Part shown: piece after piece, positions 1 through 64,000 of the stretch
Layout: each line of letters opens with the position of its first letter
Numbering within the stretch: the first letter of the stretch is position 1
Assembly (NCBI GenBank): GCA_003838145.1
Contig: QYZZ01000043.1
Location: forward strand, 62,001 to 126,000
Direction of reading: 5' to 3'
Length of the DNA stretch: 64,000 nucleotides
Source: Tindallia sp. MSAO_Bac2
Lineage (GTDB): Bacteria > Bacillota > Clostridia > Peptostreptococcales > Tindalliaceae
Notes under the pieces: model-generated
What the model saw: the letters and a program-made list of their open reading frames with translations, nothing else
Told to the model about the DNA's origin: nothing
Databases searched by the model: none
Program-made: the position numbers and the translations under genes

Positions 1-212
1 ATGTGACGGATAAATCGTTCATGTCCCGGCACATCAATAATGCCTGCACGAATTCCTCCAGGCAGGTCAAAGTGCGTAAAGCCCAGCTCTATTGAGATTC
101 CTCTTTTCATTTCTTCTTTAAGCCTGTCTGTGTTACGGCCAGTCAGTGCCTGTATTAGTGTTGTTTTCCCATGGTCTATATGTCCGGCGGTGCCGATAAT
201 TAAATGCTTCAA
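1..212 (-). CDS. selB: Selenocysteine-specific translation elongation factor SelB, N-terminal part (C-terminus off window)
   Basis: SelB delivers Sec-tRNA to the ribosome at UGA codons that carry a SECIS hairpin. Only about 70 residues lie in the window, but they show the GTPase start: a P-loop [12 protein letters not shown] at residues 7-18 and a G3-like [11 protein letters not shown] near residues 60-70. I chose a TTG start because an AAGGAG site sits about 8 bases upstream and the product then begins [11 protein letters not shown], as SelB proteins do. The start overlaps the selA stop by four bases (TTGA), which suggests translational coupling. The C-terminal winged-helix SECIS-binding domain is beyond the left edge and cannot be judged. 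Confidence 0.93.
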
Positions 213-1636
213 TAGTTGTCACTCCTTTGAGACCAGTCATTCAGCCTTTTAACTATAATGGATAAGTCTGATTCAAACAAGGTTCTGACATCCAAAAAAT
301 ATGCTCCTTCTGATAACCTTCCCATCACTGCTGGTTTTTCAGTTCTTAGAAAGCGTTCCAGTTTTGTGGCTTCCTCCGGGTTTCCGCGAAAAGCTATGAC
401 ACGGCTTTCCATCTGATGTCCGGGAAATGAACCGCCACCAACCTGGGAGTAACTTTTTTCAACAGAAATATTTAATCCGTTTAGACGTTCTGGTAAAATA
501 TCCCTGAAAGTTTCTGCTTTTTTATCGAGTTCAGCATGGGAAACCGTCATCATTTTAAGAACAGGTATTTCACTAATTGCCTTTTCAGGCTGTAGGTACT
601 TTTTCAGGGTTGCCTCAAGTGCACTTAATGTGAGCTTGTCCACCCTCAAAGCACGTGTCAGTGGATGGCTGGCAATTTTTTGGATCCACTTTTTCTTACC
701 AACAATTATTCCCGCCTGTGTACCTCCCAGTAGTTTATCGCCACTGAAGGTAACAATATCGCATCCGGATGCTACGACTTCCTGCACTGTCGGTTCATAA
801 GGATAGCTATAGGGCTGAAGATCTATGAAAAGTCCACTTCCAAGATCATTAATCACAGGAAATCCTTTTTTCTCCGATATCTGCATCAGCTCTTCAAAGC
901 TGGTATCTCTGGTAAAGCCGATCAGCTTAAAATTACTCCGATGTACCTTTAAAAGCGCACCGGTATCTTCCGTTATTGCGTTTTCATAGTCTTTAGGATA
1001 ACACTTATTAGTGGCTCCCACTTCTACCAGTTTGGCCCCACTTTGTTCCATTACTTCAGGCACCCGGAAAGAGCCACCGATCTCCACCAGTTCTCCCCTG
1101 GAAATAATGACTTCTTTTCCTTTTGCAATTGCAGAAAGTACCAGCAATACGGCTCCGGCATTATTATTAACAACTATGGCATCCTCTGCTCCGGTAAGAT
1201 TTAAAAGCAACTCTTTCATATGTTGATATCGACTTCCTCTTTTTCCTGTTGTCATATCAAGCTCGAGGTTGCTATAGCCTCCTGCAATACTCTGTAGTAT
1301 GTCCTGAGTATAGGCTCCCAAAGGAGCTCTTCCTAAATTCGTATGAAGAATGACACCTGTACCGTTAACGACTTTCTGAATTTGCATTTCATTAATCCGC
1401 CGAACTTTATTCTCTATGGTTTTTACAGTTTCGTTTATGTCCACTAAGCCTTCATTAACGGTGCCCGGTTCACTGTTAAGAATATTGCTTCTCAGATCAT
1501 TTATCGTTTCTCTGGTAACCTCCAACAGAGTTTCCCGTCCGATTTCTTTCAGCAATTGCTGCACTGCCTGATGCGATATTATATCGTCTACTTTGGGAAG
1601 CTTTCTCAAAAGATGTTGATCTGCCAATTCTTTCAC
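209..1636 (-). CDS. selA: L-seryl-tRNA(Sec) selenium transferase SelA
   Basis: SelA is a PLP enzyme that converts Ser-tRNA(Sec) to Sec-tRNA(Sec) using selenophosphate from SelD. The 475-residue length is typical. The N-terminal helical region ([12 protein letters not shown]) is followed by the fold-type-I PLP core. The Schiff-base lysine is in [12 protein letters not shown] at about residue 301, and [16 protein letters not shown] lies at about 91-106. The start is a GTG behind GGATGAGG; the nearby upstream ATG meets a stop at once. It lies 23 bases after selD and overlaps selB, so selD-selA-selB form one operon. Confidence 0.97.
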
Positions 1637-1659
1637 CTCATCCTATATCTCTAAGTAAA

Positions 1660-2697
1660 TTATTCAAAGATTACAGATTTCTCTTCCTTTTCTATGACCC
1701 GCCCAATTTCAGCATATTCACAGGGATGTTTTTTCCGGAGTCTTTCAAGTACTTTATCAGCTTCATCTGCCGGTATTGATAATAATAAGCCGCCTGAAGT
1801 CTGAGGATCATAAAAAATATCCTGCAGTGATTCATCAAAAGTTTTTCGCATTTCAACTTTTGTCGAATAATAGCTTTTATTCCGATACATACCGCCAGGA
1901 ATTAATCCCATTTCGGCTTTTTCCTTTGCCTCGGCAATATATGGAATTTTATCAGCGTATAGCAGCATACTCATTTCGCTGCCTTCGGCCATTTCAACTG
2001 CATGTCCCACCAGGCCAAAACCGGTGATGTCCGTGCAGGCATTTACTTTAGCATCTTCCACAGCATTAATTCCCGTATCGTTAAGCAATGTCATTACTTT
2101 TAAAACTTCACGGTAAGCCTCAGGAGTAATCATTTCTGCTTTAATGGCTGTATTAAGGATTCCAGATCCCAAAGGCTTGGTTAGTATCAACCGATCTCCG
2201 GGCTTTGATCCTTTGTTGGTTAGAATTTTGTTGGGATGAACTTTTCCGGTAACTGAAAGACCATATTTCGGCTCGTTATCTTCTACGGAATGTCCGCCTA
2301 TTAAAACAGCTCCCGCTTCGATAACCTTATCCGCTCCGCCTTTTAAAATTTCTTCCATAACATCCGTTGGAAGACAGTTAGGGAAGCATAATATGTTTAA
2401 CGCCAGTATGGGCTTGCCTCCCATAGCATAGACATCGCTAAGAGAGTTTGCTGCAGCAACCTGTCCAAACTGATAAGGATCGTCAACAACCGGTGTAAAA
2501 AAATCCAACGTTTGTATAATGGCTATGTCTTCTCCAAGCTTATAAACAGCTCCATCATCTCCGGTTTCCAATCCAACCAGCACATTGGGATTGTATTGTG
2601 ATGGTAGGTTTTTCAATACTTTCGAAAGGACCTCCGGTCCAATTTTGGCCGCTCAGCCAGCGCTTTGTGTCATTTGAGTTAATCGTTGCACACTCAT
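1660..2697 (-). CDS. selD: Selenide, water dikinase SelD, itself a selenoprotein (in-frame TGA read as Sec)
   Basis: SelD makes selenophosphate from selenide and ATP. A reading frame that begins only at residue 28 would lack the active site. Extending upstream in frame gives an ATG at 2697 behind GAAAGAGGTGAGAG. It is followed by LTQMTQSAG, then TGA at 2655-2653 (codon 15), then AAKIGPEVLSKVL. This is the conserved SelD N-terminus, where the catalytic residue is Cys or Sec, followed here by AAKIGP. The full product is 345 residues with U15. Other family marks are GLETGDDGAVYKL, GGHSVED, DITGFGLVGHA and DPQTSGGLLLS. It lies between comEA (21-base gap) and selA. Confidence 0.95.
2628..2655 (-). 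promoter_or_regulatory. UGA(Sec) codon and candidate bacterial SECIS hairpin of selD
   Basis: The Sec codon is TCA on the plus strand at 2653-2655. Twelve bases further on, the minus strand has GGACC-GGA-GGTCC (2640-2628), a perfect 5-bp stem with a purine loop. That is in the usual position for a bacterial SECIS, which lies inside the coding sequence just after UGA. The loop differs from the fdhF-type loop, so the exact fold is an inference. Confidence 0.6.
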
Positions 2698-2718
2698 TCT
2701 CTCACCTCTTTCAAATTT

Positions 2719-3372
2719 CTAACGAACCGTGACATGATCAGCAATATCCCTATAACGCGCATCACCAATACCACTGACATTCTTCAGTTCTTCCTTGCTG
2801 CTGAAGTTGCCTGTCTGCTGGCGATGATCAATAATCCTCTGAGCTAAAACCGGACCTATGCCCGGCAGCGTTTCGAGGGTTCCGGCATCAGCTGTGTTAA
2901 TATTTATCAAGCCGTTGTTTGACGCGGATGATGTAACCATGGAATTATTTTTAATTGAGTTTTCGAAGGGATTTTGAGCTTCATCTTCCTCTTCATGGGG
3001 TATGTAGAGAAACATTTCATCCTGCAGTTTGAGAGCCATGTTGATCCGTCGTCGATCAGCGTTAGGATTCAGACCTCCTGCCATATCAATGACATCAACC
3101 ACCCGATCACCTTCACTAAGTTCATACACGCCAGGCCTTTCCACTTCACCTTCCACATGAACTACAATAGCCCGGGGTTCTATCGGATCAGCAACAGCTT
3201 CCTGCTCAAAATTTGTTTCAACCGATTCATTTACTGAACCGGTAGTTTCTGATGTTGATGCCAGTATATAGGTTTTACTTCTGTGATGCATTACTTCCCT
3301 GATAGAAATTGCTGCAAAAATGATCACTGCAATGCTCAATAATATCAATTTATGTTTTTTTGTCAATTCCAC
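2719..3372 (-). CDS. comEA: ComEA family helix-hairpin-helix DNA-binding protein
   Basis: ComEA is the membrane-anchored double-stranded-DNA receptor of competence-type DNA uptake; in non-competent clostridia its role is less clear. The 217-residue product has one N-terminal membrane segment (KLILLSIAVIIFAAISI), a SLBB-like domain (VHVEGEVERPGVYELSEGD, near residues 90-130) and a C-terminal double helix-hairpin-helix (INTADAGTLETLPGIGPVLA then NVSGIGDARYRDI). I start it at the GTG at 3372 because GGAGGG lies 6 bases upstream; the longer frame has no such site. Its downstream neighbour selD begins 21 bases later, so it heads the sel operon, an unusual partnership. Confidence 0.88.
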   Translation of the reverse strand: MELTKKHKLILLSIAVIIFAAISIREVMHHRSKTYILASTSETTGSVNESVETNFEQEAVADPIEPRAIVVHVEGEVERPGVYELSEGDRVVDVIDMAGGLNPNADRRRINMALKLQDEMFLYIPHEEEDEAQNPFENSIKNNSMVTSSASNNGLININTADAGTLETLPGIGPVLAQRIIDHRQQTGNFSSKEELKNVSGIGDARYRDIADHVTVR

Positions 3373-3538
3373 AGAAGTCCCTCCGTTTTCTCGTTTTGTA
3401 AACAAGATGATTTTCACTTAACAAAATGATATATTTATTGTACTATAATTGAGTAAGTATTTTCCACCTAATCTCTTTTTATTCATTCATCTTTAGCTTG
3501 TCATCTTTTTATCCAAATTTTGAACGGAGTCGATCATA

Positions 3539-4849
3539 TTGAAAAGTCATCATCCATTAAACTGTTTATTATCCAGAATCATTCTGATTTCCATACTTGT
3601 TTTATTAATTGCAGTGCAGATTTTTCCTGCAGTTTTTGCTTCTGAACACCCTGATATAAGTGCACCAAGAGCCATTTTAATGGATAAAGTCACCGGAGAA
3701 ATCATTTATGAGAAAAATGCTCATGACCCAACTTATCCTGCCAGCACCACTAAAGTCCTGACGGCTATAGTCGTTCTGGAAAATGCAGACTTGCAGGAAA
3801 TGGTTCATATCGATTACGAGCCGGGAGTGACAGGATCAAGCATGTTTATTCTGCCAGGTGAGTCTTTTACTGTAGAAACTTTGCTTCAGGCACTGCTTAT
3901 CCGATCCGGTAATGATGTGGCAGAAGTATTGGCCCGTCACATTTCTGGCAGTGTTGAGTCTTTCGTAGAGCTAATGAATGAAAAAGCCGTTGAAATCGGG
4001 GCAAAAAATACTCATTTTACAAATCCCCACGGATTACCGGATGAAGATCATATCACCACTGCTTATGATTTAGCAGTAATAGCACGATATGCCATGCAGG
4101 ATCCAGTTTTCAGGGAAATTGTTGCTGCACCTTCCCTTATTATACCAGAAACACTGAAGACTCCTGAACAACGTATCTATAATAATAGCAACCGATTCCT
4201 GTGGGGGAGAGGTCCAAGCCATCAAATGTTCTACAATGAAGAATATACCAATATTTTCAATCCAAGGGTGGATGGAATTAAAACTGGCTTTACCAATGCC
4301 GCTCAACATTGTCTTATAAGTTCTGCCTCTGACGAAAAACGTCAGGTTATCACTGTCGTTCTTAATGCCGAACGGGAGCATTTATATCCGGATTCAAGAA
4401 CTTTGCTGGATTACGGTCTTGATGAGTTTCAGCTGGTAACTCTCACGGATGAAAAAATGCTGGCTACCAGTGTCCCCATTAATAATGGAACAAGGGACAA
4501 TCTTTCCTTATTTACGGAAAAAGCCATTCACACAATTATTCCAGCTCATGTTTCTGCTGATGATATTTCTCAGGTCATCACGGTAGATGATTCCTACGAA
4601 GCACCAATTGAGTCGAATCAGATTCTCGGAAAAGTTGTTTACAATTATGATAATCAAATTTTAGGCGAAACAAACCTTATCGCTATGGAGTCGGTGGAAT
4701 TTTTGCCTTTCTACAGACGTATTCCGGTATTTGGTTTTTTAATCGCCAGCATTTTAATGATCTTTGCCATTTGGCAGGTTCATATTTTCCGGTTACGAAA
4801 GAAAAAAAGACGAATGTATTTGCGCAAACGAATGGAGCGATACGAATAA
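3539..4849 (+). CDS. dacF: D-alanyl-D-alanine carboxypeptidase (peptidase S11, DacF type)
   Basis: This is a low-molecular-weight penicillin-binding protein that trims the terminal D-Ala from peptidoglycan stem peptides outside the membrane. It shows a signal peptide ending near residue 35 (VFAS), the catalytic S69-T-T-K72, S123-G-N and K248-T-G triads, then the S11 C-terminal beta domain. A C-terminal membrane segment (FGFLIASILMIFAIW) is followed by a basic tail, so the protein is anchored at both ends unless the signal is cleaved. The start is TTG with GGAG about 9 bases upstream. It is transcribed divergently from comEA and ends at a strong terminator. Confidence 0.93.
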   Translation: MKSHHPLNCLLSRIILISILVLLIAVQIFPAVFASEHPDISAPRAILMDKVTGEIIYEKNAHDPTYPASTTKVLTAIVVLENADLQEMVHIDYEPGVTGSSMFILPGESFTVETLLQALLIRSGNDVAEVLARHISGSVESFVELMNEKAVEIGAKNTHFTNPHGLPDEDHITTAYDLAVIARYAMQDPVFREIVAAPSLIIPETLKTPEQRIYNNSNRFLWGRGPSHQMFYNEEYTNIFNPRVDGIKTGFTNAAQHCLISSASDEKRQVITVVLNAEREHLYPDSRTLLDYGLDEFQLVTLTDEKMLATSVPINNGTRDNLSLFTEKAIHTIIPAHVSADDISQVITVDDSYEAPIESNQILGKVVYNYDNQILGETNLIAMESVEFLPFYRRIPVFGFLIASILMIFAIWQVHIFRLRKKKRRMYLRKRMERYE

Positions 4850-4871
4850 CCAGGTTGTAAAAGAGCATTTT

Positions 4872-4906
4872 AAAGCCGGTTCCACTATAAGCAGAACCGG
4901 CTTTTT
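4872..4906. terminator. Bidirectional rho-independent terminator between dacF and ridA
   Basis: An 11-bp perfect stem (AAAGCCGGTTC with GAACCGGCTTT) encloses an 11-base loop. It is followed by TT on the plus strand, and the stem ends in a T run on the minus strand as well. It separates two convergent genes. Confidence 0.88.
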
Positions 4907-4917
4907 AGGTCTTTACA

Positions 4918-5298
4918 CTATTCTTTTATAGCAATTGCTTCTATTTCTACCTTGGCATCTTTAGGCAATCTTGCTACTTCCACGCAAGCCCGGGCTGGTT
5001 TGTGATCCTGAAAAAACTCACCATAAACCTCGTTCATTTTACCAAATTCATTCATATCCTTAACAAAAACCGTTGTTTTAATAATCTGATCCATTCCAAA
5101 TCCTGCTGACTCAAGGATGGCCTTAAGATTAATCAGGGACTGCCTGGTTTGTTCCTGTATATCCTCTGATACGAATTCCATTGTTTCAGGGTCCAGAGGT
5201 AATTGGCCGGAAACAAAAATCATATTGCCGGCTTCAACAGCTTGAGAATACGGACCTATTGCTGCAGGTGCCGCTTTTGTTGCATGCATTTTACTCAT
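4918..5298 (-). CDS. ridA: RidA family reactive-intermediate imine deaminase
   Basis: RidA hydrolyses reactive enamine and imine products of PLP enzymes, protecting the cell during amino-acid breakdown. The 126-residue size is typical. The family marks are [20 protein letters not shown] near the N-terminus and [21 protein letters not shown] at the C-terminus, including the substrate-carboxylate arginine in the RACVEVA motif. It starts at an ATG behind AGGAGAT. It follows the YheO-type regulator by 17 bases, so the pair is probably co-transcribed; such pairs occur with amino-acid deaminating enzymes. Confidence 0.95.
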
Positions 5299-5315
5299 GT
5301 CATATCTCCTCTCTT

Positions 5316-5978
5316 TTATGAAGGCTCATTGGCTCTTATTTCATCCAGATAGTTATAGATAGTATATCTGGATACACACAAAATTTTTGCCACATAATCA
5401 ATCGCACCTTTTATCAGGAAAGCACCCTGATCATCCAGTTTTTTTACAATGGATACTTTTTCTTCTTTATTCATATAAGCTACCGGCTTTCCAAAGTTAT
5501 CCAATGTGTTTGTAACCAGATTGTTCAGCACATCATTCACGCTGTTATAACCTGTATCATGAAAATAATCCACTTCGTTCTGATCGATACTGGTAAACTC
5601 TTCCAATACTTTTCTGGCAATCATAAATTCCGAAATATCAATGTTAATACACAAACATCCAATAATTTCATTGTTTTTGTCCCGCAACATCATGGTTGAT
5701 GATTTTAATATTTTACCATCAGCGCTTTTATTCTTGTAATTTATGATATGATCAGACTGATCACCTTTACGGACAGCTTCCAGTCCTTCATTAACCATAG
5801 GGCTGCCAACAGATCTTCCGGTAACATGACCATTGCTGATGGCAACGATGGTTTTGGTGGCTTGATTAATCTCATGTAAAACCACTTCACAGTTTTTTCC
5901 CAGTGTTTTACCCAGAGATTGCACCAGAGGAATCATACTTACCAGAGTCGGGTGTAAGTTTTCGTTATTTTCCATCAT
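5316..5978 (-). CDS. YheO/DauR-type transcriptional regulator (PAS-like plus C-terminal HTH)
   Basis: The 220-residue protein has a YheO-type PAS-like domain ([13 protein letters not shown] and [14 protein letters not shown], residues about 25-120) and a C-terminal helix-turn-helix ([19 protein letters not shown]). Proteins of this architecture include DauR, which controls D-arginine catabolism in Pseudomonas. Here its immediate partner is ridA, so it probably responds to an amino acid or a related small molecule and controls this small transcript. The ligand cannot be read from sequence. The start is ATG-ATG behind AGGAGCC. Confidence 0.85.
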
Positions 5979-6005
5979 AAAAGGCTCCTTTTTCCAACAA
6001 AGACT

Positions 6006-8474
6006 TTACTTCGCAACAATATTAACCAACTTGCCCGGGACTACAATGATTTTTTTAACTTCTTTACCTTCAAGACTTTCTTTAACTTTAGCATTATCCA
6101 TGGCTTTATCCTGCGTTTCATCTTTGGAAAGTCCTGTTGGGATCAACATTTTTTCCTTTACTTTTCCATTAATCTGTATAACTATTTCTACTTCCTCCAC
6201 AACCAGTGCCTTCGGATCTGCTACCGGCCATGATTTGCGGTGAATCGATTCCTGGTGTCCCATCTGACTCCATAACTCTTCAGTCATATGCGGCGCAAAG
6301 GGTGCCATTAGCAGAAGAACTGTTTCAATCCCTTCCTGCAGTAATTTTCCGTTAATTTTTGTTTTTTCCAGTGCCTTATATTTATATAATTCATTAACCA
6401 GTTCCATGACTGCACTAATGGCAGTGTTAAAATTAAATCGTGTATCCAGGTCATTGGTCACTTTATTAATGGTGCTGTGAATTTTATGATTGATCGTTTT
6501 ATCATGTTCATCCTGCGTTTCTTTATTCAGGTCCGCATGTTTTTCCTGAATAACCTCCTGAACCAGTCTCCATACACGATTCAGAAAACGGAAGCAACCT
6601 TCAACCCCCTGGTCACTCCACTCCAGATCTCTTTCCGGCGGTGCAGCAAACAAAACAAACAGTCTGGCAGTATCGGCTCCATATTGTTGAATAATTTCTT
6701 CCGGGCTAACCACATTGCCTTTTGACTTGGACATCTTGGCGCCGTCTTTCAGAACCATTCCCTGAGTTAATAAATTGAGAAATGGTTCATCAAAATCCAG
6801 TAGTTTTAAATCCTTTAAAACTTTTACAAAAAACCTGGAGTATAGCAGATGGAGAATTGCGTGTTCAACACCACCAATATATTGGTTAACAGGCATCCAT
6901 TCACTGACTTTCTCTCTGTCAAAGGGTAGCTGGTCGTTGTGCGGATCGGTATAACGCAGAAAATACCAGGATGAGTCCACGAATGTATCCATGGTATCCG
7001 TCTCACGCGTAGCCTTCCCACCACATTCAGGACATTCTGTGTAGAGAAATGTGGGGCTGGTGGTTAAGGGTGATTTCCCTTTTCCGCTGAATTCAATGTC
7101 CAGCGGGAGTTCTACAGGCAGAGCATCTTCTTTAATAGGTACAATCCCGCAGTCATCACAATATACAATGGGAATCGGTGCTCCCCAATAACGCTGGCGG
7201 GAAAGCAGCCAGTCTCTTAAACGATAACTTACCGTTCTGCGACCGATACCTTCGGACTCCATGTCATCGCAGATAGCCTCAAAGGCTTTTTCGTTATCCA
7301 TGCCGTTGTATTTGCCGGAATTAATCATAATTCCTTTACCATCAAAGGCTTCGGTTTCAATTACGTAAGGATCTTCAGCATCTGCCGGCTTAATTACAGG
7401 CACAACCTTAACACTGTATTTATTAACGAAGTCAAGGTCACGCTGATCATGGGCCGGAACGACCATAATAGCACCGGATCCGTAATCTGCCAGTACATAA
7501 TTTGCGATATAAATAGGTATTCTTTCGTCATTAAAGGGATTAATGCAATAACTGCCGATAAACATACCTACTTTTTCCGTGTCGGTAGACGTTCTTTCAA
7601 TATCACTCATATGCTGCAGTTTATGAACAAATTCTTTAACAGGTTTTTCATATTCGGTGTTTTTTATCATTTGGGACACATAAGGGTGTTCAGGTGCCAT
7701 GACCATACAGGTTGCTCCAAAAACCGTGTCCGGCCTTGTAGTAAACACATTCAGTCGAAGGTCCGTGTTTTCTACAGGAAATTCTATTTCTGCCCCTGTG
7801 CTTTTACCAATCCAGTTTTCCTGCATTGTTTTAACCTTCTCCGGCCAGCCCTGTAATAAATCAAGATCCTTTAGCAGTTTTTCCGCATAATCTGTGATTT
7901 TAAAGTACCATTGATTCAACAGCTCTTTGCTTACATGGCTGTCGCAGCGCTCGCATTGTCCGCTAACAACTTGCTCATTAGCCAGCACTGTCTCACAGGA
8001 AGGACACCAGTTAACACGGGATTCCTTTTTGTAGGCCAGGCCATGATGATAAAACTGAAGAAAAATCCACTGAGTCCATCGGTAATAATCCGGTGCACAT
8101 GTAGAAACTTCACGGTCCCAATCATAGCTGAGGCCAAGCTGGCTTAGCTGGTTTTTCATTTCTTCAATGTTTTTATCAGTCCATGGGTTTGGATGAATTT
8201 TGTTTTGAATTGCAGCATTTTCCGCCGGTAACCCAAATGCATCCCATCCCATCGGATGCAAAACATCATAACCTTTCATGCTTTTGTAACGAGCTACTAC
8301 ATCGCCAATGGAATAGTTGCGGACATGTCCCATATGTATTTTCCCGGAAGGATAGGGGAACATTTCCAAAGCATAGTACTTTGGTCTTTCAGACTCCGCT
8401 GTTGCATAAAGATTCTGGTCATCCCAGCGATTTTGCCATTTGCCTTCAATTGTATGAAAATCATAGGTTGACAA
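6006..8474 (-). CDS. leuS: Leucyl-tRNA synthetase
   Basis: This enzyme charges tRNA-Leu. The 822-residue class I synthetase has the HIGH motif in [19 protein letters not shown] near residue 45, a full CP1 editing domain (including [19 protein letters not shown]), zinc-binding-type CxxC pairs ([14 protein letters not shown]...CERC), the KMSKS loop ([13 protein letters not shown]) and a C-terminal domain. A longer frame opens 31 codons upstream, but that stretch falls within the leader hairpin. The real start is the TTG at 8474, behind AAAGGAGG, giving the usual [13 protein letters not shown] beginning. Confidence 0.97.
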
Positions 8475-8519
8475 TTGTCTTCCTCCTTTGAGTTTAGGAT
8501 GTCCGGAGTTGATTAACGC

Positions 8520-8588
8520 AAAAAGCTTTCTGTTCCATAAGGGAGCGAAGCACACTCCGCAATGCAACCCTATTTCACAGAAAGCTTT
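8520..8588 (-). promoter_or_regulatory. leuS leader: long terminator-like hairpin (candidate attenuator)
   Basis: A perfect 12-bp stem, AAAGCTTTCTGT (8588-8577) with ACAGAAAGCTTT (8533-8522), ends in five Ts on the minus strand. It closes a roughly 45-base interior that holds GGGTTGCATTGCGG and GCTCCCTT, which can pair further. It sits between the leuS promoter and start codon, so it can only act on leuS transcription or translation. The interior resembles a T-box antiterminator but lacks the UGG that pairs with tRNA acceptor ends. Confidence 0.6.
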
Positions 8589-8635
8589 GCTTGCTAATTA
8601 TAAAATCGCAGCCGAACTGTTGTTGCGTTCTTATA

Positions 8636-8665
8636 ATTATATCTTAAGGGTTTATAATGTGTCAA
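8636..8665 (-). promoter_or_regulatory. Sigma-A promoter of leuS
   Basis: TTGACA (8665-8660) is 18 bases from TATAAT (8641-8636) on the minus strand; both are exact consensus hexamers. It overlaps the end of rsfS. Transcription should start near 8629, giving a leader of about 155 bases. Nearby inverted repeats (TAATTATAA with TTATAATTA, 8595-8639) overlap the -10 and might bind a regulator. Confidence 0.75.
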
Positions 8666-9011
8666 CGTTAATGACAGGTGCATCTTTCCAGATCGTCTCC
8701 AGCCCATAATGATCGCGATCAGCCTGAACAAAGAGATGAACAATTATATCACCATAGTCCAGGAGGATCCATCTGGCTTCTCTCATGCCTTCAACATGAC
8801 CCGGAACAATACCTTCTTTTTCCAGTCCGCCTTTAATTTCATCTGCAATAGCCTTGATTTGTCTCTCTGATGACGCACTGCTGATAACAAAATAATCACA
8901 CATACTGGAAATACCCTGAAGATCCAGTACAGCTACATTATCTCCATGTTTTTCTTCAATGTGCTTTACAATCATCTTAACCAGGTTTTTAATCCTTTGT
9001 TTATCTTCCAC
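8652..9011 (-). CDS. rsfS: Ribosomal silencing factor RsfS
   Basis: RsfS binds ribosomal protein L14 and blocks subunit joining when nutrients are scarce. The 119-residue length and the sequence DNVAVLDLQGISSMCDYFVISSA, GHVEGMREARWILLDYGD and VHLFVQADRDHYGLETIW are family hallmarks. It lies 16 bases after yqeK, in the standard nadD-yqeK-rsfS order. Confidence 0.96.
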   Translation of the reverse strand: MEDKQRIKNLVKMIVKHIEEKHGDNVAVLDLQGISSMCDYFVISSASSERQIKAIADEIKGGLEKEGIVPGHVEGMREARWILLDYGDIIVHLFVQADRDHYGLETIWKDAPVINVDTL

Positions 9012-9027
9012 TTACATACCTCCCTTC

Positions 9028-9636
9028 CTATTTTTCCTGATTTATATCCGCAAGGGACGGGTTTTCCATTAGCATTTGATTCCGGCACTCAAGAGTACTG
9101 GGATGAAGCAGTTTTTTTGTTCTTAGAACATAAATCATTGTATTGTTCAGTGCTGTAAATACCGCTTTTTCCAAGTTTTCTTCCGCCAATTTTCTGAGGT
9201 TGCTGACAGCAGCATAATCCCGACCGGGTTCAATAAAATCCGCCAGATAAATGATCTGTTCCAGCTTACTCATACCCGGCCTGCCAGTAGTATGGCTTTC
9301 AATGGCGCGTAAAATATCTGTATCTACAACACCAAATTCTTCTTCAGCCATTTTTGCCGCAGCTTTACCATGAACCAGCTGATGTGCGTGCTGTAGGATG
9401 GGATCTAATTCAAGATTGTGTTTTTCAATGTATTCCATCAGGTATTCTCTTGAATTGTTTTTAGCATAATCATGAAGTAATGCCGCAATTTCAGCGGAAT
9501 TCACATCAGCTCCATACCTTTCAGCCAGCCATATTGCGGATTGAACAACACCTTCTATGTGCTGGTAACGTTTTTGTGTTGTTTTGTTTTTCACTTCCTG
9601 ACGAATTTGATCGATCAATGTTTTTTGGTCCTTCAT
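9028..9636 (-). CDS. yqeK: YqeK, HD-domain hydrolase (Ap4A hydrolase type)
   Basis: YqeK-family HD proteins cleave diadenosine tetraphosphate symmetrically. The 202-residue product has the HD signature (HIEGVVQSAIWLAERYG, then LLHDYAKN, H...H in HAHQLVHGKAAA, and IESHTTGRPGMSKLEQIIYLAD). I start it at the ATG at 9636, with AGGAG 6 bases upstream; a GTG two codons earlier touches the ribosome site. Its ATGA start overlaps the nadD stop by four bases. Confidence 0.92.
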   Translation of the reverse strand: MKDQKTLIDQIRQEVKNKTTQKRYQHIEGVVQSAIWLAERYGADVNSAEIAALLHDYAKNNSREYLMEYIEKHNLELDPILQHAHQLVHGKAAAKMAEEEFGVVDTDILRAIESHTTGRPGMSKLEQIIYLADFIEPGRDYAAVSNLRKLAEENLEKAVFTALNNTMIYVLRTKKLLHPSTLECRNQMLMENPSLADINQEK

Positions 9637-10268
9637 AAGCACTCCTGTTCATCCCGATACAAATTATTTTGATTTATATATGATTCAACTTTCTCAGGAA
9701 CAAGATATTTGATTGATTTCCCACGTTGCCGGCGATCTCTGATATCCGATGAGGATATATCCAGCTTAGGACTATCCAAAATAATAATACGGGTTTGATG
9801 GCTTTCTATAAAACTTTCCGTTTGGTGATCAAGCTCGTTAGAGTTATAGCCTTTACGCTTCATTACAATAAAGCCGGCCATCGTTAACAGTTCGTCGTAT
9901 CGATACCAGGTTTTTATCTCCATAAAGGAATCCGCACCCATTATGAAGTAGAACTCTACTTCAGGGTGTTGATCTGTCATTGTTTTAAGAAGGTTGTAGG
10001 TGTATCCTACCCGGCTGTTGTCTGTTTCAAGTGTTGAACAAGAAAAAAGAGGATTTGTGCCGATAGCTTCGCGTACCATTTGAAGGCGATGGCTGGCATC
10101 TGTTATTTTATGGTCGGTTTTATGCGGAGGATGACCCGAAGGCACGAAAATAACCTGATCCAGATTCACTTCATCAAGTGCCGTTTGAGCTATAAATAAA
10201 TGACCCGTATGAACTGGATCAAAAGTGCCGCCAAGAATGCCTGCTTTTTTTGTTTTTTTGACTTTCAC
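9633..10268 (-). CDS. nadD: Nicotinate-nucleotide adenylyltransferase NadD
   Basis: NadD makes deamido-NAD from nicotinate mononucleotide and ATP. It has the nucleotidyltransferase motif GGTFDPVHTGHL at residues 13-24 and the C-terminal SSSDIRDRR. The 211-residue length is normal. It starts with GTG behind AGAGGTGA and overlaps yqeK by four bases. Its pathway partner nadE is elsewhere in this window, at 34.1-34.8 kb. Confidence 0.96.
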   Translation of the reverse strand: MKVKKTKKAGILGGTFDPVHTGHLFIAQTALDEVNLDQVIFVPSGHPPHKTDHKITDASHRLQMVREAIGTNPLFSCSTLETDNSRVGYTYNLLKTMTDQHPEVEFYFIMGADSFMEIKTWYRYDELLTMAGFIVMKRKGYNSNELDHQTESFIESHQTRIIILDSPKLDISSSDIRDRRQRGKSIKYLVPEKVESYINQNNLYRDEQECL

Positions 10269-10309
10269 GAACCAATCACCTCTTTTATGATGATCTTATG
10301 GTAAGGTTT

Positions 10310-11635
10310 TTAGTATTCTTCCGGGTTTTCAACGAAATCAAACTCAACATCCATAATGTTTACTGTGTCACCTTCCTGAACGCCCAGTTTTTTCAATTCT
10401 TTTATGACGCCGTTTTTTTGCAGTACACGATAGAAATGCAACAGAGCATCCATGCTGTCCATGTTCAGAGAGTATATCAATTTTCTGACCAGTTCGCCCT
10501 CGACATAATAGATACCGTTCTTTTTATATGCATTGAAATTTTTTGATTTTTCCTGATCAGTGAATCGAATAATTTTCCTGCCTGCCATTTCCAGCTTGGC
10601 AGCCTGATCCTTTTCCGCTTTTTCTGCTTCCTGTTCCTCAGTTGTTTTTAATAAATTACTTACTTCTTTTAACAATTCATCGATACCTTTTCCTGTTGCG
10701 GCAGAAATTAAAACTACCGGGTATCCTTTTGCTTTCATTGTATCAATAAACTCATCCGAGATCGATGTGTCATGCATTAAATCCGATTTATTGCCCGCAA
10801 TTATTTGTGGACGATCAGACAGGTCCACCGCATAGCGGTTCAGCTCTTCATTTAGCTTTTCAAAGTCCTGTAGTGGGTTTCTTCCTTCGATGCCTGCAAT
10901 ATCAATTACATGAACCAGAATTCTGGTTCTTTCTATATGTCTCAAAAAATCAAGACCAAGTCCGACTCCTTGATGTGCTCCTTCAATAACACCAGGTATA
11001 TCTGCAACAACAAAACTATCTCCCCATTTGTTCTGAACAACTCCCAAATTAGGAGTAAGAGTGGTGAAATGATAATTGGCTATTTTGGGTTGAGCATCGG
11101 TTATCACTGAAAGTAACGTTGATTTACCAACGTTTGGAAAACCAACTAATCCGACATCTGCAATCAGTTTCAGTTCAAGTATAACCTCAATATTTTTTCC
11201 TTTTTCTCCAGCAGTAGCAAATTGAGGGGCCTGACGAACCGAAGTTTTAAAACGGGCATTCCCTTTTCCGCCCTGACCACCTTCAGCCACTAAGTACCGT
11301 TGTCCATCCTCCAAAAGGTCAATCAGTATTTCATTTGTTTCTTTATTTTTAATCAGTGTTCCACAGGGTACCTTCACAATCAGATCTTCACCCTGCTTTC
11401 CAAATCTGTTCTTGTTTTTTCCATCTTCACCACGTTGGGCTTCATATTTTTTTTTGTATCTAAAGTCCATGAGGGTTCGCAGACCGGCATCAGCTTCAAT
11501 TATGATATCGCCGCCTTTGCCGCCGTCTCCGCCAGAAGGTCCACCATCAGGTACAAAGGTTTCACGTCTAAAGGCCACAATGCCATTGCCGCCGTCTCCT
11601 GCTTTTAGTTGTATTTCTGCCTGATCTATAAACAT
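10310..11635 (-). CDS. obgE: Obg-family GTPase (CgtA)
   Basis: Obg is a ribosome-associated GTPase needed for 50S assembly and growth control. All three domains are present in 441 residues: the glycine-rich Obg fold (GGPSGGDGGKGGDIIIEAD, residues 1-160), the G domain (GFPNVGKSTL, DIPGVIEGAHQGVGLG, NKSD) and the C-terminal OCT domain. It follows a terminator after rpmA and precedes nadD by about 40 bases. Confidence 0.97.
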   Translation of the reverse strand: MFIDQAEIQLKAGDGGNGIVAFRRETFVPDGGPSGGDGGKGGDIIIEADAGLRTLMDFRYKKKYEAQRGEDGKNKNRFGKQGEDLIVKVPCGTLIKNKETNEILIDLLEDGQRYLVAEGGQGGKGNARFKTSVRQAPQFATAGEKGKNIEVILELKLIADVGLVGFPNVGKSTLLSVITDAQPKIANYHFTTLTPNLGVVQNKWGDSFVVADIPGVIEGAHQGVGLGLDFLRHIERTRILVHVIDIAGIEGRNPLQDFEKLNEELNRYAVDLSDRPQIIAGNKSDLMHDTSISDEFIDTMKAKGYPVVLISAATGKGIDELLKEVSNLLKTTEEQEAEKAEKDQAAKLEMAGRKIIRFTDQEKSKNFNAYKKNGIYYVEGELVRKLIYSLNMDSMDALLHFYRVLQKNGVIKELKKLGVQEGDTVNIMDVEFDFVENPEEY

Positions 11636-11683
11636 TTAAAAGTTCCTGCCTTTCACAATAATTCCACTTTAATGCGGAATGGT

Positions 11684-11709
11684 AAAAAAGCCGCCTTTCA
11701 GGCGGCTTT
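11684..11709 (-). terminator. Rho-independent terminator after rpmA
   Basis: AAAGCCGCC, a five-base loop and GGCGGCTTT are followed by more Ts on the minus strand (11689-11684). It separates the ribosomal-protein transcript from obgE; obgE expression would need read-through or its own promoter, which I could not pick out. Confidence 0.85.
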
Positions 11710-11732
11710 ATAAGAAACTGATTCGATTAGTC

Positions 11733-12032
11733 TTACTGTACAGGCGCATTTTCTGCAGTATAAATGCTTACCTGCTTTCTTTTTTTACCTTTACGCTCAA
11801 ACTTAACTATACCGTCGATCATTGCAAATAATGTGTCATCTCCACCCCGGCCAACATTTTGTCCTGGATGAATTTTAGTTCCTCTTTGGCGAATGATTAT
11901 GCTGCCAGCTGTGACTTCCTGTCCATCACTTCGTTTAACACCCAGGCGTTTAGACTGACTGTCACGACCGTTTTTGGAGCTTCCAACTCCTTTTTTACTG
12001 GCAAACAGTTGCAAATTCATTTTTAATATCAT
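11733..12032 (-). CDS. rpmA: Ribosomal protein L27 with Prp-cleaved N-terminal extension
   Basis: L27 reaches into the peptidyl-transferase centre through its N-terminal tail. This 99-residue form begins [23 protein letters not shown] followed by A is the cleavage motif of the cysteine protease Prp, known in Firmicutes, and the prp gene lies immediately upstream. The start at 12032 is favoured by GGAGG seven bases upstream and overlaps the prp stop by one base. Confidence 0.95.
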
Positions 12033-12367
12033 CAGCGCACCTCCTTTGTTTCAATCCTTATAGCCTCCGGATACTGACTCTGAATATTTTCAAAACCGAG
12101 TACCATAGTCTCCAGCAGAGTATTAATCTGTGTTCGTTGCTCGTTTGTGATGTTTTCCGGAACAATGCATACCAGATCCCCTTCTTCCGCTGACCATTCC
12201 GGTTCACTTTCCAGGGTTCTGTTTATTCCAAGGATCATTGTCTGTGCAAGGACAGAGATTGCTGCGCAAACAATGTCTTCTCCATAAGCAGCAGTATTGG
12301 CATGACCGTTAATCACATACTTCTCAATATCCCCCAGTTTGTTTCTGAAAAGTCTTATGTTTACCAT
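12032..12367 (-). CDS. prp: Ribosomal-processing cysteine protease Prp (YsxB family)
   Basis: Prp removes the N-terminal extension of ribosomal protein L27. The 111-residue product has the catalytic His in [19 protein letters not shown] (His at about residue 21) and the Cys of DIVCAA at about residue 33. It sits between rplU and rpmA, the usual Firmicutes order, and overlaps rpmA by one base. Confidence 0.93.
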
Positions 12368-12379
12368 TTAATCAGTACC

Positions 12380-12691
12380 CTACACGTTGATGCTTTGTAC
12401 TTTCAGTTTTGTATAAGGCTGACGATGGCCTTTTTTACGTCTGTAATCTTTTTTTGGCTTGTACTTGAAAACGATGATCTTGTCTGCCCTGCCGTTCTCA
12501 ACAACCTGCGCTTCTACAGAAGCACCTTCTACCAATGGCTGACCCATTGTTAATTCGCCATCTTTAGATACCGCAAGTACTTTGTCCAGTTTCACCTTTT
12601 CACCTTTTTCAACCTGAAGCTTTTCTACTACCAGTGTGGAACCTTCTTCAACCCGATATTGCTTTCCACCCGTTTCAATTATTGCGTACAT
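12380..12691 (-). CDS. rplU: Ribosomal protein L21
   Basis: This is a 50S subunit protein that binds 23S rRNA. The sequence [18 protein letters not shown] to [14 protein letters not shown] is characteristic, at 103 residues. A longer frame adds ten residues, but the ATG at 12691 lies behind GAGGAGGTG with ideal spacing. It leads the rplU-prp-rpmA operon, behind a consensus promoter and a structured leader. Confidence 0.97.
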
Positions 12692-12715
12692 TATGACACC
12701 TCCTCTAACCAGTCT

Positions 12716-12757
12716 CGCCAAATCAAGGCACCCTTGGGTTTAAACCCGATTTGAGCG
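12716..12757 (-). promoter_or_regulatory. Ribosomal-protein L21 leader RNA structure (candidate)
   Basis: On the minus strand an outer stem (CGC-T-CAAATC with GATTTG-GCG) encloses two small hairpins, GGGTTTAAACCC and AAGG-GTG-CCTT, forming a compact three-way junction about 25 bases before the L21 start. Rfam lists an L21 leader family upstream of rplU in Firmicutes, believed to mediate autoregulation. Membership is inferred from position and shape only. Confidence 0.55.
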
Positions 12758-12774
12758 GCTTCTTACGAACACAT

Positions 12775-12803
12775 ATTATACCATTGTCAAATTCCATTGT
12801 CAA
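12775..12803 (-). promoter_or_regulatory. Consensus sigma-A promoter for rplU-prp-rpmA
   Basis: TTGACA (12803-12798) is 17 bases from TATAAT (12780-12775) on the minus strand. This is a perfect consensus match, as expected for a ribosomal-protein operon. A second TTGACA lies inside the spacer but is wrongly placed for this -10. Confidence 0.85.
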
Positions 12804-12827
12804 TGAATTGTTGTATCGTGCATATGC

Positions 12828-14267
12828 TTATTTAACCGGCCTGTTACGTTTAAGGTGCAGTTTGATATCGAAATTGTCCCGGGTAATAGAAGCGTCTTTA
12901 ATAAGCTCTATTTCCAAGCCATATGCTTCTGCCAGCTCTTCAAGAGATATACCTTCATCCTTCAGCTCTGTCCACCGCTCAGGGTTGATGCTGACTACAA
13001 CACGATCAATGTCCCTATGGGTTTCAAGTTTTCGGAACTTGTTTTCCAGTTCATATACATGCCTGTATATAGAAGGTACCCATCCTGTTCCATCACAATT
13101 CGGGCAGGGTTCATTAAAAAGCGATTCTACTTTTTTTCTTGTTTTTCTCCGGGTCATCTCTACAAGGCCCAGTTTAGTCATCCCTAGAACTACTGTCTTC
13201 TGTCTGTCTTTATTCAATTCCTGTTTCAGTTTATTTAAAAGCATGCTGTTATGCCTGAAACTTTTCATGTCAATAAAATCAATAATAATAATTCCACCTA
13301 TATCCCGCAGACGCAACTGCCGGGTAATGGTATCCACCGCCTCCAAATTAATCTGAAGGACTGTTTCTTCAAAGGCTTTTTTTCCGGTAAATTTTCCTGT
13401 ATTAACATCAATGGTTGTCAGGGCTTCTGTGTGATTAAATATTACACTACCGCCACTTTTAAGGGGTATTTTGTTTTTCATGGCGTGCTTCCACTGCATT
13501 TCTATATCATACTCTTCGAAAAGATTTTCTCCCTGATCACTCTCAGTAATTCGCGAGCAATAGTCAGGCATCACTCGTTGGCATAGGTCGCGGATTTTTG
13601 ATGCTTCCTTTGAATCATTAAGGATAAACACCGCTGTCTTTCGGTCCATTACATCTCTGAGCAATCGTGGCAGTAAAGCTTCTTCGCGAAATAATAGTTC
13701 TCCTTTGTCTGCCGTGCGCCAACCGGCATCGATCTGGTTCCAGATCATTTGCATGTATTGAAAGTCGGATTCAATTAATTCTCCAGGCTGGTTAAGAGAT
13801 TCGGTTCTCATAATTATTCCATGAGATGTTCCTTCAGTTAACCGGTTTGCAATTTCTTCAAGCTTTGAGCGTTCAGTCGCATCGGTGATCCGGTTGGAAA
13901 TTCCTATATGGTTATCATTGGGAAGGAAAACAATGTATTTGCCCGGTAAAGAGAGGAAGGTGGTTGCTTTCGCGCCCTTGCTTCCTAACGCATCTTTTGT
14001 AATTTGAACCAGTATACGGTCGCCTTCTTTAAGCATTGTTAATGGCTTATTTATTTCTGATTCATGTAAAAATACATTTTTATGTGTTCCAATGTCAATA
14101 AAAACCGTACCCAGGCCTCTGACAATATTAACAATTGAACCGCAATAAATATTATTCACAAGGCTTCTGTTGTTCTTGCGTTCAAAATGAAGTTCCTCAA
14201 CGATTCCGTTGTCAAGAACGGCAGCTCGGGTTTCAAAAACTCCAACATCCGCAATAATTTGTTTCAT
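12828..14267 (-). CDS. rng: Ribonuclease E/G family protein (RNase G)
   Basis: This is an endoribonuclease of the RNase E/G catalytic type, acting on rRNA and mRNA 5' ends. The 479-residue protein has an S1-like N-terminal domain (GSIVNIVRGLGTVFIDIG, residues 40-110), the DNase-I-like catalytic segment (TTIDVNTGKF, then GGIIIIDFIDM with paired acidic residues) and the zinc-link CPNCDGTGW. It starts MKQIIADVGV at an ATG. It sits after the radical-SAM genes and before rplU, the common clostridial order. Confidence 0.94.
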   Translation of the reverse strand: MKQIIADVGVFETRAAVLDNGIVEELHFERKNNRSLVNNIYCGSIVNIVRGLGTVFIDIGTHKNVFLHESEINKPLTMLKEGDRILVQITKDALGSKGAKATTFLSLPGKYIVFLPNDNHIGISNRITDATERSKLEEIANRLTEGTSHGIIMRTESLNQPGELIESDFQYMQMIWNQIDAGWRTADKGELLFREEALLPRLLRDVMDRKTAVFILNDSKEASKIRDLCQRVMPDYCSRITESDQGENLFEEYDIEMQWKHAMKNKIPLKSGGSVIFNHTEALTTIDVNTGKFTGKKAFEETVLQINLEAVDTITRQLRLRDIGGIIIIDFIDMKSFRHNSMLLNKLKQELNKDRQKTVVLGMTKLGLVEMTRRKTRKKVESLFNEPCPNCDGTGWVPSIYRHVYELENKFRKLETHRDIDRVVVSINPERWTELKDEGISLEELAEAYGLEIELIKDASITRDNFDIKLHLKRNRPVK

Positions 14268-14301
14268 TTACACTTCCCGCTTTCTCCAAATTATTTCAGT
14301 T

Positions 14302-15048
14302 TTATGAATAGGAATCTGATGACAAAATAGCTTCGAATGATTCCTGGCTATTTTTTCGGCACACTTCTGTACGGTGAAATGTCAGATCCTCCTGACAAAT
14401 CTGCAATTCAGAAAACCTGATCCAGTTCTGGCAGACAATTAAAGGTTTAACAGTGCCGCTGTCATAATTATAAATTTCTAATTCAGCAGTAAAAAAATTC
14501 TCTTTCACTGACTTAATATTGAAGGAGTGGATTAATGACCGTATATTTACCGTTACACTTTTGTTTTGTTTTCGATGTTTGTATTTATTTTTTTTAATGG
14601 TTTTCTCGATTAGTATCTCTGGTTGGGCTAAAAAGGAACTAATTGATTCATCAAGTGCTTCTAGCTGAAGTGGTATATTACTATGGCCTTCAATACGGTA
14701 GCTTAGCAATGCCGATTCTTTCATCAAAGAAGTTAATTTGTTGGTAGAATAAAGCCTGGCCGCGTTTATATGAATTCCCTCCGGCAGGGTATCATTCATT
14801 CGTTGAGTAAATTCTTTTGCATCGAGTGGAGTGGATAAAACCAGATCGAAGTATTCAGCCTCACTGCTAACACCTATACTTAAAGGGGATGCGAAAGATA
14901 CCATTGGATGGGGATTAAAGCCCTGTGTAAAGGCTAATGGTATTTCAGCCCTACGAAATGCTCTTTCAAACAGTCTTACCAGATCTAGATGTGATAAATA
15001 TTTCATCATTCCAACCTTTGTGTATTTCGCTCTCATAATCATGGGCAT
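14302..15048 (-). CDS. TIGR03936/DUF2344 family radical-SAM-linked protein
   Basis: This is a 248-residue protein of unknown function that in Firmicutes and many other bacteria is adjacent or fused to a particular radical SAM protein. Family marks are RAKYTKVGMMKYLSHLDLVR and AFTQGFNPHPMVSFASPLSIG. It overlaps the upstream radical SAM gene by ten bases, consistent with a two-subunit enzyme. No catalytic residues are known to me. Confidence 0.88.
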   Translation of the reverse strand: MPMIMRAKYTKVGMMKYLSHLDLVRLFERAFRRAEIPLAFTQGFNPHPMVSFASPLSIGVSSEAEYFDLVLSTPLDAKEFTQRMNDTLPEGIHINAARLYSTNKLTSLMKESALLSYRIEGHSNIPLQLEALDESISSFLAQPEILIEKTIKKNKYKHRKQNKSVTVNIRSLIHSFNIKSVKENFFTAELEIYNYDSGTVKPLIVCQNWIRFSELQICQEDLTFHRTEVCRKNSQESFEAILSSDSYS

Positions 15049-16811
15049 ATCCCACCACCTTCAACAGTTTGTAAGCCGCAACCCGTGCATTTCTGTCGAC
15101 AATGTGGCGTCGTTTCTGCATTAAGAGCCTTATTGTATTCCCTGATCAAAAATTCCTTAGTAACCAATGCATCAATGTGATCCCATGGCAGGGCAGTATC
15201 TGTAGATTTTGTTCCCTGTGTATATTTCTCAGGGTTAATTTCCAGCTCCTCAAAAGCCTCCATCCATTTGTCAAATTTAAAATGTTCCATCCAACCGTCA
15301 AATCGACATCCTTTTTCATATGCCCTGATGAGAACTTCTGACAAATGGCGATCTCCGCGAGCAAAAATTCCCTCTAAAAAACTGGTTTCCGGGTCATGAT
15401 AATTGAATTGAACTGATCTTTTTTTCCTGAACTTTTCTTTTAATAGCTGATGCTTCATTTTAAGGCTTTCCATGGTGTCCTGCGGAGACCACTGGAACGG
15501 AGTAAAGGGTTTGGGTACAAAGTTTGATACACTTACGCTAATTTTCAATGGGTGCTTATACTGAGAATCCCGTTTTTGATAAACCTCATGATCAAGGTTT
15601 GATACCAGCTGATATATAGCCTCTACATCTTCCATGGTTTCAGTTGGAAGTCCAATCATGAAATAAAGCTTTATCTGGCTCCAGCCGGCTTCGTAGGCTT
15701 TTTTAACGGATTGGATCAGATCATCCTCGGTGATGCCCTTATTAATGACATTCCGCAATCGCTGGCTTCCTGCTTCCGGTGCAAAGGTTAACCCGGACTT
15801 ACGCACCCTTTGAATTTGTTTTAAAATTTTAAGAGTCATGTTGTCCAGCCTTAAGGAGGGCAGGGATAAACCAACTCTTTCATTTTCCAGTTCACTCATC
15901 AATTCGTTTGCTAAATCATAAAACTGCGAATAATCACTGGTGCTCAATGATGTAAGGGATAACTCATCATACCCTGTGTTTTGAATAATTGCACAGGCAT
16001 CAGCTACCAATTTTTCTTTGCTTTTTTCGCGAACCGGCCTGTAGATAATACCCGCCTGACAAAATCGGCAGCCTCTTATACAGCCTCTGAACAGCTCCAC
16101 CGTCGCTCGGTCGTGGACCGTCTTCATATGCGGCATCAGAGGATTTTGCGGATAGTATGATTGATCAAGATTCTTAATAAACCTTTTTGTGATCCGGGAC
16201 GATGTTTTGTAAGCCGACGGAACATACACTCCTTGTATTGCAGCTGCTGCTGTGAGAAAATCAGCTTTGTTGGTTGCATGCTCACGGTATAGCTCAATGA
16301 GTTCAATGATTATTTCTTCTGCTTCACCAATAACAATAATATCTGCAATATCAGCTATCGGTTCCGGATTATAGGCACAAGGACCACCCATTATGATAAT
16401 CGGATCTTTTTCCTTTCTGTCTGCAGAACGCAATGGGATTTCTGATAACTTTAACATATGAAGAATATTTGTATAGCTCAGTTCATATTGTAAAGTAAAT
16501 CCAATAAGATCAAACTCATTCATTGATGATTTAGTTTCCAGGCTGAAAATCCTCAAATAGTTTTCCTGTAATAATTTTGACATATCTTCGCCCGGCATAT
16601 AAAAGCGCTCACAAAAAGCTTCTGTTTTTTCATTTATTAAATGATACATAATCAAGCTTCCTAAATGACTCATTCCTATTTCATATAAATCAGGAAAACA
16701 CCAGCCAAAACGAATGGTGTTTTCTCTTATTTCTTTCCGAACACTATTATATTCATTCCCAAGGTACTGTGCAGGTTTCTCTACTTTTTTTAATAGTTTC
16801 TCCAGGTTCAT
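15039..16811 (-). CDS. TIGR03960 family B12-binding-type radical SAM protein
   Basis: The 590-residue protein has an N-terminal cobalamin-binding-like region (GWCFPDLYEIGMSHLG, IIMGGPCAYNPEP) and a radical SAM core with the CxxxCxxC cluster motif at CIRGCRFC (near residue 240). The C-terminus is cysteine-rich (CRQKCTGCGL). The reaction is unknown for the family. It is conserved with the DUF2344 gene it overlaps and with rng and minE on either side. Confidence 0.9.
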   Translation of the reverse strand: MNLEKLLKKVEKPAQYLGNEYNSVRKEIRENTIRFGWCFPDLYEIGMSHLGSLIMYHLINEKTEAFCERFYMPGEDMSKLLQENYLRIFSLETKSSMNEFDLIGFTLQYELSYTNILHMLKLSEIPLRSADRKEKDPIIIMGGPCAYNPEPIADIADIIVIGEAEEIIIELIELYREHATNKADFLTAAAAIQGVYVPSAYKTSSRITKRFIKNLDQSYYPQNPLMPHMKTVHDRATVELFRGCIRGCRFCQAGIIYRPVREKSKEKLVADACAIIQNTGYDELSLTSLSTSDYSQFYDLANELMSELENERVGLSLPSLRLDNMTLKILKQIQRVRKSGLTFAPEAGSQRLRNVINKGITEDDLIQSVKKAYEAGWSQIKLYFMIGLPTETMEDVEAIYQLVSNLDHEVYQKRDSQYKHPLKISVSVSNFVPKPFTPFQWSPQDTMESLKMKHQLLKEKFRKKRSVQFNYHDPETSFLEGIFARGDRHLSEVLIRAYEKGCRFDGWMEHFKFDKWMEAFEELEINPEKYTQGTKSTDTALPWDHIDALVTKEFLIREYNKALNAETTPHCRQKCTGCGLQTVEGGGICP

Positions 16812-16841
16812 TTACGCAATAATCTCCTCTGTTTCAGCTGA

Positions 16842-17126
16842 TTAAATTCGTTTTCGATCTTTCATATGCTTGATTGGAATATTAGCAACCAATGCCGGCA
16901 TCGTGGATTCATCTGACTCGCGTTTGGTTCGGGTTATTTTTATGTCCAATTCTTCTTCATCAATAACCATGTAGTCAGAAATAACATTAATTAAATCTTC
17001 TTTAATGGAATCAAGAAAATCTTGCGAACAGTCAGCCCGGTCATGAACTAATACAAGTTTCAGTCTTTCTTTTGCAACATTCTTGCTCTTTTTGCTTTCT
17101 CCTGTAAAAAATTTAAAAAAATCCAT
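16842..17126 (-). CDS. minE: Cell division topological specificity factor MinE
   Basis: MinE stimulates the MinD ATPase and drives Min oscillation, keeping the division septum at mid-cell. The 94-residue product has an N-terminal amphipathic membrane-targeting segment (MDFFKFFTG), the MinD-contact helix (AKERLKLVLVHDRADCS) and the C-terminal dimer domain. It follows minD by about 27 bases. MinE, not DivIVA alone, implies an oscillating Min system here. Confidence 0.95.
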   Translation of the reverse strand: MDFFKFFTGESKKSKNVAKERLKLVLVHDRADCSQDFLDSIKEDLINVISDYMVIDEEELDIKITRTKRESDESTMPALVANIPIKHMKDRKRI

Positions 17127-17153
17127 GGCTCCTCCCCCTTCTCGATTCCACTG

Positions 17154-17951
17154 TTATTTGGCCAGTCCAAACATTTTTCTTATTCGGTTGACAAAGCCTT
17201 CCTGCGTTTCAAGATCCAGCAAAGGTACGTCTTCACCACATACGCGTTGTACTATATTATGATAAGCCTGGCCTGCATATGAATTTGGCTTTGTGACAAC
17301 CGGTTCTCCTTTATTAGTTGATATAACAATTTCCGGATCATCAGGAATTACTCCCAGTAAATCAATGGCCAGTATATCTAACATGTCCTCAATGTTCATC
17401 ATGTCTCCACGCTTGACCATATCTATCTTCAAACGATTAATGATTAATTTTGGATTGCGCAGCTCCGCTGCTTCCAGTAATCCAATAATACGATCGGCGT
17501 CTCTCACTGCTGATATTTCCGGCGTTGTAACCACAATCGCTTTATCCGCTCCGGCGATGGCATTCTTAAAACCTTGTTCAATGCCGGCAGGGCAGTCTAC
17601 CAGAATAAAGTCGAACATTTCTTTCAAATCTTCATGCAGTGCTATCATTTGCTCCGGATTGATGGCATTTTTATCACGGGTTTGTGCAGCTGGCAAGAGA
17701 CATAGCTCGGGAAGTTTTTTATCTTTAATTAGTGCCTGTTTTAACCTGCATCCACCTTCAATGACATCCACCAGATCATAAACAATTCGATTTTCCAGCC
17801 CTAGTACCACATCCAGGTTTCTTAGCCCTATATCCGCATCAATCACAACCACTTTTTTACCCATTTGTGCCAGTCCTGCACCTAAATTGGCTGTGGTGGT
17901 TGTTTTGCCTACTCCACCTTTTCCTGACGTTATAACATATACTTCGCCCAT
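17154..17951 (-). CDS. minD: Septum site-determining ATPase MinD
   Basis: MinD is a deviant Walker ATPase that dimerises on the membrane and recruits MinC. The motif KGGVGKTTTTANLG lies at residues 11-24. DADIGLRNLDVVLGLENR and VDCPAGIEQGF follow. The C-terminal amphipathic helix is VNRIRKMFGLAK. The 265-residue length is normal. It lies 15 bases after minC. Confidence 0.97.
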   Translation of the reverse strand: MGEVYVITSGKGGVGKTTTTANLGAGLAQMGKKVVVIDADIGLRNLDVVLGLENRIVYDLVDVIEGGCRLKQALIKDKKLPELCLLPAAQTRDKNAINPEQMIALHEDLKEMFDFILVDCPAGIEQGFKNAIAGADKAIVVTTPEISAVRDADRIIGLLEAAELRNPKLIINRLKIDMVKRGDMMNIEDMLDILAIDLLGVIPDDPEIVISTNKGEPVVTKPNSYAGQAYHNIVQRVCGEDVPLLDLETQEGFVNRIRKMFGLAK

Positions 17952-17966
17952 TTTACCCCTCCTGGT

Positions 17967-18647
17967 TTACACTTGATTTTTAATAAAAAACGGCTCTATA
18001 CATATGGCATTATCCCTAAGTCTCGCTATTTCCGGTGTTTTTGACATTTCCAGTTCTTCATCCGGCGCTCGAGTAATGGTCTGATGAATTCGTAGTTGTG
18101 TCGGTTGAAGTGCCAAAGCAGCTACAAATGCTTCTGCGTTTCCCCGGAAACCTGCATGGGCAATTCCCCGGAAACTTCCCATCACCACAATGTTTCCGCC
18201 AGCCACCAATTCGGCGCCCGGATTCACATCACCTAAGACAATTATATTACCAATGCTGTTTATTTTTTGTCCAGATCTTACTGTACCCTGAATAAACTTG
18301 GTATCATCAGATTTTTCCTTTTCCCAATCGTTCCAACTTATCGGCTCTGGTTTGGATGGGGCTTCAGGGGCATTTGTCTCCGTACTCTTTTTTGTACTTT
18401 TTTTAATCGGCGGATGCATTTGATATTCTTCATACAGCCACTGCTGCAGTGCATCGTGATCTTCCGGGAGTAAGTATTCGCATGTCAATTCGGCTAGTGT
18501 AGCTTTTTTGTAAAAGTCTGGATTTTCTTCAATCTTTTGTTTAATCAAATGTTTAACCGGTGAAATGTTTCCGCTTATATGGACTCTGATAACCAACCCT
18601 TCACCAGTTCCTCTAAGCTCAATCCGACCTTCGTCTGTTAACACCAC
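17967..18647 (-). CDS. minC: Septum site-determining protein MinC
   Basis: MinC inhibits FtsZ polymerisation where MinD concentrates it. The N-terminal FtsZ-interacting domain covers residues 1-100. After a Ser/Thr/Lys-rich linker comes the beta-helical C-terminal domain (GQKINSIGNIIVLGDVNPGA, GGNIVVMGSFRGIAHAG). It starts at GTG behind GGAGGT. The product is 226 residues, transcribed after PBP2. Confidence 0.94.
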   Translation of the reverse strand: MVLTDEGRIELRGTGEGLVIRVHISGNISPVKHLIKQKIEENPDFYKKATLAELTCEYLLPEDHDALQQWLYEEYQMHPPIKKSTKKSTETNAPEAPSKPEPISWNDWEKEKSDDTKFIQGTVRSGQKINSIGNIIVLGDVNPGAELVAGGNIVVMGSFRGIAHAGFRGNAEAFVAALALQPTQLRIHQTITRAPDEELEMSKTPEIARLRDNAICIEPFFIKNQV

Positions 18648-18738
18648 GACACACCTCCAAATTCAAAACATTATAGGTCTATTCTACCTCTTTATACCAA
18701 ATAATTCTACTCTATTCGTTAAAATCTTAGGCTGCCAT

Positions 18739-21540
18739 TCATTGTGTCATGTAACTGTTTAAAATATGAGTGCCATTCTCAGCTTCTTCATTAAGTCCCA
18801 GGTATTCCGCTACAACTTCCCGAAATACAGGCGCTCCGTAGCCACCAGCACCACCTTGGAAAATCAGTACTGATATAGCAATTTCCGGGTCCTCATAAGG
18901 AGCAAATCCTGTAAACCAGGAAAAATTATCATAATCTTCCTTGTATTCATCCAGGTCTCTGTTCGTTAGAGATGGGTTCAGGTTTCTGATGGCTATCCGC
19001 ATTGCATATCCCTTATCCTGAAATTGATGCTGGTCCCGGTTTTCATTCATAAGCCTTTCTGTTTCTGCCAATACAGCTGATTCATCCACTCTAAAATGAT
19101 GGAGGTTCGAAAGCAAATATTCAACTTCGTCTGCAGGAGGGATTTTGCCTTCCCGCTGAGCCGTACCTGTCTTGGCCGCCACTTCTACAGGAAAATCTCT
19201 GAAGTAATTTCTGGCACCGCCGCTTACAGTCGCCTCGTGCATGCCTCGATGTATATGCATCAGGTTATTTGGATCATTCAGTGGCAGATGTTGTGGTTCG
19301 CTATCCTGCACTGATATATTTGAAGAAGGATTTTCAGGTGAAATATCTCTTACAACAGACAGTTGGTTTCTGATGCCGCCATTAGCCACCATTGCCATAT
19401 AATTGGTCATCTGCAAAGGTGTATATGCGTGGCTTCCCTGACCGATCGAAAAGTTCATTGTGTCTGCAATGCTCCAGTTGGCCTGATTATAGTAGCTGTA
19501 TTTTACCAGGTCCGTAATCGCATTAGCTCTGCTTTCAATAATACCCACGTCCCTAACGTTTCGGTAGACTTCATATCTGGGCGGGTTGATTTCCGCCAAC
19601 TCTACTAAATGTTCGATTGCCTTCTGCTGTACTTCAGGGTTTTCTTCCACCAATTCCGGTTCAAAATCGCCTTCACCCAGTATTCTATTTAAATGATTTC
19701 TTAAAACGGCTTTTGTCATTCGAAGTTTTGACTCTGGATTCGGAACTCCTCCTCTTTGTTCCCGAGGCCTGTCTATTTCGATGCCGGTTGGATCATTTAA
19801 TCCAAACATCACTGCATAATCAATCAATGTATCAACATCCATTTCATAGGGCAATGGTCTGTTTCTGCTATAATCGTATGCATTGGCAATTGAATAAAAA
19901 TAGTAGTTATTTGAATCAGCAATAGCTTCATATAAATTTTGATACCCCATTGTCTGCCTGCTTTGATTCCAAAGCCAGTTTCCGAAAGAGTGTTCCCCCA
20001 CCTGAATATAGCCGCGGTCCCGAATTCTGTAGGTAGGACTCAAACCGCTTTCAAGACCTGCTAATCCAACCAGCATTTTATAGGTTGAACCAGGCTGAAC
20101 AGCCGTCGACATTGCAATATTTAGAAGTGGACGTGGCGCCAGAGGATCCCTGGGATTTTCCGGCATTACTTTTTCCCAGTCATCGTTGCTGATGCCCGTT
20201 ACAAACAGGTTCGGATCATAAGCCGGATAATTTGCCATAGCAAGTATTTCTCCGGTTTTAACATCTGTTACAACAACGGATCCGGATGTTGCATTCTTTC
20301 TGGGTCCCTGAGTACCTACCAGTTCATTGCTCCCCCATGGGGTTTCATAGGTACCGCCAACCTGAATTGTCTCCAGTACGTCTTTTAAAATTTTTTCTAC
20401 TCTTTTTTGAAACTCAAGGTCAATGGTAAGCTTAATCGTTTCACCAGGAACTGGTTCTTCTTTCTCCAGTACTCTTACCAATCTTCCACGAGAATCGACC
20501 ATTACACGCTGTGATCCGTCCTTGCCTTTTAACAGATCTTCAAATTTATGTTCAATACCTGTTTTCCCAATTATGTCACTTGGCAGGTATCCTTTTTCAT
20601 CGATGTAGTATTCAATTTCACTTTGGTCTGATATTTTTCCTAAATTCCCAAGCACATGTGCTGCAACATTGTTTTCCGGGTAGGTCCGAACAGGTTCCAC
20701 TACAATATTTACTCCCGGTAACTCATAAATCATTTCTTCTATAAGGCTGACGCTGTCAGAAGAAATATCCTGGGCAATTTTTATTGGCTGATACTGCATA
20801 AATCCCGGTAATTGCGTCTCTATTTGCTCCCGAATTGCCATAATATCCCTGGCTTTTCTATGTGTAAAATGTTCTGGTATATCAAATTTTTCATTCCTCA
20901 GCCATTGAAATACTTCCCGGGGATTTTCCTTTTCTTCTGGTATGCGCATTTGTTCAAACCACTGATCTTTTCGCATTTCTTCTGTAAATTTCCAGGTTCT
21001 TATTGATATGGGAACTGTCAGTTCTGGTATTGCTAAAAGGCGTTGCTGCACTTCAGCCGGCTCAGACTCATCTATTTCATATCTGATTCGCAGCAAATCA
21101 AAGGACTCTTTTGCATTATACTCTTCAGGTATTTCATAGTTTTCTTTCCATTGAGCAATACTTTCATCAAATTTAAAAACAAAACCTTTATCCGTCAGTA
21201 TTATAGGAAAACTATCAATAAACTGGTCACCATTCCGGTTAAAAATATGTGTCAGTTCAGCACTTATCTCGTTTATTCTTTCATCGATCATCTCGTTTTT
21301 TGATATTTCAACAGAAAAACTGGGCCTGTTTCCCGCAAGCAATCGACCATAGCGATCACGAATTTCTCCACGAGGCGCACTTATAGAAAGGCTTTTCACA
21401 ATCCTGTTTTCAGCGTACTCCCTATGTGCCTCTCCTTCAGCAATCATAAGGCTGGCTAAACGAAAAATAATAATCATAAAGAAGAGTAAAATCATCGCTG
21501 TCATCATTAAAAAACGAACCTTAGTATCTTTTAAATTCAT
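18739..21540 (-). CDS. mrdA: Penicillin-binding protein 2 (class B, elongasome transpeptidase)
   Basis: This is the class B PBP that cross-links peptidoglycan during side-wall elongation. The 933-residue length resembles other long clostridial PBP2s and exceeds the E. coli form. An N-terminal membrane anchor (residues 9-30) precedes the pedestal domain. Transpeptidase motifs are S485-T-Y-K488, S543-N-N and K790-T-G. It follows mreD by 13 bases. Its usual glycosyltransferase partner RodA is not encoded in this window. Confidence 0.94.
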   Translation of the reverse strand: MNLKDTKVRFLMMTAMILLFFMIIIFRLASLMIAEGEAHREYAENRIVKSLSISAPRGEIRDRYGRLLAGNRPSFSVEISKNEMIDERINEISAELTHIFNRNGDQFIDSFPIILTDKGFVFKFDESIAQWKENYEIPEEYNAKESFDLLRIRYEIDESEPAEVQQRLLAIPELTVPISIRTWKFTEEMRKDQWFEQMRIPEEKENPREVFQWLRNEKFDIPEHFTHRKARDIMAIREQIETQLPGFMQYQPIKIAQDISSDSVSLIEEMIYELPGVNIVVEPVRTYPENNVAAHVLGNLGKISDQSEIEYYIDEKGYLPSDIIGKTGIEHKFEDLLKGKDGSQRVMVDSRGRLVRVLEKEEPVPGETIKLTIDLEFQKRVEKILKDVLETIQVGGTYETPWGSNELVGTQGPRKNATSGSVVVTDVKTGEILAMANYPAYDPNLFVTGISNDDWEKVMPENPRDPLAPRPLLNIAMSTAVQPGSTYKMLVGLAGLESGLSPTYRIRDRGYIQVGEHSFGNWLWNQSRQTMGYQNLYEAIADSNNYYFYSIANAYDYSRNRPLPYEMDVDTLIDYAVMFGLNDPTGIEIDRPREQRGGVPNPESKLRMTKAVLRNHLNRILGEGDFEPELVEENPEVQQKAIEHLVELAEINPPRYEVYRNVRDVGIIESRANAITDLVKYSYYNQANWSIADTMNFSIGQGSHAYTPLQMTNYMAMVANGGIRNQLSVVRDISPENPSSNISVQDSEPQHLPLNDPNNLMHIHRGMHEATVSGGARNYFRDFPVEVAAKTGTAQREGKIPPADEVEYLLSNLHHFRVDESAVLAETERLMNENRDQHQFQDKGYAMRIAIRNLNPSLTNRDLDEYKEDYDNFSWFTGFAPYEDPEIAISVLIFQGGAGGYGAPVFREVVAEYLGLNEEAENGTHILNSYMTQ

Positions 21541-21553
21541 AAAACACCAGTCC

Positions 21554-22051
21554 TCAGTAGGATTTTTTTAAAAAACGACTGTGCAGCACCTGATTAATAA
21601 CCAGATATATAGGAACAGAAATTAGAGCGTTATAGGCAGTCTGATATAAAAATATCCGACTTAGGGATGTACCAGGATGTGTTGGATAACCCATTAGAAA
21701 TACAGTAAGCAAGGCTACACTTTCATGAAAAAGGGTGCTGGCAACAGTTAGTACCAGCGGTGTTGTAATGTTTTCTGCAAAAACTTTTCTATTATAATAA
21801 CCTACCAGGAATCCAACAATCATAAAAGTTAGTGCGCTGATACCAACAACTCTTCCAATTATCATATCTTTTATTAATCCAGCTGTGAATCCGATTATTG
21901 CCCCATTTTTCTCTTCATAATATAAGGCAAAGCATATGGTTAGAATCAATGTTGTGTTTGGTACAAAGCCAGGAAAGGGCAGATATGAAAAAAACGTCGA
22001 TTCGATAATGATACTTAAGAAAAAGAATGAACCTAAAAATATTCGTCGCAT
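21554..22051 (-). CDS. mreD: Rod shape-determining protein MreD
   Basis: MreD is an integral membrane protein of the elongasome. The 165 residues are mostly hydrophobic, with about five predicted membrane segments (for example IFLGSFFFLSIIIESTFF and TTLILTICFALYY). FTAGLIKDMIIGRVVGISAL is typical of the family. It lies between mreC and PBP2. Confidence 0.9.
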   Translation of the reverse strand: MRRIFLGSFFFLSIIIESTFFSYLPFPGFVPNTTLILTICFALYYEEKNGAIIGFTAGLIKDMIIGRVVGISALTFMIVGFLVGYYNRKVFAENITTPLVLTVASTLFHESVALLTVFLMGYPTHPGTSLSRIFLYQTAYNALISVPIYLVINQVLHSRFLKKSY

Positions 22052-22060
22052 CGTAACCCT

Positions 22061-22900
22061 CTATTCTTCATAAGTTATGGGATTGATGATCATCACTTTA
22101 TTCATACGATTGAAATTTACAGCAGGCTCAACTTCAATGTTTTGAAGCAGCTGGTCAGTACTGGTGGAAATCTCCGTCACCTCACCGATTAAAATGCCTT
22201 TTGGATATAAACCGATCCCTGATGTGATTAGTCGGTCTCCAACAACAATATCTGCATCAGGATCAAACAGGTAACCACTTAACTCATTATCCACACTACC
22301 CGATACAATACCTTGCAGTTTTCCATCCCGAAGAATTTGAAAACTTACGGAACTGCTGTTATCAATAATGGATATAACTTTAGCCCAATGATTTCCGGTT
22401 TCGTATACTCTTCCTATTAGACCACCAGAGCCTATAACAATACTATTAACTCCAATGCCTTTTGCTTCACCGGCATCTACAGTAAACATCTGAAACCAGT
22501 TTCCGGCATGCTGACTAATAACATTGGCAGTAATTGGCTCTGAAAAACCGCTGCGATCAATATTATTAAGAGTTTGCTGCAGATTATTTAACTCATTCAG
22601 TTCTTCACGAATTAGCTGCGCTTCAATTAGTTCGGACTGATATTTTCGCAGCTCTTCTTTGAGCAACTCATTCTCTTTTTTAATTTCACCGGATTTTATT
22701 AAGGTCCTTACCTGATCTTCAACTCCAAAATAAACACGGCTTACAACTCTTTGAACCGGCATAAATGCATCACCAATCCATTTTTCTACAGGTGTCAGGC
22801 TTTCTCTTTGCTGGGTTGTAAAGCCGATTATCATAATTAACAAGATCACTGCAACAGCGATCAAAATCGGTATTTTGTTGCGCCCGTTCATATTTATCAA
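22061..22900 (-). CDS. mreC: Rod shape-determining protein MreC
   Basis: MreC is a bitopic scaffold linking cytoplasmic MreB to the periplasmic-side PBPs. It has an N-terminal membrane segment (IPILIAVAVILLIMIIGF), a coiled coil at about residues 65-115 and a beta-domain pair with GSGGLIGRVYETGNHWAKV and SGIGLYPKGILIGEV. The TTG start has GGTGAG close upstream; an ATG three codons later is an alternative. No mreB precedes it: only about 90 bases separate it from radC. Confidence 0.92.
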   Translation of the reverse strand: MINMNGRNKIPILIAVAVILLIMIIGFTTQQRESLTPVEKWIGDAFMPVQRVVSRVYFGVEDQVRTLIKSGEIKKENELLKEELRKYQSELIEAQLIREELNELNNLQQTLNNIDRSGFSEPITANVISQHAGNWFQMFTVDAGEAKGIGVNSIVIGSGGLIGRVYETGNHWAKVISIIDNSSSVSFQILRDGKLQGIVSGSVDNELSGYLFDPDADIVVGDRLITSGIGLYPKGILIGEVTEISTSTDQLLQNIEVEPAVNFNRMNKVMIINPITYEE

Positions 22901-22993
22901 TTATCTCACCATCTCTGTCTCAGTATCGCATTCCTATACTATCAAAAAACGCATTTTGATTTCATTTAGCTTATGTACTTTGCTTCTATACTA

Positions 22994-23698
22994 TTAAACA
23001 AATATATTGCTTTCCTGTTCTCTGAGGCTGACATAAATGTTATCACCAATTATAACGTGGTCCAGCACAGAAATACCCAGCAAGTCTCCGGATTCCACCA
23101 GTCGCTTGGTAATATTCACATCTTCTTTACTGGGTGTTGGGTCTCCGCTGGGGTGATTATGAACCAGGATAATAGCCGAACTGCTTTTTCGAATCGCTGG
23201 TTGAAATACTTCTCTTGGATGAACAATAGATGCATTCAGACTTCCGACAGAAATCTTTTCGACGCTAATGACTTCGTGTTTTGTATTCAATAAAAGTATA
23301 TTAAATACTTCCTTTTTCAGATGTCTTAAATCTTCCATCACCAATCTGCTAATATCTTCCGGACACTTAATCCGGTACCTTGAGTCACGTCCGGTAATTG
23401 CCAGTCTTTTACCCAGCTCTGCAGCCGCTATTATCTGAGATGCTTTTGCAAGACCAATTCCCTTTATTTCCATAAGTTCCTGAATGGTGCAATTACGAAG
23501 AAAAGAGAGACCTTCATTGCTTTGGCATAGAACTGCTTTGCCCAGATCGATGGCTGTCTGGTTCTGTGTTCCACTTGATAGTATTATTCCAATCAATTCC
23601 GCATTCGACAGAATTTGCGGACCTTCCGATAATAGCTTTTCCCTCGGTCTTTCTGTCTCAGGCATTTCTTTAATAGTAACAGTATATCCAGATGTCAT
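22994..23698 (-). CDS. radC: RadC family JAB1/MPN-domain protein
   Basis: RadC is a common bacterial protein whose DNA-repair role is disputed. The 234-residue product has an N-terminal helix-hairpin-helix region (MEIKGIGLAKASQIIAAAEL) and the MPN metal-binding motif HNHPSGDPTPSKEDVNIT with its JAMM-type His-x-His and Asp. It sits upstream of mreC in the position where radC-mreB-mreC is usual. Confidence 0.94.
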   Translation of the reverse strand: MTSGYTVTIKEMPETERPREKLLSEGPQILSNAELIGIILSSGTQNQTAIDLGKAVLCQSNEGLSFLRNCTIQELMEIKGIGLAKASQIIAAAELGKRLAITGRDSRYRIKCPEDISRLVMEDLRHLKKEVFNILLLNTKHEVISVEKISVGSLNASIVHPREVFQPAIRKSSSAIILVHNHPSGDPTPSKEDVNITKRLVESGDLLGISVLDHVIIGDNIYVSLREQESNIFV

Positions 23699-23728
23699 TT
23701 CGCCCTCCTGTAGTGTCGTTTTTTTGGA

Positions 23729-23977
23729 TTAAATTTTTTTGAATATCAAAATCGCCAATATAAGTCCAATTAATCCTGCAAGATTTAAATGAACCATTAA
23801 TGACAGGTGAAAAGTAATAATGCCAAAGTCCGCCGACACATTCTCAACGCCCAGCGGACCTGGTCCAAAGGTCAATATAGGCAACGCCTGGCCAAGCAAA
23901 GAACCAATAAGACTACCAAGCAAAACTCCGGCAACAATCGTAATAAGGAACCAGCCTGCATTTTTCTGTCTGTTCAT
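23729..23977 (-). CDS. DUF4321 family small membrane protein
   Basis: This is an 82-residue protein with two hydrophobic segments (FLITIVAGVLLGSLIGSLLG and LAGLIGLILAILIF) joined by a glycine- and proline-rich stretch. DUF4321 proteins occur before radC/mreB in clostridia. Function is unknown; the position suggests envelope or elongasome association. It lies 15 bases after the Gx transporter-like gene. Confidence 0.82.
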   Translation of the reverse strand: MNRQKNAGWFLITIVAGVLLGSLIGSLLGQALPILTFGPGPLGVENVSADFGIITFHLSLMVHLNLAGLIGLILAILIFKKI

Positions 23978-23992
23978 GCTATCTCTCCTTTA

Positions 23993-24520
23993 TCAGGTCA
24001 TTGAATAAGAAGTTTCACGGAAATAAACGGTTACTTTTTTGAGTACAAAATAAGCTGTCATACCAATAAAGATTCCAGTAAAAATGCTGGCGAACATCAT
24101 TACCGGCAGGTAAACAAAAATACGTGGGTTTTGAATAATCATGCTGGCAACAGTAAGTTGTGCCACATTATGCGCCAGTGCTCCCAGCACACTAACGCCA
24201 ACCAGACTGAAAAAGTTTCCAAAATAGCGAATTGTAACCCACATAAATAAGGTGCTGAAAAATGCACCAGCCAGACCATATAACATTGAAGTTACAGCAC
24301 CTGTCAATAGCCCTGCAATGACTACCCGCATCAGGTTAACCGATAGTGCAAATCGGAAACCGAATATTGTCAGGGTTATTAGGGCAATAATGTTTGCCAG
24401 GCCTATTTTGGCTCCTGGAACCATTCCGACAAACGGATTCGGGATCATGCCTTCAACGATATGCAATGCGATTCCAAGGGACGTTAATATTCCATAGTAT
24501 ACAATTTTTTTTGTTTTCAT
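23993..24520 (-). CDS. Gx transporter family / heptaprenyl diphosphate synthase component I-like membrane protein
   Basis: The 175-residue integral membrane protein has about five segments and the family sequence ALHIVEGMIPNPFVGMVPGAK. Family members are annotated either as a heptaprenyl diphosphate synthase component or as substrate-binding membrane proteins related to ECF transporters. They often lie next to rnf operons, as here. The real substrate cannot be read from sequence. It lies downstream of the rnf terminator and probably starts the DUF4321-radC-mre transcript. Confidence 0.8.
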   Translation of the reverse strand: MKTKKIVYYGILTSLGIALHIVEGMIPNPFVGMVPGAKIGLANIIALITLTIFGFRFALSVNLMRVVIAGLLTGAVTSMLYGLAGAFFSTLFMWVTIRYFGNFFSLVGVSVLGALAHNVAQLTVASMIIQNPRIFVYLPVMMFASIFTGIFIGMTAYFVLKKVTVYFRETSYSMT

Positions 24521-24628
24521 TAATATCTCTCTTTCATTTATAAATTCATTTAGAACATATTCTGTAACGCAATTCTTTTAAAAGTTTACCACTTATAGTA
24601 TTAGCTGGCAAGCGTTACTGAATTGGCG

Positions 24629-24664
24629 CAAAAATACAGCAGTTGGTATACACCAACTGCTGTA
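24629..24664 (-). terminator. Rho-independent terminator of the rnf operon
   Basis: A perfect 13-bp stem (TACAGCAGTTGGT with ACCAACTGCTGTA) closes a four-base loop. TTTTT follows on the minus strand. It lies 12 bases beyond the rnfB stop and marks the end of the rnf transcript. Confidence 0.93.
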
Positions 24665-24676
24665 CTGATAAATTCT

Positions 24677-25501
24677 TTAGCCAGTCTGTTTTTTTGTTTT
24701 AGTAAATTTACCTTCAATAGCTTTGGTAGGACATTTCTCAACACATATATAGCAGTTTGTACATTTGTCATAATCAATAAACGCAAGATTGTTTTCAAAT
24801 TCAATGGCGTTTTCAGGACATGCTTTTACGCATATCTGACATCCAATGCAACCAACTGAACAGTTCTGTTTTACGATTTTTCCCGAGTCGTTGCTATTGC
24901 ATGTAATAATTACCTCCTGCTCGTAGGGAACCATAGTAATAACATCTTTAGGACATGCCTGGATGCACATGTTACATGCAGTGCATTTTTCCGGTATGAT
25001 TTCAGCCAGTCCGTTATCATTCATTTTGATTGCACCAAACTGACACGCATCGTAACAGGTCCCAAGCCCCAAACAACCATATTTGCAAGATTTACTCCCG
25101 CCACTAACCATATTGGCTGCAACACAGTCCTGAATTCCATTATAAATGAATTTTTCCTTACACTCATCAGAGCCGCCTCTGCAAATTACTTTTGCTACTT
25201 TCTTAGCACTGCCGGCTACTTCAACTCCCAGTACTTTGGCAATTTCTTCGTTAGTAGCTCCGTCAGCTACCGGACAACCATCCACTGGAGCTTTTCCTTC
25301 AGCTACAGCCTTTGCAAAGCTGTCGCAGCCTGGTAATCCACATCCGCCACAATTTGCTCCGGGCAATAATTCTCTTATTGTTGCTACACGAGGGTCTGTA
25401 TCCACTTTAAATTTTTGAGAAGCAAATGCAAGACCAGCTCCAAAGACCAGACCTAGTCCGCCCAATCCTATAACTGGAAACATTATGTTTTGTATATTCA
25501 T
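24677..25501 (-). CDS. rnfB: Rnf complex iron-sulfur subunit RnfB
   Basis: RnfB is thought to take electrons from ferredoxin into the ion-pumping Rnf complex. The 274-residue product has an N-terminal membrane anchor, a four-cysteine cluster domain (LLPGANCGGCGLPGCDSFAK) and several ferredoxin motifs (CTACNMCIQACPKDV, CIGCQICVKACPENA, CTNCYICVEKCPTKA). This cluster-rich form is usual for clostridia. It is the last gene of the operon. Confidence 0.96.
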   Translation of the reverse strand: MNIQNIMFPVIGLGGLGLVFGAGLAFASQKFKVDTDPRVATIRELLPGANCGGCGLPGCDSFAKAVAEGKAPVDGCPVADGATNEEIAKVLGVEVAGSAKKVAKVICRGGSDECKEKFIYNGIQDCVAANMVSGGSKSCKYGCLGLGTCYDACQFGAIKMNDNGLAEIIPEKCTACNMCIQACPKDVITMVPYEQEVIITCNSNDSGKIVKQNCSVGCIGCQICVKACPENAIEFENNLAFIDYDKCTNCYICVEKCPTKAIEGKFTKTKKQTG

Positions 25502-25513
25502 ATCATCGCTCCT

Positions 25514-26104
25514 TTACACCAAGCCTGCAAAGCCCATAAATGCCAGAGACATCAGGCCTGCGGTTATTAATGCAATAGGAAAACCTTTGAACTCAACAGG
25601 AATATCCACAAGCTCCAAACGCTCCCGTATTGCTGCAAATAATACAATCGCCAGTGTAAATCCTATCGCTGCACCGATTGCATGGAATATAGTCTCTACT
25701 AAATTATATTCGTTTTGAATGTTTAGTATTGTAAGTCCTAAAACTGCACAATTTGTCGTAATAAGAGGCAGGTAAACACCTAAAGACTGATAAAGAACAG
25801 GACTTGTTTTTTGTATGACCATCTCAACCAATTGAACAAGTGAAGCTATAACCAATATAAAAACAATAGTTTGCATATATTGTATTCCGAGTAAATCCAG
25901 AATAAAACGCTGAGCTACAAAAGTAATTATGGATGCCATTGTCATTACGAAAGTAACCGCCATTCCCATTCCTAAAGAGGTTTCCACCTTTTTGGATACT
26001 CCCAGAAAAGGACAAATACCTAAAAATCGTGATAAAACAAAGTTGTTAACAAAGATTGCACTGATCAGGATAACAAATATTGACGAAGCTGACACGGTGA
26101 ACAC
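25514..26104 (-). CDS. rnfA: Rnf complex membrane subunit RnfA
   Basis: RnfA is a six-helix membrane subunit that with RnfE holds a membrane-embedded iron-sulfur site. Family marks are [19 protein letters not shown], with the conserved Cys, and [10 protein letters not shown]. The product is 196 residues, 12 bases before rnfB. Confidence 0.96.
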
Positions 26105-26110
26105 CTCCTA

Positions 26111-26707
26111 TTATTTTAGTCTCGCATAGACAATGCGGTTAAAGACTGCCATTAAAACGCCTAGCGCCATGAAAGCGCCGGGTGCCATTGTCATCAGAGC
26201 CATCGGTTCAAAAGAATCTCCAAACAACTGCATGTCAAAAACAGTGCCGAATCCGATTACTTCTCTGACAATCCCCAGCAATACAAGAGCTCCGGTAAAC
26301 CCGAGACCCATACCCAATGCATCTGTAATGGAACCAACAGTCGAATTCTTCGATGCAAAGGATTCCGCTCTTCCTAATATCAGGCAGTTTACAACTATCA
26401 GGGGAATAAAGATTCCTAGTGCCTGGTTTAGAGCAGGAAAGTATGCTTCTAAGATCATTCCTACCATAGTAACAAATGTGGCAATTACAACAATAAAACA
26501 TGGAATTCGAATTTTGGAAGGTATAAACTTCCTCAGCAAAGAAATAACTATATTAGATCCCAGAAGGACAGATGTGGTAGCCATGCCCATCCCGAAGCTG
26601 TTGAATGCAGTATTTGTTACCGCAAGTATAGGACACATGCCAAGTGCCTGAATAAATACTGGATTGTCCATCACCAGTCCTCTTGAAAAAATTTTAGAAA
26701 GTTTCAC
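26111..26707 (-). CDS. rnfE: Rnf complex membrane subunit RnfE
   Basis: RnfE pairs with its paralogue RnfA in the membrane. The marks are NPVFIQALGMCPILAVTNTA and LIVVNCLILGRAESFA, each with a conserved Cys. The 198-residue product lies 6 bases before rnfA. Six membrane segments are visible as alternating hydrophobic stretches. Confidence 0.96.
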   Translation of the reverse strand: MKLSKIFSRGLVMDNPVFIQALGMCPILAVTNTAFNSFGMGMATTSVLLGSNIVISLLRKFIPSKIRIPCFIVVIATFVTMVGMILEAYFPALNQALGIFIPLIVVNCLILGRAESFASKNSTVGSITDALGMGLGFTGALVLLGIVREVIGFGTVFDMQLFGDSFEPMALMTMAPGAFMALGVLMAVFNRIVYARLK

Positions 26708-26724
26708 TGGTTTCGCCTCCTAAG

Positions 26725-27261
26725 CTACCTATTTTTAAGAATATCTTCAAACAAGTCTGCCGCTGCTTCCACTGCATTATTTACTGCATCGCTGGAAGCG
26801 GTAGCACCGCTGATAGCATCTACTGATACATCTTCAGCCGTTTTGTTTCCTCTATAATTCTCCAAAAAGCTGTCTTCTGTAATCTTATCACCAAGACCAG
26901 GCGTCTCTGATTGGCTCATTACCTGAACACCACTAATGGTGCCGTCTCCAATAATGCCAACCATTACTTCAACTTCGCCGCCGTAGCCTTGTGCGTATGA
27001 TTTAATGGCAAACCCGGCCACAGAACCATTTTCATAGCCTACATATGCTTCCCGGATTCTGTTCCGCGAAAGTACTTCATCATCTTCAATCATTTCGAAC
27101 TCATCTGCGTCTCTAATAAGGGATTCGATGGATGACAGCACTTCTTCAAGTGAACGTTCCATGATGATACCTTCTGTAAAGCTATTCGTCATCCCCAGCA
27201 CCATTCCAGAAACACTGGTGATAATCAGCAAAATAACGCCCATCTTCATAATATCACGCAT
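26725..27261 (-). CDS. rnfG: Rnf complex FMN-binding subunit RnfG
   Basis: RnfG carries FMN covalently bound to a threonine outside the membrane. The attachment motif is SGATAS in VDAISGATASSDAVNNAV, near residue 154. One N-terminal membrane helix (MGVILLIITSVSGMVLG) anchors it. The 178-residue product overlaps rnfD by eight bases. Confidence 0.95.
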   Translation of the reverse strand: MRDIMKMGVILLIITSVSGMVLGMTNSFTEGIIMERSLEEVLSSIESLIRDADEFEMIEDDEVLSRNRIREAYVGYENGSVAGFAIKSYAQGYGGEVEVMVGIIGDGTISGVQVMSQSETPGLGDKITEDSFLENYRGNKTAEDVSVDAISGATASSDAVNNAVEAAADLFEDILKNR

Positions 27262-28207
27262 TTTGTTTCTTCACCTCCCCATATATAGTAGGAACCGTGT
27301 ATCTATCAATTAGTGGCGTTGCTACATTCATTAATAGTATTGAAAATCCTACCCCTTCATTGTAACCACCAAAAATACGGATGGTAGCAGTCAGAACACC
27401 ACAGCCAATAGCATAAATTACTTTTCCTTTGGTGGTAAGTGGCGAGGATGCATAGTCAGTTGCCATATAAATGGCTCCAATCATTAAACCACCGGATACA
27501 ACATGATATGCCATATAATCCACATTAAAACCACTGTTTAAAAGTGTCAGCAGTGCAACAGTTCCTATGTATACCGCCGGAATATGAATGGATATGACTT
27601 TTCGGTACAAGAGGTAAACTCCTCCTAAAAGCAACAGTAATGCAGATGTTTCGCCCATACATCCGCCGATATTTCCGATAAAGGCATCAAATAAGGACGG
27701 AGCTCCCGCAGGCACTACTACTTCTCCCTTGACAAAGCTAAGTGGTGTTGCTGCAGAAATCATGTCGACCCCCGGATTGACCCATTCGGTCATGCGTTCC
27801 GTCCATGACAGAGTCAGCAAAATCCTTGCTGCAAGAGCCGGGTTCATAAAGTTCTTTCCAAGTCCGCCAAAAAATTGTTTTACCACAACGATTGCAAAAA
27901 CTGATCCAATGGCCGGCAGCCACCAGGATACGGCGGGAGATAAGTTCAGTGCAATAAGTAGTCCAGTAACAACAGCACTCATATCACTGATGGTAACTGG
28001 TTGTTTTCTGATTTTTTGTACTGCAAATTCGGCCAATACCGCCGCAATCACCGCAACCAAAATCAGCATGGCTGCTCTGGTTCTAAAAAAATAAACTGCT
28101 CCCAGTGTAGCTGGGATTAATGCAATAACAACATCACCCATAACCTTTGATACATTATTATCGTCTCTTATATGAGGTGATGAAGACACAACGAGTTTCT
28201 GCTCCAT
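27254..28207 (-). CDS. rnfD: Rnf complex membrane subunit RnfD
   Basis: RnfD is a multi-helix membrane subunit with covalent FMN on a threonine. The likely site is AATPLSFVKGE near residue 153. Family marks include SSPHIRDDNNVSKVMGDV, FFGGLGKNFMNPALAARI and YMATDYASSPLT. The 317-residue product starts at an ATG behind CAGGAGGG. It lies 28 bases after rnfC. Confidence 0.95.
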   Translation of the reverse strand: MEQKLVVSSSPHIRDDNNVSKVMGDVVIALIPATLGAVYFFRTRAAMLILVAVIAAVLAEFAVQKIRKQPVTISDMSAVVTGLLIALNLSPAVSWWLPAIGSVFAIVVVKQFFGGLGKNFMNPALAARILLTLSWTERMTEWVNPGVDMISAATPLSFVKGEVVVPAGAPSLFDAFIGNIGGCMGETSALLLLLGGVYLLYRKVISIHIPAVYIGTVALLTLLNSGFNVDYMAYHVVSGGLMIGAIYMATDYASSPLTTKGKVIYAIGCGVLTATIRIFGGYNEGVGFSILLMNVATPLIDRYTVPTIYGEVKKQNA

Positions 28208-28235
28208 TTGATTCCCTCCTGTCTGGTATTAGATC

Positions 28236-29564
28236 TTATTTCTTTTGTTTCTGTTTTTCAGCCATAATGCTGTTTTTTGCAACTCTTATGGAATGCAAAA
28301 GTGGTCTTTTTGAAGGGCAAACATATGAACAGGAGCCACATTCAATACAGTCCAATGCATTATATCGATCAGCATCCGACATTCGGTCTGCCAATGCATA
28401 TTCACTGATAGTCAGCGGCATAAGGTGAATTGGACAGCTGTCGATACATTTTGAGCAACGAATACAGTTTACAGGCTCGGGAATCACAGCTTCTTTTTCA
28501 TCAAATACCAGGACCCCGGAAGTTCCTTTTGCTACCGGATAATCATCCGAGTCCTGAGCAATCCCCATCATAGGACCTCCAAAAATAATTTTTCCAGGGG
28601 TTTTGGAATAACCTCCGCATGCTTCCACTAATTCTTTTATTGGTGTACCTATTTTAACTTTTAAATTTTTAGGTTCTGTTATACATGATCCCGTTACTGT
28701 AGTAATTCTTTCTACAAGCGGCAACCCTGTTTTGTATGTTTGCGCGATTTGATAAGCAGAGCCCACGTTATTGACCACCACACCTACTTCCATTGGAAGC
28801 CCCCCGGAAGGAACCTGTCTTTTCGTACAAGCATCAATGAGCTGTTTCTCTGCTCCCTGTGGATATTTTGTCTGCAAAGCGACAACATGTATCGGATCTT
28901 TTTCTGCAATTACGTTTAAAACTGCATCTATGGCATCCGGCTTATTAGCTTCAATAGCTATGATACCTTTTTCGGCCCGAACAGATTTCATGATGATTTT
29001 AAGTCCCAGCACCAATGTTTCCGGATCTTCCAGCATCAGACGATGGTCTGCTGTCAAATAGGGTTCGCATTCGGCTCCATTTATAATAATGGTATCAATT
29101 GGTTTTTCTGGTGGAGGTGATAGTTTTACATGTGTTGGAAATGTAGCTCCACCCATACCAACCATGCCTGCATTTTTGACCATTTCAATGATCTGATTTT
29201 CATCCATATCCTCAAGTGGCCCATAGGGCTGAATGTCTGGATGCATTTCGTCATGGCCGTCAGATTCAATTACAACACATTCTGCTTCCCGACCGCCGCC
29301 AACCTGCTTCTTAACTACCTGTTTCACTGTTCCGGAAACAGTTGCGTGTACTGGTGCAGATACAAAACCCTGTGGTTCACCTATTATCTGTCCCACTTTC
29401 ACTTCATCTTTTGGTTTAACCAGAGATTTACAGGGAGCACCAATATGCTGATGCAAAGGAATGATAACCTCTTTTGGCACAGGCATCGATTCAATCGCTT
29501 TTGATGCAGTTGCCGACTTGGAATCCGGTGGATGAATTCCGCCTTTGAATGTTAAGAAATTCAT
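28236..29564 (-). CDS. rnfC: Rnf complex NAD-interacting subunit RnfC
   Basis: RnfC is the NAD-facing, FMN- and iron-sulfur-containing subunit. The 442-residue product opens FLTFKGGIHPPDSKSATA. It carries a glycine-rich nucleotide-binding loop (GMVGMGGATFPTHVKL), a SLBB domain and two 4Fe-4S motifs (CIRCSKCIDSCPIHL, CIECGSCSYVCPSKRPL). I prefer the ATG at 29564 because AAAGGG lies about 8 bases before it; a GTG three codons earlier touches that site. It begins 50 bases after the upstream signalling module. Confidence 0.95.
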   Translation of the reverse strand: MNFLTFKGGIHPPDSKSATASKAIESMPVPKEVIIPLHQHIGAPCKSLVKPKDEVKVGQIIGEPQGFVSAPVHATVSGTVKQVVKKQVGGGREAECVVIESDGHDEMHPDIQPYGPLEDMDENQIIEMVKNAGMVGMGGATFPTHVKLSPPPEKPIDTIIINGAECEPYLTADHRLMLEDPETLVLGLKIIMKSVRAEKGIIAIEANKPDAIDAVLNVIAEKDPIHVVALQTKYPQGAEKQLIDACTKRQVPSGGLPMEVGVVVNNVGSAYQIAQTYKTGLPLVERITTVTGSCITEPKNLKVKIGTPIKELVEACGGYSKTPGKIIFGGPMMGIAQDSDDYPVAKGTSGVLVFDEKEAVIPEPVNCIRCSKCIDSCPIHLMPLTISEYALADRMSDADRYNALDCIECGSCSYVCPSKRPLLHSIRVAKNSIMAEKQKQKK

Positions 29565-29614
29565 ATTTTTCACCCTTTCATATCATAAACAACATAATTG
29601 CTGTTTTATTTGTA

Positions 29615-30166
29615 TTATGTGGTAGTAGCGGCTATTGATCTAAGTTCTTCCGTCAGGCTTTCCCGAATCCACACAATAACATCCGGGTGCGTTAACGGAG
29701 TTTCCTGTAACACTTGTCTGATTTCTGCCGTGTCAAATTTAAACTGTCCCTGGTCAGTTAAGTGTTCATATAATAAATCGAAATCTCTTCCGTATAACAA
29801 TATGGTGCAGATTGTCTCCGGGATATCACCCAGGGGTACACGATCGATATGACTGTGCTGAAAAGTTGCTTTTATAGTAGTACCGGAATTAACTTCCGAA
29901 TGAATACGGAGGGATCCTTCACATTCCTCTGCAGCCTGCTTAAGCAGAGGAATACCCAATCCTACTTTTCTGGTTGTTCTGGATGTTACAAAAGGATCCG
30001 TTACTTTCATCAGCATTTCCTCGTCCATTCCAAAACCGTCATCTTCAACAACTATAGTTAATTCATCATCTTTTATGCTTTCAGCAATTTTCAAATTAAT
30101 TCTTTTCGCATCAGCAGTTATTGAGTTTTGTACAATATCTAATATATGCAGTGCCAGTTCTTTCAT
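29615..30166 (-). CDS. Histidine-kinase-type ATPase domain protein (hydrogenase/Rnf-linked)
   Basis: The 183-residue protein is essentially one GHKL ATPase domain with an N-box (LALHILDIVQNSITADAKR), G1 box (VEDDGFGMDEEML) and G2 box (KVGLGIPLLKQAAEEC). The C-terminal tail has no recognisable domain. No phospho-acceptor His domain is visible, so it may phosphorylate or bind a partner rather than act as a complete kinase. The ATG at 30166 follows CTGGAGATG; the longer frame overlaps the PHP gene. Similar genes accompany electron-bifurcating hydrogenase operons in clostridia; here the downstream genes are rnfCDGEAB. Confidence 0.8.
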   Translation of the reverse strand: MKELALHILDIVQNSITADAKRINLKIAESIKDDELTIVVEDDGFGMDEEMLMKVTDPFVTSRTTRKVGLGIPLLKQAAEECEGSLRIHSEVNSGTTIKATFQHSHIDRVPLGDIPETICTILLYGRDFDLLYEHLTDQGQFKFDTAEIRQVLQETPLTHPDVIVWIRESLTEELRSIAATTT

Positions 30167-30186
30167 TGCATCATCTCCAGACACTA

Positions 30187-30900
30187 TTAGATTTTTAACC
30201 ATTGAATCAAGCTTGATGCTGTCAGGCTGCTTAATTCCACAAAAAAAATCCTCTCCATAATATTGGCCAGGCAATGTGCATCTGAGCTAATGATATGTCG
30301 GTACTTTTTATACTCAGGATGACGGGATAAAAAAAGTTCTTTTTCAGTACCATTGAACAGCTCAACACAACCTATCGGCAAGTGGGTTGGCAGGAAACCC
30401 AGAGAAGACATTACGCTAAAACTGCTCCGGTTAATATGTGCCGGAACAGCAGCACCTCCAAATTGATGAATCAACCTGACCGTATCGTCAAAAGAAATTT
30501 GCAGAGCATTCATTAAAAGCAGTTCTTCTTCGCCAATTATTACATCTTTTGAATCAAATAACAACTGTTTCCCGAAAATTTCCGGACGATTTCTCAGTCC
30601 CATTTGGTTTGACTTTAAAGTACAATAGAATTCCTCCAGAAGCTGATAGCTATCAAAGTATGCCAGCAGGTGAACCTCTTCCTGTGTCGTAATTTCAATG
30701 CCTGGCACAACAACCATGTTAAGCTTTTTGCCAGCTTCAATGCATGGCTGAACATTACCAATTGCGTTGTGATCGGTAACCGCAATTATATCCAACCCTT
30801 TAATTGCTGCCATATTTACAATATTATTAGGTGTCATTTCTTCCTCACCACATGGCGACAAGGCCGTGTGTATATGAAGATCCACAGCATAAGAATGCAT
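30187..30900 (-). CDS. PHP domain metal-dependent phosphoesterase
   Basis: The 237-residue protein has the PHP signature HIHTALSPCGEEE near residue 9, then AVTDHNAIGNV, GIEITTQEEVHLLAYF and a C-terminal SSDAHCLANI. PHP proteins are phosphoesterases using two or three metal ions. It lies two bases after a DRTGG gene and 20 before the ATPase gene, so it belongs to the signalling module. A possible role is dephosphorylating a small messenger or protein; this is inference. Confidence 0.85.
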   Translation of the reverse strand: MHSYAVDLHIHTALSPCGEEEMTPNNIVNMAAIKGLDIIAVTDHNAIGNVQPCIEAGKKLNMVVVPGIEITTQEEVHLLAYFDSYQLLEEFYCTLKSNQMGLRNRPEIFGKQLLFDSKDVIIGEEELLLMNALQISFDDTVRLIHQFGGAAVPAHINRSSFSVMSSLGFLPTHLPIGCVELFNGTEKELFLSRHPEYKKYRHIISSDAHCLANIMERIFFVELSSLTASSLIQWLKI

Positions 30901-30902
30901 CG

Positions 30903-31235
30903 TTAATTCCCCAAATCTATCCTTTTGGCTATCTGATAAGCAGTTAGTTCTGATCGTAGTACGGGAATTTTCTCCTCTTCAGCTTTAAGCAGTGTGTCCG
31001 GATCTACATGAGCATTTTCTGCAATAATAATGCAGTTTATGCCCACCATTACCGCTACAGCAACAACATTAACATTCGTTTGAATGGTTATCCATACACT
31101 TTCTGCTTCTGCATTTCCAATTACCCAGCTAAGCATATCACCTATATAAACATCATTAATAACAGTTGCTTCTATTTCTTTCTCAGCGGCAAGAATCTCC
31201 AGATCCAGTTGTTGCTGCAATTCTTTTACAGTCAT
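30903..31235 (-). CDS. DRTGG domain protein (second of two)
   Basis: This 110-residue protein consists of one DRTGG-type domain, a fold first noted next to CBS domains and in phosphotransacetylases. It shows VKELQQQLDLEILAAEKE, then INDVYIGDMLSWVIGNA and VAVAVMVGINCIIIAENAHVDPD. It is probably a nucleotide- or metabolite-sensing unit. It shares an ancestor with the 32.0-kb neighbour but is clearly diverged. It precedes the PHP gene by two bases. Confidence 0.75.
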   Translation of the reverse strand: MTVKELQQQLDLEILAAEKEIEATVINDVYIGDMLSWVIGNAEAESVWITIQTNVNVVAVAVMVGINCIIIAENAHVDPDTLLKAEEEKIPVLRSELTAYQIAKRIDLGN

Positions 31236-31258
31236 GTTTTCCCTCCACAGCCTGAGAT

Positions 31259-31678
31259 TTATAAATTAAATCCAATGGTAATCCGGGTACACTTTCCAAC
31301 TTCTGATTGTATATCAAAATCATCAGCACACCTTTTTATATTTGGCAAACCCATACCGGCTCCAAATCCTAATTCCCTTACATCTTTTGTAGCGGTGGAA
31401 TATCCTTCTTTCATGGCCAGGTCTATGTCATCAATACCGGGGCCACGATCCAAAGCAATAATTTTAATGTAATCAGACCCTATGGAAAACTCCATGGTTC
31501 CGCCATTGGAATGTATGATAATATTCATTTCCGTCTCATAGGAGGCAACAGAAACACGGCGTATCACTTCCGGATTTACTCCCACCTGCTTCATGATTTT
31601 TTTTATGCTACTGGAAACCTGTCCGGCAGATTGAAAGTCTCGTCTTTCGATAGAATATTTTCTTTGAATAGCTATCAC
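31259..31678 (-). CDS. Anti-sigma-factor-type (RsbW/SpoIIAB-like) ATPase
   Basis: The 139-residue single-domain GHKL ATPase has an N-box (SVASYETEMNIIIHS), G1 (ALDRGPGIDDIDLAM) and G2 (GFGAGMGLPNIKRCADDF), closest in style to anti-sigma serine kinases. The annotated start is GTG, but its only ribosome-binding site (GAGGTGAT) overlaps that codon. Initiation may be at the ATT three codons downstream, which would be unusual. It sits between the two DRTGG genes, so a DRTGG protein may be its partner in place of the usual anti-anti-sigma factor. Confidence 0.8.
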   Translation of the reverse strand: MIAIQRKYSIERRDFQSAGQVSSSIKKIMKQVGVNPEVIRRVSVASYETEMNIIIHSNGGTMEFSIGSDYIKIIALDRGPGIDDIDLAMKEGYSTATKDVRELGFGAGMGLPNIKRCADDFDIQSEVGKCTRITIGFNL

Positions 31679-31698
31679 CTCGTGCTTTTTTGACGTTG

Positions 31699-32055
31699 CT
31701 ATTTGTGTATTATATTTGCACCTCTTAATCCCTTTTTATATAGAATGCCTGACGTTACAAACATTATATTTTTCGTTGTCATTGTGACAATCTGGTTTTC
31801 TTCTGCCATTTTCAGCGTTTCTTCATCTGGTTTTTTTCCTCGGACAAAAACAATTGCGTTAATATCCATCATTTCCGCTGTTCTGATCGTATGAGGATTT
31901 GTCAAGCCTGTCAGTAAAATGGTTTTATCGTCCACAAACGCAAGAACATCACTCATTAAGTCTGCTGCAAAGGCGTTGGTTACTTCCCGCTCCATATGCT
32001 CATGACCTGACAGAACTTCAGCCTCCAACAACTTTTGGATTTCAAGTAATTTCAT
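31699..32055 (-). CDS. DRTGG domain protein (first of two)
   Basis: The 118-residue protein has a short N-terminal helix (MKLLEIQKLLEAEVLSG) and a DRTGG core (AFAADLMSDVLAFVDDKTIL, MMDINAIVFVRGKKPDEE). Comparable proteins sit beside electron-bifurcating [FeFe]-hydrogenase genes in clostridia and Thermotogae. It opens the module leading to rnfC. Ligand unknown; an adenine nucleotide or redox cofactor is a reasonable guess. Confidence 0.75.
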   Translation of the reverse strand: MKLLEIQKLLEAEVLSGHEHMEREVTNAFAADLMSDVLAFVDDKTILLTGLTNPHTIRTAEMMDINAIVFVRGKKPDEETLKMAEENQIVTMTTKNIMFVTSGILYKKGLRGANIIHK

Positions 32056-32088
32056 TGGGCACCTCCATGTAACTTCATATGAAATAAT

Positions 32089-33204
32089 TTAAAAAATTCT
32101 TTTTGCCGTCGAATAACGTCTTCGATAATTATCAGCATTCAGCGAAGAAATAATAACGCTCATGTTAGACCCTGAAGAAGCGTGAATAAAATTGTTTCCG
32201 CCAATGTATATACCAACATGGTTGATAGTACTGGTGGACCCGTTATTAAAGAAAACAAGATCGCCTACATGAAGCTGGTCCCGACTGACCGTAGTACCTA
32301 CATTCGCCATATATCTGGAAGATCTTGGAAGATTAATATTATGCAAAGTCAATTGATCACCGTAATACTCATGAAGAATATAAAACACAAACCCGGAGCA
32401 GTCAAACTGATTTGGCCCTGTGGCCGCATATCGATATGGTGTCCCTAAGTATTTTTCCGTTATGCTCACAATGTTGGCAAGGTTTCCTCTTGCAGCTCCA
32501 CGACTAACAGGACCGCTTCCTGCAACCACCAGTTTCACCTGACTTCGTTTAACCCATCCTTCGATATCTGATTCGGTTTTTACTCGATACCAGTCATTAT
32601 TATAATCCGTTAAATAAACCATATCATGTTTATCCAGTTTTTGAAGCAAACCACTGCTGATATCCCTGTGTGTATATATGTTTGCTGAATCTCCGACTAC
32701 GTATGCAGATGGAAGGTTTGGTGCAATGTTTATGTAATCGCTGTGAACCCAGCCTTTAATACCTCTTTCATCTGCTATTTGCAGCCAAACATCCTCTTCT
32801 CCGATGATCTGAATCTGTTGACCAGCGTTCAACTGGCCCTGTAAGCTGTGTGATATGGATGGGCCTGATCTGATGTTTAGTCTGGTAGCAGTAACAATTC
32901 CTTTTGACACTTTTTCCCGTTGAGTATCTTCGTCGAGTAAAATCAGGTCTTTGTGCATCCAACCTGATGCGCTGCCGTTCTTTACTTCAATCTGTAAAAA
33001 GTTGTTTTCTATGTTATGGATGTTTACTTTTGTACCGATAGACAAAGTTTGGACGGCTGTGGCATTTAAGCTGCTGTCGTTTCTCACAGTACTGTTATCT
33101 CCCACAATTACACCCGTACCGGAAATGGCCTGCGCTGTAATACCTGATAGAAGTACCGCTGCAGCTGTAAAAATCGTCACTTTAAATTTTCTCTTACTGA
33201 TCAA
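32089..33204 (-). CDS. Secreted SH3b repeat, NlpC/P60 peptidoglycan hydrolase
   Basis: The 371-residue product has a signal peptide (KVTIFTAAAVLLSGITAQA) and three bacterial SH3 domains (near residues 30-85, 95-160 and 165-225; for example ATRLNIRSGPSISHSLQG). The C-terminal NlpC/P60 catalytic domain has Cys in FDCSGFVFYI and His in INHVGIYIGGNNFIHAS. It should cut stem-peptide bonds in the cell wall. The start is TTG behind GGGAGGG. It lies between yebC and the DRTGG gene with short gaps. Confidence 0.92.
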   Translation of the reverse strand: MISKRKFKVTIFTAAAVLLSGITAQAISGTGVIVGDNSTVRNDSSLNATAVQTLSIGTKVNIHNIENNFLQIEVKNGSASGWMHKDLILLDEDTQREKVSKGIVTATRLNIRSGPSISHSLQGQLNAGQQIQIIGEEDVWLQIADERGIKGWVHSDYINIAPNLPSAYVVGDSANIYTHRDISSGLLQKLDKHDMVYLTDYNNDWYRVKTESDIEGWVKRSQVKLVVAGSGPVSRGAARGNLANIVSITEKYLGTPYRYAATGPNQFDCSGFVFYILHEYYGDQLTLHNINLPRSSRYMANVGTTVSRDQLHVGDLVFFNNGSTSTINHVGIYIGGNNFIHASSGSNMSVIISSLNADNYRRRYSTAKRIF

Positions 33205-33233
33205 AATTAAAACCCTCCCTTACATCGCATTTA

Positions 33234-33947
33234 TTATTGTTTCCAGTTATGAGATACTTCCTGAACATCGTCATTATCTTCCAGCATGTCAATAAGCTTT
33301 TCCATTTTAATTGCATCTTCTTCTGTTAACTCAACTACATTGCCCGGTTTATGAATAATATCCGTTTCTAATAATACATAATTTTTCTCGGCTAATTGTT
33401 CCTTAAGTTGAAAGAAGTTCATAGGGTCAACTGTTATTTCATACACCTCGTCATCGAGTTCAATATCATTTGCTCCACTTTCCAGTGCATCCATCATTGT
33501 TAAGTCTTCATCCGGATAATCTTTTTTCTCAATTAAAATCTGTCCCACACGTTCAAATAAGTAAGCTACACATCCACTTGTTCCCAGGTTGCCTCCGTAT
33601 TTATCAAATATATGGCGAATTTCACCAACAGTCCGGTTTCTGTTATCCGTAAGCACTTCCAGGATAATCGCAACCCCAGAAGGACCATAGCCTTCGTAGG
33701 TTATACGCTCGTAAACCTGTTCATTTCCTTCACCACTTGCCTTCTTAATAGCTCTGTCTATATTATCTTTAGGCATATTGCTGGATCTTGCTTTTTCCAT
33801 AGCTGTTTTTAAGGCTGCGTTATATTCCGGGTCACTACCACCTTCTTTAGCGGCTACAGTTATCGAACGAGCAATTTTTGTGTATATAGAAGCTTTCTTT
33901 GAATCTTGCTTATTCTTTCTGTCCTTTATATTTCCTATACGACCCAT
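33234..33947 (-). CDS. yebC: YebC/PmpR family protein
   Basis: YebC proteins were named as transcriptional regulators; some members are now linked to translation through proline stretches. The 237-residue product begins [18 protein letters not shown] and contains [37 protein letters not shown] and LFERVGQI, all typical. It starts with ATG and probably heads the transcript into the NlpC/P60 gene. Confidence 0.95.
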
Positions 33948-34076
33948 AGCACTTCATAACTCCTATTCCTGATTACTTTAAATTGATCTTTTTCATTATA
34001 TTACTTATGATAGATTTTAGCACATGCAAATACGCGTTTCAATTACCATTTTAATGCGGTTGCCAGGCAGTTCTAA

Positions 34077-34820
34077 TTATGGAACAGGGGGCATTTCTCT
34101 TTTATGTTGTGTTTTTTTATGAAGATTTCGAATTATTTCCTTGTCTTTCTCTGAAATATCTTTGCCTGCCAGATAATCATCTATTTTTTGGTAAGAAATT
34201 CCCAGCTCTTCTTCATCTGTCTGACCGTCCCATAGTCCTGCAGAGGGATCCTTATTTAAAATTGATTCAGGTATTTCCAGATATCTGGCCATATTGTAAA
34301 CATCCCTCTTGAGTAAATCTGCTATCGGCAGCAAATCCACTCCGCCATCTCCATATTTTGTGAAGTATCCAGTATACAGCTCTGCTGCGTTATCCGTTCC
34401 TACCACAAGATAATTCATGGCATTAGCAATGGCATAAAGTGCACTCATCCTCAGACGCGCTCTTAGATTGGCATCAGCAATCTTTTGTGTCGGTGAGCCG
34501 ATAACGGTTTTTAATCCCGGAAGCTCTGTGATTTGCCTCATCATTTTCTGATGAGTATCAGTCAGGTCCAGAATTTCAAAATGAATGTCAATTTTTTTCG
34601 CAACTTTCAGGGCATCTTCAATGTCTTTTTCATTACTGGATATCGGAAGAATTACAGCCATTGATTGATCAGGTACAGCACGTTTAATCAAATTAGCCAC
34701 TACAGCAGAGTCAATCCCTCCTGAAAGACCAACGATTAAACCCTTCATACCGGCATCTCTGGTTTTTTGTTCCAGCCATTCAACTTTTTCCTTTACAATT
34801 AAATCCATTTTTTTATTCAA
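34077..34820 (-). CDS. nadE: Ammonia-dependent NAD synthetase
   Basis: NadE amidates deamido-NAD, the last step of NAD synthesis. The 247-residue product has the PP-loop GLSGGIDSAVVANL, SPTQKIADANLRARLRMSALY, VVGTDNAAELYTGYFTKYGDGG and the PSAGLWDGQTDEEELG segment. There is no glutaminase domain, so it uses free ammonia. The TTG start has GGGAG about 11 bases upstream; an internal ATG four codons later is possible. NadD is in the same window. Confidence 0.95.
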   Translation of the reverse strand: MNKKMDLIVKEKVEWLEQKTRDAGMKGLIVGLSGGIDSAVVANLIKRAVPDQSMAVILPISSNEKDIEDALKVAKKIDIHFEILDLTDTHQKMMRQITELPGLKTVIGSPTQKIADANLRARLRMSALYAIANAMNYLVVGTDNAAELYTGYFTKYGDGGVDLLPIADLLKRDVYNMARYLEIPESILNKDPSAGLWDGQTDEEELGISYQKIDDYLAGKDISEKDKEIIRNLHKKTQHKREMPPVP

Positions 34821-34940
34821 TGTTATTCAACTCCCAACAGGCTATCTCTCTTTGATTAACATATTCTGTGACTATCAACGCCCATAATACTGTTTTTTCA
34901 TTTATCTTGTACATTATATCATAAAGATATGCAAAAAATT

Positions 34941-35000
34941 AAAAAAATCCTTCTCAATTGTGAATTAATATTCAATGGAACCATCACAATATCGAAGGAT
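34941..35000 (-). terminator. Rho-independent terminator of the CoA-binding protein gene
   Basis: On the minus strand ATCCTTC...GAAGGAT flanks a second inner stem (ATTGTGA with TCACAAT), then seven Ts and a further T run. It ends the transcript from 35.4 kb; the rest of the 202-base gap before nadE is AT-rich without another recognisable site. Confidence 0.88.
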
Positions 35001-35022
35001 CATAAGGCTAAAGGCGGTATGA

Positions 35023-35418
35023 TTAATGTCCTAAAGTGACTAAAACACAATCATTATACACCAGATTAAGTTTTAATTCTTTTGCTTTTTGCAACACTTC
35101 AGCATCATAAGTGCCAGGCTGAAACCATACATATTTAATCTCAGCACGTTCGATTTCATCCAACAAATTAAGTGTCACCTGCGGTGGCACCACAACACTG
35201 ATGCAATCCGGTTTTTCCGGGAGGCTTTCCAAGTCCGGATAAAGAGTCTCCCCTTCCAGTTCTTTATAACGCGGATTTACTCCATAAACCTGATATTGAT
35301 GTTCCTGCAATGTACGATAAATTTTATAACCAAATTTATCCTGATTTGGAGTTGCACCCACAACAGCCCAGGTTTTTTTATCCAACATTTCCGTTTTGTT
35401 ATTTTGTATATCGTCCAT
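35023..35418 (-). CDS. CoA-binding domain protein (YccU type)
   Basis: The 131-residue protein is a Rossmann-fold CoA-binding domain (WAVVGATPNQDKFGYKIY, VYGVNPRYKE, VWFQPGTYDAEVL, YNDCVL). Small stand-alone members bind CoA, but their role is unclear. I start at the ATG at 35418, which has AAGGAGG 8 bases upstream; a longer frame overlaps the IMPACT-family gene. It is downstream of that gene and followed by a terminator. Confidence 0.88.
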   Translation of the reverse strand: MDDIQNNKTEMLDKKTWAVVGATPNQDKFGYKIYRTLQEHQYQVYGVNPRYKELEGETLYPDLESLPEKPDCISVVVPPQVTLNLLDEIERAEIKYVWFQPGTYDAEVLQKAKELKLNLVYNDCVLVTLGH

Positions 35419-35473
35419 TATGATTTCCTCCTTTTCATCCATAATGTTCAGAGTATACCCATTTATATTTCTG

Positions 35474-36148
35474 CTAATCGCAGTCATTATCTATTAGATA
35501 CTCGCAATCAAGTCTGGATATATGAATCGAACCTCCTGCAATTTCCGTAAGTTTTGATATGATGGGTCCTTCTTCAGATAAAAGAACCGGAATCAAAAAT
35601 GACACCTCATCGGTAAACTGAGTCTTAAAAATAGAAAAGCTGTTTTGTTCCAAATAGTATTCTATTTTACCCCAGCTTGAGTAATCAACTTTTACGTTAA
35701 GCCACTGATGCATTTTCTTTTTCACAATTATTGCGCGTTCAATTGCTTCCAGAGCTGTTCTGGAGTATGCTCGCTTCAATCCTCCGGTTCCCAGTTTCGT
35801 TCCTCCAAAATATCGAACTACCACAACCATTATATTGCAAATACCACGGTTGCGAAATATTTCCAGGATTGGTAACCCGCCAGTTCCGGAGGGCTCACCG
35901 TCATCACTATACTTTTGAGCTTCCTGATTCTGGCCAATTGTGTAGGCATAAACATAATGTGATGCGTTAGGGTAGTTTTGCCGCACATCATCGAGGACTT
36001 TATTGATTTCTGATTCTTCATCAACCGGGGTAACAATAGCAATAAATTCAGATTTTTCGATAATACTTTTATATATCTGTTTTTGACTAATCGTTAAAAA
36101 TTCCCGATTGCCGTTTTGGGCTGCTTTGTTATTATCCTTAAGATTCAT
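35474..36148 (-). CDS. yigZ: YigZ/IMPACT family protein
   Basis: This 224-residue protein has the IMPACT N-terminal domain (KSEFIAIVTPVDEESEINKVL, YAYTIG, YSDDGEPSGTGGLPILEIF, VVVVRYFGGTKLGTGGLKRAY) and a ferredoxin-like C-terminal DUF1949 domain. Bacterial function is unsettled; the eukaryotic relative regulates eIF2 kinase signalling. It follows the NUDIX gene's terminator. Confidence 0.93.
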   Translation of the reverse strand: MNLKDNNKAAQNGNREFLTISQKQIYKSIIEKSEFIAIVTPVDEESEINKVLDDVRQNYPNASHYVYAYTIGQNQEAQKYSDDGEPSGTGGLPILEIFRNRGICNIMVVVVRYFGGTKLGTGGLKRAYSRTALEAIERAIIVKKKMHQWLNVKVDYSSWGKIEYYLEQNSFSIFKTQFTDEVSFLIPVLLSEEGPIISKLTEIAGGSIHISRLDCEYLIDNDCD

Positions 36149-36182
36149 TTTATTCCATCCTTTATAATAATGCTACCACTAT

Positions 36183-36226
36183 AAAAGGACAGAAGCCAAG
36201 TACAATCAGGTACTTTACTTCTGTCC
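36183..36226 (-). terminator. Rho-independent terminator after the NUDIX-like gene
   Basis: GGACAGAAG and CTTCTGTCC pair over nine bases, with an inner AGTAC/GTAC stem, and TTTTAT follows on the minus strand. It ends the hflX-to-NUDIX transcript before yigZ. Confidence 0.8.
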
Positions 36227-36249
36227 GTCAATGAGCCATCATCCTGTTA

Positions 36250-36681
36250 TCATATTGCAACTTTTTCTTTCATCAGTTCCTTGTATTTTTTATATGAAAG
36301 ACTCACCAAAGAACGATCCTGGCTGTACGTTATTTTTTCCAGCGCATCCTCAATCGGATAGAAACCGCCACCCTTGAATCCTTCTCCCGGATTTATCCTG
36401 TATTCTTTATTGTGTGCCTTCATAATATACCATACAATTTGATTGCAAACCGGCTCTTTACGTGTAACAGAAAAAAATTCGTAACACGTCTCACCGGCAG
36501 TGGACAAGATTTCAGCATCAACTCCGGCTTCAAATTCAACCCGGTTGTACGCTGTATCCGATGCAGGCTCGTCATTACGAATTTTTCCTTTCGGCAATAC
36601 CCATTCATCTTTTTCATTTTGCAGGATCAACACCTGATTTGCATAAAAAACCACACCGCCTGCGCAGTTTCTGACAATCAT
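36250..36681 (-). CDS. NUDIX-fold protein with a degenerate catalytic box
   Basis: The fold is NUDIX-like: GGVVFYANQVLILQNEKDEWVLPKGKI starts the domain and GFKGGGFYPIEDAL ends it. In the Nudix box the Gly and first Glu are present (GKIRNDE). The REUxEExGU segment reads NRVEFEAGV: the Arg and first Glu are replaced by Asn and Arg, and one of the paired Glu is Phe. Metal-dependent hydrolysis may therefore be weak or lost, and it could be a binding protein. The ATG at 36681 lies behind AAGGGGG, giving 143 residues. It lies downstream of hflX. Confidence 0.78.
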   Translation of the reverse strand: MIVRNCAGGVVFYANQVLILQNEKDEWVLPKGKIRNDEPASDTAYNRVEFEAGVDAEILSTAGETCYEFFSVTRKEPVCNQIVWYIMKAHNKEYRINPGEGFKGGGFYPIEDALEKITYSQDRSLVSLSYKKYKELMKEKVAI

Positions 36682-36802
36682 GGTAATTCCCCCTTCATTA
36701 TTTAACTTATTTGTTATTATCATCATACCCTATATATAGGTACTTTACAAGAATTTTACAAAAATTTTACTCTATTTTGATGTTAAAAATATTTGCGTGA
36801 TT

Positions 36803-38092
36803 TTATTTTCCGCTCTTCACGATCCATTTTGTGAAATCCTTTATTTCTTTTCCAAACAGTCCTTTAACAATTATTGATTTTTCCTGGTAAAGTATCTGAG
36901 ATACATACCCCACTTTATATAGCTGCTCTAACAAATAAAAACGATTATACGGAAATTCCAGTGTCGCTTCGACGGCCTGTTCACTTAGAATTTCTTTGAT
37001 TTTTTCTGAGAGCATCAGTATATCATCATCGTTTCTGGTGGAAATCCAGCAGGCTGTTGATTTGTTTTGAAATTTAACTGGATTTATTGCAACAAGGTCA
37101 CGCTTATTCATAACATTGATTATTGGAATATGCTGACATTTAAGCCTCGACAGTATTTGACGGGTAGTTTCCTCATGCATTTCTTTGTGTACGGAAGATC
37201 CGTCAATTACATTTATGATCAGGTCTGCATACGTAATTTCATTTAATGTTGAGTGAAATGCTTCTACCAGTTCATGGGGTAGTTTTTTTATGAATCCCAC
37301 CGTATCTAACAATAAAAACTCATACTTATCCGGAAGAACTATGTTGCGAAAGTTTACTTCCAAACTGCTGAAGATCTGGTCAGCATAATATACTTTCTTT
37401 TGATCCTGCTTATTTAAACTGATATTGATAAACGCATTCATTAGTGAGGATTTTCCAGCATTTGTATACCCAACCAGCGCAACCAGGGGCTTTGAACTCA
37501 TGCTTCTTTTTTTTCTTCTTGTCCTGTTCTGAATTTGAATTTTCTTTAGCCTTTCGTTAATACGGGTCATTTCCTGCTTGATATGTCTGCGATCCTGCTC
37601 CAACTTCATTTCCCCGGGTCCTCTTGTACCAATTCCCCCTCTTTGGCGTGACATGTCGATCCCTTTGCCGCGAAGTCTGGGCAACTGATACTGCAGCTCT
37701 GCAAGCCTTACCTGCAGCTTGCCTTCCAAGTTATGTGCTCTTTTAGAAAAAATAGTCAGGATTAAATGAAAGCGATCCAGCACTTCCACTCCAGTTAATT
37801 CTTCAATATGCTGAATCTGAAGAGCATTTAGGGGATCGTTACATATAATTGTATGAATTTCCTGAGCTTTTAACTCTCCAGCTATTTCCGTTAACTTTCC
37901 TCTGCCTATATATGATACAGGGTGTGGGTTTTGTCTTTTTTGTGTGCGTTTATCAACAACTCTGTATCCGCAGGATTCAGCCAGCGATTGCAGTTCTTCC
38001 ATTTCATCCCATATTTGATAGCTTTCAAGTTCACGTTTATACACTCCAAGCAAAATACAAGCCGGATCCTGCAGGTATTTTTCTGCCGACAT
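36803..38092 (-). CDS. hflX: Ribosome-associated GTPase HflX
   Basis: HflX splits or rescues stalled ribosomes. The 429-residue product has the HflX N-terminal domain (LESYQIWDEMEELQSLAES, PVSYIGRGKLTEIA), the family stretch RGGIGTRGPGEMKLEQDRRH, and a G domain (ALVGYTNAGKSSLMNAF, LLDTVGFIKKLPHELVEAF, NKRD). I start at the ATG at 38092 with TGGAGG about 9 bases upstream. It is divergent from the class A PBP gene. Confidence 0.95.
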   Translation of the reverse strand: MSAEKYLQDPACILLGVYKRELESYQIWDEMEELQSLAESCGYRVVDKRTQKRQNPHPVSYIGRGKLTEIAGELKAQEIHTIICNDPLNALQIQHIEELTGVEVLDRFHLILTIFSKRAHNLEGKLQVRLAELQYQLPRLRGKGIDMSRQRGGIGTRGPGEMKLEQDRRHIKQEMTRINERLKKIQIQNRTRRKKRSMSSKPLVALVGYTNAGKSSLMNAFINISLNKQDQKKVYYADQIFSSLEVNFRNIVLPDKYEFLLLDTVGFIKKLPHELVEAFHSTLNEITYADLIINVIDGSSVHKEMHEETTRQILSRLKCQHIPIINVMNKRDLVAINPVKFQNKSTACWISTRNDDDILMLSEKIKEILSEQAVEATLEFPYNRFYLLEQLYKVGYVSQILYQEKSIIVKGLFGKEIKDFTKWIVKSGK

Positions 38093-38240
38093 GGTTCTGA
38101 ACCTCCATTTCAAGGGTTGCGATTAAAACCATATGCAAAATCAGCAACCTTTTCAATTTTCCAGCGTCATGGTATAATGAGCTGTCTTAAATTGTATCAT
38201 AGTTGTGACTATAATTTAGGTTTTTCCGTCATGTTACTTG

Positions 38241-38249
38241 TGGTATAAT
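38241..38249 (+). promoter_or_regulatory. Extended -10 promoter for the class A PBP gene
   Basis: TGGTATAAT matches an extended -10 (TGn plus consensus TATAAT). No good -35 is visible 17-18 bases upstream, which is common for extended -10 promoters. It lies 46 bases before the start codon. Other TATAAT-like sequences near 38173 and 38208 may also act in this divergent 200-base gap. Confidence 0.5.
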
Positions 38250-38294
38250 TTCTGAAACTAAACAAAGAACTGTGAATTATATGGAGGGACGAAT

Positions 38295-41108
38295 ATGTCT
38301 ACAAATGGAAGTTCTTATCAGGAAAGGCGAACTGCCAGAGCCTCCAGTTCCAGGAAGCAAAAGGCCAGAAATTCTGTGTTCCCGAAACTTTTTTGGGGTT
38401 CCGTGATTGCCCTGGTTTTAATTTTCTTTCTGTTAGCTGGAACTGCCGTTGGTGTTGTTACTGGAATTGTCAGGGAAATCGAGCCCATTGACGCAACAAA
38501 TATATACACATTTTTAGATGAAAGCTCATTTATATATGACAAGGATGGTAACATTTTGGAAAAAGTTCAAACGGAAGGTCATCGTGCTATTCTTGATTAT
38601 GACCAAATTCCAGAGCATTTGATCAATGCTTTCATTGCCATTGAAGATGAACGTTTCTGGGACCATAGCGGTGTTGATGTCAAACGGATCTTCGGCGCTT
38701 TTTGGACCAATTTCCGAACCGGATCGCGTCAAGGTGCCAGTACTATAAATCAGCAGCTTGCTAAAATTATTTATTTATCACCAGAACAAACCTATACCCG
38801 AAAAATCAAAGATGCTTATTATGGTATGCAATTGGATCGCCAATTAAGCAAAAAACAAATTCTTGAAGCCTACTTAAATACCATTAACCTTGGAAGCGTA
38901 GCTTTTAGTGGTTCATACAGCGTACAGGCAAATGGAGTTCAGGCTGCTGCCCAGCTATATTTTTCCAAGGATGTGAACGAACTTACAAACGCAGAGGCAG
39001 CTCTGCTGGCTGGCATTGCCAGAAATCCTCGCCGATATTCACCTGTATCCATTCTCAGGAAAGAACAGGTGAATGAAGACCATATTGTTTATTACGATGA
39101 AGATGATGAATACAGCGTAGTTTTCAATCCGGAAACTCTTCCTCGTATGCGTTTGGTCCTTAACAGCATGCATCGTTTAGGGTATCTTGATGACCAGGAA
39201 TACGAAGAAGCTCTGAATCAGGATATTGCAGCAGGCATCGAACCTAATAAATTAAGCGGTGGTGAAATCACTTCCTTTTTTGGAGAACTGGTGCAGCGGG
39301 ATGTATTAGCCGCTCTGGAGAACGCAGGTTATTCAAGCCAGGAAGCCAGTCATATGTTGCAATCTGGGGGGTTATCCATACACAGTACTCTGGATATACG
39401 AATGCAACGAATTTTGGAAGAAGAATATAATAAACCTGAAAATTTCCCCGGAACCCTTCGTGATGCAGATGGAAACTTTATTCTTGATGATCAGGGTAAT
39501 GTCCAACCACAATCATCAATGGTTATTATGGACCAGGAAAGCGGCCAGATTAAAGCTTTGATAGGGGGCAGGATGACTACGGGACATCGTGTATATAATC
39601 GTGCTCTGTCAACAAGACAGCCTGGTTCAGCTATCAAACCCCTGGCTGCATATACGCCTGCAGTAGATCTTGGCATGACTGCCGCAACGGTAATAGATGA
39701 CGTGCCTGCATATCTTAATCCTCAGGCGCCAAACACTTCCTGGCCAAGAAATCATTATAACAGTTTTTATGGGTTAATGACTATGAGAGAAGCACTTCGG
39801 GTTTCCAGTAATGTTGCTGCTGTTAAATTTGCGGAAAAACTGGGGGAATATGACGACAGGCCACAATTTGCTGTAATGTTTGATTATATGGAGCGTATGG
39901 GCATCACATCGCTTGTTGGTAGCGATAATCCGGTAATACGGAATGGCCGTACTTCAACTGACGAAAACTATTCCATGGTGCTGGGGGGTATGACTCGTGG
40001 TGTTTCCCCAATGGAAATGACTGGAGCTTTTGCAACGCTTGCAAATAAAGGGGTTTACACTAAACCTGTTACCTTTACTGAAGTCTATGACAGGAGAGGA
40101 AACCTTATACTTGAAAACCGCCCAGAAAGGAACCGGGTTGTATCTGACCAGGTAGCTTACGTAATGACTGACCTGCTGCGAGATGTTGTTTCATCCGGAA
40201 CCGGTTCAAGAGCACGTTTGGATCAAGGCAACAACCAAATACCAGTTGCAGGAAAAACCGGTACAACCAATGATCAGAAGGATGCCTGGTTCGTTGGCTA
40301 CACACCTTATTACACAGGTGGTGTCTGGATTGGCCATGATTTACCTGAAAAACTTCAGCAGGGAAGCAGAATGGCTGCTGAATTATGGCAAACGGTTATG
40401 GCCCGCGTCCACGAAGGGCATGAGCCAAGAAATTTTGAAAGTCCCGATAACATGATCAGAGTTAATATTTGTACTAAGTCCGGTAAACTGCCAACAGAGT
40501 ATTGTTCTTTGGATCCCCGTGGCAGCACGGTTCGGTCTGAATTATTCATCAGTGGCACCCAGCCAACCTCATATTGCGAAGTTCATGTGGAAGCTGATAT
40601 TCATGCTCCTTCAGGCAAACTGGCAAATGAACAAACTCCACCCCACGAAATTGAGACCAGAATATTTACTCAGCGTGAAGTTCCATATTATCCGGAAGAG
40701 CACAATGGAATTGTGCCGGGTGATTGGGAGTATGAACTTCCAAGAGAAGAATACGACCCTTACGAGGATAGTACTGATGGAACAATTTATGATCCAGACT
40801 TTGACTATGACCCGGATGGCTCCTTTAGAGACGATGAAGAATCAGATGCCAATGATACAATTAGTAATGATGATTCATCTCCGGTTTCCAGCCGGACTCT
40901 CAGGACACCTCCATTAGATGCCGAAGGATCAGTTGAACTATCCTTGTACCGTATTGACGAAGGGCATAGAGTTTTGTTGGAGGTACGGACACATAACATG
41001 GAGCAGAATGGCGAAACTGCAGAATTTCGCATTACTGGAAGTGGAACGCAAAAATATGAAATCGAGGTTAATGGAAATGTTGCCTATTCAACAACTGTTG
41101 ACTTTTAA
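38295..41108 (+). CDS. Class A penicillin-binding protein (PBP1A type) with long acidic tail
   Basis: This is a bifunctional peptidoglycan glycosyltransferase and transpeptidase. A basic cytoplasmic N-terminus and one membrane anchor (residues 30-58) lead to a family-51 glycosyltransferase domain (E117 in IEDERFWDHSGVD; GASTINQQLAK). The transpeptidase has S445-A-I-K448, S504-S-N506 and K654-T-G. After about residue 730 comes a Pro/Asp/Glu/Ser-rich stretch and a small beta-like C-terminal end, about 200 residues in all, beyond the enzyme domains. The start is behind GGAGGG. mogA follows 11 bases later. Confidence 0.94.
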   Translation: MSTNGSSYQERRTARASSSRKQKARNSVFPKLFWGSVIALVLIFFLLAGTAVGVVTGIVREIEPIDATNIYTFLDESSFIYDKDGNILEKVQTEGHRAILDYDQIPEHLINAFIAIEDERFWDHSGVDVKRIFGAFWTNFRTGSRQGASTINQQLAKIIYLSPEQTYTRKIKDAYYGMQLDRQLSKKQILEAYLNTINLGSVAFSGSYSVQANGVQAAAQLYFSKDVNELTNAEAALLAGIARNPRRYSPVSILRKEQVNEDHIVYYDEDDEYSVVFNPETLPRMRLVLNSMHRLGYLDDQEYEEALNQDIAAGIEPNKLSGGEITSFFGELVQRDVLAALENAGYSSQEASHMLQSGGLSIHSTLDIRMQRILEEEYNKPENFPGTLRDADGNFILDDQGNVQPQSSMVIMDQESGQIKALIGGRMTTGHRVYNRALSTRQPGSAIKPLAAYTPAVDLGMTAATVIDDVPAYLNPQAPNTSWPRNHYNSFYGLMTMREALRVSSNVAAVKFAEKLGEYDDRPQFAVMFDYMERMGITSLVGSDNPVIRNGRTSTDENYSMVLGGMTRGVSPMEMTGAFATLANKGVYTKPVTFTEVYDRRGNLILENRPERNRVVSDQVAYVMTDLLRDVVSSGTGSRARLDQGNNQIPVAGKTGTTNDQKDAWFVGYTPYYTGGVWIGHDLPEKLQQGSRMAAELWQTVMARVHEGHEPRNFESPDNMIRVNICTKSGKLPTEYCSLDPRGSTVRSELFISGTQPTSYCEVHVEADIHAPSGKLANEQTPPHEIETRIFTQREVPYYPEEHNGIVPGDWEYELPREEYDPYEDSTDGTIYDPDFDYDPDGSFRDDEESDANDTISNDDSSPVSSRTLRTPPLDAEGSVELSLYRIDEGHRVLLEVRTHNMEQNGETAEFRITGSGTQKYEIEVNGNVAYSTTVDF

Positions 41109-41119
41109 GGAGGAATCAT

Positions 41120-41617
41120 ATGTTTACTGTAGGGGTAATTACTGCCAGTGATAAGGGGGCTGCAGGAACACGAATTGATGAAAGCGGGCCTGCCATTGAA
41201 TCTTTTATGGATCAGCTGGGTGGTATCGTGAAACAATATACCGTAGTACCGGATGAAAGAAAGGCACTTGCTAATGAAATGATTCGAATGTGTGATGATG
41301 AATGCCTTGATCTGGTCATTACTACAGGTGGTACTGGTTTTTCTAAACGTGATGTTACACCGGAAGCAACCATGGATATCATCCAGAGAGTTATCCCCGG
41401 TTTCACTGAGTTGATACGTATGAAAAGTTTTGAAAAGAATCCCAGATCTGTCCTTTCAAGGGCAGTGTCTGGTATTAGAGGGCAGACAATTGTTATAAAT
41501 CTGCCAGGCAGTCCAAGGGGAGTGGTGGAAGCACTGGATATCATTAAACCTTCCCTGCTGCATGGGGTTGAAATATTAAAGGGCACTGCCAGCGAATGCG
41601 GTCATAGCCACCAATAA
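41120..41617 (+). CDS. mogA: Molybdopterin adenylyltransferase MogA-type protein
   Basis: MogA adenylylates molybdopterin before metal insertion. The 165-residue MPT-binding fold shows VITASDKGAAGTRIDESGP, DLVITTGGTGFSKRDVTPEA and the INLPGSPRGVVEAL segment. It is downstream of the PBP gene and convergent with moaC, separated by a bidirectional terminator. The formate dehydrogenase in this window needs the pterin cofactor. Confidence 0.93.
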   Translation: MFTVGVITASDKGAAGTRIDESGPAIESFMDQLGGIVKQYTVVPDERKALANEMIRMCDDECLDLVITTGGTGFSKRDVTPEATMDIIQRVIPGFTELIRMKSFEKNPRSVLSRAVSGIRGQTIVINLPGSPRGVVEALDIIKPSLLHGVEILKGTASECGHSHQ

Positions 41618-41620
41618 AAG

Positions 41621-41656
41621 AAATCACCTGAATCATATTTGATTCAGGTGATTTTT
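41621..41656. terminator. Bidirectional rho-independent terminator between mogA and moaC
   Basis: A perfect 14-bp stem (AAATCACCTGAATC with GATTCAGGTGATTT) with a six-base loop is followed by Ts on the plus strand. On the minus strand the stem ends TTT and runs into mixed sequence. It serves two convergent genes. Confidence 0.88.
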
Positions 41657-41658
41657 AA

Positions 41659-42159
41659 TTATTCTTCCAACATACTTTCATATCCGGCTCTCACATAATC
41701 TCCGGATTTCCCTCCAGTTTTTTTGAGTAGTTTAATATCAGATATTTCCATTTCCCGATCGATTGCTTTGCACATATCATAAATGGTTAAAGCCGCCACA
41801 GATACAGCTGTCAGGGCTTCCATTTCAACACCTGTTTTTCCTGTAGTTCTGACTGTAGCAAATATATCAATTTTATTGTTGTTTTCATCAACTTCAAACT
41901 CAACATCAGCACCGGTCAGAAAGATGTTGTGACACATCGGAATCAGATCGCTGGTATTTTTTGCTGCCATAATTCCTGCAACTTGTGCCACTGCAAGAAC
42001 ATCGCCTTTCTTTATTTCCTGATCCATAATCCTCCGAAGCGTCTCCTGCTTCATGGAAATGCTGGCATAAGTAACTGCCTCACGTTGAGTGTTTAATTTA
42101 TGTCCCACTTCTACCATATTCGCTCTTCCACTTTTGTTAAAATGCGTTAATTCTGACAT
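41659..42159 (-). CDS. moaC: Cyclic pyranopterin monophosphate synthase MoaC
   Basis: MoaC completes the first step of molybdenum-cofactor synthesis from GTP. The 166-residue product contains the substrate-contact segments [31 protein letters not shown] (usually CHP; here CHN), [18 protein letters not shown] and YDMCKAIDR. It overlaps the thiI end by 13 bases, so the two are translationally linked. Confidence 0.94.
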
Positions 42160-43352
42160 TCATAGACCTCCTTATTCGTATCATCTTTGATCCATTCGAC
42201 TTCAGCTTTATTGTATAATTCCTCAGTTAAAGCTTCTAGATCCAGCAATTTTTCTGACTGTATGATTCGGTCGACACGTGGTTTTGTAACAGGTTTCTTT
42301 GGCAGAAACACAGTGCAGCAATCTTCAAAAGGCAAAATCGAGGTGTTGTATGTGTCAATTTTTCGTGCAATTTCTATAATTTCCTGTTTATCCATTGCTA
42401 TTAGTGGTCTTAAAACAGGTAGTGTAACCGACTCGTTGGTTGTTCGTATGCTTTGAATCGTCTGGCTGGCAACCTGTCCCAGTGATTCACCCGTAATCAA
42501 GGCATCACATCCATGTTCTAATGCCAGTTTTTCAGCCAGTCGCGTCATCATTCTTCTCACCAGTATTGTCCCTTCCGATTCCGGGCAGCATTCTACTACG
42601 GCCTGTTGGAATGGAAGTATATTGATTGAGAATAGCTGAATAGGACCGCAGTAGTTTGTTAGTTTTTCTGCCAAATCAACAACTTTTTCATAGGCTCTTT
42701 GGCTTGTATACGGATAACTGTGGAAATGAACTGCTTTAAGCAAAACCCCTCTTTTGGCTACCATCCATCCCGCAACAGGACTGTCTATTCCTCCCGAAAG
42801 CAATAGCATTGCTTTACCATTGCTACCTCTGGGCAGACCACCAATGCCTCGTTCACGGTCACTAAAAACATATGCTTTTTCCTTGACTTCAACATAAATT
42901 GTTACCTCCGGATTGTGTACATCAACCTGAAGATCCTGGATTGCGTGTAATAAAAAACCTCCTATTAAATGACTGATTTCCTGTGAGTTTATCGGATAAT
43001 TTTTATCAGTTCTTTTAGACTCAACTTTAAAGGTTTTAAAGGATTGATTGTTTTTTAATTCTTTCATTTCTTCTAAAGCTGCCATTTTAATGCTCTCAAT
43101 ATCCTGGTCAACCACTGAAGCAATGGAAATCAGATCCACGCCAAAGACATGTTTTAATCGGTTTATAATGCCTTGATTGTATCCTTCTTCAACAGGTATA
43201 TAGATCCGATTGTGTTTTTTATGAATTTTATAATAGCCGTATGGCTTAAGGCAACGGTATATGTCACTCATTAACTTGTCCTCAAACATTTTCCTGTTTT
43301 TTCCTTTTAAAACCGTTTCCCCACTTCGAATAATTATTTGCTTTTCAGTCAT
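42147..43352 (-). CDS. thiI: tRNA 4-thiouridine sulfurtransferase ThiI
   Basis: ThiI moves persulfide sulfur to U8 of tRNA and, in some organisms, to thiamine synthesis. The 401-residue product has an N-terminal ferredoxin-like domain, a THUMP domain (residues about 60-165) and a PP-loop ATPase domain ([21 protein letters not shown]). The rhodanese extension found in E. coli ThiI is absent, as in Bacillus, where a dedicated cysteine desulfurase supplies sulfur. Exactly such a gene lies 4 bases upstream. Confidence 0.95.
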
Positions 43353-43356
43353 TCAT

Positions 43357-44523
43357 TCACCTCTTCACCCATTTTCTGATTCGTTTCACATGCTTTTCAA
43401 GCATATCTGTCAAGTATTTTATTTCATTCTCAGACATCATTTCATCAAAGCTTATTCTCAAGGCTCCCTCAGCCCAATCGGGTGAAATATGCATCGCTTT
43501 GAGCACGTGGCTTATACTTTCATTTTTAGAGTTACATGCAGATCCAGAAGAGAGATAAATGCCTTCCGATTCAAGAGAACGTAATAGCACTTCGCTTTTT
43601 ACATCTTTAAACGCTATCATCAGAATCCCTGGCAGCTGACTTCTTTTTGAGCCAATAACATAAAAATCAGTGATTTTACTTCTGATTTGCTCAATTATAT
43701 TTCTTCTGATATCAAATCGAACCATATTTTTTTTCTCAATGTTGTCATGGGCAATCATAACTGACTTTTCAAAACCAATTAAAGCTGGCGTGTTTTCAGT
43801 GCCCGACCGTTTTCCATGCTCCTGGCCACCACCATGAAGTAGCGGCAAAATTTTGTTTGGTTCTTTCACCCAAAGAGCTCCAATCCCTCTGGGTCCTTTA
43901 AGCTTATGGGAGCTTATGCTGAAAGCGTCTACCAGTGCCAGCAGATTATGAACTGGTATTTTCCCAAAAGACTGAGATCCATCAACATGTATGAAAGCTT
44001 GGGGTGATTTTTGTTTTATTAGTCTTATAGCTTGCTCCAATGGCTGTATTATTCCTGTTTCATTGTTTGCGTGGATCAGAGAAACAAAAGCAAGGTTTTC
44101 CTGTTCATGATTCAAAATATCTTCCAAATGATCCAGAGATATTTCCCCACTGATTTTTTCAGTTTTCAATAAACGTACCTTGTCAGGCTGTGACGACCAA
44201 TATTTTATTGGTTCCAGCACAGAATTATGCTCGATAGATGTTGTTAAAAAACTTTGGTTCTTTCCTGTTTTCCTTGTCAGTTGACTAAAAATAATCTGGT
44301 TGTTTGACTCAGTTCCTCCTGAAGTAAGAATGAGATTTTCTGGTTTTCCTGCCAAAAATGATAAAATATTCTTTTTTGCCTGCTTACTTCGCTTTTCCAC
44401 TTGGATACCAAAGTCATGGGCTGATGAAGGGTTTGCATAAAGATTTTTATATGCATCAACCATAGCATCCAGTGATTCATTTAATATAGGCGAAGTTGCA
44501 GCATGGTCTAAATATAACTCCAT
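43357..44523 (-). CDS. Cysteine desulfurase (NifS/IscS family, ThiI partner)
   Basis: This is a PLP enzyme that takes sulfur from cysteine as an enzyme persulfide. The 388-residue product starts MELYLDHAATSPILNESL and has the PLP lysine in SISSHKLKGPRGIGALW near residue 204 and the sulfur-accepting Cys in YLSSGSACNSKNES. Its 4-base spacing from thiI matches the NifZ-ThiI pairing of Firmicutes. It might also supply selenium or Fe-S assembly, since no other desulfurase is in view. Confidence 0.92.
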   Translation of the reverse strand: MELYLDHAATSPILNESLDAMVDAYKNLYANPSSAHDFGIQVEKRSKQAKKNILSFLAGKPENLILTSGGTESNNQIIFSQLTRKTGKNQSFLTTSIEHNSVLEPIKYWSSQPDKVRLLKTEKISGEISLDHLEDILNHEQENLAFVSLIHANNETGIIQPLEQAIRLIKQKSPQAFIHVDGSQSFGKIPVHNLLALVDAFSISSHKLKGPRGIGALWVKEPNKILPLLHGGGQEHGKRSGTENTPALIGFEKSVMIAHDNIEKKNMVRFDIRRNIIEQIRSKITDFYVIGSKRSQLPGILMIAFKDVKSEVLLRSLESEGIYLSSGSACNSKNESISHVLKAMHISPDWAEGALRISFDEMMSENEIKYLTDMLEKHVKRIRKWVKR

Positions 44524-44591
44524 GGTCTTGCTCCTTTATACTTACTTGAGTCTTCGGTCGTAACCGATAACCAACATCATAACGAAAATCA

Positions 44592-44629
44592 CCAAAAATG
44601 TAAAGCAGCTACCTTATCAGCAGCTGCTT
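44592..44629 (-). terminator. Terminator-like hairpin at the end of the SLH protein gene
   Basis: AAGCAGCT and AGCTGCTT pair over eight bases around an 11-base loop, overlapping the last codons and stop. On the minus strand TTTACATTTTTGG follows, a slightly interrupted T run, so it is a plausible but imperfect terminator. Confidence 0.5.
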
Positions 44630-46018
44630 CTGAATCGCTTTAATTTTATCATTTATGGCTTCCTGCTCTGCTGATGTTGTTATCAGTTCCCGGGATAAGT
44701 TTCGAAGTTCTTCAAGTAACGTCAATGTCTCTTCTATGCTTTGATGTTGAAGTGCTAGGTAAATCCGATTTTGAATCACTTTGCCAATAATCTCAGCATC
44801 CTTTGTTTTTTCCAAAACCCTTTGATATGTTTTGTCTGCAAGCTCCCAGCGCTGTTGTTGACGATAGTGCTCACCCAATAAATCAGCTGCTCTCAATATC
44901 TCTCTTTCATTATTTATCTCTCGTATATATTCTTCGGCAGCTTCCCGAAAGAGTTCCGGTGTTGATAGATTATGTGTCTTTTCGAAAAAATCCGCCATTC
45001 CATCAATATCTGCTTCCGTCAAAGATAAATAATACCGGGTCGCTTCATCTGCAAGTTTTTGCTTTTCTAATACTGTTAAATCCTCATCATATTTTATTAA
45101 ATAATAATTAATACCTAATTGATTAGCGTAATCATTGTTTTTAAGTTTCCAGAGCGTCTGTATCGGATATGAATCATATAAATTACGTTCTTCATAGGGT
45201 ATAAAGCCAATAATGCTAATATATTCCAAAGACGTTACGGCATCAATAAACTGCCTGTGTGATTCCTGGCTTATATTTGTTTTTGCAACAGCTTTTTCAA
45301 AAATTGGATAACCGACTATTTCTGATTCATGAAGTGCTGCCGGTGATAGATAATCCTCTTTAAGGTATGACAGTTCATCAAATATTTTTTTTGCTAAGGC
45401 TGATGCTTCTGCCCTGGTTATGGATGAGTCGGGTCTAAAGCTGCCATCCGGGAATCCTCTAATAATACCGCGTATTGTCAGTTCTCTGATTAACTGGGTA
45501 TTTGAATCCAACTCATCTAAGTCCCATAGTTGGTTTGATTCTGATTGTACCACGTCAATTGCTGGTGGCAGTATTGCATAGCTTAAAAGGGCCGCTTCAT
45601 ATCTGCTAATTCTTTTGTCTGGCTCAAATAACGGAGGAGAGAATAAATCATTCATACCGATACTGTTATGATTGATACCTTCTATGCTTTGATGAACGCT
45701 TAAAATATGAGAATAAGCCCAATGACTTGCATCCAAATCCCTGTATGCAATAGAAGATCCAGTTCGCTGCGGATATGGATCATTTGCCAGATCAAGCAGT
45801 TTATTAATCATCGTTAAATATTCTGCCCTTGTTATCGTATTTTCCGGCCGAAAAGTTCCATCCGGATATCCGATAAAAACCGGATAGTCAAAGGTTGCCC
45901 AAAAAATATGATCATCTGCCCAGTGGCCTTGAGTATCGCTGAATAAACCATAGGATTGAATTGGTGTTGTCATAAGGATTATCAGCAGGATATATATCAA
46001 TAACCGCTTGTTCATCAA
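44609..46018 (-). CDS. S-layer homology (SLH) domain protein with helical C-terminal region
   Basis: This is a secreted 469-residue protein with a signal peptide (LLIYILLIILMTTPIQSYG) and three SLH domains: HWADDHIFWATF...GYPDGTFRPENTITRAEYL, SHWAYSHILSVH...RISRYEAALLSYAIL and a third with IIRGFPDGSFRPDSSITRAE. SLH triplets bind pyruvylated wall polymers. The C-terminal half is helical and repeat-like, perhaps TPR-type (RQQQRWELADKTYQRVLEKT). Its partner is unknown. Confidence 0.88.
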   Translation of the reverse strand: MMNKRLLIYILLIILMTTPIQSYGLFSDTQGHWADDHIFWATFDYPVFIGYPDGTFRPENTITRAEYLTMINKLLDLANDPYPQRTGSSIAYRDLDASHWAYSHILSVHQSIEGINHNSIGMNDLFSPPLFEPDKRISRYEAALLSYAILPPAIDVVQSESNQLWDLDELDSNTQLIRELTIRGIIRGFPDGSFRPDSSITRAEASALAKKIFDELSYLKEDYLSPAALHESEIVGYPIFEKAVAKTNISQESHRQFIDAVTSLEYISIIGFIPYEERNLYDSYPIQTLWKLKNNDYANQLGINYYLIKYDEDLTVLEKQKLADEATRYYLSLTEADIDGMADFFEKTHNLSTPELFREAAEEYIREINNEREILRAADLLGEHYRQQQRWELADKTYQRVLEKTKDAEIIGKVIQNRIYLALQHQSIEETLTLLEELRNLSRELITTSAEQEAINDKIKAIQKQLLIR

Positions 46019-46042
46019 ACCCCTCCATCATTAATATTATGT

Positions 46043-46360
46043 TCATTCCTCTTTATAATACCCTCCACAAAGGCAAATGGTTTCAGGATCGAAGGCATAA
46101 ATATTATTTTGCCACAAAAACTTCTTGATTCCGATTTTTAGTATTTTACCTCCATACTTCATTTCTCGATGGACATATAAATTAACTCCATTAATTTTTA
46201 ACAAATTATAATTATCTGTCTGCCTGGGTTGTTTTCCTTTGACCAAAGGTATTCGGGGAGCTGCTCAACAATATTTGCGTGTTTCTTTCTCTATTGTTAA
46301 ATTTTTTTTACTTTGCTTATGCATGAATTTAATTAGCGAATCTGTCAGTTCAATTTCCAT
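46043..46360 (-). CDS. HesB/IscA-like small selenoprotein (in-frame TGA read as Sec)
   Basis: The full frame starts at an ATG at 46360 with AGGAGG seven bases upstream and runs 105 residues through TGA at 46267-46265 (codon 32). The product begins MEIELTDSLIKFMHKQS, has YC-U-AAPRIP at residues 30-37, INGVNLYVHREMKYGGK in the middle and ICLCGG at the end. The C31-U32 plus C96-x-C98 layout mirrors the three cysteines of A-type Fe-S carriers. HesB-like selenoproteins are a known class in anaerobes. A SECIS-like hairpin with a GGUC loop follows the TGA. Its neighbours are an SLH gene downstream and a divergent nitrilase. The biochemical role is unknown. Confidence 0.87.
46236..46267 (-). promoter_or_regulatory. 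UGA(Sec) and SECIS hairpin of the HesB-like selenoprotein gene
   Basis: TGA lies at 46267-46265. Fifteen bases later the minus strand has CCTTT-GGTC-AAAGG (46249-46236), a 5-bp stem with a GGUC loop. The same GGUC apical motif is found in the fdhF element of this window, in a similar position. Confidence 0.75.
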
Positions 46361-46457
46361 TATATGGCCTCCTGCACATTATAGTTGCCCAGTTGCATCA
46401 CTTAGTATACCCGTGCGTACGACTTAAATAACCGGTTATCGATAAGTTTTTTTGTAA

Positions 46458-46487
46458 TTGACAAATATAGGTAATTCATCATACGAT
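46458..46487 (+). promoter_or_regulatory. Candidate sigma-A promoter for the nitrilase gene
   Basis: TTGACA (46458-46463) is 18 bases from TACGAT (46482-46487). The -35 is consensus and the -10 is imperfect. It lies 30 bases before the chosen start codon. Confidence 0.45.
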
Positions 46488-46516
46488 TATTACAAAATGT
46501 GAACTGGGGGTATTTT

Positions 46517-47437
46517 ATGAATCAATCGCATCAATCTGTAAAAGTGGCTGTTGTTCAAGCTTCACCGGTTATTATGGATAAATCAGCAACTGTCGATAAA
46601 ACGGTCAGGCTAATTAAGTCGGCTGCATCTCAGGGTGCCAAAATCATTGTGTTTCCAGAGGCTTTTATCCCAGCTTATCCGCGAGGCTTTAGTTTTGGCT
46701 GTGTTGTAGGCAGCCGCAGCATGGAAGGTCGATATGACTGGCAACGTTTTTACGAGAATTCAGTCACAATACCAGATGAAGCCACAGACAGTATTGGAAA
46801 CGCAGCTAAAGAAACTCAAAGCTTTGTATCAATCGGTATCAACGAACGTGATTCATTGAACGGTTCTCTTTATTGTACCAATCTTTATTTTGGGCCCGAT
46901 GGCTCTATTATGGGTAAGCATAGAAAGTTAAAGCCAACTGGTTCTGAACGTCTTATATGGGGCGAGGGGGATGGCAGTACATTGGCTACCGTTCAGACTC
47001 CCTACGGTGTTATGGGCGGTCTGATCTGTTGGGAAAACTATATGCCTTTGGCACGTGCAGCTATGTATGAAAAAGGTGTTAAAATCTATGTGGCACCAAC
47101 AGCTGACGCCAGAGAATCCTGGCAGTATACTATGAGGCATGTTGCTCTGGAAAGCAGGAGTTTTGTACTCTCCTGTAACCAGTACGTGGAAAAAAATATG
47201 GTTCCTGAAGACCTGCCAGGTTATAGTGAATTAAAAAACCAGCCCGAGGTAATGAGTGTAGGTGGAAGTGCTATTATCGACCCATTTGGAAATTATGTAG
47301 CCGGCCCAATCTATAATCGTGAAGAAATTCTAACAGCAGAGCTTGATTTGACAGCTATCACAAGAAGCCGACTGGACTTCGATCCCTGTGGACATTATTC
47401 AAGGCCAGATGTATTCAATCTGACAGTGAGCTCATAA
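46517..47437 (+). CDS. Nitrilase (carbon-nitrogen hydrolase family)
   Basis: The 306-residue enzyme has the complete catalytic set: E48 in VFPEAFIPAYPRG, K137 in GKHRKLKPTGSERLIWGEG and C171 in GGLICWENYMPLARAAMY. The sequence after the Cys (CWENYMPL) is typical of true nitrilases that hydrolyse nitriles to acids or amides, rather than of amidases. The substrate cannot be told. I start at the ATG at 46517 behind GGGGG. It is a single-gene transcript. Confidence 0.92.
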   Translation: MNQSHQSVKVAVVQASPVIMDKSATVDKTVRLIKSAASQGAKIIVFPEAFIPAYPRGFSFGCVVGSRSMEGRYDWQRFYENSVTIPDEATDSIGNAAKETQSFVSIGINERDSLNGSLYCTNLYFGPDGSIMGKHRKLKPTGSERLIWGEGDGSTLATVQTPYGVMGGLICWENYMPLARAAMYEKGVKIYVAPTADARESWQYTMRHVALESRSFVLSCNQYVEKNMVPEDLPGYSELKNQPEVMSVGGSAIIDPFGNYVAGPIYNREEILTAELDLTAITRSRLDFDPCGHYSRPDVFNLTVSS

Positions 47438-47438
47438 C

Positions 47439-47479
47439 AGAGAAGCCTCTTTAGTTTATGATGCTAAAGAGGCTTCTCT
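47439..47479. terminator. Hairpin between nitrilase and YczE-type gene
   Basis: A perfect 16-bp stem (AGAGAAGCCTCTTTAG with CTAAAGAGGCTTCTCT) encloses a nine-base loop containing part of the YczE-type gene's stop region. Neither side has a good T run, so it may act weakly in both directions or protect transcript ends. Confidence 0.55.
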
Positions 47480-48117
47480 ATAAAAGAAACCAAAATTGGC
47501 CGTAACCATCTTGACAGATACCCTATCAGCCTCCCTACACCCAAAGCAGCCAGTAAGGTGCCTTCCCGGAGACCCTGAATGTTGCCAACAAAAAGTAGTA
47601 ATAAAATAACGGCAAAAAATACGCTTGTACTATCAAAAATTATTTTAATTTTTGAAAAAGGTATTCCTGTTGTCGATTGTAGTGCCAGTACTATCCCCTC
47701 TGGTGGTTGAGGAATTAAATTTGCCGAAAGGTAGAAGATAATTCCCATGGCAATTAAAAATAGACTGATGACCAGTAAGGTTAGTCTATATGGATACGTA
47801 ACTGGAGTTAAAGGTAAAATCAACGCATTTGAAAAAGATACAAAAAAACCGAATAAGAAGGCAACTCCCAGCTGAAATAGGTTTTTTAACTCAAATTTCC
47901 TTCGTAATAGTATGATTTGTAATAGTACATAAAATGTAAATACCATCGCAGACATCAGCCCTACATCTTTTTGCAGGGTAAGACTCAAAGCATATGGCAA
48001 AGATGATACAGGTGAGACTCCCAGACCAGATTTAATTGAAAACGCCACGCCCATGGCTAACAAAAACATACCCGATGTATATACAGCCAGCCGTCTGACC
48101 AGTGAAGCAAAGTTCAT
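47464..48117 (-). CDS. YczE/YyaS-type integral membrane protein
   Basis: The 217-residue protein has five hydrophobic segments and the family start FSIKSGLGVSPVSSLPYALS, followed by FGFFVSFSNAL and IPQPPEGIVLALQ. YczE-type proteins are of uncertain function; the Bacillus member affects surfactin production. It is convergent with the nitrilase and alone. Confidence 0.82.
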   Translation of the reverse strand: MNFASLVRRLAVYTSGMFLLAMGVAFSIKSGLGVSPVSSLPYALSLTLQKDVGLMSAMVFTFYVLLQIILLRRKFELKNLFQLGVAFLFGFFVSFSNALILPLTPVTYPYRLTLLVISLFLIAMGIIFYLSANLIPQPPEGIVLALQSTTGIPFSKIKIIFDSTSVFFAVILLLLFVGNIQGLREGTLLAALGVGRLIGYLSRWLRPILVSFIEKPL

Positions 48118-48215
48118 TTTTTTATATCCTCCTTGTCATCAGACATTCTGTACTTGCTCAAATTATCATCGCAACCAGCTCCTATTATAACAGAAAAACT
48201 ATAGGATAATAAAAA

Positions 48216-48280
48216 AATTATTAATAATAATTCTCATTTATTGTTTAATATCTTGCATTCCGGGTAAAATATGTTATAGT
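48216..48280 (+). promoter_or_regulatory. dps promoter with an upstream Fur/PerR-like palindrome
   Basis: TTGCAT (48253-48258) is 16 bases from TATAGT (48275-48280), then the gene begins after an AGGAGG site. A near-palindrome AATTATTAATAATAATT (48216-48232) resembles PerR or Fur boxes, which often control dps. The box call is by eye only. Confidence 0.5.
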
Positions 48281-48320
48281 TGCAACGAAGCAATTAAAAA
48301 CTTACTTTAGGAGGAACATC

Positions 48321-48758
48321 ATGAAAAATTACACTAAAATGAATGAGTATCTATCCAACCTGGCAGTTTTAAATGTAAAACTGCATAATGTTCACTGGAA
48401 TGTTGTGGGACCACAATTTGTACAGATCCATGAATTTACAGAGTCTCTGTACGATGACATGTTTGAAAAATTTGATGCTGTAGCGGAATTAATGAAAATG
48501 CGCGATGTTAGTCCGTTGGCTAAAATGGCGGATTATCTAAAAAATGCTACTGTAGAAGAGCTGGATGGTGACAAGTTTACTCGTGATGAGGTGCTTGATA
48601 TCGTTCAGGAAGATCTGAAGAAAATGAAAGCAATTGCCACTGATATCAGAAATCAGGCTGATGAAGACGGTGACTTCGAGGTAGTCGGTGAGTTTGAGGA
48701 ACACGTGGCAGGCTACAGTAAAAATTTGTGGTTCATCAAAGCAATGATGACAAAATAA
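48321..48758 (+). CDS. dps: Dps/ferritin-like iron-storage protein
   Basis: Dps dodecamers oxidise and store iron and protect DNA from peroxide. The 145-residue product shows the ferroxidase-site segment KLHNVHWNVVGPQFVQIHEFTESLYDDMFEKFDAVAE, with its His, Asp and Glu ligands spaced as in the family (NVHW, then H...D). The start follows TTTAGGAGGAAC. In an anaerobe it is a defence against oxygen exposure. Confidence 0.93.
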   Translation: MKNYTKMNEYLSNLAVLNVKLHNVHWNVVGPQFVQIHEFTESLYDDMFEKFDAVAELMKMRDVSPLAKMADYLKNATVEELDGDKFTRDEVLDIVQEDLKKMKAIATDIRNQADEDGDFEVVGEFEEHVAGYSKNLWFIKAMMTK

Positions 48759-48795
48759 AGTATTGCTTTTCGGAAAACTGAACTGTCTGTTTAAT

Positions 48796-48835
48796 AAGGC
48801 TCGGCCAATCTCATACTTTGAGAAGCCGAGCCTTT
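48796..48835. terminator. Terminator between dps and the formate dehydrogenase operon
   Basis: AAGGCTCGGC and GCCGAGCCTT form a 10-bp stem with an inner CTCA/TGAG stem. A mixed T run (TTTGTTGTGT) follows on the plus strand. It separates convergent genes. Confidence 0.75.
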
Positions 48836-48855
48836 GTTGTGTACCATTTTAGATT

Positions 48856-50790
48856 CTAATATTCCGGTGGTAATGCCATCATTTCTTCATAGTTAAATAC
48901 AGGACCATCAACGCACATATAATGACTTCCTACCTTGCAATGTCCACATTTACCAGCTCCACAACGCATATGGGTTTCCAGCGTCACCAATATGTCCGAT
49001 GGTTTCATTCCTAAATCCATCAGATCTCTTGCAACTTTTTTGATTCTTCTTGGCGATGCACAAACCAATGCCGTGGTGTTAGACCAGTCCAGATCCAACT
49101 CCGGCAATAAATCATTCACATAGCCTACATGTGCGTCAACTTCATCAGAAGGATCTTTCAATGCATATTTAACCGTCAGATTCTTATTTTTTTCCCATTC
49201 TTTCATTTCATCTTTATAAATCAGTTTTTCATATCGAAGAGCGCTGGCTAATATAATAACCTGGTTAAAATCATTCGGATGTTTAACCACCGGCTCAATA
49301 ACAGTTCTAAGAGGTGCCATAGCAACTCCCGATCCAATAAAAATCAAATTGCGACCTTTGAGTATGTCATATGGAAAAGCCCGACCGTATGGACCCCTTA
49401 AACCTACCTTATCTCCTTCTTTCATTTGATAAAGTACGTTGGTAACCGAACCAACATTTTTAAAATCAAAAACAAGTTCATCTGTCTGGTCAGGTCCAAA
49501 AGGTATCGATAGAGGCACTTCTCCCTCTCCGAAAACGGTGACCTGAAAAAACTGCCCTTTATATTCATAGTTTTTGTGAAGATCCGGGTCATCATATTTC
49601 ATGAAAATACGTTTAATTTCAGGTGTTTCCTGCTTTACGCGGGTTATGGTTGCGATGTCAGGCGTATATAGACCTTTTAGTGATTTTAGTTCACGATCCT
49701 TAATTTCATGACGTATTGCCGTAGTCTGATGGATCGCCGGTGGCTCAGGATTTTCTTTAGCAGCTTTTTGTGTTGAAGCAATGATATCAATAATACTTAT
49801 ATAGGTTGGACATACATCAGTACATCGACCACAACCAGAGCAGCCCTTAAATCCAAATCTTTCTTCAATATATTTCAGCTTATCATATATCCGATATCGA
49901 ACGCGGGATACAGAATCTCTTGGATTATGATGTTCTGCATTTCTCGTAAAATGATCACTTTGACAAGAATCCCAGTATCTTACCCGTTGACCTTGATTTA
50001 AGTCACTGTTCTCCTCTACAACATTAAAACACGTACAGGTAGGGCACACATTCGTACAGCCTGTGCAACCGATACAGGCGTTGGCTTCATCCGTCCAGAA
50101 TGCTGCATTAAAGGTTTTTGACATGTCCTCCCAAAGGTTTGTCAGATCCATTTTTAGCGGAAAGCTCTCTTCGGTTTTCTCTTTAAGAGCATTTTTTTTC
50201 TTTAAAATATTGTCATCCGTTTCATTAAAAAATGTGCCTGCTTCACTAACCAAAGCCTGACCTTTATCAGTTCCCGCTTCCACTAAAAAGTATGAACCCA
50301 TAGGAGTAAAAGCCAAGTCATGTCCAATTGTTGAAAAAACCCCCGTACCAACAGAAGTACAGAAACAGTGTTGCCCGGCTTCCAGGCAGTTTACAGCTAT
50401 GATGGTTGTCTGAGATCTCCTGGACTGGTAATTAGGATCTGGAAATTCCTGGAGGAAAAAACGATCTGTATAGGCAACACCATAGGTATCACAGGCTCTG
50501 ACTCCATAAAGAATCCGATCTTTTCTATGCTGATGCGCAAGGCTATCAACTTCAATTTCCTGCTCATTTCGTTTCCACTTGAATAAGTTTTCTTTTTGCT
50601 CAAAAATCATTTCTTTGACAGGTAATGTGAGATTTATATAATCTTCAGTCCTTTCAGCTTCGCCCAAAGGCATAAGATTTATATCTTTTCCCTGCCCTAC
50701 CGGAACATACACTGAGCTTTTTTTGTTCCATATATTGAGTACCTGGTCCAGATTCTCCCTCTTAAGGGTATATAATTTATTTCCTTCCAT
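48856..50790 (-). CDS. Fused iron-sulfur and FAD/NAD(P)-binding electron-transfer subunit of formate dehydrogenase
   Basis: The 644-residue protein joins two modules usually made as separate subunits. Residues 1-350 resemble the beta subunit of sulfhydrogenases and AsrA, with two 4Fe-4S motifs (C239-IGC-TGC-TNVC249 and C317-SGC-GRC-TDVC327). Residues about 370-644 resemble the gamma subunit or AsrB: a ferredoxin-reductase-type FAD/NAD(P) domain (GLRGPYGRAFPYD, FIGSGVAMAPLRTVI) ending in a 2Fe-2S motif MRCGAGKCGHCKVG. It overlaps the formate dehydrogenase stop by one base, so it should pass electrons between formate and NAD(P) or ferredoxin. Confidence 0.87.
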   Translation of the reverse strand: MEGNKLYTLKRENLDQVLNIWNKKSSVYVPVGQGKDINLMPLGEAERTEDYINLTLPVKEMIFEQKENLFKWKRNEQEIEVDSLAHQHRKDRILYGVRACDTYGVAYTDRFFLQEFPDPNYQSRRSQTTIIAVNCLEAGQHCFCTSVGTGVFSTIGHDLAFTPMGSYFLVEAGTDKGQALVSEAGTFFNETDDNILKKKNALKEKTEESFPLKMDLTNLWEDMSKTFNAAFWTDEANACIGCTGCTNVCPTCTCFNVVEENSDLNQGQRVRYWDSCQSDHFTRNAEHHNPRDSVSRVRYRIYDKLKYIEERFGFKGCSGCGRCTDVCPTYISIIDIIASTQKAAKENPEPPAIHQTTAIRHEIKDRELKSLKGLYTPDIATITRVKQETPEIKRIFMKYDDPDLHKNYEYKGQFFQVTVFGEGEVPLSIPFGPDQTDELVFDFKNVGSVTNVLYQMKEGDKVGLRGPYGRAFPYDILKGRNLIFIGSGVAMAPLRTVIEPVVKHPNDFNQVIILASALRYEKLIYKDEMKEWEKNKNLTVKYALKDPSDEVDAHVGYVNDLLPELDLDWSNTTALVCASPRRIKKVARDLMDLGMKPSDILVTLETHMRCGAGKCGHCKVGSHYMCVDGPVFNYEEMMALPPEY

Positions 50791-52823
50791 TATTCCACCT
50801 CAATTCTTACCGCTGAAACCTTCAGCGCTGGTATATTGATAATTGGATCCAAGTTTTGACCTGTCAGCCGATTAGCAGGTGATTCCGAAAAATGAAATGG
50901 AACAAAAAGAGTTTTCTCATTGATACGATCCGTAATCAACGCTGGTGCAACAATGCTTCCTCTTGCAGAAGTGATTTTTACTGGCTGATGATTTTTGATC
51001 CCCAGATTTTCAGCATCTTTCGGGTGGATTTCCACGAAGCCGTGGGGATATTCCCGAGCCAATGTCCAAACTTTGCGAGTCATAGTACCGGTATGGTATT
51101 GATGAGTTACCCTTCCGGTTGTCAGCAGGTACGGATACTCATCAGTGCGCTGGTCCCCGATAAACTCAAAATCATTAACAGTAAAAAGACCTTTGCCTCT
51201 CTTAAACTCACCAACGTGTAAAATTGGTGTTCCTGGATGCTCTTTATCAGGACACGGCCATTGAATACCTACATCATGGATGCGTTCATGCGTGATGCCT
51301 CCATATATTTCTGTTGCTTCATTAATTTCATCCATAATATCAGATGGACACTGATATTTTACATCCATTCCCACTCGCTTCATTATTTCGATCATTATTT
51401 CCCAGTCAGGTTTTGAGTCCCCCACCGGCTCAATTACTTTATGGATCATTTGTACTCTTCGATCGGTATTTGTATATGTTCCTTCCCTCTCCAAAAAGCT
51501 GGCGGCAGGTAAAACGACATCTGCATATTCAGCAGTTTCTGTTAAAAATATGTCTTGCACCACCAGAAACGGAATTTTTTCCAGGCAATGAATCGTATGG
51601 TTCTGATCCGGATCTGATAATATCGGGTTTTCTCCAACAATATAAGCCGCTTTCATAATCCCTTCATCCATCAGGTTAAACATTTCTATAATGTTTCTGC
51701 CACGAAGACAGGAAAAGTCTCCCCAAATTTTAGTGAAACGATCCTTGGTTTGCTGCCACTCAGGCCGTTGATAACCCGGGAGAAAATCTGGTAAGGCTGC
51801 CATATCTCCTGCTCCCTGAACATTATTCTGTCCTCTTAAAGGATTGATACCTGTTGAGGGCCTGCCAACATGACCTGTTATCATTGCAAGATTGGCCAGA
51901 GCTCGAATGCTTTTAACTCCTGTTGTTTGTTGTGTCACACCCATTGTGAAAAGAATCATCGCTTTGTCCGTTGTTGCATATTTATGGGCAAACTGTCTTA
52001 TCGTATCAGCCGGTACTTTTGATATAGATTCTGCCCACTCTGGCGTGCAATTTTCAACTGATTTTTTCATTTCTTCATAGTTTTCCGTCCGTTTTTTTAT
52101 AAAGTCCCTATCAACCAGATTATCTTTTATTATGACATGAATCATAGCATTGATCATTGGCAAATTAGTCCCTGGCTCGATGGCTGCATAGGCATGTGCA
52201 AAATCTGTCAGGCGAATTCTCCGGGGATCAACTACATAGAGTTCAGCTCCTTTTTCCAGTGCTTCGAATATTCTGGTACTGGCTAATGGGTGCTGCTCTG
52301 TTGTATTAGAGCCAATTACCAAAATAAGCTCTGCGCCACTAATGTCGTCCATGGTATTTGTGGCACCACCAGTTCCGAACGAAGTAGAAAGACCTTCTAC
52401 CGTTGGACTGTGTCAGAGTCGTGCACAATGGTCAACACTGCTTGTTTTTAATCCGGCTCTTGCCAGCTTTGCCATAAGATAGTTTTCTTCATTTGTACAT
52501 CGCGCTGATGAAATAACTCCAATTCTATCAGTATTGTCTTCACCCATCATTGCACCTCTTAAGCCTTCTGCCACTCTTTCCAGAGCTTCATCCCAGCTGG
52601 CCTTTCTGAAAGTGCCATCTTCCTGTCGAATCAGGGGACTGGTTAATCGCCGTGAGTCACGAACAAATGCATAGCCGTGCCACCCTTTTGAACATAACTT
52701 TCCTTTGCTGACTATGTGATTATAGCTTGGTGTAATGCCTAAAATAGTGTCATCGTCTGCCACATTGACATATATACCACAGCCACATCCGCAATAGCCA
52801 CAGGTGGTTTCCACACGTTTCAA
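50790..52823 (-). CDS. fdhF: Selenocysteine-containing formate dehydrogenase catalytic subunit
   Basis: The gene reads through TGA at 52415-52413. The first part (TCGYCGCGCGIYVNVADD to SVDHCARL) and the second (HSPTVEGLSTSFGTGG onward) join as DHCARL-U-HSPTVEGL, the canonical active site with Sec137 and its adjacent His. The product is 677 residues: N-terminal 4Fe-4S, molybdopterin domains, and a C-terminal dinucleotide-binding domain (TGRVTHQYHTGTMTRKVWTL). It binds a bis-MGD cofactor with Mo or W. The start is TTG behind AAAAGGAGGG. The adjacent fused subunit suggests a soluble NAD(P)-linked enzyme. Without Sec it would be mistaken for a split pseudogene. Confidence 0.95.
52384..52415 (-). 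promoter_or_regulatory. UGA(Sec) and SECIS hairpin of fdhF
   Basis: After TGA the minus strand has GTAGAA-GGTCT-TTCTAC (52400-52384), a perfect 6-bp stem with loop GGUCU. The loop sits at the same codon distance from UGA as in E. coli fdhF, which also has GGUCU. This is strong independent support for Sec insertion. Confidence 0.88.
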
Positions 52824-53054
52824 TGAAATCCCTCCTTTTTTAAGTGTGTATAAAATTTCAAAAGATTCACGCTATAATACTACCCTGTTTTTTATGCTAT
52901 TATCAGTTGAGACTATTGTAATCCTACTGTATTCTTTATCCCTGCCTGCAAAAGTGATGTTTGTCCTTTTTTCAGAAGGGTATTTTTTATTAATAAGGTG
53001 ATCAACTAGGGTAAGAGTATTTTATGGTTTGTGATCTGTGAAGGGGGGATTTGC

Positions 53055-53504
53055 ATGAAACTGTTGGTTTGTGTGGACGGTTCTAAGGTTACAGAGAAAG
53101 TGTTAGCAAAAACCGCAGAGTTGGTTTCCGGATGTAGAATAGACAGCATCACGCTTATTCATGTATTTGATAAAGTTACCTTTCCTGTTCTTGATGATGG
53201 CTCTGTCCAGTACAATGAAGAAATTTTAGACAGTTATAATCAAATGAATGAAGAATTGCTGAAGGAAAGAAATCACATTTTGGAAGAGTCTGCCAAAAAA
53301 CTTAAAAAAACCGGTGTTGAACCTGAATTATTGCTAAAGGAAGGACATCCAGCCCGAACCATAATCAGTGTTGCAGAGGAAGGAGCCTACGACTTAATAA
53401 TCATTGGCAGCAGAGGGGTAAGTGGGTTGAAGAAATCATTGCTTGGCAGCATAAGTAATGCCGTTATCCAGGAAACAAACGTAAGTGTAATGGTAGTTAA
53501 ATAG
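53055..53504 (+). CDS. Universal stress protein (UspA family)
   Basis: The 149-residue protein has the Usp fold: KLLVCVDGSKVTEKVLAK at the N-terminus and the nucleotide-binding GSRGVSGLKKSLLGSISNAVIQ near the C-terminus, so it probably binds ATP. I chose the ATG at 53055 with GGGGGG about 7 bases upstream, rather than an upstream GTG. It is divergent from fdhF; the 231-base gap between them is AT-rich and I found no convincing promoter pair in it. Confidence 0.93.
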   Translation: MKLLVCVDGSKVTEKVLAKTAELVSGCRIDSITLIHVFDKVTFPVLDDGSVQYNEEILDSYNQMNEELLKERNHILEESAKKLKKTGVEPELLLKEGHPARTIISVAEEGAYDLIIIGSRGVSGLKKSLLGSISNAVIQETNVSVMVVK

Positions 53505-53509
53505 TTTTT

Positions 53510-53550
53510 AGCGGGAGATGTTGAGTAATTATTCAACATCTCCTGCTTTT
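53510..53550 (+). terminator. Terminator of the universal stress protein gene
   Basis: A 14-bp stem (with one G-U pair) formed by GCGGGAGATGTTGA and TCAACATCTCCTGC is followed by TTTT on the plus strand. The convergent helicase gene ends in the loop. The minus strand has no T run. Confidence 0.8.
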
Positions 53551-55670
53551 AACACTTTATGTGCGTAATCCAAGGAAATTTTCCTGTCTTTACCATCAAA
53601 GCGAATTCTTATACTACCATGGTCTTTACTTAACACTATCCCTTTGCCAAATTTTATATGCTCCACCACGACACCTTCACTAAGTTTAAGCTGAGGGGTT
53701 TTTTGATTATAATAATTCCTGAATGAATTATATAATTTGTTTGTAACAGACTTCTGAGGCGATATTAATGTTTTTAGCTCATCCATAAACATTGAGTTTT
53801 CTTGTCTGCATTTCATCATCATTTCAGGAGCTGATACAGTTACTTTGTATCTTGCCCTTGTCATTGCAACATACAATAGTCTTCTTTCTTCTTCTACCTG
53901 TTCCAGAATATTTGCTTCACTAACCTGTTTTCCAGCTTTGATGCTCGGAAAAATATTTTCTGATACATCAACTACAAATACGTAATCATATTCCAGTCCT
54001 TTTGCAGAATGAATTGTAGTTAAGCTGATAGGTGAATGTTGGTTCAGACAGGCATCTTTCACATTTTCTTCCACCTGAATTATTTTTTTACGCCATTCCA
54101 GTGGGTTATCTGTCTTTCTCATAATATAATTTATAATGCTTATGAAATGATCTGCAGAGCTTTTTGAAATCGATGCATTACGTTCAAGAAAGTCCATATA
54201 ACCAATAGAATATAATATATGACTAAGTATCGCTGAACCTTTTTTGTTCTTAAGTCGTTCTAATTCGTAAGTTAATTTGTGCAGTTTTTCCGCCTGATAT
54301 TCTTCTAAATTGGGGTCTTTAGCCATAACACTTAAAATATGTTGATCCTGCTTTTTGTTTTTTGTAGCATAGTCCAACTGCTTTCGACTGATGTAGGCAT
54401 TCATTCGATAATATATAGAATTGAAAATATTTTCATTCCAGGGAGAATATGCAAAGTCAATGATATTTAAAATATCGTTGATGATCCAGTGCTTTAAGGT
54501 TTTCGTCGTATTATCTCTTATTTTAACTGGAAGATTAAAATCATTAAAGGCTTCCAGGAAAGGAATAATTGAAAGGTTTTTCCGGCATAAAATACCTATT
54601 GTTGTTTGATTATTTTTATCCAGTAAATTAAGCGCGGATGCAATCGTTTCTTCCAATTGTTCATTCTCATCTTTGTGTATAATAACTGTTGGCATTTCCC
54701 GATCATCATTATTTGTAAAAATATTCTTTTGATATCTGTTTTTGTTAAGTTGAATTAGTTGCTTGCATATATCAATGTTGTTGGTACCGCTTCGAAAGTT
54801 TTCCTCCATATAGTACGTTTTCGCATGTGGGTAAACTTCATTAAATTTCAGCATGGTTTCAGGTGATGAACCTCTAAAGCTATAGATAGTCTGATCGTCA
54901 TCTCCAACGCATAACAAATTTTGTTTAGTGCCAGCCATCAATTTGATAATTTCCCACTGCACAGGTGAAGTATCCTGGAATTCATCAACCTGCCAGTAAT
55001 CATATTGATTGCTAAATAAACGCAAATAGTACTGATTTTCTTTCAGCAAATAATATGTTTTTGTTAACAGATCATTAAAATCCAACAATTGGTTTTTGGT
55101 TTTATAGTTCTCATATGCCTGATATATTAATGGAAATTTAACCAGTCCCGTATCAAGGTTTTTAATCTCTTCTATCTGAAGCAGTCTGTTTTTAGCAAAT
55201 CCAATGAGTCTATCCACTTCTTCCAATGTATCTTCGGTCATATATTCTTTATTATAGTGGTAGTATATTTTACGCAATAATGTATTTTTATCAATTGCAG
55301 TGCTTCTGCCTTCAATCAGCCTAAGTGGAGTCTGTGTATTATTACAATGATATTTCATTATTCGATAACAAAAAGAATGAATCGTTGAAAAATAAACATT
55401 TCCGATGTTTAAAGCATGGTTGTGAAATAGCATGTCGAATCGTGTTTTCATATCACGTGCTGCTGCCTTTGAAAAAGTAAGTGTACATATTTTTTCAGCT
55501 TTCACGTTCCCTTCCAGTATCAATTTTGCTGTTCGTGAGCACAAACATGTCGTCTTACCCGCTCCGGCTACAGCCAGGACAAGAGCCGGTCCTTTCTGAT
55601 GTTTCATAACTTCAAGCTGCTGATCATTAAATGAAATATTGTATTGTTTCTTCAGCCACTGACCTAACAT
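53529..55670 (-). CDS. UvrD/Rep family ATP-dependent DNA helicase
   Basis: The 713-residue superfamily 1A helicase has Q and Walker A motifs (NDQQLEVMKHQKGPALVLAV, GAGKTTCLCSRT), motif II (QVDEFQDTSPVQWEI), motif III (LLCVGDDDQTIYSFRGS), motif V (LTTIHSAKGLEYDYVFVVD) and motif VI (RRLLYVAMTRARYKV). A C-terminal patch (VVVEHIKFGKGIVLSKDHG) resembles that of PcrA. It is somewhat shorter than a typical PcrA (about 725-740), so I do not assign the symbol. It lies between the stress gene and the tRNA cluster. Confidence 0.9.
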   Translation of the reverse strand: MLGQWLKKQYNISFNDQQLEVMKHQKGPALVLAVAGAGKTTCLCSRTAKLILEGNVKAEKICTLTFSKAAARDMKTRFDMLFHNHALNIGNVYFSTIHSFCYRIMKYHCNNTQTPLRLIEGRSTAIDKNTLLRKIYYHYNKEYMTEDTLEEVDRLIGFAKNRLLQIEEIKNLDTGLVKFPLIYQAYENYKTKNQLLDFNDLLTKTYYLLKENQYYLRLFSNQYDYWQVDEFQDTSPVQWEIIKLMAGTKQNLLCVGDDDQTIYSFRGSSPETMLKFNEVYPHAKTYYMEENFRSGTNNIDICKQLIQLNKNRYQKNIFTNNDDREMPTVIIHKDENEQLEETIASALNLLDKNNQTTIGILCRKNLSIIPFLEAFNDFNLPVKIRDNTTKTLKHWIINDILNIIDFAYSPWNENIFNSIYYRMNAYISRKQLDYATKNKKQDQHILSVMAKDPNLEEYQAEKLHKLTYELERLKNKKGSAILSHILYSIGYMDFLERNASISKSSADHFISIINYIMRKTDNPLEWRKKIIQVEENVKDACLNQHSPISLTTIHSAKGLEYDYVFVVDVSENIFPSIKAGKQVSEANILEQVEEERRLLYVAMTRARYKVTVSAPEMMMKCRQENSMFMDELKTLISPQKSVTNKLYNSFRNYYNQKTPQLKLSEGVVVEHIKFGKGIVLSKDHGSIRIRFDGKDRKISLDYAHKVLKAGDVE

Positions 55671-55751
55671 TTATAAGTCTCCTTTGGTATGTGTTAACAA
55701 ATAAAAAAATAACCAACTCCACGCATATATTATGCGAAAAGCTGGTTTCTT

Positions 55752-55827
<76 letters not shown>

Positions 55828-55833
55828 AAATAG

Positions 55834-55910
55834 TGGTCCGGGTGGAGAGATTCGAACTCCCGGCCCCATGGTCCCAAACCATGTGCGCTACCAAACTGCG
55901 CTACACCCGG
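55834..55910 (-). tRNA. tRNA-Pro (anticodon TGG)
   Basis: Acceptor CCGGGTG pairs with CACCCGG, followed by A and an encoded CCA. The anticodon loop is TTTGGGA and the T arm is GGGAG-TTCGAAT-CTCTC. It lies 6 bases before tRNA-Phe. Confidence 0.97.
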
Positions 55911-55925
55911 ACAAAATAAACTTAC

Positions 55926-56017
55926 TGGCGGAGAAGGCGGGATTCGAACCCGCGCGCCGCATAAGCGACCTAACGGTTTAGCAAACCGTCCTCTTGAGCC
56001 TACTTGAGTACTTCTCC
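55926..56017 (-). tRNA. tRNA-Ser (anticodon GCT)
   Basis: This is a class II tRNA of 92 bases with a long variable arm (TAGGTCGCTTATGCGGC). Acceptor GGAGAAG pairs with CTTCTCC; discriminator G; CCA encoded; anticodon loop TTGCTAA. Confidence 0.97.
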
Positions 56018-56021
56018 ATTA

Positions 56022-56095
56022 TGGAGCGGGTGAAGGGAATCGAACCCTCGCGATCAGCTTGGAAGGCTGAAGTTCTACCACTGAACTACACCCGC
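56022..56095 (-). tRNA. tRNA-Gly (anticodon TCC)
   Basis: Acceptor GCGGGTG pairs with CACCCGC, anticodon loop CTTCCAA, discriminator T and encoded CCA. It is first in the tRNA transcript, about 30 bases after the predicted start site. Confidence 0.97.
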
Positions 56096-56128
56096 AAATT
56101 CTTGCGATTACTAAGAACCACAAGAGAT

Positions 56129-56157
56129 ATAATAACAAATAATAACCCTGATGTCAA
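56129..56157 (-). promoter_or_regulatory. Sigma-A promoter of the Gly-Ser-Pro-Phe tRNA cluster
   Basis: TTGACA (56157-56152) is 17 bases from TATTAT (56134-56129) on the minus strand. The -35 is consensus, just downstream of the SpoIID-like gene's stop. Confidence 0.7.
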
Positions 56158-56164
56158 TACATAT

Positions 56165-58144
56165 TTAATGAATCCTTACTCCTGTGAAATAATGTTTCAA
56201 AATGTCTGTGTATCGATAACCTTCTTCAGCCATTCCTTTGGCACCATACTGACTCATACCGATTCCATGACCAAAACCTTGTCCGATGAAATAGTAAGTT
56301 TTGGTGTCAGCTTCATATTCAACGTTAAACCAACTGCTTCGCAACCCAAAAAGACTTCTACTTTCCTGTTTGATCAGTTCCTCCGTTCCATAACTACCTT
56401 CCACTATAAACGATAAAACTCGCCCATTAGAAGAAACTTCAGCAATATATAAGTTTTTCAGTTCACCAACACGGATGTTGTTGTCAAATAAAATTGTTTC
56501 TATTTCAGTCTTTTTAAGTTCTCTTTCCCATTGTGAGTGAGGAGAATTAAGAGAGTATTCATCCTTCACTCCTCTTATATAAGGAACAGTATTTGTCCAG
56601 ATATTCTCGCTATCTTCTGTATGACCCCCACTCGACGAGTGATAATATGGAATAGCTAAGTGACCGTTATAGGTTATTACCTGCCCACGTGTTAAATCTA
56701 CTGCCTGGTTTGTTCTGCTTTGCTCAGCATCATAACCGCCATAAACCTGAGAATTAACAGTACTGCAAAGGTTAAATCCGTAGTCACTGTATTTGTTCAT
56801 GCTGGCAACTGCAAAACCTCTCGCAGCAACGGCTTGTGCCTTTAATGCTTCTTCTGGCCAACTATGCGGCATTTCACGAGGAACAACTCCATAAAGATAC
56901 TTCTCTGTAGGTACTAAGTTGACTATCGTTAAATCGCTGTTTTTTTGCCTAAAGGCTGTTGCAGCACCTCTGAATTTTTTTGATCCTATACTTATTATAG
57001 ATTCTTCATAATCAACTCCTGCCGCCGCAAAATATAATGGCTGCTCTGTGTGGTATGTCATAATGGGAGTATTAGATAAAGATACTAATATATGTTCCTG
57101 ATTAGGTCTGATTACGGACCATTTTTCACTGTTAGCTACTGACAGTTCATCTGATGCTTTTTCTGCCTGTTGAAGACTTTCAAAAGGTCCTGCATATATA
57201 TTCCATCCGTTGTCCAGTCCAGCATATATCAGGGAATACTCTGTTAAATCAGTCAGTTTGTTGATTTCACTGTTTACCTGTGAAAGATTTTGAAAGTTTG
57301 TTTGTGGTGCAACATAATAATTAGTGTCTTTACTTAGTGTAAGTCTGTTTTTTCCTTCCAGGGACATTATATGAGAAAAATTTCCTGACTCCAAGACACC
57401 AGCCTGAAAACCGCCGCCGGATTCAAGTTCTATTGACGACACAGCCGCATCTCCAAAATAGAGGCCAATTTTAACATCATCCGGAATCATAGATGGATGA
57501 TAATCACCTTGGTGTAAAAAACGCTCATCCGGGTCAATCGTTGTTTTCTGGCGGGTTACAGGTGTGCTGGTAGCTTGTCTTGAAGCATGTTTGTTTTCAT
57601 TCTGATCTAATTCTTTATCATTGGATTCAGCATTGACAGGATCTTTCAGGTATAGGGAAGCCATTCTGGCATTCTGGTTCCACTCGAGTTTTCCATGGTC
57701 AGAAAGCGCATTAAAATAAATTACCGTATGACCATCAATGTTAAATGAATCCACTCTTTGATTATCAATATAAGTAATTATATCAGTATGTAAAACATTA
57801 AATAGTTTTGTTCCAGGCTCAAGGTGAGCAGAAGTGTTTATTTCTTTCCCCGTTATTTCTTTATCTGTATTTCTTATAACTTCCACTTTTCTTTCGATAG
57901 GATTCCAGTTTACTTCAAATCCATATGACTTCAAATCTTTAACAATAATAACAGTATACCCATTGTAGTTATAAGATGGAATTGGTTTATTATTAATATT
58001 CGCCACAATATCGGTAGACAAAACTTTCCCGGTTATTGCACCAACCTCCAATTCTGCATGTACATTCAATCCAAAAATAAATACAAACATAATTATTAAG
58101 ATAATAACAGTTTTAATTGTTTTATTCTGAAAATACGGCTTCAT
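56165..58144 (-). CDS. SpoIID/LytB domain protein with stalk and SPOR-like domains
   Basis: The 659-residue secreted protein has a signal or anchor (VIILIIMFVFIFGLNVHA) and two copper-amine-oxidase-type stalk repeats (residues about 25-80 and 90-145, each with an INN/IDN and NYNGYTVI/NIDGHTVI core). After a linker comes a SPOR-like segment (YSLIYAGLDNGWNIYAGPFESL) and a C-terminal SpoIID domain (VPREMPHSWPEEALKAQAVAARG, GQGFGHGIGMSQYGAKGMA). SpoIID domains are glycan-strand lytic enzymes; the SPOR part would bind denuded glycan. The ATG at 58144 follows AAAGGGG. Not necessarily sporulation-specific. Confidence 0.88.
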   Translation of the reverse strand: MKPYFQNKTIKTVIILIIMFVFIFGLNVHAELEVGAITGKVLSTDIVANINNKPIPSYNYNGYTVIIVKDLKSYGFEVNWNPIERKVEVIRNTDKEITGKEINTSAHLEPGTKLFNVLHTDIITYIDNQRVDSFNIDGHTVIYFNALSDHGKLEWNQNARMASLYLKDPVNAESNDKELDQNENKHASRQATSTPVTRQKTTIDPDERFLHQGDYHPSMIPDDVKIGLYFGDAAVSSIELESGGGFQAGVLESGNFSHIMSLEGKNRLTLSKDTNYYVAPQTNFQNLSQVNSEINKLTDLTEYSLIYAGLDNGWNIYAGPFESLQQAEKASDELSVANSEKWSVIRPNQEHILVSLSNTPIMTYHTEQPLYFAAAGVDYEESIISIGSKKFRGAATAFRQKNSDLTIVNLVPTEKYLYGVVPREMPHSWPEEALKAQAVAARGFAVASMNKYSDYGFNLCSTVNSQVYGGYDAEQSRTNQAVDLTRGQVITYNGHLAIPYYHSSSGGHTEDSENIWTNTVPYIRGVKDEYSLNSPHSQWERELKKTEIETILFDNNIRVGELKNLYIAEVSSNGRVLSFIVEGSYGTEELIKQESRSLFGLRSSWFNVEYEADTKTYYFIGQGFGHGIGMSQYGAKGMAEEGYRYTDILKHYFTGVRIH

Positions 58145-58237
58145 GAGCAGCACGCCCCTTTTACTTGAATACATTCATTTTACTCAAATAATTACATTAC
58201 GTAAATAGTTTTTGATAAACTGTTATCATATTGTAAC

Positions 58238-59074
58238 TCAGTTAGTTAGAGCTACACAAACAGAAATACCACCTGTTCCGACATGAGTACTATTTACTGG
58301 CCCCATTGTTGTAATAATCGTATCCATATCTCCTATTTGATCTTTTATGATCTGGTCCAGTCTTTTTGCGTTGTCTTCTGCATCGCAATGCACAATAGCT
58401 ATTTGTTTTTTTTCCAACTCTTTAGCACTGTCGCCGATAATTTTTGCTATATATTTATGCGCCTTCTCTTTTCCTCTTACAGCGTGAATAACTTCCACAT
58501 TGCCGTTTTCTATAGATGTTATTGGTTTGACATTCATTAGTTCAGTGACAAATCTTTTAGATGGCTTTACTCTTCCTCCTTTAACTGCATTTTTTAAACT
58601 GTCAAGATAACCTATAACTTTAACATTAGACTGTAATGTCTCCAGATTCGAAATAATTTCACTTGTAGATAAACCATTATTCCTCATTTGGGCAGCATTT
58701 AAAACCATCAAACCAGTTCCCATTGTACCTGACAGACTGTCAAACAAACGGATATTCTGTCCTAACTGCTTTGCCGCCATTGAAGCCCCATTGAACGTTC
58801 CACTTATTTTAGAAGACATATGGATCGAAAGCACGTCATTATCTTTCTCTAAAGCTTTTTTGTAAGCTTCTATAAAACTTCCAGTGGATGGTTGCGAAGT
58901 TTTAGGTAAGTTTTTACTTCGATTCATTTTTTCATAAAAATCGCGATGGAACAAATCAATCCCATCCTGATATCCAATTCCATCAATTTCTATTTGCATC
59001 GGCACAACAGTAATATCAAGTTTTTCTGCTAATTCAATTGGTAAATCGCTGGCACTGTCCGTTATTATCTGCAT
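58238..59074 (-). CDS. DegV family fatty-acid-binding protein
   Basis: DegV/FakB proteins bind a fatty acid and present it to the FakA kinase. The 278-residue product has the N-terminal ITDSASDLPIELAEKL, the TSQPSTGSF loop, SGTFNGASMAAKQL and the C-terminal GPVNSTHVGTGG with its conserved His. No fakA is nearby. Confidence 0.93.
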   Translation of the reverse strand: MQIITDSASDLPIELAEKLDITVVPMQIEIDGIGYQDGIDLFHRDFYEKMNRSKNLPKTSQPSTGSFIEAYKKALEKDNDVLSIHMSSKISGTFNGASMAAKQLGQNIRLFDSLSGTMGTGLMVLNAAQMRNNGLSTSEIISNLETLQSNVKVIGYLDSLKNAVKGGRVKPSKRFVTELMNVKPITSIENGNVEVIHAVRGKEKAHKYIAKIIGDSAKELEKKQIAIVHCDAEDNAKRLDQIIKDQIGDMDTIITTMGPVNSTHVGTGGISVCVALTN

Positions 59075-59154
59075 GAAACCACCTCATTATTAATATTATG
59101 AATACCAAAACCTTGTAAGCCTCAAACCGCCCACACCTATCAACCTTGAAACTA

Positions 59155-59277
59155 CTATATTACCGTTACTCTGGAAATCTGTTTGTAGCCTAGATACCAG
59201 TCGGTATGAAGATACCCTTCGAAGCCTTCCAGAAAAGCTTTGGGATGCTTGCCGGACCGGGTCATCTGATACTCAAC
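59155..59277 (-). pseudogene. IS66-type transposase fragment
   Basis: About 40 codons on the minus strand read VEYQMTRSGKHPKAFLEGFEG followed by YLHTDWYLGYKQISRV, then a stop. This matches the IS66 transposase core around the second catalytic Asp (YLHTDGY in intact copies; here TDWY). Both ends are broken: an upstream in-frame stop and a downstream stop at 59157. It is a dead remnant. It accounts for part of the gene-free stretch 59075-59480; the rest holds two terminators. Confidence 0.72.
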
Positions 59278-59294
59278 TTATATACATCGAAACA

Positions 59295-59336
59295 AAAAGG
59301 GAAGTTCCGTTTTGACTTTAATGAACATTCCCTTTT
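59295..59336 (-). terminator. Distal terminator-like hairpin of the amidase operon
   Basis: AAAAGGGAA pairs with TTCCCTTTT, with a GTTC/GAAC inner stem, and the minus strand continues in T. It backs up the closer terminator at 59.4 kb. Confidence 0.65.
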
Positions 59337-59386
59337 ATTATTCTATTTTATGCAATTTTTTTGACTCTGTCTACAATCTGACTTTT

Positions 59387-59440
59387 TTAAAAAAGGATTC
59401 TTTGCTACCATATCATTTTAAAATGGAGAAAGAATCCTTT
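59387..59440 (-). terminator. Main terminator of the amidase operon
   Basis: A perfect 12-bp stem (AAAGGATTCTTT with AAAGAATCCTTT), with an inner CCAT/ATGG pairing, is followed by six Ts on the minus strand. It lies 40 bases after the amidase stop. Confidence 0.88.
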
Positions 59441-59480
59441 AAAGGGGGGTTAATCGTGTATTTCTGAATTTGCATCTAAA

Positions 59481-60932
59481 TTAACTAGAAATAAGCACAG
59501 GAGGTTTGCGCCTTTGAGTAACTTTCTCAAATCCGTATGAAATTTCAATAAGCGTAGCTTCATCAAATTCCTTTGCTAAAAACTCAATCCCCACCGGTAC
59601 TCCTGTTGGAGCGTTTGCAGTCGGATGAGTAAAACCAGCCGGAAGTGTAGAACTCGGAAAACCAGTTATAGCTGCTATGACACCATTGCGATCTATTTGT
59701 GCTTCTCCAACTTTAACAACAGGACATTTTTGATGTGGAAAAGCAAGGGCATCAACCTCATTTTGCACCATGATTTTAGTAATTCTATCTCTTAAATTGT
59801 TTCGTCTTTCTAAACGAATTATATATTCATCTTTTTCAAATGCTAGCTTATTTGCAGCATTAAAGTTGCGTTCAACGTCTTTTGTCAACAGACCAGAATT
59901 CATGATACCTTCAAAATCCTTCATTTTTATTAAATTGCCTTGAGACTGTAAAAATTGATTTAATTCACACTTCAATTCATGCAAATGGACGCTAACGCTA
60001 TTCACGAGATCGTCTGCATTTATTCTATCTTCAATCTCCACAGTTGATGCTCCATGCTTTACCATATCCTTGATTGCTAACGCCATAACCGAGTTCACTT
60101 CTTCATGTTTTTTTTCATTTCCAAAAAGACTCCTGAGCAAACCAATCCTCTTGCCCTTCAGTCCATTCGGCTTCAGATGTTTCAAATAATCTGAGCAAAT
60201 AGAATCATTATCACAAATCGATTGAAGACATTTTACTGCGTCCTCAACAGTCCGCGTAATGGGACCAGCAGTATCCTGCGTTGACGAGTAAGGAATGATT
60301 CCTTTAGTACTAACAAGTCCTTTTGTTGGTCTCAACCCCACCAAGCTACAGGCAGATGCTGGTGAACGTATAGAGTTAACTGTATCGGTTCCAATCCCAA
60401 TTACCCCGAAATTAGCAGCAACTCCCGCTCCGGTCCCTCCGCTAGAGCCACCTGGTGTTCGAGTAAGATCATATGGGTTTAATGTTTGTCCTTGTTTAGA
60501 GCTGTAGGTTTCTCCCCAAACAGCAAATTCATGCAGATTTGTTTTTGCCAAAATGATGGCGCCATCCTTTACAAGTCTGGATACAATTTCAGCATCCCTA
60601 GAAGGAATGAATCCCTCCAATGACAAAGAACCAGCAGTAGTTTCAAGCCCTTTTGTGCAAATATTGTCTTTTAGCAAGACTGGAATGCCGTGAAGGGGAC
60701 CTGTTAATCCTATTTGTTTATACTGTCTATCAAGTTTTTCCGCTATAGTTAATGCAGATGGATTTATATTAATCACCGAATTAATGCATGGCCCTTTCCG
60801 ATCCATTGATTCAATTCGACTAATATAGAAACTAACTAACTGCTTGGATGTCAGTTCACCTTTTTCTATGGCGGAATGGATCTTAGCGATGCTCATTTCT
60901 AAAATATCAACCTTTTCGATCCTTTCATTCAT
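59481..60932 (-). CDS. Amidase signature family enzyme
   Basis: The 483-residue protein carries the full amidase-signature triad: Lys in PVLLKDNICTKG, the cis-Ser in TPGGSSGGTGAGVAANF, and the nucleophile Ser in GTDTVNSIRSPASACSL. Intact amidases usually read GTDTGGSIR; here VN replaces GG. Relatives hydrolyse simple amides, carbamates or Asn/Gln-tRNA; without gatB/gatC nearby it is not GatA. It is last in the LacI-led operon. Confidence 0.88.
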   Translation of the reverse strand: MNERIEKVDILEMSIAKIHSAIEKGELTSKQLVSFYISRIESMDRKGPCINSVININPSALTIAEKLDRQYKQIGLTGPLHGIPVLLKDNICTKGLETTAGSLSLEGFIPSRDAEIVSRLVKDGAIILAKTNLHEFAVWGETYSSKQGQTLNPYDLTRTPGGSSGGTGAGVAANFGVIGIGTDTVNSIRSPASACSLVGLRPTKGLVSTKGIIPYSSTQDTAGPITRTVEDAVKCLQSICDNDSICSDYLKHLKPNGLKGKRIGLLRSLFGNEKKHEEVNSVMALAIKDMVKHGASTVEIEDRINADDLVNSVSVHLHELKCELNQFLQSQGNLIKMKDFEGIMNSGLLTKDVERNFNAANKLAFEKDEYIIRLERRNNLRDRITKIMVQNEVDALAFPHQKCPVVKVGEAQIDRNGVIAAITGFPSSTLPAGFTHPTANAPTGVPVGIEFLAKEFDEATLIEISYGFEKVTQRRKPPVLISS

Positions 60933-60990
60933 ATGAACACTCTCTTTCTAGATTTATCCATTATTCCGCTTTCGAAGACAGTTCTTTTGG

Positions 60991-62118
60991 TCATTTTAAT
61001 AATATCTCATCGTTATGCTCCCCTAGTTTTGGTGCATTTCTTCTTATTCCACCCGGTGTTTTACTTAGTTTAATCGGTGTTCCAACCATTTTTAACGAAC
61101 CTAATATTGGATGATCAATTTCTTCAATCATATTTCGCGCTTTAAGTTGTTTGTTCTCCATAACATCACTTATTCTGTTGACTGGTGCACATGGAATACC
61201 TTTACTTTCAAGAATCTGCATCCATTCTTGTGTTGTCTTAAGCTCAAAAATCGGTGCGATTATTTCATCTAACTCTTGAATATTCTCTGTTCGAAGTTGA
61301 TTATCAGCAAATCTTGGATCTTGAAATAAATCCTTTCTTCCAATTGCATCGCAGAAACTTCCCCACAGTTTCGGGCTACCCGCTGCCACGACGATATAAT
61401 CATCTGCTGTAGGATACATAGAAAATGGTGATATTGTTGGATGCCGGTTCCCGATTGGTTTAGGATCTTCTTGTGTAGTGAGATATCTAGCAATTGCATT
61501 TTCAAGCACAGCCACTTGACAATCGAGCATTGAAACGTCAACCATTTGTCCTTCTCCTGTTTTTTCTCTATGGAATAATGCAGAAATAATTCCAATTGCA
61601 GTAAACATCCCTGCATTAATATCCGCAATGGAAGAACCCACTTTAGTAGGACTGCCCCCTTCTTCTCCAGTTATGCTCATCATACCTCCAAGAGCTTGAA
61701 TAATTAAGTCATAAGCTGGCTTCTCGCTTTCGGGGCCAGTTTGACCAAAACCCGATGTTGCTGCGTAGATTATTCCAGGGTTGATTTTCTGTATCGTCTC
61801 ATAACCAATTTTCAGTTTTTTCATGGTTCCAGGTCTAAAATTTTCAACGACTACATCAGCATCTTTGACTAAATCCAAGAAAGCCATGCGATCATTTTCA
61901 TCCTTAAGGTTTAGTTCTATGCTTTTTTTATTTCTGTTGATTCCATTAAAATAAAGACTTTCTCCATCTTTAAAAGGACCAAAACTTCGCGAATCATCCC
62001 CTATTCCAGGGTTTTCAACCTTGATTACCTCAGCGCCTAAATCAGCTAATATCATAGTACAGTATGGACCTGCTAAAACTCTGCTTAAATCAATGATTTT
62101 TACACCTTTCAAGACCAT
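60991..62118 (-). CDS. CaiB/BaiF family (class III) CoA-transferase
   Basis: Class III CoA-transferases exchange CoA between acids through an aspartyl-CoA intermediate. The 375-residue product has KGVKIIDLSRVLAGPYCTM, VENFRPGTMKKL and the catalytic Asp in GQMVDVSMLDCQVAVLEN. Its substrate is unknown. It lies 14 bases after the lyase-family gene and about 60 before the amidase, so the three enzymes are probably co-expressed. Confidence 0.9.
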   Translation of the reverse strand: MVLKGVKIIDLSRVLAGPYCTMILADLGAEVIKVENPGIGDDSRSFGPFKDGESLYFNGINRNKKSIELNLKDENDRMAFLDLVKDADVVVENFRPGTMKKLKIGYETIQKINPGIIYAATSGFGQTGPESEKPAYDLIIQALGGMMSITGEEGGSPTKVGSSIADINAGMFTAIGIISALFHREKTGEGQMVDVSMLDCQVAVLENAIARYLTTQEDPKPIGNRHPTISPFSMYPTADDYIVVAAGSPKLWGSFCDAIGRKDLFQDPRFADNQLRTENIQELDEIIAPIFELKTTQEWMQILESKGIPCAPVNRISDVMENKQLKARNMIEEIDHPILGSLKMVGTPIKLSKTPGGIRRNAPKLGEHNDEILLK

Positions 62119-62132
62119 AAGATCATCCCTTC

Positions 62133-62999
62133 TTATTCAAACATTTTTTCAATTCTGAGCATTTCTTTTAAATCCATTAAATGATTGAAATCTTTGGACC
62201 TCGCTATAATAGATTCAATATCGCGCGTGTCACCTTTTTCCTTCAAATTACTTAAAACTTGTCTTGTCACTTGCAAGACCGCTCCTCTTACAGAATTAGG
62301 ATACATAATCAACTTAACGCCTTTCTCCGATATCTCGTCATAGGAAAAAGAACTAAGCGATTCTCCTTCATTTATATTGATCATAACTGGGTATTCTACT
62401 TGCTGTACAATATATTCCAACTGCTGTATACTTTTTATCCCAACAATAAAGATTACGTCAGCTCCTGATTTCCCATACGAATTGCTCCGATCAATCGCAT
62501 CTTCGATAGTACCTGATACCAATGCATCCGTTCTAGCAATCAAGAGAAAGTTATTTGATTCTACTGCCCATTTTGCAGCCTTAACCTTTTTCATAAATGT
62601 TTCTTTCTCTTCCAGTAAATCATCGCCGCCTATGTAGCTGCATTTTTTGGGAAAAACCTGGTCTTCAAAAAAAATTCCTGCCAAGCCTGCTTTTTCCATC
62701 TCTTTAACGGTCCGAATCATATTAAGATTATTCCCATAACCGGTGTCTGCATCTGCAATAACAGGAATTGATACAGATTGAGCAATATTTCTTGTTTCAT
62801 TCAAAACTTCACCAAAACTTAATAACCCAATGTCAGGCTCACCAATCAAACTTGCCGAAAGACCATTCCCTGTTACCGCACATACTTCAAAATTGCTTTC
62901 TTCTGTTATTTTCGCACTTATGCAGTCATAAACTCCAGGCATAATAATAGGTTTTTTTGCATCATTTATGATGCTTTTTAAACTATTTCGTTGAGTCAC
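62133..62999 (-). CDS. Isocitrate lyase/PEP mutase superfamily enzyme
   Basis: The 288-residue alpha/beta barrel has the metal-binding DADTGYGN, GIFFEDQVFPKKCSY and LIARTDA. True lyases carry KxCGH at the active loop and PEP mutases carry KxNS; here it is KKCSY, which keeps the catalytic Cys but loses the GH. It is therefore probably a lyase for a 2-methylmalate- or methylisocitrate-like acid. The specificity is undetermined. It overlaps the regulator gene by four bases. Confidence 0.88.
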   Translation of the reverse strand: MTQRNSLKSIINDAKKPIIMPGVYDCISAKITEESNFEVCAVTGNGLSASLIGEPDIGLLSFGEVLNETRNIAQSVSIPVIADADTGYGNNLNMIRTVKEMEKAGLAGIFFEDQVFPKKCSYIGGDDLLEEKETFMKKVKAAKWAVESNNFLLIARTDALVSGTIEDAIDRSNSYGKSGADVIFIVGIKSIQQLEYIVQQVEYPVMININEGESLSSFSYDEISEKGVKLIMYPNSVRGAVLQVTRQVLSNLKEKGDTRDIESIIARSKDFNHLMDLKEMLRIEKMFE

Positions 63000-64000
63000 T
63001 TTTTGAAACCTCCCATTTGATTAACTGGTATACATGAATAACGATGATTTATTTCAATTGGTAGATAGATGGTTGGTTTGTTGTCAGTATTTTTATTACG
63101 TATACTGCTGATAAGAATATTCATGGCACTGCTTCCCATTTGTTCAACTGATCTATTGATAATAGAAATTGGAGGATCGGTCAAGCTGAAAAAGTCATCG
63201 TTATCGAAACCCAAAAAACATATGTCTTTTGGAATTTTAACCTCTCGATTCTTCAAAGCTAACAATGAACCTAACGAAAGTTGATTGCTGGCAGCTAAAA
63301 TTGCAGTCACTTTTGGCTTTATCTCAAGAATTTCCATCGTCTGATCATATGCAAGTTCTTTACTAAAACCACCAGTGTAGTATAACGGTTCTTTTTCGAA
63401 CTCCATCATCGCATCCACATATCCTGCCAATCTTTCCCTTCCTGCAAATACATTTTCATTTCCAGCTAGTGCAGCAATTCTTTCATGCCCTAAATTCAAA
63501 AGATATTTCGCACCTTCATATGTGCCTTTATATGAATTCGATCTAATCCGAGGAAGTTGAACGCCTTCTATTTCACTGTCAATCAGCACAACTGGTATGT
63601 TGTTATCCAGCAATGGCTGAATGGTATTAATGCTATCGTCTGCCATGTAAATTGCAACACCAGCAACCTTTTGCTGAATTAATAGATCTATGTGTTCTTT
63701 TTCATTTTCCACGACTCCAAAAGAATTGCACAAGATCATATTATAATTGTGCTTCCGAGCAATTTTTTCAGCACCTTTGCATATAATTGCATAGTTTGGA
63801 TTTGAAATATCCCGTATAATGAACCCTAAAATATTTGAACCTTTGCTTCTTAAACTTCTTGCTACATTATCCGGTTTGTAATTGAGCACATCTATTGCAT
63901 TTAATACTTCTTTTTTCATTGCCGGATTTACTTTTTTGTTTCCATTTAATATTCTAGATACAGTAGCTGTAGAAACATTGGCCATTTTAGCAACATCACT
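62996..64000 (-). CDS. LacI family transcriptional regulator (N-terminus off window)
   Basis: The N-terminal helix-turn-helix (SDVAKMANVSTATVSRIL, NYKPDNVARSLRSKGS) continues past the right edge; roughly the first handful of residues are missing. The effector domain (residues about 60-335) is a periplasmic-binding-protein fold (GFIIRDISNPNYAIICKGAE, FLGFDNDDFFSLTDPPIS). It is the first gene of the operon and presumably controls it with the downstream pathway's substrate or product as effector. Confidence 0.92.
   Translation of the reverse strand, partial: SDVAKMANVSTATVSRILNGNKKVNPAMKKEVLNAIDVLNYKPDNVARSLRSKGSNILGFIIRDISNPNYAIICKGAEKIARKHNYNMILCNSFGVVENEKEHIDLLIQQKVAGVAIYMADDSINTIQPLLDNNIPVVLIDSEIEGVQLPRIRSNSYKGTYEGAKYLLNLGHERIAALAGNENVFAGRERLAGYVDAMMEFEKEPLYYTGGFSKELAYDQTMEILEIKPKVTAILAASNQLSLGSLLALKNREVKIPKDICFLGFDNDDFFSLTDPPISIINRSVEQMGSSAMNILISSIRNKNTDNKPTIYLPIEINHRYSCIPVNQMGGFKK

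Follow-up and report, generated by a model that had tools for sequence, protein, structure and literature searches.

What do five small genes for two DRTGG proteins, two ATPases and a phosphoesterase do directly in front of the genes of the Rnf complex, and which signal do they read? The genes lie on the minus strand of the window (the whole 64,000-nucleotide stretch of Tindallia sp. MSAO_Bac2 DNA analysed here). Family matches give the order D1, AT1, D2, PHP, AT2, running directly into rnfC as the first-pass annotation had described:

31699..32055, minus strand: D1, first gene of the module, a stand-alone DRTGG protein of 118 aa (Pfam DRTGG 32.9 bits, cut-off 25.2)
31259..31678, minus strand: AT1, a SpoIIAB/RsbW-like ATPase of 139 aa (Pfam HATPase_c_2 36.5 bits, cut-off 27.4)
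30903..31235, minus strand: D2, a second stand-alone DRTGG protein, 110 aa (Pfam DRTGG 34.3 bits)
30187..30900, minus strand: PHP-family phosphoesterase, 237 aa (Pfam PHP 39.3 bits, cut-off 26.4)
29615..30166, minus strand: AT2, a 183-aa GHKL ATPase that ends in an alpha/beta extension (C-terminal), the gene directly before rnfC
28236..29573, minus strand: rnfC, the NADH/FMN-binding, NuoF-like Rnf subunit (TIGR01945 561.5 bits; Complex1_51K 182.9 bits)
27254..28207, minus strand: rnfD (TIGR01946 322.4 bits, cut-off 207.05)
26725..27261, minus strand: rnfG (TIGR01947 119.6 bits, cut-off 102)
26111..26707, minus strand: rnfE, by gene order only (rnfCDGEAB), a 198-aa open frame
25514..26104, minus strand: rnfA, by gene order only, a 196-aa open frame
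24677..25501, minus strand: rnfB, by gene order only, a 274-aa open frame with a Cys-rich N-terminal part

RnfC, RnfD and RnfG exceed the cut-offs of their models, and E, A and B are placed by order. The AT2-rnfC gap is 41 bp (longest frames). A search for terminator-like hairpins found none between the two genes, as the first reading had it, and no RNA element was detected in the gap at the six loci searched, the three matches overall (one 6S and two tRNA) lying outside it. A consensus promoter scan of the window returned 16 sites against 15.4 expected and is therefore uninformative.

In D1, residues M34 and S35 are each conserved at 0.99 (alignment of 100 sequences), and the AlphaFold model (pLDDT 93.1) matches the DRTGG structure 2ioj with a TM of 0.82 as well as the CBS-DRTGG region of the C. 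perfringens pyrophosphatase. Against that clostridial region (PDB 3l2b, 3l31) and AF1212 (2ioj) the predicted fold gives TMq values of 0.70-0.82. However, D1 and D2 differ from these proteins in being stand-alone and single-domain, with no CBS or enzyme domains. D33, S36, W48 and N56 of D2 are invariant in 105 sequences. In the phosphoesterase, H9, H11, D43, H44, E69, H77, H155, D207 and H209, which we take to be metal ligands, are invariant in 22 sequences and at least 0.99 conserved in 112.

SpoIIAB/SpoIIAA and RsbW/RsbV are partner-switching systems, and AT1 shares their SpoIIAB-like ATPase fold, its nucleotide-binding motifs being invariant; N52, H56, D77, G79, G81 and G104-L111 do not vary among 101 sequences. 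Its top NCBIfam matches are anti-sigma factors, all under cut-off, including both equivalogs (spIIAB 42.7 bits, cut-off 135; RsbW 22.4, cut-off 145). By these scores AT1 is a member of the SpoIIAB/RsbW superfamily outside the equivalog, and a candidate serine kinase or partner-switch ATPase. Unlike in the SpoIIAB and RsbW systems, no STAS-domain partner or sigma factor is found among the module genes by Pfam, and the small DRTGG proteins are present instead. AT2 scores 58.9 bits against Pfam HATPase_c (longest frame 29615-30274); the ribosome-binding site and the starts of its orthologues favour the ATG at 30166 as its start. Its AlphaFold model (pLDDT 88.6) matches histidine-kinase and MutL-type ATPase folds. 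The earlier remark that neither ATPase carries a histidine acceptor agrees with the absence of any phospho-acceptor domain match at E 0.01.

Judged by gene content across relatives, the D1-AT1-D2-PHP-AT2 set is part of a control system widespread among clostridia. Of the 34 module-bearing loci examined, 23 (24 with the window included) have the module upstream of rnfC, 4 have it beside a bifurcating [FeFe] hydrogenase and 2 beside acyl-CoA dehydrogenase/EtfB genes. Its kinship with the modules beside bifurcating hydrogenases, proposed from the first reading, is borne out, with Rnf as the neighbour here. Surveyed for rnf versus hydABC, the arrangement is conserved, and the 23 relative loci rule out that it is unique to this genome by recent rearrangement. 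In hydrogenase clusters the AT2 gene sits between those for NuoE and Trx-NuoF. At L116-L118 and L120 the linkage to rnfC recurs with NuoE-AT2-Trx-NuoF in between. Across the 80 named loci, some of which repeat genomes of the other sets (HydM rows L063 and L125, and L081 and L164, are identical, and L137 repeats the gene order of L070), HydA falls within the fetched stretch in 36; 30 show neither rnfC nor HydA, in some cases because the contig ends. Three loci of family f7 have the module, with AT2, rnfC and HydA absent from the stretch.

The module has a sixth part. In most other Clostridia sampled, a [FeFe]-hydrogenase-like protein of Group D (TamHydS-type)/M2e, here named HydM, is encoded between AT1 and D2, and where it is inside the module the order D1, AT1, HydM, D2, PHP, AT2 is conserved. 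HydM occupies this position in 10 of the 34 fetched relative loci and lies upstream of PHP in 68 of the 80 named loci. In this genome it is found on a contig other than that of the window, adjoining NAD kinase. The module had been called a self-contained switch; because HydM sits on another contig, that description fails here. Likewise, no hydrogenase is present within the window, as had been noted, but the genome as a whole encodes three Fe_hyd_lg_C proteins; contig C60 carries two of them and C110 the third. These, rather than NuoE-NuoF-HydA genes beside the module, are the hydrogenase-like genes of the genome, and a hydrogenase neighbour for the module in this genome is ruled out.

HydM matches Pfam Fer4 in two stretches, Fe_hyd_lg_C (87.9 bits) and FeS PF04060 (56.2 bits). 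Two N-terminal [4Fe-4S] motifs, an H-domain and a C-terminal Cx2Cx4Cx16C give it the Group D/M2e layout; C379, C382, C387 and C404 of the last motif are invariant in 12 sequences, and no PAS domain was matched at E 1e-4 (Pfam). Ser replaces Cys at the C299 place, Thr precedes Pro-Cys at the M353 place, and all four cubane cysteines are kept. The marks of M2e given in the passages of PMC8163306 on this group are the C-terminal four-cysteine motif, loss of C299, Ser/Thr at M353 and no PAS. TamHydS of Thermoanaerobacter mathranii, the putative sensory enzyme of Group D/M2e described there, shares the two N-terminal motifs, the H-domain, Cx2Cx4Cx16C and the lack of PAS, and like HydM it lacks Cys at the C299 place and carries a hydroxyl residue at the M353 place (PMC8163306). 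In the HydM of L175 (Thermoanaerobacter thermocopriae), M353 is replaced by Ser and M497 by Leu, both of which those passages also give for TamHydS; this HydM sits inside the same module before NuoE-AT2-Trx-NuoF-HydA. In contrast to TamHydS, the HydM of the window genome lies off the module and by NAD kinase, Arg takes the place of its diiron lysine, and the module it belongs to is beside Rnf.

HydM co-occurs near-perfectly with the PHP gene of the module. In 245 class-level genomes both are present in 113, one alone in 1 (HydM) and 4 (PHP), and neither in 127; they are adjacent in 105 of the 113 genomes having both. In a set of 60 genomes, this one included, both occur in 34, PHP only in 0, HydM only in 1 and neither in 25. 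The two sets overlap, both containing G000 and some others, and the 245-genome rows carry no neighbour genes, so that linkage to Rnf or hydrogenase was counted in the other sets. In an unrooted tree a single branch (SH-aLRT 99) sets the 23 remote HydMs examined apart from the rest; NAD kinase neighbours 14 of them and an extra D1-like gene 3. Their distances follow those of the module beyond those of Rnf (partial r 0.70, 14 genomes).

On these observations there is about an even chance that the window locus represents, in its Rnf-linked form, a clostridial signalling module of six parts that tunes the ferredoxin:NAD node, its sensor here probably being an iron-sulphur redox sensor without a diiron subsite. 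The spacing to rnfC bears on this reading. In five other rnf-linked loci of the window's family the AT2-rnfC gap is -4 to 39 bp, so the earlier statement that the module is fused genetically to rnf holds for this family. It does not extend to the 18 of 23 rnf-linked relative loci belonging to other families, where the gap is 121-560 bp, indicating that co-transcription with rnfC is not general. These wide gaps, the NAD kinase beside HydM and the presence of rnfC in 57 of 60 genomes, module-bearing or not, would suit a historical neighbourhood, in which the module controls a hydrogenase or NAD(P) metabolism with no effect on Rnf. We regard this as highly improbable, given the linkage at 23 of 34 fetched loci, the short gaps within the window's family and the recurrence of the linkage to rnfC, across NuoE-AT2-Trx-NuoF, in the four loci above.

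A natural loss is found within the genus. In G001, fragments of D1 (residues 2-35) and PHP (196-231) are all that is left before an intact rnfC, and there is no HydM orthologue, yet HydG and HydF are kept. By these remnants the species has lost both HydM and the module, and since Rnf persists there, a genome can have Rnf without the module, which counts against the main reading above. This retention of Rnf, seen also in other module-less genomes, argues as well against the idea that the module serves to assemble, repair or activate ferredoxin/NADH iron-sulphur complexes, with chaperone-like GHKL ATPases, rather than to relay a signal. Such a system could explain why the module adjoins complexes as different in structure as Rnf, HydABC, NuoEF plus Rnf and acyl-CoA dehydrogenase/Etf, and why the AT2 model resembles histidine kinases and MutL-type ATPases alike. 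However, the best NCBIfam matches of AT1 are anti-sigma factors (under cut-off), D1 folds like regulatory DRTGG domains and a hydrogenase-like protein is the likely sensor; we consider an assembly role improbable.

The state of the active site indicates what HydM may sense. The putative diiron-holding lysine, which we take to be K358 in both number and role, is replaced by Arg in the HydM of this genome, and the cubane cysteines are kept. Arg is found at this position in 15 of 28 Rnf-linked rows versus 0 of 42 hydrogenase-linked rows (labels set by hand, with HydA itself in the stretch for 37 of the 42). On the tree, however, the context changed hardly more than once (2 changes; a test on independent pairs had 2 pairs and a median p of 1). 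Lys is kept in the other 13 Rnf-linked rows, so Arg is not universal. The second HydM copies of G032 and G049 were left out of the alignment.

No full HydF or HydG was found in 12 of 35 HydM genomes, this one among them (a HydF fragment of 156.7 bits in G022, under cut-off, was scored absent). In HydM genomes of this kind Arg for Lys is frequent, as tabulated for 33 of the 35 (G006 has a broken HydM and the HydM of G055 was not fetched). HydE was searched for in 13 genomes, which did not include G006. In this genome (97.5% complete), G004, G005, G019 and G047, none of HydG, HydF and HydE exceeds its cut-off. Full-length HydA-like proteins are nevertheless kept in this genome, G019 and G047, and the absence may therefore reflect a gap in detection or assembly, or another maturation route. 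The module shows no association with the HydF/HydG set (22/12/19/7, p=0.58), and its being a follower of H-cluster maturation is unsupported.

It is rather unlikely, in our estimate, that HydM has kept a full H-cluster here and with it the role of a true H2 sensor, the module setting Rnf output to H2 partial pressure as has been proposed for sensory hydrogenases beside HydABC. The lack of maturases over cut-off in the five genomes and the replacement of the diiron lysine by Arg in 14 of 23 remote HydMs weigh against it. However, the four cubane cysteines are conserved, the same-genus G002 and G003 combine HydG and HydF with an Arg-type HydM, and TamHydS, of the same group, catalyses H2 chemistry according to the passages of PMC8163306 on that enzyme.

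From the co-occurrence we infer how HydM and the module might be linked to Rnf control. HydM would read reduced ferredoxin through its two N-terminal [4Fe-4S] clusters (and H2 where the H-cluster is full), and its state would reach AT1, D1 and D2 by way of the cluster at the C-terminal Cx2Cx4Cx16C motif. AT1 may phosphorylate the DRTGG proteins or swap partners with them in a SpoIIAB-like manner, PHP would reverse a phosphoryl signal, and AT2 would act on the NADH-binding NuoF-like subunit (RnfC here) or on its expression. The net output would be a tuned ferredoxin:NAD node, here Rnf and elsewhere HydABC or acyl-CoA dehydrogenase/Etf. In the window's lineage HydM is probably an iron-sulphur redox sensor that lacks the diiron subsite; with part of the active site seemingly lost, an H2 sensor may have become a general redox sensor. 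More tentatively, and well short of an even chance, a hydrogenase-fold sensor without the diiron centre could serve as a maturase-independent ferredoxin-redox sensor that forms, with the kinase/DRTGG/PHP relay, a portable cassette for whichever enzyme sets ferredoxin against NADH in a given lineage (HydABC, Rnf or acyl-CoA dehydrogenase/Etf); here it would act on Rnf, with NAD kinase as a second branch.

Parts of this picture have known counterparts. In Thermoanaerobacter, passages of PMC3608648 describe operons for bifurcating hydrogenases (A1-type clusters) that are preceded by a histidine-kinase gene and a group D-like hydrogenase, a neighbourhood like that of the module. The terms DRTGG and PHP are absent from its main text, and its passages on Rnf treat the complex apart, with no link to such a module. 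HylA of the bifurcating formate dehydrogenase FdhF2/HylCBA is, in the account consulted in PMC6085437, a hydrogenase-like protein retained without H-cluster catalysis, as proposed for HydM; it is without the L1-L3 H-cluster motifs, whereas HydM retains the cubane cysteines. An AAA-DRTGG protein in the relevant part of PMC10102598 is unrelated. No tie between the module and Rnf was found in the open-access literature searched, including passages of PMC10055695, PMC13104023 and PMC6288185.

The route by which Group D sensory hydrogenases put out their signal is given as an open question in the discussion of them in PMC8163306. Because HydM and the DRTGG/ATPase/PHP set occur together almost without exception, candidate partners can now be named and the question becomes directly testable, with G001 as a natural same-genus loss and the diiron-lysine place as the one residue to examine. 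Through its Rnf-linked branch the system would provide a main ion pump of anaerobes with a further control circuit, and would be a case of a hydrogenase fold retained for sensing after loss of H-cluster assembly. On the favoured reading the HydM sensor and its relay are repurposed here for Rnf, probably without a diiron centre, and what was a hydrogen sensor may now report on redox state in general, in the service of energy conservation.

The module in the window consists of the five genes that the first-pass annotation had described ahead of rnfC. All five are real and correctly placed:

minus strand, in order: D1 (DRTGG) - AT1 (SpoIIAB-like ATPase) - D2 (DRTGG) - PHP - AT2 (GHKL ATPase)

The start of AT2 is most likely 30166, judging from the ribosome-binding site and the starts of orthologues. 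3' of this gene, rnfC, rnfD and rnfG all score above the model cut-offs, and the frames that follow have the order of rnfE, rnfA and rnfB. A terminator-like hairpin was looked for between AT2 and rnfC and none was found, in keeping with the earlier annotation. Positions with an expected functional role are conserved in wide samples, among them nine candidate metal ligands of PHP and the nucleotide-binding motifs of both ATPases. D1 and D2 share a conserved serine in the same motif (S35 of D1 at 0.99 of 100; S36 of D2 in 105 of 105). The AlphaFold model of D1 (pLDDT 93.1) matches DRTGG structures (2ioj, TM 0.82), and that of AT2 (pLDDT 88.6) matches GHKL ATPases.

Of 60 genomes, this one included, 34 have an orthologue of PHP; G006 and G033 rest on partial matches, and the other 32 have E values of 2e-45 to 1e-159. 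Neighbourhoods from 34 other genomes were annotated by homology. The arrangement might have been confined to this genome, as the first-pass annotation recognized, but the module lies 5' of rnfC in 23 of these 34 loci. The survey of rnf versus hydrogenase that it proposed gives rnf at 24 of 34 module-bearing loci, window included. AT2 and rnfC are -4 to 39 bp apart in the five other rnf-linked loci from the window's family, and the 18 from other families have gaps of 121-560 bp. Elsewhere among the 34, the module is beside a bifurcating [FeFe] hydrogenase (four loci: L076, L081, L082 and L083), beside acyl-CoA dehydrogenase and EtfB (two: L070, from a family search, and L064, from the same gene order and sizes), or without any of these neighbours (three: L057, L059 and L062). 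L078 has it at the end of a contig, and L084, from G001, has lost it. In family f8 (L070:11150-13113, also L137 and L064) the module precedes acyl-CoA dehydrogenase and EtfB rather than Rnf or hydrogenase genes, the assignment at L137 being based on gene order.

Among the best 80 of 588 loci from a GTDB scan, the fetched stretch contains HydA in 36, rnfC in 5, NuoF plus rnfC in 4, NuoF without HydA in 5, and none of the three in 30. Downstream of the module in L116, L117, L118 and L120 come NuoE-AT2-Trx-NuoF and next, without an intervening HydA, rnfCDG.

A sixth gene, encoding the [FeFe]-hydrogenase-like protein HydM, lies between AT1 and D2 in 10 of the 34 relative loci. HydM is 5' of PHP in 68 of the best 80 of 588 loci; ten lack it and two are cut. 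In the window's genome it is found on another contig, 28 bases downstream of an NAD kinase gene:

L086:666-2748 (contig C110), one strand: NAD kinase and HydM genes

HydM has N-terminal clusters, an H-domain and a C-terminal Cx2Cx4Cx16C motif, and a search for a PAS domain gave no match. It has no Cys at the place of C299 and Thr at that of M353. Together, these features are the marks given for TamHydS-type (M2e/Group D) enzymes in the portions of PMC8163306 consulted. The HydM of L175, from a Thermoanaerobacter relative, has the Ser and Leu described for TamHydS in those portions, and lies inside the same module.

PHP and HydM occur together in 34 of the 60 genomes, PHP alone in none, HydM alone in one (G058, 63% complete) and neither in 25. 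In 245 class-level genomes the corresponding counts are 113, 1, 4 and 127; both sets of counts ignore relatedness. The two genes are at most 8 kb apart in 105 of the 113. Stronger support for the tie than these raw counts comes from joint loss in G001, of the same genus. There, tblastn finds before an intact rnfC (84% identity) just residues 2-35 of D1 and 196-231 of PHP, the latter overlapped by a 15-residue match to AT2. HydM is absent, and HydG and HydF are retained. The PHP and HydM genes of G006 are each in pieces, which is only suggestive because the assembly is 75% complete.

In a quick unrooted IQ-TREE analysis, all 23 HydMs examined that are encoded away from the module lie on the same side of a branch with SH-aLRT 99. 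NAD kinase adjoins 14 of the 23 on the same strand, an arrangement that may point to a connection of the sensor with the NAD/NADP pool. An extra D1-like gene adjoins three of the 23 (G016, G038 and G045; phmmer 69-78 bits), so HydM has a DRTGG-like partner gene at these loci as well. A Pfam search with the G016 gene gave no match at 1e-4. Across 14 genomes, with Rnf distances controlled for, HydM distances track those of the module (partial r 0.70, 0/2000 permutations).

HydF and HydG over cut-off are absent from 12 of 35 HydM genomes: G000 (the window's own), G004, G005, G006, G011, G019, G022 (which has a HydF fragment), G023, G039, G042, G047 and G050. HydE exceeds its cut-off in one of 13 genomes searched (G017, a HydF genome). 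Genomes with and without the module do not differ significantly in having the HydF/HydG set (p=0.58). The apparent absence of maturases could reflect an assembly gap or another maturation route, since HydA-like proteins are still encoded in this genome, G019 and G047, where no maturases were found; G019 and G047 are single-contig genomes. A lysine of HydA, K358 in CpI numbering, probably holds the diiron site. HydM keeps this lysine in 42 of 42 rows labelled hydrogenase-linked (37 of 37 where HydA itself is seen), whereas 15 of the 28 Rnf-linked rows have Arg there. Arg accompanies maturase absence (9/14 vs 2/19, p=0.002, not corrected for relatedness). Six changes on the HydM tree are required to account for non-Lys, and Arg characterizes two distinct Rnf-linked groups, one from L116-L120 (Arg in L116, L117, L118 and L120) and one remote from the module. 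Against this pattern, 13 Rnf-linked HydMs keep Lys, five Arg-type genomes have maturases (G002, G003, G008, G033 and G058), HydA-like proteins are retained in the three genomes named above, and an independent-pairs test had too few pairs.

The window's genome also encodes a hydrogenase-like domain within a transcription activator:

L015:7250-9526 (contig C60), minus strand: 758-aa protein with 4Fe-4S motifs, [FeFe]-hydrogenase domain, FeS domain, sigma-54 activator and Fis-type HTH

Its neighbours are a group A6-type HydA (over the NCBIfam cut-off) and a shortened HydB-like protein; HydE, HydF and HydG were not found in this assembly. L019 (contig C121) and L020 (contig C105) each contain an additional rnfC that exceeds the TIGR01945 cut-off, together with an rnfD-like frame; no further rnf-like genes were noticed in the stretch. 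Neighbouring frames, read by eye, resemble molybdopterin oxidoreductase and DmsB-like ferredoxin subunits, and RnfCD may here be a membrane and electron module. Selenocysteine is probably used in this genome, since three formate-dehydrogenase-like genes have the motif DHCARL*H with a TGA codon in frame:

L019:2599-5283, minus strand
L020:8603-11602, minus strand
L017:1-1124, minus strand

Sensory Group D hydrogenases and a kinase-like neighbour are described in the consulted portions of PMC8163306 and PMC3608648. In the open-access text covered, no mention was found of the full six-gene set, the Rnf link, the relocation or the maturase loss. In group C sensors the corresponding C-terminal cluster sits between the H-domain and the PAS domain, according to the same portions of PMC8163306. 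The HydM clusters could be set by reduced ferredoxin, or by H2 where the H-cluster is whole, and the C-terminal cluster would then signal to AT1. AT1 may phosphorylate or swap the DRTGG proteins, and PHP would reverse the signal. DRTGG is part of a regulatory region of clostridial pyrophosphatase, a region that binds nucleotide. In the window the AT2 gene precedes rnfC, which is NuoF-like, and in many hydrogenase clusters it is flanked by NuoE and Trx-NuoF; these positions point to the NADH-binding, NuoF-like subunit as its possible target. What the partner complexes have in common is ferredoxin/NAD transfer.
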